This document shows positions 1-20,076 of a stretch of 20,076 nt of DNA, piece after piece (the stretch's first letter is position 1; every line of letters begins with the position of its first letter). The DNA comes from a virus. Under the pieces are notes generated by a model. The model made no database searches. It saw only the letters and a program-made list of their open reading frames with translations, and was not told the DNA's origin. Where the stretch lies: positions 1-20,076 of the IMG/VR virus record IMGVR_UViG_3300050015_000053; one strand, written 5' to 3'. Both the position numbers and the translations under genes were made by a program.

Positions 1-18
1 GGAACTGGAGGAAACGAA

Positions 19-369
19 ATGACAAAGTATAAGGCGAAGGATAGTTACACCCCGCACGGCGGAGAGCATTTGATGACAACTAATGGCAGTGAAGGCTATG
101 AGAAACTTGGTGATAAAATCTGGCCTGCTCCAGCCACTACTCAACCGATGGATGAGATCGCCGAGCGTCAGATGGGACTGGATGCTTATATTCAGGCAAT
201 GAACCGCTACGTCGTAGAACAATTTCGCGTTCTATCTGCGGATCGCCAACGATGGTGGGGTTGGGCATTAAAGGCTTATGGACTGGACTCTACAAAGATT
301 TACCAATGGAATCCAGCGGACCACAGCATTGAGTTGGCGTCTGATACGAAGGAGGCCGCCCATGAGTGA
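19..369 (+). CDS. Hypothetical small protein, first gene of plus-strand operon
   Basis: I do not recognise this 116-residue protein. The ATG is chosen because a strong GGAGG lies seven bases upstream; a second in-frame ATG (residue 19) lacks such a site. The protein is polar. Its middle part (about residues 40-95) looks helical and is rich in Trp, Tyr and Gln, including a WWGWALKAYGLD stretch. No signal peptide, membrane segment or cysteine cluster is visible. It ends inside the start of the next gene (ATGAGTGA overlap), so the two are probably translationally coupled. The reading frame and its coupling are secure; the function is unknown. Confidence 0.75.
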   Translation: MTKYKAKDSYTPHGGEHLMTTNGSEGYEKLGDKIWPAPATTQPMDEIAERQMGLDAYIQAMNRYVVEQFRVLSADRQRWWGWALKAYGLDSTKIYQWNPADHSIELASDTKEAAHE

Positions 370-1018
370 GCCGTTGAAGCCATGCCCGTTACCGTGGTGC
401 AAAGCAACTTACAATCACCCTCAACGAGTTAAGACGAGGAAAGTTCTTTCTGGCGACACGCGATTCCGCGTTGAGTGTGTTTGTGGCGTCGTAGGGCCGT
501 TTGGCGATACAGAATCAGAAGCCGTTGTCGCATGGAACACCCGGCCTACCGACGCCCTGTGGGAGGGAATAGCAAACGCGGCAGAGCGCCAGCTTGTCGA
601 GGCGGAACGGCTTCAATCAGTTCACCTTGACGCTCTACGGGATGTGAGTGCAGCTTTAGGCAATCCCTTCAAAGGAGACCCCCAGCATTCGTGTTGTGAT
701 CTTGGACCGGAAGTAACAAAGCAGCTTGCCGAGGCGCGGAAGGCGGCTGAGTGGGCACTGATTGACGAGGAGCATCTGCCGAAGATGGGAAATGAGGTAT
801 GGCGTGATGAGGGTGAAGAATATGGAGGTGTCTCCGTTGAGGCCGTCGATGTAGACATGGCAAAGTGGCCCCTTGAAGATTGGCAAATCGAGCATTGGAC
901 TCACTACCGTTCCATCAATGCGCCACACACGGAGGATAAGGCTGAGAAGCTGGACAGGTTTGTAGACTTTATGCGTGAAGATCAAAAGGTTAAGCCGTAC
1001 CCACAGGAGCCTGCATGA
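362..1018 (+). CDS. Lar-like zinc-ribbon protein (restriction alleviation family N-terminus)
   Basis: This 218-residue protein begins LKPCPLPWCKA, followed by a VECVCGVVGPFGDTESEAV-type segment and an AWNTRP end. This is the layout of the Lar restriction alleviation family: a short Cys-pair zinc ribbon closed by a conserved W-N. The visible cysteines are C8, C13, C39 and C41. The spacings (x4 and x1) differ from the usual CxxC pairs, so metal binding is less certain. Family members are small phage proteins; the prototype Rac Lar modulates type I restriction. The remaining 150 residues are acidic, helical and unrecognised, so this is longer than typical Lar proteins. The start at 362 follows GGAGG and overlaps the previous stop; a longer upstream reading to 278 has no ribosome site. 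Family assignment is moderate; activity is inferred. Confidence 0.6.
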   Translation: MSEPLKPCPLPWCKATYNHPQRVKTRKVLSGDTRFRVECVCGVVGPFGDTESEAVVAWNTRPTDALWEGIANAAERQLVEAERLQSVHLDALRDVSAALGNPFKGDPQHSCCDLGPEVTKQLAEARKAAEWALIDEEHLPKMGNEVWRDEGEEYGGVSVEAVDVDMAKWPLEDWQIEHWTHYRSINAPHTEDKAEKLDRFVDFMREDQKVKPYPQEPA

Positions 1019-1425
1019 AGCCCCGCTTTGCCTTGCCAAAACCGAAAGATAAGCCGAAGAAAGCTCCGAAGGGATTCAAGACACTTCCAGATGGGCGGGA
1101 GATTTGCTGGGGTCAAGATCCACGCGAATACAGGCGGAGAACTAAAGAGGGCGGGGAGCGCCAAAGCTGGATATGCTGTCTCTACGGTTACGCCCCGATG
1201 TGTCCGGGGAAGATGGATTGGTATTATGGCGAAGGAATGTGGAAGGTTACGTTAGAGCATGAACATGGGCGAGGAATGAATGGAGGCCATCGAGATGATC
1301 GCATGGTAATAGACGGGAAATGGCACAACGGAGCCGCGCATCTAGTCTGTAATCAATGGAAAGGTTCAAGACGCATCGACTACAACACAGCAATTCAGGC
1401 AGGCGCGGAAGGAAGGAAACCATGA
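1015..1425 (+). CDS. HNH-like endonuclease
   Basis: This is a 136-residue basic protein. The C-terminal half carries an HNH-type beta-beta-alpha pattern: LEHEHGRG (H82, H84), then HNGAAHLVCNQWKGSR (H104, N105, H109, C112, N113, K116). An upstream WICCLYGYAPMC segment (C54, C55, C63) could supply a structural zinc site. Phage HNH proteins of this small size are nicking or cutting enzymes, some tied to packaging and some free-standing. The N-terminus is a Lys/Pro-rich tail. The ATG overlaps the previous stop (ATGA), with AGGAG just upstream. The lack of regular CxxC pairs makes the fold call less than certain. It sits next to a second nuclease-like gene at 1601-2056. Confidence 0.6.
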   Translation: MKPRFALPKPKDKPKKAPKGFKTLPDGREICWGQDPREYRRRTKEGGERQSWICCLYGYAPMCPGKMDWYYGEGMWKVTLEHEHGRGMNGGHRDDRMVIDGKWHNGAAHLVCNQWKGSRRIDYNTAIQAGAEGRKP

Positions 1426-1601
1426 GCCAACCAAAAGTTTTAATTCCTTTTACGAAGACGGAAATCGTCGATCTCATCGAATACGTTCTTGAGCGCGATA
1501 GAGGTGATGGAGCAGGTTGGTACTACGGCAACAAAGAACAATTCCAGAAAAGGCATGACTCCATCATCGACAAACTCAATGCCGCATTGGAGGATTTCTG
1601 A
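1422..1601 (+). CDS. Hypothetical 59-residue protein
   Basis: This is a short acidic, helix-rich protein with the pattern LIEYVLERDRGDGAGWYYGNKE and a C-terminal helix DSIIDKLNAAL. I recognise no family. The start at 1422 forms an ATGA overlap with the preceding gene and follows GGAAGGAAA; a longer in-frame reading from 1356 would overlap the upstream gene by 70 bases and has no ribosome site. The end overlaps the next start (TGATG), and the GGAGG for that gene lies inside this one. The tight coupling on both sides supports a real gene. Confidence 0.7.
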   Translation: MSQPKVLIPFTKTEIVDLIEYVLERDRGDGAGWYYGNKEQFQKRHDSIIDKLNAALEDF

Positions 1602-2056
1602 TGAGCCGAGAATTGAGAGACAGAACTGCATGGACCGAATGGGTGGAGAAGCGAGAAGGGATTCAGCCTGTCGCTCCGGTGCCGCATCCGCTCACCGCTC
1701 ATGGCCGGCCTCGCGTCGAGAAGAAAAACAAAACTGAAACGGCATACGAAGCGCATCTGAATCTTCGCAAGATTACCGGAGAGGTGATATGGTTTCAGTT
1801 CGAGGGCATCACGTTCAAGTTGGGTCCGGATTGCCGATACACTCCAGACTTTCCAATTATGCTGACTGACGGCACGCTGGAGATTCACGAAATCAAAGGC
1901 ACCGAGAAGCGTAAGAAGCAAAGCGGGGAAGGTTACAGCGTCCCAAGATTCGAGGATGATGCAAGAGCGAAAATTGCAGTTGCGGCCTCGATGTTCCCTT
2001 TCGTATTCAAAGTGGTTTTCAAGGTGGACGGCAACTGGGTGGAAAGAGTGGTCTAA
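1601..2056 (+). CDS. PD-(D/E)XK nuclease-like protein (DUF1064-like)
   Basis: This 151-residue protein contains the core of a restriction-like nuclease fold: KKNKTETAYE (candidate E46 or E50), then YTPDF (D83) and EIHEIKG (E97-x-K99). After these comes a helix and strand (DDARAKIAVAASMFPFVFKVV). The YTPDF followed by ExKG pattern is that of the phage DUF1064 family and its VRR-NUC or Holliday-resolvase-like relatives. The expected role is metal-dependent DNA cleavage in phage recombination or replication. Start context is TGATG with GGAGG upstream. The fold call is reasonably firm from the D...ExK spacing; the substrate cannot be judged. Confidence 0.7.
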   Translation: MSRELRDRTAWTEWVEKREGIQPVAPVPHPLTAHGRPRVEKKNKTETAYEAHLNLRKITGEVIWFQFEGITFKLGPDCRYTPDFPIMLTDGTLEIHEIKGTEKRKKQSGEGYSVPRFEDDARAKIAVAASMFPFVFKVVFKVDGNWVERVV

Positions 2057-2058
2057 CG

Positions 2059-2268
2059 GTGAGGGTACCTAAGACTCCAGAACTTCCCATCCCTCCGCCC
2101 GCCACGCCAGTATGCTGCTGCCGGGGAACCTTTCTAGTCAAGGGGCACCGTTATATCGGCACGGACACCGCCTGCCCGATACACGGCTTCGAAGCGTTTA
2201 CGAAGGCCAGAGCAGAGTACGAGACGCAGGAGCCGCGTGAAGTGAAGGTGTGGAAGGGGAGACGATGA
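2059..2268 (+). CDS. Hypothetical small Cys-containing protein (GTG start)
   Basis: This 69-residue protein starts at GTG, two bases after the preceding stop. It has a CCC cluster (VCCCRGTF, residues 18-25), a single His in VKGHRY and a CPIHG motif near residues 39-43. These could form a small zinc site, but no known family is recognised. The C-terminus is charged. It overlaps the next gene by ATGA, which supports its translation. No clear Shine-Dalgarno is seen for the GTG, so expression probably depends on coupling to the upstream gene. Confidence 0.6.
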   Translation: MRVPKTPELPIPPPATPVCCCRGTFLVKGHRYIGTDTACPIHGFEAFTKARAEYETQEPREVKVWKGRR

Positions 2269-2624
2269 GCAATATGAGTTTTACGCCAGGGCCATGGGAA
2301 TTTGATGTTGAGATTCATTGGGTAAATCAACCCGGAGAACAGGAAGTGCATGGCGCTTGGGATGTTTACCCGGTAGACGACTGTGACCACATCATCGCCA
2401 CAGTGAATCACGTCTATCCTGACCGTAACACGTGCCGCTACAACGCTCGCCTGATCGCCGCCGCGCCGGATATGTACGAGGCGCTGAAGGCAGTCCAGCC
2501 ATTCGCAAAACGCTTCGCAGAGCACTGTGAATCTAATTTCGGAATGGTTCCGGCTGATTTTGCAAATGCACTCTTGAACGCAGACGCCGCACTCGCCAAA
2601 GTGCAGGGGAAGGACAGACGATGA
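2265..2624 (+). CDS. Widespread small phage protein with NARLIAAAPDMYEAL motif
   Basis: This 119-residue protein shows the hallmark layout of a very common uncharacterised phage family. It has an N-terminal FTPGPWEF segment, a middle with HIIATVNHVYPDR, then NARLIAAAPDMYEALKAV, and a C-terminal helix ending in ALLNADAALAKVQGK. Members lie in early or accessory regions of many tailed phages and have no established function. The start at 2265 (ATGA overlap with the preceding gene, GGGGAGACG upstream) is preferred over an in-frame ATG at 2250 inside the previous gene. The family match comes from recall of the motif and is strong; function is unknown. Confidence 0.75.
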   Translation: MSNMSFTPGPWEFDVEIHWVNQPGEQEVHGAWDVYPVDDCDHIIATVNHVYPDRNTCRYNARLIAAAPDMYEALKAVQPFAKRFAEHCESNFGMVPADFANALLNADAALAKVQGKDRR

Positions 2625-2863
2625 CCATCCTACTGTACGCTCTGACGGCCCTGCTGCCCTTTGTGGCGATAGGTGCCGTCATTCAGGTCAAGCGTGAACG
2701 CTCCCACCTGTCCACGTCTGAGTGGCTCGAGGGGATGCGCAAGCTGGATACCGTAAAGCCCGTGGCAAGCCGGATCGAGGGCAAGGCCGGCGTGTGCTCT
2801 CCCTTGAAAAAGCTGAAAGCGAAACGGAAGTCGCTGTATGTTCTGAAGAGGAAAACAGGGTGA
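2621..2863 (+). CDS. Small membrane protein with basic tail
   Basis: This 80-residue protein has one N-terminal transmembrane helix (about residues 3-22, LLYALTALLPFVAIGAVIQV), then a strongly basic cytoplasmic-type tail rich in KRK. The hydrophobic segment lacks a signal-peptidase site, so a membrane anchor is more likely than export. It starts by ATGA overlap with the preceding gene, with GGGGAAGG upstream. No family is recognised. Together with the following gene it forms a pair of small membrane proteins at the end of the plus-strand operon. Confidence 0.6.
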   Translation: MTILLYALTALLPFVAIGAVIQVKRERSHLSTSEWLEGMRKLDTVKPVASRIEGKAGVCSPLKKLKAKRKSLYVLKRKTG

Positions 2864-2920
2864 GTCAAACAGACCATACCTCCTCCTGAAAAGGCGTACT
2901 ATCAAAGCGAGGTGTAACCC

Positions 2921-3073
2921 ATGCTCACAGTAATTCTGGTTGTGCTTGTCATTATGTGCTTTGGAGGCGGATTCGCCTTCCCGGACCCGCAGTATCGTTA
3001 CGGCGGGGGCGCACTCGGCCTGATTCTGCTGGTCCTACTGATTTGCCTGTTGCTAGGACTCATTCACAGCTAG
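2921..3073 (+). CDS. DUF3309-like 50-residue membrane peptide
   Basis: This short frame encodes two hydrophobic stretches (MLTVILVVLVIMCFGG and GLILLVLLICLLLGLIH) separated by a loop with FPDPQYRYGGGALG. The pattern of hydrophobic, aromatic/Gly/Pro loop, then GLILLVLL, matches the small DUF3309 family, widespread in bacteria and of unknown function. A GAGGTG site lies ten bases before the ATG. A 57-base gap separates it from the upstream gene. Its TAG stop shares CTAG with the stop of the convergent endolysin gene. The short length lowers certainty, but the ribosome site and family pattern support it. Confidence 0.65.
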   Translation: MLTVILVVLVIMCFGGGFAFPDPQYRYGGGALGLILLVLLICLLLGLIHS

Positions 3074-3498
3074 ACGGGCGTATTAAATAGCTCTACCTCG
3101 GCCTCTCGCCGCGCCGTCAGGCCGGGGCTTGTGACCCCGTTGACGTGGTTCCAGCGCGGTATCTGGACTGGTACCTGGCCCCATCCGTGGGCAAGCATCT
3201 TCTTGAGCGCACCACCGCCGAGGTTGTAGCAGAAATCTATTAAGCTATCGTATTGATTCTGATTGGCTTGTGGTGCAATCTCATTTACCGTTGGCTCATA
3301 CCGGGCCATCAAGTCAGCCTGTAGTAAGGCCGCCGCTTGCTCGACGGTGATTCCGTTGACGTAGACCCCGGAGACGATCTCATGCTGCGTCAGGTCATGG
3401 CCGTAGCCGATGGCCGGATGGCCATTGTCGTTATAGACAGACAGGCGCACCCCTTCGTTTTTCCGAATAAACAGGATTCCGTTCTGCGATGTGACCAT
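3070..3498 (-). CDS. Endolysin, GH24 lysozyme (muramidase)
   Basis: This 142-residue T4-type lysozyme would cleave the MurNAc-GlcNAc bond of peptidoglycan at the end of infection. It contains FIRKNEGVRLSVYNDNGHPAIGYGH, with catalytic Glu (E15) and Asp (D24). It continues through QNQYDSLIDFCYNLGGGALK and closes with RWNHVNG...GLTARREAEVELF, the usual GH24 order at the usual length. The third active-site position, normally Thr before IGYGH, is Ala here (A29). There is no signal peptide or SAR helix, so it should depend on a holin. The start is ATG at 3498 with GGAGG upstream; a longer reading to 3585 runs through a hairpin and has no ribosome site. Confidence 0.9.
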   Translation of the reverse strand: MVTSQNGILFIRKNEGVRLSVYNDNGHPAIGYGHDLTQHEIVSGVYVNGITVEQAAALLQADLMARYEPTVNEIAPQANQNQYDSLIDFCYNLGGGALKKMLAHGWGQVPVQIPRWNHVNGVTSPGLTARREAEVELFNTPV

Positions 3499-3522
3499 TG
3501 CGTCCTCCGTGTGCCTGAATTG

Positions 3523-3629
3523 GTGTGGGGCAGCAGAGCCGAACTCACTAAACGATCCGCCTCTGAGGAACTCTGCCCCACACATGCGCGGGCCACTTTC
3601 GCCTTAGGAGCGGAGCAGCTACCCGCGCA
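3523..3629. promoter_or_regulatory. Two tandem long-loop inverted repeats in the endolysin leader
   Basis: The 135-base gap between the endolysin start and the upstream gene contains two adjacent hairpin-forming repeats. GTGTGGGGCAG at 3523-3533 pairs perfectly with 3573-3583 (11 bp, 39-base loop). TGCGCGGG at 3585-3592 pairs with 3622-3629 (8 bp, 29-base loop). They are separated by a single base and would both lie in the endolysin mRNA leader. No U-tract follows, so a simple intrinsic terminator is unlikely. A leader control element, processing site or small RNA are possible readings. Confidence 0.45.
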
Positions 3630-3633
3630 ATCT

Positions 3634-4299
3634 CTACTTTGCCAGCATAGCAACTTGCCAGATTATCTGCCATCCTGCCTTGACGTCGCCCCAAAACGTG
3701 TGTTTCTTGGGCGCATCAATCATCTTCTCGAAGTGGTCTGATACCTTGGCCGCGCTGCCGGTTATCGCTTCCGTGTGCTGCAAAACCGCGTCCAAGTCAA
3801 GGGAAGTAGTTTGGAGCGACGTGTCGAGGTTCGCAATCGACTTCTGGACTTGCACCTCTGCCACTCTAGCCTGCTCTAGGACGGGCTGCACGGCTGCAAT
3901 GGTAGTTCCAGCCGTCCCGATGGTCGCCGTCGCTGCCGTGGCCGTACCGGTGAGCGCCGTGGCGGTCCCTGAGAGGCTGTCTGCCGTCCCTGATAGGTGA
4001 ATGGCAGAATCCCTGAATGTGTCCATCGCCGCGATCACGTGTGGCGCCGTCGCACGTTCCTGTAGCTGCGTGGTCACAATGGCGTCTCCTACCTTGGTTT
4101 CCACTTTTATTCCATTCGCCAGTAAACCGCATGGCCCCGGAGCGCAAGGCCGATTTACCGTGTCCAGCGCCAGATTGAGCTTGTCGAGCGACGTACCAAG
4201 TTTGCCAACCACCCCATAGGCCGCAAAACCCACCGCCCCCAAAGCCAGAGAGGCCGTGAGGGCGAGGATTGCAAGGGCGGTTTGGAGCAGCCGATTCAC
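3634..4299 (-). CDS. Membrane-anchored Ala/Thr-rich helical protein, function unknown
   Basis: This 221-residue protein starts at GTG, overlapping the preceding stop (GTGA). One N-terminal transmembrane helix (residues 5-30) is followed by LNLALDTVNRPCAPGPCGLLANG, with a CxxxxC pair. A long Ala/Thr/Gly region follows (about 100-145) with degenerate SGTATALTGTATAAT repeats, then a helical or coiled-coil part and a C-terminal aromatic helix (FWGDVKAGWQIIWQVAML). It resembles uncharacterised phage proteins with an N-terminal anchor, an RPC-PCG segment and long helices. The position beside the endolysin suggests a virion- or lysis-associated membrane role, perhaps spanin-like, but no sequence motif proves this. 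Confidence 0.6.
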   Translation of the reverse strand: MNRLLQTALAILALTASLALGAVGFAAYGVVGKLGTSLDKLNLALDTVNRPCAPGPCGLLANGIKVETKVGDAIVTTQLQERATAPHVIAAMDTFRDSAIHLSGTADSLSGTATALTGTATAATATIGTAGTTIAAVQPVLEQARVAEVQVQKSIANLDTSLQTTSLDLDAVLQHTEAITGSAAKVSDHFEKMIDAPKKHTFWGDVKAGWQIIWQVAMLAK

Positions 4300-4715
4300 G
4301 CAGCCGGTGCGCCCGTTAAGGCCGTGGTCAGGTTATTGAGGTTCGTGACCACTGTATTCACGGTAGCGACACTCGCCGGGTTGACAACGTGTCCAGCTGC
4401 AAGCAAGGCGCTCAGGTTGGTTACAACGCTGCCGGTGATGCTGGCCGCTGTCGGGACCGCGCCGTAGTCATAGATGAATCCCGAAGCCGCTACGATACCA
4501 GCCTGAGCATCGGCAACCACCTTGCCAACCAATGCTCCGGCAGGACCACCGGCCTCGACTGTGACGATGGTTTGCAGGGCAGGGCCGGCATACTTGAGAA
4601 TGGCCGCTGCCGTTACTGCCAAGGCAGGAGCGTCCTTGTGAAGTAAGGACAGAACGCCCTCAGCCCATAGGCCAAATGTCTTTGCCGCCGATACGATGTT
4701 GCTGAAAAAGCTCAT
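4296..4715 (-). CDS. Ala-rich hydrophobic helical protein, function unknown
   Basis: This 139-residue Ala/Val-rich protein has an amphipathic N-terminus (MSFFSNIVSAAKTFGLWAEGVLSLL). Several moderately hydrophobic helices follow (LAVTAAAILKYAGPALQTIV, GALVGKVVADAQAGIVAASGF), then repeats of VVTNL near the C-terminus. There are no cysteines or clear catalytic residues. The ATG has GGAGAG upstream, and its stop overlaps the GTG of the next gene, so the two are probably made together. Similar small hydrophobic proteins occur near lysis genes of other phages. A holin-like or membrane-associated role is possible but unproven. Confidence 0.6.
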   Translation of the reverse strand: MSFFSNIVSAAKTFGLWAEGVLSLLHKDAPALAVTAAAILKYAGPALQTIVTVEAGGPAGALVGKVVADAQAGIVAASGFIYDYGAVPTAASITGSVVTNLSALLAAGHVVNPASVATVNTVVTNLNNLTTALTGAPAA

Positions 4716-4750
4716 GTGTCTCTCTCCAATACTGCGGGTTGATGGTGCGG

Positions 4751-4876
4751 TTAATCATCACACTTCTGCCAGCCAAAATTGCGGCAGAATAGTTTTGAGG
4801 TTCGGTAAAGAACTCCGCAATCCTCACAGATTGAGAGCTTACCGCAAGATAGCCAACAGATGAATCTTTTCAGCAT
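4751..4876 (-). CDS. 41-residue Cys-rich peptide, possible zinc knuckle
   Basis: This small frame has an excellent ribosome site (GGAGGAAGCG immediately before ATG) and ends at TAA. The peptide holds six cysteines: C7 and C11 in FICWLSCG, C17 and C20 in SICEDCG, C31 in LFCRN, and C39 in QKCDD. The CxxC pair plus the two downstream cysteines could bind one zinc ion. The N-terminus is basic and aromatic (MLKRFICWL). I recognise no family. It lies between the hydrophobic protein gene at 4296 and the flanked PAPS-reductase-like gene. The ribosome site and regular Cys pattern are the main arguments for a real gene. Confidence 0.55.
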   Translation of the reverse strand: MLKRFICWLSCGKLSICEDCGVLYRTSKLFCRNFGWQKCDD

Positions 4877-4949
4877 CGCTTCCTCCTCTGCCGTGTTCAA
4901 TCCGTCTCCCCTACGGCAGCTTGGGGCACGGTATCAGGTACGTTTTATT

Positions 4950-4973
4950 AGGGAATTATCACTTTAACTCCCT
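4950..4973. repeat. Left 24-bp inverted repeat / dyad flanking the PAPS-reductase-like gene
   Basis: This segment is the reverse complement of 5734-5757 with one mismatch. Each copy is itself an imperfect dyad of the form AGGGAnTTA-n6-TAAnTCCCT, like a repressor operator or a short RNA hairpin. This copy includes the TAA stop of the gene at 4964-5722 and lies 74 bases before the start of the Cys-rich peptide gene. It is preceded by TTTATT (4944-4949). Confidence 0.8.
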
Positions 4974-5722
4974 TGGTTGATTTCCTGCTCGGCGAGCACA
5001 CAGAACATCGAGCACTCAATCTCTGGTTCGTCATGCCGCCCGGCGCCCTCGGGGATGTCCTTGACGCCATAGCGCTCGCCGGTCTTGCGGTTGCGAAAAA
5101 AGTAACTACCGGGACCAAGAATCTCCTGAATCGTGACCATGTTCTGAAACTGGGCCGGGAAGACTTTGCGCGTAAGGTTCCAATAACCCTCGCCGCCCTT
5201 GGGGCAGCCGATGCAGTTGTTGTTGTTGAAGCCGAGCCGGTACATCATCGGGAGTTCGATTCCGGCGCGCTCGATGATGGCCAGGCAGTCAGCTTTGGTC
5301 AGCCCCCGGTCGATCAGCGGGGCGATGACCTGCCGTCCGTTGTTGGCATCGACGAACCTATTGAACCGATCGTACTCCTCGGCGGTGTAGCCGAGCGCCA
5401 TGATGTCATCAGGCAGCGCGATAGCTTCGAGCACATCCCGCTTCAGAGTCTTAGAGCAGCGCGAACCGCCATGACTCACCAGGAACTTGGCTTGCTTCCA
5501 GACCTCGACCGCCGATGCGCCGAACTTCTCGTCTCTCAGCCGCATGATGGGGTGACCGAACCACTGCTCGCACTGATCCATGAAGCGCTGATTATCCTCA
5601 TGCTCCTCGACCAAGAAGGCGTTGACGATCAAAATTCGTTCGCCGGGGAAATCGGACAGCAGTAGCTTGGTCGCCACCGCTGAGGCGGCACCGCACGAAA
5701 AATTTGAAACAATCCGATGCAT
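4964..5722 (-). CDS. PAPS reductase-like PP-loop family protein
   Basis: This 252-residue protein belongs to the phosphoadenosine phosphosulfate reductase/adenine nucleotide alpha hydrolase fold. The N-terminal PP-loop is SNFSCGAAS (residues 6-14), a variant of the classical SGGxDS. SRCSKTLKRD (C89) matches the C-x3-LK element of PAPS reductases. NNNNCIGCPKGG (C170, C173) and ECSMFC (C237, C241) add cysteines that could hold an iron-sulfur cluster. Relatives include phage PAPS-reductase-like proteins, DndC and thiouridine synthases. The reaction here is unknown, with sulfur transfer or nucleotide activation plausible. It starts at ATG with AAAGG upstream, directly beside the right 24-bp dyad. 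Confidence 0.75.
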   Translation of the reverse strand: MHRIVSNFSCGAASAVATKLLLSDFPGERILIVNAFLVEEHEDNQRFMDQCEQWFGHPIMRLRDEKFGASAVEVWKQAKFLVSHGGSRCSKTLKRDVLEAIALPDDIMALGYTAEEYDRFNRFVDANNGRQVIAPLIDRGLTKADCLAIIERAGIELPMMYRLGFNNNNCIGCPKGGEGYWNLTRKVFPAQFQNMVTIQEILGPGSYFFRNRKTGERYGVKDIPEGAGRHDEPEIECSMFCVLAEQEINQGS

Positions 5723-5733
5723 TTCAACCTTTC

Positions 5734-5757
5734 AGGGAGTTAAAGGGATAATTCCCT
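5734..5757. repeat. Right 24-bp inverted repeat / dyad upstream of the PAPS-reductase-like gene
   Basis: This copy lies 12 bases before the ATG at 5722, on top of or just upstream of the ribosome site. It has the same dyad form, AGGGAnTTA-n6-TAAnTCCCT, as the copy at 4950-4973 but in opposite orientation. Its place suggests either an operator or leader hairpin controlling the gene, or the outer end of an inserted cassette. TTTATT follows directly at 5758-5763, and a small GGGTC-TG-GACCC inverted repeat lies at 5765-5776. Confidence 0.8.
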
Positions 5758-5801
5758 TTTATTAGGGTCTGGACCCTGCATTTGGCATCACCGCCCTTTC
5801 G

Positions 5802-6131
5802 CTACTTGGTTACGTTGGGGTCAGCCGCGTCTACCTGCTTGACCGTAGGCGTGTCCGGCGCTGCTTTGATTTCCCTTGCCAATGCCAGCGTGCCAGCCGG
5901 GGAGTTGGACGTGCGATACCAGACGTATACGCCAATGACCGCCGTTGCAATCTCCTCAACCCATGATGGCAGGGCCGCATAGACGTGCTGGGCAAGCGTG
6001 CGGAAGTCGGGAACGTTGGCATAGCAAAGGACCGCTCCGGCAAACAGGAGGGCCATGACGTGCGAGAATCCGCCCTTCGCTGCGATGAACGACGCTACGC
6101 GGTTGATGAGGCTATCAAACAGGTTGGTCAT
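5802..6131 (-). CDS. Holin-like two-helix membrane protein
   Basis: This 109-residue protein has two predicted transmembrane helices, HVMALLFAGAVLCYANV (about 24-40) and WVEEIATAVIGVYVWYR (about 57-73), joined by a short loop. The N-terminus is amphipathic and the C-terminal tail is hydrophilic and charged. Size and topology fit phage holins or the membrane proteins that accompany them. Its neighbours include an XhlA-like protein and, further on, the endolysin, which also fits. The start at 6131 follows AGAGGG and lies within the end of the ribbon-helix-helix gene (17-base overlap). No family signature is recognised, so the holin call rests on topology and context. Confidence 0.55.
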   Translation of the reverse strand: MTNLFDSLINRVASFIAAKGGFSHVMALLFAGAVLCYANVPDFRTLAQHVYAALPSWVEEIATAVIGVYVWYRTSNSPAGTLALAREIKAAPDTPTVKQVDAADPNVTK

Positions 6132-6282
6132 GTTTTACCCTCTTCTTGTATTCAGACTTGCGACTCCGCAGCACCGCTTCCTTCAGCGCGTTATCGACAA
6201 AGAGCTGAACAGGTACCCGCACTATCGCCGCTTGCAGTTTAACGGCTTGGTGAGTTGTTTCCTCGATCTTGACTGTCTTCAT
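6115..6282 (-). CDS. Ribbon-helix-helix DNA-binding protein (Arc/CopG-like)
   Basis: This 55-residue basic protein begins MKTVKIEETTHQAVKLQAA, then IVRVPVQLFVDNALKEAV, and ends with a Lys/Arg-rich tail. A short beta strand with alternating residues, a helix starting at TTHQAVK, and a second helix ending NALKEAV match the ribbon-helix-helix fold of Arc/CopG repressors and antitoxins. Such dimers bind short palindromic operators. No toxin gene is adjacent, so a phage regulator is more likely than an antitoxin. The ATG at 6282 has only a weak ribosome site; a TTG at 6366 would give a longer form inside the upstream gene. The family call is moderate. Confidence 0.6.
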   Translation of the reverse strand: MKTVKIEETTHQAVKLQAAIVRVPVQLFVDNALKEAVLRSRKSEYKKRVKHDQPV

Positions 6283-6331
6283 AAAGCCACAATACCACTT
6301 GTACGCTAGGCCGTCAAACTGCGGCCTCTTC

Positions 6332-6628
6332 TCAGTGCTTCGCCCATATCCATGTTGCGCTGGCAATCGCCGCGATCACAGCCCATGTGACCTGTAGCAC
6401 TGTCCATAGGCGACTTGTTGAGTTTTCATTTTCACGTAGACGGCGGTGCAATTCCGGCAGCGGAGAGGTGTTAGCTTTAATCTCAGCGAGCGTTGTCCCG
6501 TGCTCATTGATCGTGTTACGAATGCCCTCGATTGTTCTTTCAATCTGGAGCATCCGCGACGCAGCCGCCTCACGCGCTTCTTTCGCCAAGTCCGCTATCA
6601 TAGTTTCTGCTGTCGTAGATTCGGCCAT
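6332..6628 (-). CDS. XhlA-like coiled-coil protein with C-terminal membrane anchor
   Basis: This 98-residue protein has a long charged helix or coiled coil (about residues 10-75, with AKEAREAAASRMLQIERTI and a second segment around LHRRLRENENS). It ends in one transmembrane helix (TVLQVTWAVIAAIASATWIW). This architecture matches the haemolysin XhlA family, small phage proteins that sit at the membrane and act with holin and endolysin. The start at 6628 has AGGAGA upstream; a longer reading to 6709 has no such site. It lies between the repeat protein gene and the ribbon-helix-helix gene. Architecture is clear; family membership is inferred. Confidence 0.55.
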   Translation of the reverse strand: MAESTTAETMIADLAKEAREAAASRMLQIERTIEGIRNTINEHGTTLAEIKANTSPLPELHRRLRENENSTSRLWTVLQVTWAVIAAIASATWIWAKH

Positions 6629-6725
6629 CTGCTTATCTCCTGGCCCTAGCATCTGGCCCCGTTGTGCGCCCCGGCTTACTACCTCAGCGCGTTCGTGTTC
6701 CGCTTGCAAATCGTCCCTGCCGCCC

Positions 6726-9700
6726 TCAATTTACTTGCCAAGAAACGCTGCTCACATCCGTAGTCGCAATGGTATCCGTCGCGGTCAGGGAGTTGATAAC
6801 AAAGCTGCTTCCCGCGCTGATCGTTCCAACGCTCAAATTTCCTATGACCACGCTAGAGTTGGTAGCATAGCGAGTTAGAGAATAATGGCAACTGCTGCTG
6901 ACAGCGCAGGCCGCTGTCGAGTTCACCGTGACCGTACCAGAGACGAGGGTCGCGGTGCCACTGATACTCGTAGTCACATACCCCGCCGCTGGACCCTGAT
7001 AGCCGAGAGCCGTCAAGGGAATGACTGGGCCGTTGGCGTTGAACAGTGAGCCGAAATAATACGTTCCGGTTGTCGTTGAATTGCCTAGTGTCGTTGTGTT
7101 GCTGCCGTGGCCGATGGCGGTGTTTCCGATTACATTTTCGTTCGTATCGCCAGAGGCAAGCGGATAGGCTTGAAAGCCCTCATAAAGCGAGTTGCTGCTG
7201 GTTTGATTGGCGGTTACGCCCCCCGCGATGTATTGTCCCGCCGCGTACCCATTCGCGGTGTTGCTGGAGCCGGTGGTGTTGGCTTGGAGCGCATACATCC
7301 CATTCGCGGTGTTGTCGATGCCGGTGGTGTTAGAGAAGAGCGCATACATCCCATTCGCGGTGTTGTTGCTGGAGCCGGTGGTGTTGTCGTAGAGCGCATA
7401 CATCCCATTCGCGGTGTTGTTGCTGCCGGTGGTGTTGTCGTTGAGCGCCCGAAACCCATTCGCGGTGTTGCTGGAGCCGGTGGTGTTGGCTTGGAGCGCA
7501 TACATCCCATTCGCGGTGTTGTCGATGCCGGTGGTGTTAGAGAAGAGCGCATTCACCCCATTCGCGGTGTTGCCGGAGCCGGTGGTGTTGGCGTAGAGCG
7601 CCTGATACCCATTCGCGGTGTTTTGGGAGCCGGTGGTGTTGACGTTGAGCGCCGCGTACCCATTCGCGGTGTTGTAGGAGCCGGTGATGTTGGCTTGGAG
7701 CGCATGCATCCCATTCGCGGTGTTGCTGTTGCCGGTGCCAGTCAGGTTTCCCGCTCCACCAGAGTAGTAGTTATTGAGTGATGTCTGCGCCTGGAGAGCA
7801 GGAACCCCATTTAACAAAACACCGTTCGATCCTATAGTCGTTGGTGTCGCAGCGCCAGCCGCGACGGTGCCGGAGAATGTTCCGTTGACCGCGCCGGTTA
7901 GGGAGCCAGCATGAAGGGACGCCGTGCCGTCTGTGATGGTCGCGCCCTGGACCGTGCCTGGGAACGCACTCACCTGCGACGACGTGCCCAGCGTTCCCGT
8001 CTGCGTTACGCCGGTGATGGCAAGGTTCGCTCCCGCTGCGGTGGTTGCGCCCGTGCCGCCCGACGCCGGAAGCAATGGTGATCCAAGCGTCTCACTGCCC
8101 GCCGCGACGGCGCCTGAGAACGATGCGCTGGTGCCATTGAGTGCGCCGTTTTGATAGAGTATGCCGTTGATGTATGTGCCAACCGTGGCCGTGTTTCCGA
8201 TTGTCGTTGTGTTGCTGCCGTTCCCAACTGCTCCGTTGCCAATTACATTTTCATTCGTATCGCCAGAGGCAAGCGGATAGGCTTCGTAGCCCTCGTACAC
8301 TGAGCTACTGCTAGTCTGATTGGGTGTTGCGCCATCCGCGATGTATTGTCCCGCCTGGACCCCATTCGCGGTGTTGTTGCCGCCGGTGGTGTTGAAGTAG
8401 AGCGCCGCAAGCCCATTCGCGGTGTTGTTGCTGCCGGTGGTGTTGGAGTAGAGCGCCTGAAGCCCATTCGCGGCGTTGTTGCTGCCGGTGGTGTTGAAGT
8501 AGAGCGCCTGAAACCCATTCGCGGTGTTGTTGTAGCCGGTGGTGTTGGAGTAGAGCGCCTGAAACCCATTCGCGGCGTTGTTGTTGCCGGTGGTGTTGTA
8601 GAAGAGCGCCGCAAACCCATTCGCGGTGTTGTTGTTGCCGGTGGTGTTGAAGTAGAGCGCCGCGTACCCATTCGCGGTGTTGCTGTTGCCGGTGGTGTTG
8701 GCGTAGAGCGCCTGATACCCATTCGCAGTGTTGTAGTAGCCGGTGGTGTTGAAGTAGAGCGCCTGAAACCCATTCGCGGCGTTGTTGTTGCCGGTGGTGT
8801 TGAAGTTGAGCGCATTCACCCCATTCGCGGTGTTGCCGGAGCCGGTGGTGTTGGCGTAGAGCGCCGCGTACCCATTCGCGGTGTTGCTGTTGCCGGTGGT
8901 GTTGAAGTTGAGCGCATTCACCCCATTCGCGGTGTTGCCGGAGCCGGTGGTGTTGGCGTAGAGCGCCTGATACCCATTCGCGGTGTTGCTGGGGCCGGTG
9001 GTGTTGGCGGAGAGCGCCTGAAACCCATTCGCAGTGTTGTAACTGCCGGTGGTGTTGGCGTAGAGCGCCTGATACCCATTCGCGGTGTTGCTGGGGCCGG
9101 TGCCAGTCAGGTTTCCCGCTCCACCGGAGTAGTAGTTATTTAGCGATGTCTGTGACTGGAGAGCGGGAACCCCATTTAACAAAACACCGTTCGATCCTAT
9201 AGTCGTTGGTGTCGCAGCGCCAGCCGCGACGGTGCCGGAGAATGTTCCGTTGACCGCGCCGGTTAGGGAGCCAGCATGAAGGGACGCCGTGCCGTCTGTG
9301 ATGGTCGCGCCCTGGACCGTGCCTGGGAACGCACTCACCTGCGACGACGTGCCCAGCGTTCCCGTCTGCGTTACGCCGGTGATGGCAAGGTTCGCTCCCG
9401 CTGCGGTGGTTGCGCCCGTGCCGCCATTGGCGGTTGGAACGATACCTGCTGCGACAGCCAGTGAGGGTGTAGTCGTTGGATTTGTCACGGTAGGCACTAG
9501 CCATGAAGGCCATGAGCCGGAGGGTGCAGAGACATTAGTCACACTGCCTTCTGCGGCTCCAATAGCGTCCGGCACACCGCTCACGCACACATACATCTGC
9601 GTATTCGGCCATCCTGCCAAAAATACCGGCAATGATCCTGAGCAAGTTGTAGGCACCGTCGGATACGACACCAGTCCGCCATAGCTCGGATTCACGACCC

Positions 9701-9890
9701 ACTGCCATGCCAGATTGTAGTAGCTGCACGTATAGACCGTCGCAGGGCTGGTGCCTGTATTCGTGTAGAGAGCACCCGCGTTTGCAGATGTGCAATAGGG
9801 AGGCGGCGGCGGAGTGTTGCCGCTCGTCTGCGCATGGATGGGGAAAGCCATGCAACCGAGAAAAATTAGTGCTGCAAATATCCGCTTCAT
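6726..9890 (-). CDS. Secreted repeat-rich fibre/adhesin-like protein with duplicated module
   Basis: This 1054-residue protein lies in the tail fibre position. The N-terminus is a typical signal peptide (K2-R3, hydrophobic core, cleavage after IHA at residue 20). A small domain follows with four cysteines (C33, C55, C83, C102). Then come a linker (about 156-265), fourteen full 17-residue repeats of type NTANGxxALxxNTTGxx (to about 510), and a cap with ENVIGNGAVGNGSNTTTIGN. A second copy follows: linker (about 611-720), nine repeats, cap, and a C-terminal Thr/Ser/Val-rich domain. The repeats recall beta-solenoid heads of trimeric adhesins and phage fibres. AAGGAGA precedes the ATG. It may be a virion fibre or a secreted host-surface adhesin; the export signal favours the latter. 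Confidence 0.75.
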   Translation of the reverse strand: MKRIFAALIFLGCMAFPIHAQTSGNTPPPPPYCTSANAGALYTNTGTSPATVYTCSYYNLAWQWVVNPSYGGLVSYPTVPTTCSGSLPVFLAGWPNTQMYVCVSGVPDAIGAAEGSVTNVSAPSGSWPSWLVPTVTNPTTTPSLAVAAGIVPTANGGTGATTAAGANLAITGVTQTGTLGTSSQVSAFPGTVQGATITDGTASLHAGSLTGAVNGTFSGTVAAGAATPTTIGSNGVLLNGVPALQSQTSLNNYYSGGAGNLTGTGPSNTANGYQALYANTTGSYNTANGFQALSANTTGPSNTANGYQALYANTTGSGNTANGVNALNFNTTGNSNTANGYAALYANTTGSGNTANGVNALNFNTTGNNNAANGFQALYFNTTGYYNTANGYQALYANTTGNSNTANGYAALYFNTTGNNNTANGFAALFYNTTGNNNAANGFQALYSNTTGYNNTANGFQALYFNTTGSNNAANGLQALYSNTTGSNNTANGLAALYFNTTGGNNTANGVQAGQYIADGATPNQTSSSSVYEGYEAYPLASGDTNENVIGNGAVGNGSNTTTIGNTATVGTYINGILYQNGALNGTSASFSGAVAAGSETLGSPLLPASGGTGATTAAGANLAITGVTQTGTLGTSSQVSAFPGTVQGATITDGTASLHAGSLTGAVNGTFSGTVAAGAATPTTIGSNGVLLNGVPALQAQTSLNNYYSGGAGNLTGTGNSNTANGMHALQANITGSYNTANGYAALNVNTTGSQNTANGYQALYANTTGSGNTANGVNALFSNTTGIDNTANGMYALQANTTGSSNTANGFRALNDNTTGSNNTANGMYALYDNTTGSSNNTANGMYALFSNTTGIDNTANGMYALQANTTGSSNTANGYAAGQYIAGGVTANQTSSNSLYEGFQAYPLASGDTNENVIGNTAIGHGSNTTTLGNSTTTGTYYFGSLFNANGPVIPLTALGYQGPAAGYVTTSISGTATLVSGTVTVNSTAACAVSSSCHYSLTRYATNSSVVIGNLSVGTISAGSSFVINSLTATDTIATTDVSSVSWQVN
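7248..7736 (-). repeat. 51-bp tandem repeat array, distal block (9 full units plus a terminal one)
   Basis: Units begin with the conserved CCCATTCGCGGTGTTG (plus-strand sense) at 7248 and recur to 7710. The spacing is nine units, eight of 51 bp and one of 54 bp (9 x 51 + 3 = 462). They encode NTANGxxALxxNTTGxx. The 54-bp unit carries an extra Asn codon (SSNNTANG). Variation is concentrated at the paired x positions. Confidence 0.9.
7731..8060 (-). repeat. 330-bp direct repeat, copy 2
   Basis: This segment is repeated at 9096-9425 with a constant offset of 1365 bases. About the last 240 bases look identical, with a handful of substitutions in the first 80 or so. It encodes the linker GGTGATTAAGANLAITGV... 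through NNYYSGGAGNLTG of the fibre protein, marking an in-frame duplication of a 455-residue module. Confidence 0.9.
8361..9099 (-). repeat. 51-bp tandem repeat array, proximal block (14 full units plus a terminal one)
   Basis: The unit core CCCATTCGCGGTGTTG (plus-strand sense) recurs from 8361 to 9075 at an exact 51-bp period (714 bases, 14 periods). Some units carry a GGCGTTG variant that changes Thr to Ala (NAANG). The encoded repeat is NTANGxxALxxNTTGxx, with Tyr, Phe, Val, Leu, Asn and Gln alternating at the variable pairs. Confidence 0.9.
9096..9425 (-). repeat. 330-bp direct repeat, copy 1
   Basis: This is the first-encoded copy of the linker segment found again at 7731-8060. After it (plus-strand direction) the two copies diverge abruptly at the CCGTGCCGCC boundary, which gives a sharp edge to the duplication. 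Confidence 0.9.
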
Positions 9891-9900
9891 TGCGTTCTCC

Positions 9901-10785
9901 TTAGAGTGTAAATGAAACCTCTGTCCAAGTTACCGTCGTAGAACTCGGAGTAGAGCCAAATGTTCCATACGTAACTTCAAACGTGCTTCCAGCGGGAACC
10001 CAAAAAGACATAGAGTTTGTGCCTTGACACTCGTTAGATACGCCGCAGGACGCTACCACAACTCCATCCACGCTCGCCGTAAGATAAGCATTAGCCCCAG
10101 TACACTCTGATGCTAAAAGCGACGAATACATGACCTCTTCACATACCGCAGCCTCGGTGCTGTTCGTGTAGGTAGTACCTGTTACGTATGTTCCAGTCTT
10201 CGAGGTGCGAACGCAGTTGAATCCGCTTCCACCGTTCGCCGCCGCCGTTACCTGCCCTGCCGCGTTCACTGTGATATTGGCCCCGGTGTAGCTTCCCGCC
10301 GTGACCCCCGTTGGTGTGATCGTAGCCGCCGCACTGCCAGGTCCTGTCGCTGTCACCGGGCCGGTAAGCGCCGTGATCGCGTTCTCGTCAGATGCCGCCC
10401 ATCCCGCGCCGCCTGTATCCGGGTCAGTCACGTTGTTATCTGTCGTGCTGACCCAGTATCCGTTGCCGCTGGCCATCAGAACGCGAGCACCCTTTGGATA
10501 GCCGCCGATTGCGGTCTGGAAAGCGGAGTTGTACGGGAAACCGCCGCCCGCGCACATCCAAACATCTATAGCCGACATCTGGAACAAACCGCCATTCATA
10601 TCCTGCATTGAAGGCGGAATACCACCCGATATAAGCGGGGTGTCGCAAAGCGGAGGGAACCCTGTCGTCCATGATGCCGCGCCGGGGGTAATTCCAACTT
10701 GAGACGGAACGGGGATCGGGTTGGTCTTGCTCCCCGACGTTGCCCAGGCCTCAACGATTTGTACTGGTACTTGGCTCAGTTGCAT
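9901..10785 (-). CDS. Tail fibre protein
   Basis: This 294-residue protein carries the N-terminal signature of many phage fibres. PPSMQDMNGGLFQMSAIDVWMCAGG is followed by AFQTAIGGYPKGARVLMASGNGYWVSTTDNNVTDPDTGGAGW. It continues with a Thr/Ala/Gly-rich shaft (ALTGPVTATGPGSAAATITPTGVT). The C-terminal domain, about 100 residues, contains five cysteines (FNCV, AVCEE, SECTG, ASCGV, NECQG), unusual for a cytoplasmically assembled fibre. No signal peptide is seen, unlike the next gene. It follows the DUF2612 baseplate gene by seven bases, with GAGGG upstream of the ATG. It probably attaches to the baseplate and contributes to receptor binding. Confidence 0.8.
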   Translation of the reverse strand: MQLSQVPVQIVEAWATSGSKTNPIPVPSQVGITPGAASWTTGFPPLCDTPLISGGIPPSMQDMNGGLFQMSAIDVWMCAGGGFPYNSAFQTAIGGYPKGARVLMASGNGYWVSTTDNNVTDPDTGGAGWAASDENAITALTGPVTATGPGSAAATITPTGVTAGSYTGANITVNAAGQVTAAANGGSGFNCVRTSKTGTYVTGTTYTNSTEAAVCEEVMYSSLLASECTGANAYLTASVDGVVVASCGVSNECQGTNSMSFWVPAGSTFEVTYGTFGSTPSSTTVTWTEVSFTL

Positions 10786-10792
10786 TGTTCCC

Positions 10793-11365
10793 TCACGCTA
10801 CAGCAAATGGATTTCCATCGCCCATAAATGGCGCTTGCCCAAACGGTGCCGCTCCATCCGTCATTCCCTTGAACCCAAAAACCGGGAGAGCGGTGTTGAC
10901 CATCCACCCGCCCACGCCCGCCGGTCTCAAGAAAATACCGCTCTGAGTAATAATATCAATCTCGAACGGCGCTAGAACAAACTCAAACATGTACCGGATT
11001 TCCATGTTGCCGAGATCGCTGACGTAGGCTCTTCCCCGCCCTGCCATCCAATCCATGAGCAAGGTGTTGATGGAATAGGAGCTTGCCCGCGAAATGTTGC
11101 TCAGAGCTTTGAGTAGAATCAACTCTAAATACTGCGCGTCGGTCAGAACCGTTGCGGGATTCGTGGGGATGATTCTTGACACTCCAACCACGCGCCCCCA
11201 TATATCAAGCCCAAAACCTTGCGCTGTATCTACCTGCCAAACGTGAGTAAGGAAGTTGTCGATGTCAGCAGAGGGATCGACCGCCGCGTTAAAAGATTCG
11301 ATGAGCGCAAGGATAGTTGGCGAATTTCCGTACTGGCTCACAACGGTTTGGAGAACATTATTCAT
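10793..11365 (-). CDS. Baseplate protein, DUF2612 family
   Basis: This 190-residue protein contains WQVDTAQGFGLDIWGRVVGVSR near residues 43-64, the signature of phage DUF2612. A region with YLELILLKALSNISRASSYSINTLL follows. These proteins occupy the position of Mu gp48 or P2 gpI, directly downstream of the gpJ-like gene. They are thought to complete the baseplate rim and connect it to the tail fibres, which fits the fibre gene that follows. The ATG overlaps the preceding stop (ATGA). The assignment rests on the conserved motif and gene order. Confidence 0.85.
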   Translation of the reverse strand: MNNVLQTVVSQYGNSPTILALIESFNAAVDPSADIDNFLTHVWQVDTAQGFGLDIWGRVVGVSRIIPTNPATVLTDAQYLELILLKALSNISRASSYSINTLLMDWMAGRGRAYVSDLGNMEIRYMFEFVLAPFEIDIITQSGIFLRPAGVGGWMVNTALPVFGFKGMTDGAAPFGQAPFMGDGNPFAVA

Positions 11366-12573
11366 ATAGCCGTCACCGTGATATTCGACACATCAAGAGT
11401 GGGCGCCTGGTCGATTCCCATTGTCACATCGTTAAGCGTAGCGGGGCCAGAGAGGCCCACAAGGATGCTGACAAGAGACACGCCAGGAACCGCTGCAAAT
11501 ATGGCTCCCGTGTAACTCAACGCCAGAATCATTGAAGCGATTCCGGCAGGCGTGTTGCCATTCTCTCCGTTAAACTGAGCGACAATCGCATTCTTAATCA
11601 GCGTCGCATAATCTGACGGCAACGATGCGGCATTGGTGACGGTGACTGCGAAATATACAGGCATCCCCGTTGGGATATTGAACGTCACCGCGTAGGCTGG
11701 CTGCGGGGCTGCGTACCTGGTATCGTAGACGGTTTCGGTTGTGTTCCCGTTGTAGTTGCACCCGCCGTCTTTTGCGTTCCAGATTGCTTGTGCGATTGCG
11801 CTGGCCGAGCCGCCAACGACCGCAACATAAATCGAGTGCGGGGCAAGGGGGTAATTTGTCGATCCATAGTCCACCGTATTTCCTGAAGGGTTGTCAATCA
11901 CATAGCAGTCGAGAACGCCTGCGACAGCGTATACGTTGGCGAAAATGGCATCTGTCGTCCCATGGCTGTTGAGTGCCACTGAGTTCTGCCGGCGTAGCTC
12001 GAAAGCCTGAGAGCTTTCCACGTCAGAGCCTAGAATCCCCGCTGAGGCGTTTGTTACCGTATCCCAGCCCGGAACTGTCTGGTATAGCTGCGTAAGCGCA
12101 CCAGCAGGGCAGGGAATCGGCCCTGTGGCGACATTAGCGAACTCTGCCGGAACTGTTCCGTCCATCCCGATGTTCACAGAGCCAAGAAGCTGATAGACAT
12201 TCTGAGAAGTGTCAAGAGCGAGAACGCCTGCCGGTATATAGCTGCCCGGAATTCCCCCGATGGTTGCAATCACAACCGTGGAAGAGGCTGCGTTGCGCGT
12301 CATAAAGTAGAATCTTCCGATTGCGTCCTGGAAACGCCCCTCAGCATATTGCGGGTCGATCTGGTTTACCACGTAGGCTATGGCGCTATTCTTGTCTGAA
12401 ATGATTGCCGAGTTGCTAGATGCAATCTGGCCTTGAGGTGTGGAGAGCGAAGGATTTACGCCCCCGCCAAAAGCATTATTGATGTCTGACTGCTCACCGG
12501 CAAGGATCGCCGCATCAGTCGGTAGAACGACACCCTCTGGCGTCCATATTATCGGCGGTACGCTTGTGCTCAT
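11362..12573 (-). CDS. Baseplate J-like protein (gpJ / Mu gp47)
   Basis: This 403-residue protein has the usual length and layout of baseplate J proteins. The N-terminal part has IDPQYAEGRFQDAIGRFYFMTRNAASSTVVIATIGGIPGSYIPAG (a hydrophobic beta-rich segment). A middle region contains ESSQAFELRRQNSVALNSHGTTDAIFANVYAVAGVLDCYVIDNPSG, and the C-terminal third carries VTVTNAASLPSDYATLIKNAIVAQFNG. Family members form the baseplate wedge with gpI- and gpW-type proteins. It overlaps its upstream neighbour by TGATG and its downstream neighbour by ATGA, as expected for subunits of one complex. Confidence 0.9.
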   Translation of the reverse strand: MSTSVPPIIWTPEGVVLPTDAAILAGEQSDINNAFGGGVNPSLSTPQGQIASSNSAIISDKNSAIAYVVNQIDPQYAEGRFQDAIGRFYFMTRNAASSTVVIATIGGIPGSYIPAGVLALDTSQNVYQLLGSVNIGMDGTVPAEFANVATGPIPCPAGALTQLYQTVPGWDTVTNASAGILGSDVESSQAFELRRQNSVALNSHGTTDAIFANVYAVAGVLDCYVIDNPSGNTVDYGSTNYPLAPHSIYVAVVGGSASAIAQAIWNAKDGGCNYNGNTTETVYDTRYAAPQPAYAVTFNIPTGMPVYFAVTVTNAASLPSDYATLIKNAIVAQFNGENGNTPAGIASMILALSYTGAIFAAVPGVSLVSILVGLSGPATLNDVTMGIDQAPTLDVSNITVTAI

Positions 12574-12935
12574 CAGATATTCACCGTAACGCTAGTCCCG
12601 TCCGTGGTTGTGAACTGCACCTGGCCGCTGACCTCACGGCCCGCAATTGAAGTGATGATTGTGTTGACTGTAGCCACTCCAGGAACGCTCAATGCCGCGT
12701 TATTCAATGCCGTTGTGACCTGTGATGACGTGGGATTCTGGCCTAAAAGTTGCTGCCAATAGGCCACGCCTTGAGAAGTGTCGTACCAAAGCTCTCCCAA
12801 AAACAGCCGTATCGCACTCGCCACGTCCTGCGCGACGGCGTAGGGCGGGGCGGCAAGCGCAATCGACCCATTGGAGTCGAGAACTAAATCCCAAGCTGAA
12901 TTGTCCAAAAGCAGCGTATTGGCTGGCGAACTCAT
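12573..12935 (-). CDS. Baseplate wedge protein, gpW/gp25-like
   Basis: This 120-residue protein fits the gp25/gpW position and pattern. It has AQDVASAIRLFLGELWYDTSQGVAYWQQLLG (residues about 35-65), then VTTALNNAALSVPGVATVNTIITSIAG and a C-terminal beta strand pair. The helix with LFLGELWYD and the later GV-VNTI-segment are typical of the family whose conserved Glu anchors the wedge. It lies between the spike and gpJ-like genes, which is the usual order. ATGA and TGATG overlaps link it to both neighbours. The sequence is divergent, so order contributes much to the call. Confidence 0.75.
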   Translation of the reverse strand: MSSPANTLLLDNSAWDLVLDSNGSIALAAPPYAVAQDVASAIRLFLGELWYDTSQGVAYWQQLLGQNPTSSQVTTALNNAALSVPGVATVNTIITSIAGREVSGQVQFTTTDGTSVTVNI

Positions 12936-13636
12936 GCGATTGGTCCTCCAGTATTTGAACTACCTGATGTTACCCCTATGTGTTTGTGCGTTGCAAACGG
13001 GATTCCATCAAATGTGCTGCCTGTGAGATCAGCCACAACGTCACCGCCCACTGTCAGATCTTCCGCCATGGTCACATTGCCCCCGCCTTGGGCCACAGCG
13101 CCCTGTAGAACGATGTTGGGAGCCTGGAGGGTGATAGTGTCAGGGGAGACGATTGTGACGCCTCCTGAGCCAAACTGGACGTACTGAACAGGGATTCCAT
13201 TTAACAGACCGCCCAGATACATCCCGTCCGCGAAGTCATGTGTCCTGAAACTACCGGGGTTCGCTTGGGCTTTCGTGCTTTTGACGTTCGTGATGTCCCG
13301 GCTGGCGAAAACTGCAATCCCAATGTCTCCTGGTTGTGGATCGATAATGATTGCGTTCGCTCCACCTTGAACTCGCAGGTATGGAAGTCCGTACATCGTC
13401 AGGTGCGGAGTGCCTACCATCTGCCCGCCCGCGCCGATGCTTACCTGATTCGCTAAAATCTGTACATCGACTGTTCCTACTGGAGATATTCCGCCACTGT
13501 TTGAGCAAGCAACGACTTTGACGATTGTCGCAGTCTGCACGTTTGCAAGAGCTTGCTCTATGACAAAACGGATATTGTTATAGACCCCCCAAAGGGTTGC
13601 GGGGCGTAACATTCCAAGAGGATTGAATGAACTCAT
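12932..13636 (-). CDS. Baseplate spike, gp138/gpV-like
   Basis: This 234-residue protein has an N-terminal OB-like domain (GTVDVQILANQVSI...LPYLRVQGGANAIIIDPQPGDIGIAVFASRDITNVK). The segment NPGSFRTHDFADGMYLGGLLN follows, then a beta-helical stalk (VTIVSPDTITLQAPNIVLQG). The end is FATHKHIGV...NTGGPIA, with a THKH motif. The HxH near the tip is where phi92 gp138 and P2 gpV bind an iron ion. The trimer should pierce the outer membrane during contraction, which points to a Gram-negative host. The start overlaps the hub gene by ATGA. Confidence 0.88.
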   Translation of the reverse strand: MSSFNPLGMLRPATLWGVYNNIRFVIEQALANVQTATIVKVVACSNSGGISPVGTVDVQILANQVSIGAGGQMVGTPHLTMYGLPYLRVQGGANAIIIDPQPGDIGIAVFASRDITNVKSTKAQANPGSFRTHDFADGMYLGGLLNGIPVQYVQFGSGGVTIVSPDTITLQAPNIVLQGAVAQGGGNVTMAEDLTVGGDVVADLTGSTFDGIPFATHKHIGVTSGSSNTGGPIA

Positions 13637-14532
13637 GCCGCAGCCCCCGCAACGCCTGTTTTATTGCAGTTCACTGTGGACTGCCACCGGCCTCCCGGTA
13701 TGACGCATTCAAGTGTGTGCGAGATGTTGATTACCTGCCATGCCCCATTTGCCGGGGTCACTGTAGATTGGATTTGTACCGTTCCTCCAAACAAGATATT
13801 AGGGTTGAACTTGGTGTCGAAAACCAGCCCCATCATGTTGAAATACGGATACCCAATCAATCCGGTTTCAGGCGATATTAAAGGAATGAGAGGAGTGATC
13901 CGCGCTGCTCCGCGAGGGCAAATTGCCAGAATTTTCTTGTCGATGTACATCTCGAAATTGTACGCTTGCATCAAACTCTGAGCCTGAAAGAAAGCAGTGT
14001 TCCCCTGATATGTTCCCTTGGGGATAGTCACGTTCACACCGTTATTCTCAAACGCAAACCCCATTTGTTTCGCCAACTGTCCCATCACCGTAGCGACTGT
14101 GGTGTTGCTTGCAATACTGAGCGGAGAAACCGGGAGAAGTTGCGCGGCCTGAGTCGCGGTTGCCTGAATATCGATGAACACTTCTGGCATCGCCTGATAA
14201 TTTCCAAATGCTTGCACGATCAATCCCGTAAATACCAGCGTCGATTGCTGCCCGTCGATAGCATTAACGGTAATTGTATTCGGCGGACCTAATTGGGGTT
14301 GCGGCATCCACGCAAGATAGGTCATAGCGTTCATATCGCTTTGGCTCAGTCCAAATATCCGAGCGCGGAGAGTTCCGCCCATGTAGCCGCCGCCCATGTC
14401 GATGTTCACACTTGCCCTGAGTCCAAGAATGGTCAGAGAGTTTTTCCCTGAAGAGAACGTGTTTGCGCCGCCAAGCGTGATAGTGACCTGCAACTGCTTC
14501 TGGTTCGCAAAAGAGGAACTAGGTGATCCCAT
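13633..14532 (-). CDS. Baseplate hub protein, E217 gp41-like
   Basis: This 299-residue protein lies just upstream of the spike gene, as expected for a gp27/gpD-type hub. The N-terminus (KQLQVTITLGGANTFSSGKNSLTILGLRASVNI) is followed by RARIFGLSQSDMNAMTYL. Next come TLVFTGLIVQAFGNYQAMPEVFIDIQATATQAAQLLPV and a TTVATVMGQLAKQMGFAFENNGVNVTIPKGTY segment. These match the hub family described in phage E217 and relatives. The hub joins the tail tube to the spike. The ATG has GAGGTG upstream and lies 14 bases inside the end of the preceding plug gene. Confidence 0.8.
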   Translation of the reverse strand: MGSPSSSFANQKQLQVTITLGGANTFSSGKNSLTILGLRASVNIDMGGGYMGGTLRARIFGLSQSDMNAMTYLAWMPQPQLGPPNTITVNAIDGQQSTLVFTGLIVQAFGNYQAMPEVFIDIQATATQAAQLLPVSPLSIASNTTVATVMGQLAKQMGFAFENNGVNVTIPKGTYQGNTAFFQAQSLMQAYNFEMYIDKKILAICPRGAARITPLIPLISPETGLIGYPYFNMMGLVFDTKFNPNILFGGTVQIQSTVTPANGAWQVINISHTLECVIPGGRWQSTVNCNKTGVAGAAA

Positions 14533-14836
14533 AAGTCACCTCGTCTGCTGAGTCCAAAAAGAGTAATACCCAGCGCGTCCCTAGGCCAGTGTAGATAGGG
14601 TCGTTTGTTCCTTGCGTATCGAAGAATAGCAACCATCCGGCGAATCCAAGGTACGCAGTAGGCACAAGCGACACTAGATTCTTGCACTGCACGGCATAAG
14701 CTATCTGCGTCCCGCCAACCGAAAGATCACAGAACATACACTGATTCTTGACGTAAATAGAAATAACGCAGTTCTGCCCATCTAAGACTACTTGAAGTTG
14801 CTGAGAGGGAACGGATTGGAGGTTTATTTGTTGCAT
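14519..14836 (-). CDS. Baseplate plug protein, Pam3 gp18-like
   Basis: This 105-residue protein has the features of the small baseplate plug domain first described in cyanophage Pam3. The N-terminus (INLQSVPSQQLQVVLDGQNCVISIY) leads to a CMFCDLSVGGTQIAYAVQCKNLVSLVP segment. GFAGWLLFFDTQGTNDPIYTGLGTRWVLLFLD follows, containing the DP and LG-RW-LLF elements. The ATG at 14836 forms a TGATG with the preceding stop; a TTG one codon earlier is less likely. The position between the Dit-like and hub genes agrees with the Pam3-type order. The four cysteines are notable but unexplained. Confidence 0.75.
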   Translation of the reverse strand: MQQINLQSVPSQQLQVVLDGQNCVISIYVKNQCMFCDLSVGGTQIAYAVQCKNLVSLVPTAYLGFAGWLLFFDTQGTNDPIYTGLGTRWVLLFLDSADEVTYGIT

Positions 14837-15564
14837 CAATCACTTATCCCTAATACACCTTTGATCCATGTTGCTGCTTGGTGTAACGTTCCTGAAGATG
14901 GAGTGGAGGGTTGTACCTGCCCACTGCTTGTTGCAGGCGCGGCGGATGGTGATTGCGGCGTTGGTGTCACATTCTTCTTTCCGGGAGTCGCGGACGATGG
15001 GACCGGAGCTACACTTCCAGGCGTGTTTGCATACGATAGAGTGACCTGCTTTACCTCTTCCAGCATCACGTCAATCAAGAGCATTGTCGCTCCCTTGTTC
15101 GACATTCTCCGGTATGAATATCGTGCGATGGTGTAGCCGTCGTACTCCGTGTCGGGAGTAAACACATTCCATAAAGACGTTCCAAGACAAGCAGTTTCCA
15201 GAGCATCCAACAGGCTCGATTTATCCGATATGCTTCCGCTAAATGCGAGAGTCACAACTGGGTTAGCTGGGGTCCAAATCTTGTCATAACTAGTGAATGA
15301 ACCAGTCTCAACCGGGAACGTAGAAACGGTACTCTGTCGAGAGTAATCAAAAGAATAAGTTGAAAGCGATCCGCCTTCGCTCGGCGTAAACAATGGAGAA
15401 TTGTCTGTAGCTGAAAATATCCCCCATATCGGATCCTGCGATGAAATGACTAAAGGCTGGTTTGAAGCCAAACTTATGTTGATCGATGGACTTCCCGCCG
15501 ATGTACGCGGAATGGACGGCACACCGGGATAATTTGGGACATCGGGATAGGGTATAGTAGGCAT
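14836..15564 (-). CDS. Dit-like baseplate/tail protein
   Basis: This 242-residue protein contains FDYSRQSTVSTFPVETGSFTSYDKIWTPANPVVTLAFSGS and LLDALETACLGTSLWNVFTPDTEYDGYTIARYSYRR, followed by ATMLLIDVMLEEVKQVTLSYA. These are the hallmarks of Dit-like phage proteins: S-F--YDK, then TPD-EY and a closing EEV strand. A Pro/Ser/Thr-rich linker and a short helix form the C-terminus. The start at 15564 makes a TGATG with the tape measure stop; the alternative TTG at 15603 would overlap more. The protein should form the ring between tail tube and hub. Confidence 0.8.
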   Translation of the reverse strand: MPTIPYPDVPNYPGVPSIPRTSAGSPSINISLASNQPLVISSQDPIWGIFSATDNSPLFTPSEGGSLSTYSFDYSRQSTVSTFPVETGSFTSYDKIWTPANPVVTLAFSGSISDKSSLLDALETACLGTSLWNVFTPDTEYDGYTIARYSYRRMSNKGATMLLIDVMLEEVKQVTLSYANTPGSVAPVPSSATPGKKNVTPTPQSPSAAPATSSGQVQPSTPSSGTLHQAATWIKGVLGISD

Positions 15565-17330
15565 CACAGTGACCCCGAATTGGCTGGACTCACTGTCAGC
15601 CAATCCATATTCCGGCTCATATCCTTCCAGATACTTTGAGCGTCTGTCGCCAGGGTGTGGATGTCGATATGTCCAAAATGGTTTGTTACGCTCCTGTCAA
15701 TCGACGAAACCTGCGATCCCGCTGTCGGGAAAGGTCCACGGAGCGTCGAAGATGCTGAAGGAATCCCGATAACCGGGCTAGGATTCGCGGCTCCTGATAC
15801 TTTTCCCGTCTGCCATTTACTTAGCGTTTGCGCATCGTTCAATCCGGCATAAGACTTGCTCTGTAGAAGTGCGTACATCGCACTCCACCCGGTCCCTTCG
15901 TCGGGAAATACGGCAATCTGCTTTCCGCCCTGTGCGGTTTTGTATCCAGTCGCTCCATGGTCAACGGCGAACTTCCCGTACTCAATATCTCCGGGGTTAT
16001 GGGCCTCTTGTGGGATGTTTGGACTTTCACCCTTCGCATAGAACCCTTCAGCATTGGCTATCTTTTGCCCACGTGCGCGAGTCTCGTCCGATACGCCATT
16101 AACCTTGACCCCCGCCTCTCCCCATAGAGTCATGTTATTCCACCACCACTTCAACCCCTTTTTAACCGCTCCTTCGGGTACGTTGACCCCCTGGGAACGC
16201 AACCAGTTCTCAAATCGTTCTGTCGCATCCTCGATTCTGTCCCCCAGCCATTTGAAAGCGTCTCCCGCCTTGCGGATGTTGCTCTCAAACTGGCTCCAAT
16301 CGAACAGGCTGGCCCCGCCATGGCTCCAGGAAGAGTAATCCAAGGTAAGGCCCGTAAAAGCCGCTGCGAGGGCTGCTATGGCCGCTACAACGAGCAGGAT
16401 GGGGCCTGAGATTTCAATCGTGGAAAGGAATAATACCCCCATCGCCACACTCACCGCTCCGATTCCAGCCGCAAGCGCCGCCATGAAGGCCGCTACCGCG
16501 GTTTGATGGGCAAGGCACCAATTCAGCCCACCCTCTAACAAAGCAAAGAATTTCTCCAAAATCGGCGTAACGGTTTCGAGGAGTTCGTACCCCAGCTTAT
16601 TGAACTGCGCATGGAGAAGCGCAAGCTGCATAGTCATCTGCGCGGCACTGGAAACATTCTGATTCGTGGGAGAGAGCTTTCGCGCCTGCTCTAACATCGC
16701 CGCAAATTGACGGGGGTTCTCGAAAAGAAGATTGGCAACTCCAGTAGGCATACCGGCCTGTTGGAACCATGCAAACACCTGTTCGCGGTTCTTTCCCTGC
16801 GCCCACTTCGCCATGTCTTGAAGTTCATCAAGGGCAGACCGAGCTTTACCCTTGCTGTCGATCATGGCAACGCCCATCTTCCCTAAGATTGGAATGAGCG
16901 AAGAACCAAGGCCATTTGAAAGATTCAGGCTTTCGGTTGCCAGATGAGCAATGTATCCCTGCATCTCTTGTGCAGACCCGCCCACCATCGTAGAGGCGAT
17001 TCCCCACGCTGACAATGCCTGCACGGGGATGTTTAGATTTTTCGAGAGAAAACCAAGCTGTGTGTTTGTTGCAATCGCTTGCATCGTGAACTGGCGCAAT
17101 GCAACAGTTCCGCCAATCAACGCAAGGAACGCGGCCATCTTCCCGGCAAGAGAGGTAAGTTCCTCCCCTGTGCCCTTAGATGCCTTGGAGATTCCGCTGA
17201 TTCCCTTGCTGGCCGAGTCTCCGCTTTTTTCAAGGTCTTTAAGTTTCTGGCGAACGCCGGGAGCCTTCGCATCTACATCCTTCGTGTCGAGCGAAAGTGA
17301 TACTATGAGGCTGTCAATTAATGTGGGCAA
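15564..17330 (-). CDS. Tail tape measure protein (TTG start)
   Basis: This 588-residue protein begins LIDSLIVSLSLDTKDVD, typical of tape measures, and continues as helix with LKDLEKSGDSASKGISGISKAS. Hydrophobic segments lie near residues 62-80 and 275-330 (FMAALAAGIGAVSVAMGVLF, GPILLVVAAIAALAAAF). The C-terminal third holds a domain with NAEGFYAKG, AHNPGDIEYG and IAVFPDEGTGWSAMYALL, reminiscent of lysozyme-like NPGN domains in phage structural proteins. The only usable start is TTG at 17330 (AGAGG upstream); an in-frame stop lies seven codons before it. It overlaps the end of the homing endonuclease gene. At about 0.15 nm per residue the tail would be roughly 88 nm. Confidence 0.88.
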   Translation of the reverse strand: MPTLIDSLIVSLSLDTKDVDAKAPGVRQKLKDLEKSGDSASKGISGISKASKGTGEELTSLAGKMAAFLALIGGTVALRQFTMQAIATNTQLGFLSKNLNIPVQALSAWGIASTMVGGSAQEMQGYIAHLATESLNLSNGLGSSLIPILGKMGVAMIDSKGKARSALDELQDMAKWAQGKNREQVFAWFQQAGMPTGVANLLFENPRQFAAMLEQARKLSPTNQNVSSAAQMTMQLALLHAQFNKLGYELLETVTPILEKFFALLEGGLNWCLAHQTAVAAFMAALAAGIGAVSVAMGVLFLSTIEISGPILLVVAAIAALAAAFTGLTLDYSSWSHGGASLFDWSQFESNIRKAGDAFKWLGDRIEDATERFENWLRSQGVNVPEGAVKKGLKWWWNNMTLWGEAGVKVNGVSDETRARGQKIANAEGFYAKGESPNIPQEAHNPGDIEYGKFAVDHGATGYKTAQGGKQIAVFPDEGTGWSAMYALLQSKSYAGLNDAQTLSKWQTGKVSGAANPSPVIGIPSASSTLRGPFPTAGSQVSSIDRSVTNHFGHIDIHTLATDAQSIWKDMSRNMDWLTVSPANSGSL

Positions 17331-18099
17331 ATTGAGCCTCTTTTCTCATCTGCGCATATTGCCTATTTTTGCCCGCAGATATGCGAGCTTTCCATTCATC
17401 TGAAAACGCGGGGCGCTTTCTTCCCTTTAGAGAAGCAGCTCTCTTCTCTCTTGTCTCTACCGATTGCGTTTTTCCTAAATGAGACAAAGATAGATTCTTT
17501 CTAGTCTCAATAGAACGCTTCTGACCTCGATTAGAGGCTGACAGTTGTGCTCTTGTTTTCGCAGATACAATGTGACCCTTGAGAGATTCTGATCTCTTGG
17601 CTATTGTCTCTTTAGATTGAGGCCCAAATTTTTTCCCCTTTTTGGTAGATGGCTGGCCACGTCTCGACTCGGACATCTTCCTTTTTGATTCTGCGGAATG
17701 ATGTTTCCCTTTCATCGGATGACCATCTTTAGCTAGTTGAGCTTTGGTGAGGGAAGACAGTTTAGACCTTGTTTCCCCGGAATGCACAAGACCTGATTGG
17801 CCCTCGCCGCCTAACGTCAGGTTGTAACCGCGTCCTAGGGGAGCAAAGGTTTCATATACTGCAATGAAGTGCTTTTCGAGATCATTGAGTTGATGAATCT
17901 CGCAGGATGCGATCTCAACTATAGAGAAATTGTGGACGCCATATTTACGCATTGCGGCATGGAGCGCATAGGCAGACCCGATTTTAGATTGTGTTTTATG
18001 TTGCGAAAATCGGAGTGATACAGATTTCTCAGTCTTGCCAATATAGGCTTTCCCGTTGAGAAGGTTACGAATTAGGTAGATGTAACCTTTCGTGGGCAT
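17314..18099 (-). CDS. GIY-YIG homing endonuclease with NUMOD3 repeats
   Basis: This 261-residue basic protein begins GYIYLIRNLLNGKAYIGKT (residues 5-23), the GIY-YIG nuclease core. Catalytic Arg is at R30 (SLRFSQH) and Glu at E75 (LNDLEKHFI), closing with GYNLTLGGEG. The rest is a chain of about six NUMOD3-like units (SAESKRKMSESRRGQ, SKETIAKRSESLKG, SAKTRAQLSASNRGQ, SIETRKNLSLSHLGK, SVETREKRAASLKGRK), which bind DNA. The gene is visibly more AT-rich than its neighbours, as expected for an acquired mobile gene. It starts three bases after the chaperone frame ends and overlaps the tape measure start by 17 bases. It is free-standing; no intron is evident. Confidence 0.92.
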   Translation of the reverse strand: MPTKGYIYLIRNLLNGKAYIGKTEKSVSLRFSQHKTQSKIGSAYALHAAMRKYGVHNFSIVEIASCEIHQLNDLEKHFIAVYETFAPLGRGYNLTLGGEGQSGLVHSGETRSKLSSLTKAQLAKDGHPMKGKHHSAESKRKMSESRRGQPSTKKGKKFGPQSKETIAKRSESLKGHIVSAKTRAQLSASNRGQKRSIETRKNLSLSHLGKTQSVETREKRAASLKGRKRPAFSDEWKARISAGKNRQYAQMRKEAQFAHIN

Positions 18100-18102
18100 G
18101 GC

Positions 18103-18264
18103 CTATTCCCTCTCGTTCGCTGAATCTACGGCGCAAATCTCAAGAAGATTATGGGCATCCTCCTCGCCGTAGATCGTTTGCAATTCATGTAGCGTCGCCA
18201 ATCTCCGCCCAACTATGACCCCGATGATCTTGGGGACATTCGCGTACCCGGCTTGTGCTTTAGC
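18103..18264 (-). CDS. -1 frame extension of the tail assembly chaperone (frameshift product)
   Basis: The -1 frame relative to the gene at 18213-18698 continues past its stop and encodes about 52 residues: VPKIIGVIVGRRLATLHELQTIYGEEDAHNLLEICAVD. The LHELQTIYGEEDAHNLLEI segment is typical of the T-like part of phage G/GT chaperone pairs. The frame is open from 18342 but its first codon there (GTG) has no ribosome site, so expression by frameshifting is the better reading. The fused product would be about 198 residues and would bring the tube and tape measure together during tail assembly. Confidence 0.75.
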   Translation of the reverse strand, partial: AKAQAGYANVPKIIGVIVGRRLATLHELQTIYGEEDAHNLLEICAVDSANERE

Positions 18265-18698
18265 GCCCCCAGCGTGGTGCCGAGCGATTCCGAGAGGCCG
18301 GCGGCAAGAGAAAAATCCAGGTGAAGTTTCAGGACCTCCCACTTGAGTGTGAGCAGTGTTTTTACTTCCTCGACTTGACTCTCAAAAAGCGGATATCCTA
18401 CCTTGACCTGCGGCTTCTGGAGATTCGGAACAAACTCAACGCACTCCATCAATTCGGCGAGTAGCGGCCTGATTGCAGTAGAGGAAATGGCGAACAGTTT
18501 CTTGAGACCGATTTCTGCAAGCGCCGCCATGCCCAACTCTAAAGCTCCGTCGGGAATCTCCACGTTAGCCGCTCCAAGAGCAAGCATCACACGGATTGCC
18601 CAATCCTCAGCTTTCGTCGCTGGCATTTCAGTGAGCAGAAAAGATTTTCCCTTGTCTCTGCCCTCCGAGTCTACCGTGTACGTCGATGTTTTGCGCAT
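18213..18698 (-). CDS. Tail assembly chaperone, short (G-like) product
   Basis: This 161-residue protein lies between the tube and tape measure genes, where tail assembly chaperones always occur. It starts RKTSTYTVDSEGRDKGKSFLLTEMPATKAEDWAIRVMLAL, a pattern shared with chaperones of contractile phages. The core is helical and it ends with an out-of-frame tail (ALKHKPGTRMSPRSSGS). ATG is preceded by the strong site AAGGAGATC. The last 50 bases overlap the -1 frame extension. The chaperone function is inferred from position, pattern and the frameshift arrangement. Confidence 0.82.
   Translation of the reverse strand: MRKTSTYTVDSEGRDKGKSFLLTEMPATKAEDWAIRVMLALGAANVEIPDGALELGMAALAEIGLKKLFAISSTAIRPLLAELMECVEFVPNLQKPQVKVGYPLFESQVEEVKTLLTLKWEVLKLHLDFSLAAGLSESLGTTLGALKHKPGTRMSPRSSGS
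18258..18270 (-). other. Candidate -1 ribosomal slippage site
   Basis: In the overlap of the two chaperone frames the message reads CTG GGG GCG CTA AAG. Slippage by -1 could occur at the five-G run (18266-18270; P-site GGG re-pairs perfectly) or at A AAG (18258-18261; AAG re-pairs to AAA). Neither is the canonical lambda heptamer GGGAAAG, so the exact site is uncertain. Confidence 0.45.
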
Positions 18699-18714
18699 GA
18701 TCTCCTTACCTCAC

Positions 18715-19179
18715 TTACACGATGGACGGGATAATAGAACCCCAATTGATAGAGAACTCGCGGGGGGTGAGTACCTTCCCGGCTGACGGAACAGCGTTGT
18801 AATCCTCCAGTGTTCCCTTATTGCAAACGTAGGCTTCGCCGGTTGCGGGCAACAGAATGACGGCGCTTAGATACAGCACGTCACGCATTGCAAGCTGGGC
18901 GGCATAGATAGCCTCGAAGTATTTCACGCTGGGGGAGTCGGCTTGAAAGGATATGGTCTGCTTGATGGCGTTGAATACCAAGCCCGCCGTCTTGCGCCCA
19001 TCCACGCCAATCTGCGTCTCGGTGACGACAACAGCGGCGGTATCCCATGCCTTGTCAGCCGAGTATCCCTGCAACTGCACAGGCGTAGGCAACAGGCCCG
19101 CCACGGTGATAGTGAATACCGAATTTGCGGAAGTGATTGTACTCGCTCCGCCTGTCAGAACATTTAGGAATCCGCCCAT
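18715..19179 (-). CDS. Tail tube protein
   Basis: This 154-residue protein contains SITSANSVFTITVAGLLPTPVQLQGYSADKAWDTAAVVVTETQIGVDGRKTAGLVFNAIKQTISFQADSPS-type elements (GYSADKAWD, ETQIGVDGRKTAG, SFQADSPS). These are characteristic of tube proteins paired with DUF3383 sheaths. The C-terminus has KGTLEDYNAVPSAGKVLTPREFSINW. The gene sits between sheath and chaperone, the standard order. The ATG is preceded by AGGGGTG. It forms the inner conduit for DNA. Confidence 0.82.
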   Translation of the reverse strand: MGGFLNVLTGGASTITSANSVFTITVAGLLPTPVQLQGYSADKAWDTAAVVVTETQIGVDGRKTAGLVFNAIKQTISFQADSPSVKYFEAIYAAQLAMRDVLYLSAVILLPATGEAYVCNKGTLEDYNAVPSAGKVLTPREFSINWGSIIPSIV

Positions 19180-19201
19180 ACTTCACCCCTTGAAAACAGA
19201 T

Positions 19202-20076
19202 TTACAAAATATCCACACTCGACATGCTGAAAGTTTGCACACTCCCACCATCCGTGTAATAGAGCGAAATTATCGGAGTTTGCCTTGCGTTCCTCGCAGC
19301 CGCCCCCGGATCGAGAATCTGCAAGTAGTAGCCGTTGGACTGAATCGTTCCAGCCACGCTTGCACCGGCGGCGTTGTTGACCTCAGCCGCCTGCGCCGAA
19401 GAAAGACTCACGCCCGTCTGAATGACGCCATTGTTGAGCGCGTTATTGATTGGGCCGTCATACGTCACATTGCCGTTCGCGGTTGCCTGCCCCACCAGCG
19501 CGGCGCGAATGAGTCCGTATCCGGTCGGGTCATAGGGAATGTCGTTGACTGTCGTGTATAGGTTGAGCAAAGCAAGCTGAAGCTGTGCGCTCAACCAAAT
19601 TTGATCGATGTACTGGTCAGCCCACGGGAAGCTCCCCGGCAAATTGCCATTCGAGAAGAACGTGAAACCCGCGTTGCGCGATGCAAATGCCCCGTAGCAA
19701 CTGTACCCATTCGCCAAAAGGTTCTGATACGTCTGGAGATTTGCGCACGTCGGGAGAACAGCAGCAGATTGCGCAGACTTCCCAGCCAGCGTGATGCGCC
19801 CATTGGTCTGCGAGAAATTGATGGACGCAATCATGCCCTGTACGAAGGCCGCAACATTAAGCACCAGAGGGGCAAGCGAACCAATCGCAGGGTCGCCGCC
19901 GATGCACATCACTCCATTGACGTGATTTGCTATGGCCCAAACACCAAACGGTTCGGTTGCGTTCTGAGTGCAGGCCAGCACGTCGCTATCCCACATCACC
20001 GCGAGATACTCATCATCCTGTTCGCTGAACCATGCTGCGAACAACTCCTTGGAGGCAAGAGAGGGTTCGATAAGAT
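19202..20076 (-). CDS. Tail sheath protein, DUF3383 family (5' end beyond window)
   Basis: The frame is open to the window edge, so only the C-terminal 290 or so residues are seen. Visible elements include LFAAWFSEQDDEYLAVMWDSDV, VQGMIASINFSQTNGRITLAGK, a middle YQNLLANGYSCYGAFASRN, WADQYIDQIWLSAQLQLALLNLYTTVNDIPYDPTGYGLIRAALVG and a C-terminal GYYLQILDPGAAARNARQTPIISLYYTDGGSVQTFSMSSVDIL. The order and the N-IPY-P-GYGLI pattern match DUF3383 sheaths, which contract around the tube. The TAA stop is 22 bases before the tube gene start. Confidence 0.85.
   Translation of the reverse strand, partial: LIEPSLASKELFAAWFSEQDDEYLAVMWDSDVLACTQNATEPFGVWAIANHVNGVMCIGGDPAIGSLAPLVLNVAAFVQGMIASINFSQTNGRITLAGKSAQSAAVLPTCANLQTYQNLLANGYSCYGAFASRNAGFTFFSNGNLPGSFPWADQYIDQIWLSAQLQLALLNLYTTVNDIPYDPTGYGLIRAALVGQATANGNVTYDGPINNALNNGVIQTGVSLSSAQAAEVNNAAGASVAGTIQSNGYYLQILDPGAAARNARQTPIISLYYTDGGSVQTFSMSSVDIL

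Follow-up and report, generated by a model that had tools for sequence, protein, structure and literature searches.

Llp of phage T5 and Cor of T1 and phi80 are small superinfection-exclusion lipoproteins that block or mask the receptor, and the prophage-encoded Eib is, like YadA, a trimeric autotransporter adhesin. Llp is periplasmic and disulfide-bonded, and its gene is adjacent to and downstream of that for pb5 (PMC9586334). The window analyzed here, the whole 20,076-nucleotide stretch of viral DNA (IMG/VR record IMGVR_UViG_3300050015_000053), carries a much larger gene in the corresponding place, directly downstream of a receptor-binding protein gene and separated from it by a 10-bp gap. 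Its product is fibre-like and begins with a predicted export signal. The reading that we favour, at a probability of roughly one half, is that this gene encodes a late, Sec-exported, non-virion protein resembling an adhesin or depolymerase, which would act in the envelope or be released at lysis.

The gene (6726..9890, minus strand) is an open frame with homologues found by scan and with purifying selection on its N-terminal domain, and its product has 1054 amino acids. A good ribosome site, TAAGGAGAACGCAATG, precedes its start ATG at position 9890. The gap to the upstream gene (9891..9900, minus strand) holds the GGAG ribosome site and leaves no room for a promoter; a promoter scan found no convincing promoter belonging to the gene itself. 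Upstream lie a canonical tail fibre of 294 amino acids without a signal peptide (9901..10785, minus strand; phrog_12796 tail fiber, E 1e-38) and then a DUF2612 tail protein (10793..11365, minus strand; PF11041, E 1.5e-40). The first-pass annotation had recognized the signal peptide and four-cysteine N-terminal domain, and both are confirmed, but the gene that it placed at the fibre position sits one gene downstream of the canonical fibre. Further tail genes of the window surround an inserted gene (17314-18099, minus strand) that by eye resembles a GIY-YIG homing endonuclease with NUMOD-like repeats and adjoins a tape measure-like gene.

The region downstream of the exported gene (3070..6709, minus strand; ORF list with Pfam and phrog matches) includes membrane-protein-like small ORFs, a lysozyme gene (3070-3585, minus strand), a weak spanin-like match (3634-4299, minus strand) and, between the exported and lysozyme genes, a PAPS reductase-like gene (4964-5722, minus strand; phrog_424, E 1e-40). 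Pseudomonas phage Orisa01 and Xanthomonas phage XapPhi1 have the fibre N-terminus in common with the window, and their fibre genes are followed by small genes and then by lysis genes only. The exported gene therefore looks like an addition in the group to which the window belongs.

The predicted protein consists of a Sec signal peptide, a four-cysteine domain of about 90 residues, two arrays of a 17-residue repeat and a C-terminal tip, with cysteines at positions 13 (within the signal peptide), 33, 55, 83, 102, 995 and 1001. Residues 1-20 (9831..9890, minus strand), MKRIFAALIFLGCMAFPIHA, are followed by QTSGNTPPPPP, and cleavage is predicted before Q21. These residues form a textbook signal peptide, with a KR n-region, a hydrophobic core and an A-Q junction that fits the -3/-1 rule. 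By the single, simple rule-based detector used for all signal-peptide calls (not SignalP), the sequence has the n, h and c regions and the small -3/-1 residues of a substrate for Sec and type I signal peptidase. By the same detector, the gene immediately downstream of the fibre scores as having a signal peptide in 17 of 22 cases, versus two of 142 upstream genes and none of 24 fibre genes, so that the enrichment occurs only behind the fibre and exceeds chance. The five misses are L003, in which the actual start is internal to a longer frame, L066 and L067, from which the gene is absent, and L011 and L068, where the second gene is the exported one.

A signal peptide precedes every homologous N-terminal domain whose start is readable. 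Over 91 pairs of 14 genes, mean pairwise identity is 0.33 in the signal peptide versus 0.81 in the mature domain, and all aligned signals still begin with a positive charge, continue into a hydrophobic core and end in a small residue (A or S) before the conserved Q. Because the letters diverge while the chemistry and cleavage site are kept, export is the trait that is conserved, and this combination is the strongest evidence that it matters. The earlier claim that the protein is exported is thus very probable. Canonical tail fibres are made and assembled in the cytoplasm and have no export signal; here one is conserved in the homologues, and the neighbouring fibre lacks one. For a fibre-like protein with a bacterial export signal, export from the cytoplasm of the infected cell is the most likely fate, rather than incorporation into the tail. 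Modular exchange of the signal peptide at the cleavage site also appears to have occurred in two contigs (L018, 6001-6345; L019, 5950-6285), where unrelated signal peptides, 27% identical, stand before identical mature N-terminal domains.

The mature N-terminal domain (residues 21-115; 9546..9830, minus strand) was aligned from 15 loci, which are the window, 13 viral contigs and one probably mis-binned contig of a metagenome-assembled genome (MAG). Cysteines 33, 55, 83 and 102 are invariant in all 15, identity to the window ranges from 72% to 96%, the mature domains are about 81% identical to one another, and the median dN/dS of 0.073 over 48 measurable pairs indicates purifying selection. Cysteine content was rejected as proof of export, and by itself is weak evidence for it, because the upstream tail fibre, which has no signal peptide, also contains seven cysteines.

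The repeat arrays (consensus NTANGxxALxxNTTGx) occupy residues 268 to about 893 (7212..9089, minus strand) as 15 copies starting at residue 268 and, after a linker, a second array of 10, for 25 in all. AlphaFold2 (AF2) places strands every 17 residues in the second array, with pLDDT of about 60-75. The AF2 models are poor overall (pLDDT 54 for the N-terminal domain and 49 for the repeat plus tip); Foldseek found nothing significant, and a sequence search found no relative in the PDB. Long open frames also run antisense to the arrays (7107-7781 and 8346-9143, plus strand), most likely as a by-product of the 51-base repeat and not as genes. The tip (residues 955-1054; 6729..7028, minus strand) contains cysteines 995 and 1001 and resembles the tip in contig L007. 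Beyond repeats and tip, the Pfam scan recognized no enzyme domain in the window protein, for which nothing more specific than a role as an adhesin-like or shielding protein can be proposed. At an E-value of 0.1, Pfam matched neither a YadA anchor nor the S74 intramolecular chaperone, the C-terminus being a different tip. Neither the N-terminal domain nor the tip has a significant match in isolated phages, nor do the exported proteins of L023 and L007.

The C-terminal parts of the exported proteins form many unrelated groups and are exchanged freely. In other exported proteins, the modules that pass the curated cut-off include a GDSL esterase (L068) and BNR (L015) and NHL (L019 and L015) propellers, and matches of pectate-lyase and endosialidase type in L003 and L032 fall below it. 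In L033, a second exported-looking gene (11985-12785) that follows the exported fibre-like gene has a LamG lectin-like match (PF13385, E 1e-17), also above the cut-off. These enzyme, lectin and propeller modules belong to sister genes and not to the window protein.

Scans of viral contigs returned 24 loci with the whole protein and 15 with the N-terminal domain. The fibre type occurs in 26 contigs, whose nature suggests that they are soil phages. Among the 19 that are readable beyond the fibre, 14 have the same N-terminal domain and three (L062, L063 and L068) have an exported-looking protein with another one, so that an exported gene lies behind the fibre in 17; the remaining two (L066 and L067) have none, and the gene is therefore accessory. 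The homologue search proposed by the first-pass annotation, which had asked whether relatives are secreted or virion proteins, gave a mixed answer. The repeat is found both in marine-phage and coliphage fibres, without a signal peptide, and in a Bacteroidota protein that has one. Signal-like starts precede unrelated N-terminal domains in other soil phages that have only the repeat part in common (L002, L007, L009, L011, L013/L014, L015 and L023), and are absent from same-repeat proteins of L004, L010, L012, L024, L025 and the isolated phages examined.

Several contigs carry other exported-looking genes. L007 has five consecutive signal-peptide-like genes (5233-13347; 705, 425, 702 and 719 amino acids, and one cut off) behind a tail fibre. 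L009, another phage type, has an exported-looking repeat protein (5695-6939) amid head-like genes. A small exported-looking protein, which might be an outer-membrane barrel, is encoded near the lysis genes of L074 (3999-4511, minus strand; MRKLALALLFAAFSLAQGQ...) and L002 (9069-9599; LKRFIVFASASMLVISATIGGAQ...). Two scans of genome contigs matched a single contig, L043 (JAGWWT010000050.1), in a Patescibacteria MAG. Its tetranucleotide signature agrees better with most phages (0.44-0.60; L066, 0.27) than with contigs of the MAG itself (0.16-0.33); mis-binning is therefore probable, and a Patescibacteria host is not inferred. Group-related phage contigs (L074/L084; G021:C63) are also binned in a Patescibacteria MAG, to which their signature is a poor match.

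Several other functions could be imagined for such a protein. It might block or mask the receptor against superinfecting phages, as do Llp of T5 and Cor of the T1 group. We consider this explanation unlikely. The position of the gene and the export of its product are as for Llp, but the protein exceeds 1000 residues instead of being a small lipoprotein. It also has no conserved lipobox: the FLGC of the window is unlike the usual one, and the signals of L016, L019, L022 and L032 contain no cysteine. Moreover, its N-terminal domain does not track the fibre tip, and masking through a common tip was rejected, as the exported C-termini and fibre tips are alike only in generic linkers. Display on the host during lysogeny, in the manner of prophage-encoded trimeric autotransporters, is quite improbable. 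A signal peptide, an adhesin-like architecture of short repeats and the signal-bearing Bacteroidota protein with the same repeat would suit it, but the C-terminal anchor is absent, and the gene is part of a tail operon, with the fibre gene 10 bases upstream of it and no convincing separate promoter. No integrase occurs in 20 related records, which are probably fragments, and a resolvase is present in only one distant record. The suggestion that the protein is made during lysogeny is accordingly unsupported; that of a host-surface adhesin is possible, but no outer-membrane anchor domain was found. It is very improbable that the hydrophobic start serves no export, with translation beginning at M14 or the segment staying uncleaved in a cytoplasmic fibre; M14 is present, and nothing beyond it favours this, whereas the ribosome site is at the first ATG and the signal chemistry is kept across unrelated letters.

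The protein could also be exported, fold with disulfides in the periplasm and, when the cell lyses, join virions to form a side fibre or spike. A constant N-terminal domain with variable, fibre- or spike-like C-terminal parts is also the look of a virion-anchored receptor protein, which counts against the reading that we favour, and the repeat matches proteins annotated as virion structural (phrog_23837, phrog_6002 and cyanophage records). A virion-docking part would, however, be expected to follow the virion. L027 has the same N-terminal domain at 84% identity, although the genes of its baseplate region either match those of the window at 25-32% identity or show no detectable similarity, with the caveat that its fibre tip is 71% identical over 109 amino acids and may have been acquired together with the adjoining N-terminal domain as one DNA segment. 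L011 shares the backbone of L027 (baseplate J, 96%) but has a different exported N-terminal domain. At least six unrelated fibre tips accompany the N-terminal domain of the window type. That it tracks neither virion backbone nor fibre tip argues against a docking function. In addition, none of the fibres examined in isolated phages that bear the repeat has a signal peptide, and we know of no tailed phage with a virion protein that is exported and then attached. We regard this alternative as rather unlikely. A broader idea, similarly doubtful, is that soil phages share an exchangeable set of Sec-exported, disulfide-folded spikes that virions pick up at lysis or that stay free as weapons. If true, exported spikes would constitute a second receptor and polysaccharide toolkit built outside the cytoplasm.

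If the protein is instead a non-virion adhesin or depolymerase-like factor, its gene would be expressed late with the tail operon, the host Sec machinery would export the product, and signal peptidase I would cleave it. Once outside the cytoplasm, the four-cysteine domain would probably be stabilized by disulfides, and the repeats of 17 residues may form a beta-solenoid shaft. Rather than joining the tail during cytoplasmic assembly, the protein would remain in the periplasm or envelope until lysis and then be released beside the virions. In the window phage, the exchangeable C-terminal part may bind a surface or matrix polysaccharide; where relatives have an esterase, propeller or beta-helix-like module, such a polysaccharide is probably processed. 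The earlier suggestion of a bacterial adhesin on its way to becoming a fibre fits poorly with an export signal kept across a soil-phage family and with the normal fibre encoded next door.

Routine annotation treats fibre- or spike-like genes beside tail fibres as encoding receptor-binding proteins of the virion. Since the export signals here are maintained while their letters change, that annotation and the host-range predictions derived from it could be wrong for a whole group of soil viruses. The locus points to a phage strategy in which glycan-binding or glycan-cutting proteins, encoded in arrays of up to five genes, use the host export route. In the open-access literature, covered mostly as titles and abstracts, no account of soil phages with exported tail-fibre-like proteins was found.

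Each known system shares part of this architecture. The trimeric autotransporters YadA and Eib are likewise exported and built from short beta-rich repeats, but the window protein has no YadA anchor or outer-membrane translocator. The fibres of Pelagibacter phage HTVC111P, Roseobacter phage CRP-1 and Methylophilales phage Venkman contain the same kind of NTxxG repeat (46-54% identity); unlike the window protein, they have no signal peptide and end in what by eye is an S74-like tail. Llp and Cor are also exported from genes directly behind a receptor-binding protein gene, and a disulfide is present in Llp and likely in the window protein, which is not a lipoprotein and is far larger and fibre-like. 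Phage tail fibres and tailspike depolymerases have in common with it a repeat shaft, fibre-type linkers, exchangeable C-terminal modules and adjacency to the fibre gene. The window protein differs from these in its Sec signal peptide and conserved four-cysteine N-terminal domain, and a normal fibre without a signal is encoded just upstream of it.

Follow-up and report, generated by a model that had tools for sequence, protein, structure and literature searches.

Free-standing homing endonucleases of phage T4, such as the Seg enzymes, spread by intronless homing with co-conversion, and the available portions of one account put the gene and the cleavage site of T4 free-standing endonucleases hundreds or thousands of bp apart and describe endonuclease genes that carry their neighbours' promoters, which favours retention (PMC2988022). 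Mobile ORFs in Glomus mitochondria (atp6, atp9, cox2, nad3) carry a diverged C-terminus of the gene, according to the part of the source available (PMC3630166). Further, tape measure genes are known targets of homing endonuclease genes (HEGs) in ICP1-like phages, as described in the accessible part of that report (PMC10448857).

Here we analyse a GIY-YIG/NUMOD3 endonuclease gene at the junction between the tail assembly chaperone (TAC) and the tape measure protein gene (TMP) of a soil phage, represented by a virus record of 20,076 bases (the window, meaning this whole stretch). The reading that we prefer, with a probability of roughly 0.75, is intronless homing of a cassette in which a free-standing GIY-YIG enzyme would travel together with a cleavage-resistant gene edge.

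The endonuclease gene and its junction

On the minus strand of the window, the order is the upstream frame of the tail assembly chaperone (18213..18698; phrog_1932, E=6e-41), the chaperone frameshift extension ORF (18103..18342; phrog_3976, E=2.4e-13), the GIY-YIG ORF (17314..18099, 261 aa) and TMP (15564..17330, 588 aa; PHROG tape measure families). The two chaperone frames overlap at 18213-18342, the expected place of a programmed frameshift. The frameshift ORF stops at 18105-18103, three bases separate it from the endonuclease, and the endonuclease overlaps TMP by 17 bases (17330-17314), with the TMP start, TTG, at 17330; a first-pass annotation of the DNA had placed both ends of the gene exactly so. 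Position 18099 is the earliest possible start downstream of a stop in the endonuclease frame. Elsewhere in the window, a minus-strand gene at 6726-9890 encodes a 1054-aa product, probably a tail fibre or adhesin-like protein, in which a nearly invariant NTANGxxAL repeat recurs many times.

The same annotation had named the ORF an AT-rich GIY-YIG/NUMOD3 homing endonuclease gene, and database searches confirm the name. Pfam matches to GIY-YIG (PF01541; E=5.2e-10, 39.9 bits against a cut-off of 22.6) and, in the same ORF, NUMOD3 (E=6.4e-11) both exceed the curated cut-offs, and the 261-aa product matches a PHROG 'homing endonuclease' family (E=5.4e-37). Its GC content is 44.8%, compared with 54.5% over the whole window, and of 386 equally long sliding windows none has so low a value. 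The nuclease domain occupies residues ~4-84 and is followed by NUMOD3-type repeats. Y8, Y19, R30, H34, E75 and N93 are invariant in an alignment of nine endonuclease sequences, and Y8, Y19, R30, E75 and N93 correspond to the catalytic Tyr/Tyr/Arg/Glu/Asn set of I-TevI. Confidence in the AlphaFold2 model is low for the full chain (mean pLDDT 62) and better in the nuclease part (73-88 over the first 70 residues), and its top Foldseek matches are the I-TevI catalytic domain structures 1mk0 (E 4.5e-4; TM 0.75 by target) and 1ln0 (E 5.9e-4). The nuclease part is accordingly predicted to adopt an I-TevI-like fold, and from the sequence we infer that the 261-aa protein has nuclease activity. Between the two allele types, pS is 0.77 and pN 0.13 over residues 1-158, indicating strong purifying selection. 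A group I intron or intein is ruled out, because a search for self-splicing introns with Rfam gave no match across 8 sources (85,572 bases) and both neighbour genes are intact and uninterrupted; the gene is free-standing.

A DNA pattern composed of the chaperone extension end and a start codon was found in 40 viral contigs, and all the relatives compared are metagenome contigs. The junction is empty in 30 of these and holds a full endonuclease gene in three (L020, L021, L044) and an internally deleted copy in three more (L005, L022, L035); three contigs end inside the gene (L004, L026, L049) and one (L029) ends too early to be read. The site thus shows an insertion polymorphism, with 9/40 contigs occupied or carrying a remnant. 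These counts agree with the earlier statement that chaperone and tape measure are normally adjacent, relatives lacking the gene are available for comparison of the junctions, and ancestry of the gene in all relatives is not borne out. One further match, to the genome of a Myxococcales MAG (L052), was taken as a chance pattern match, with 0/7 window proteins matched. The chaperone|TMP junction of L131, which represents a distantly related third lineage (49% identity), likewise contains a GIY-YIG gene.

Start-codon capture and a replaced tape measure head

In empty relatives such as L011, the junction reads GAGAGGGAATAGGCC-ATGCCCACA..., and the ATG belongs to TMP. In the window, the same bases lead into the endonuclease (ATGCCCACGAAAGGT), so that the TMP start of empty relatives is the endonuclease start here. 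The ribosome-binding site GAGAGGGA (18107..18114, minus strand), inside the chaperone frameshift ORF, is identical in L011 and the window, with an anti-SD pairing of -6.9 kcal/mol in both; it is used by TMP in the relatives that lack the insert and by the endonuclease in the window. The insert has captured the original start codon and ribosome-binding site of TMP. Translation of TMP in the window restarts within the last codons of the endonuclease (TTGCCCACA), whose 3' end holds a new ribosome-binding site, AAGAGG (17337..17342, minus strand; anti-SD pairing -5.8 kcal/mol). Comparison of the L011 and window junctions places the 7-bp repeat TGCCCAC at both edges of the insert, the left copy (18092..18098, minus strand) in endonuclease codons 1-3, which match the first three TMP codons in L011 and other empty relatives, and the right copy (17323..17329, minus strand) in TMP codons 1-3 of the window. 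An alternative arrangement is seen in L044, in which the endonuclease stop overlaps the TMP ATG as TGATG.

The head of the window's TMP is replaced over codons 1-15 (17286..17330, minus strand; TTG start; LPTLIDSLIVSLSLD). Against empty L011, 17/45 positions mismatch in TMP codons 2-16 and 14/132 in codons 17-60, and the first ~15 codons are unlike those of every empty relative read. The borders are sharpest between filled L044 and empty L038, a near-isogenic pair whose nearest upstream mismatch lies 1158 nt away: there are 20/45 mismatches in codons 2-16, against 0/132 in codons 17-60 (Fisher 2.6e-14). Thirteen codons of this head are changed, nine synonymously and four nonsynonymously. Similarly, filled L021 differs from L038 at 16/45 and 1/132 positions, respectively. 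The changed tract lies within ~50 bp of the insert, and no second, native TMP head was found beyond the insert in the junction alignment. The supplied head is diverged as DNA and little changed as protein. It had been proposed that the insert avoids both the frameshift unit and the tape measure. The extension ORF is intact beside the insert; avoidance of the tape measure is not supported, since the insert sits on the original TMP start, with its ribosome-binding site taken, and about 15 codons are replaced.

Two filled head types encode an identical altered peptide (LIDSLIVSLSLD) with 10 synonymous codon differences and different starts, which suggests that endonuclease and head have probably long been linked. 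A TMP-head profile search returned 80 loci, with the TMP start readable in 79 (L091 starts inside the gene); head LIDSLIVSLSLD is limited to 6/79, precisely the six with an insert or remnant, where the occupancy call covers the 70 loci other than the 9/79 with no chaperone motif found nearby. At L048:9749, the TMP junction is empty and the first half of the head, MPILIDSLIVTLGLD, is like the filled head; this is possibly a scar of precise loss via the TGCCCAC repeat.

The cassette also occurs in several backbones. The L022 backbone is 27% different from the window upstream (63/237 mismatches), yet it carries the window's 3' cassette, with 5/249 mismatches in the 3' part of the endonuclease gene, 0/40 in the TMP head and 15/59 beyond. 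The L021 endonuclease (L021:4378-5163) is a chimera: its 5' part equals that of L044 (0/474), its 3' part and TMP head equal those of the window (0/295 and 0/45), and 58/135 mismatches follow. The break near nt 4852 of L021 (about window 17625) has NUMOD3-type repeats on both sides, and the DNA-binding half thus moves together with its TMP head. The combination of endonuclease 3' end and TMP head is common to three different backbones.

Decayed copies complete the series. The deletions in L005 (99 aa) and L035 (96 aa) preserve the reading frame and show a 7-base microhomology, and the L022 deletion is out of frame. Contigs L004, L026 and L049 terminate at or close to the joints of the deletions and the chimera, which suggests that intact, deleted, chimeric and empty junctions may coexist within a sample. 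The deletions remove catalytic Glu75 and Asn93, and the endonuclease 3' end with the new TMP ribosome-binding site is retained in 3/3 deleted copies. Assembly artefact was rejected for the deletions and for the L020/L021 chimera, as the joints share only ~7 and ~6 bases, probably too short for k-mer assembly; also, the recurrence of similar deletions in L005 and L035 and of the chimera in L020 and L021 speaks against it.

Probable homing and competing explanations

TMP is essential for tails, and a carrier must therefore supply a working head. Under homing, the endonuclease would probably cut within the first ~45 bp of TMP in phages without the insert, and double-strand-break repair from the carrier would copy in the endonuclease ORF together with the diverged TMP head. 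That head would probably remain uncut, protecting the carrier from its own enzyme, and the insert would be retained because the translation start of TMP now sits within it. Spread by homing, as suggested in the first-pass annotation, fits the near-isogenic empty and filled junctions and the presence of one cassette in diverged backbones. The annotation had suggested cleavage at the empty junction; start capture and the ~15 replaced codons point to the TMP head, not the bare junction, as the likely cut site. Matches to CNNNG, which we take to be an I-TevI-type motif, start at TMP nt 32-34 in 8/9 empty head types and in 0/2 filled types tried; this contrast stems from one Gly-to-Ser change and is treated as a lead.

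The junction could instead be a module border at which phage recombinases swap endonuclease and head by ordinary homologous recombination, with no cut involved. We consider this unlikely, although the borders do coincide with conserved sequence (GAGAGGGARTAGRCC upstream, TMP codons 17-26) and head blocks are swapped among empty phages too. Among TMP pairs <5% diverged in codons 17-60, with a divergent head defined as >=20%, heads diverge in 27/27 filled-empty pairs, one of them identical upstream over >1.1 kb, against 21/58 empty-empty pairs; these pairs are not independent and share few independent events. Such swaps hardly occur in the six genes used as controls, at 2/105 close pairs in the chaperone (TAC) and 0/101 in five other tail genes (0/21, 0/20, 0/34, 0/18 and 0/8). 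The same test gave 11/104 for gp32, all involving one mosaic (L042), and 4/16 and 3/7 for the genes at the sites called D and C below. A separate run of 47 heads (40 empty and 7 filled, with L092 among the latter too short for pairing), to which the 33 more distant of the 79 did not belong, was in agreement: pairs <1.1% apart downstream had heads >=20% apart in 21/21 filled-empty and 2/31 empty-empty cases. The swaps among empty phages weigh against a simple homing reading; the chaperone-TMP junction may be a general recombination border, or they may record past homing.

Recombination at a single border also has to be set against the recurrence of the pattern at other endonuclease sites, on either side of the insert. 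A diverged edge of one neighbour gene lies beside an endonuclease at four other tail junctions (B, C, D and E). Related GIY-YIG/NUMOD3 genes of the same phage family occupy three of them (L017:1235-1846, L025:7327-8049, L042:9804-10388), site B preceding the sheath gene and sites C and D lying at two more junctions between tail genes. In the latter two, the endonuclease begins exactly on the start codon of the next gene, and the head of that gene is changed, with 21/45 mismatches against 57/552 downstream and 0/300 upstream (left) at D (L042 vs L017), and 19/45 against 46/321 at C (L025 vs L013); the right flanks at both sites are not near-isogenic. At B, the insert adjoins the stop of the upstream gene and not the sheath start, and L047 differs from L031 at 9/14 positions in the last 14 nt of that gene, against 0/135 before them and 0/45 on the right side. 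Site E, between sheath and gp32, holds an ORF (L028:1415-1984) called HNH-like by eye, with no Pfam or PHROG match backing HNH. There, L028 and L038 differ at 29 positions in the last 90 nt of sheath and at none in the preceding 510 nt or in gp32, and the changed tract is the last ~75 nt of sheath. The diverged edge is thus the next gene's head at C and D and the upstream gene's tail at B and E; this switch of side, like the lack of near-isogenic right flanks at C and D, counts against the homing reading. As a universal rule, the idea that the HEG starts with its target's first codons was rejected: the match is exact at the chaperone|TMP junction (site A), the shared bases are ATGAGC at D and ATGAAC/ATGAAT at C, and the B insert is at the stop of the upstream gene.

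A different nuclease family also targets the chaperone|TMP junction. In L125, which belongs to another phage group and has relatives (L111 etc.) with no insert there, an antisense endonuclease VII/HNH-like ORF of 230 aa (L125:1764-2456, minus strand) lies at the junction. It was not counted as support for a cassette, as its TMP head is unchanged (1/48); the chaperone tail has 7 mismatches in its last 30 nt, but relatives vary just upstream too.

Far less probable is a rewriting of the head that followed insertion and adapted it to the new site of translation initiation (mRNA structure, TTG start or coupling), rather than one that served to escape cleavage. The start context of TMP has indeed changed, to TTG with a 17-nt overlap in the window and to TGATG in L044. 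However, both allele types have the same altered protein head, LIDSLIVSLSLD, despite their different starts, and what has changed at B and E is the upstream gene's 3' end, which lies apart from the downstream start. Because the changed edge can be on either side, a cut site accounts for it more readily than TMP translation does. That the full gene or its short in-frame remnants (96-99 aa) now serve as a useful phage protein, such as a regulator of TMP expression, agrees with two of the deletions being in frame but is scarcely credible given that 30/40 relatives do without the endonuclease, the third deletion is frameshifted and the catalytic residues are lost.

More tentatively, and with somewhat less than an even chance in our judgement, the homing reading may extend to a natural 'home-and-rescue' rule for phage tail modules. 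Under such a rule, at least two endonuclease families would insert at tight junctions, take over the start codon of the following gene if space is lacking, and bring along a rewritten edge (14 to ~75 bp) that makes the essential gene under attack proof against cleavage. This edge would mark the cut site and its side, so that comparing genomes would be enough to locate cut sites.

Comparison with known systems

I-TevI has a NUMOD3 segment and is intron-encoded, whereas the endonuclease here is free-standing and has several NUMOD3-type repeats. The two are alike in predicted nuclease fold and catalytic residues (PDB 1mk0, 1ln0). Invasion, recombination and decay are displayed together in this phage family. 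If the homing reading is right, near-isogenic pairs would offer a simple predictor of the cut sites of free-standing phage endonucleases, and the loss of such endonuclease genes would be difficult because the start of an essential gene lies within them, at the very end that decayed copies preserve.

The rescue in home-and-rescue gene drives is recoded, and the locus would be a natural counterpart of such a recoded-rescue drive. Like the synthetic drives, it would combine a cutter and a rescue at an essential target gene; the drives use engineered Cas9, whereas this system is natural and its rescue is deduced from sequence comparison, as judged against the available part of the source (PMC7968924).

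Within the partial texts covered by a literature search, no account of such a cassette in phages was recognised, which is weak evidence of novelty. As in the ICP1-like phages, endonuclease genes occur at tape measure genes as borders of genetic exchange; the accessible part of that report describes an ICP1 tape measure gene split by an HNH HEG, with a spliced transcript, whereas the insert here is intronless and TMP is uninterrupted (PMC10448857). The likeness to T4 Seg, so far as the available portions of the account go, covers a GIY-YIG nuclease, an intergenic position beside an essential gene, patchy presence and co-converted flanks (PMC2988022). In both cases, signals of the neighbour are embedded in the endonuclease gene, promoters in T4 and a ribosome-binding site and start codon here. 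Unlike in T4 Seg, the changed tract abuts the insert (14 to ~75 bp), the cut site being a prediction, and the insert takes the neighbour's own start codon (PMC2988022).

The closest analogue, as far as the available part of the source describes it, is the set of fungal mitochondrial mobile ORFs, in which an endonuclease likewise comes with a diverged edge of an essential gene that completes that gene (PMC3630166). In the fungal ORFs, a C-terminus is supplied and the native end is kept downstream, whereas here the cassette provides an N-terminal head (at B and E, the tail of the upstream gene) and no native edge remains. What is new at this locus is the capture of the start codon together with a rewritten N-terminal edge.
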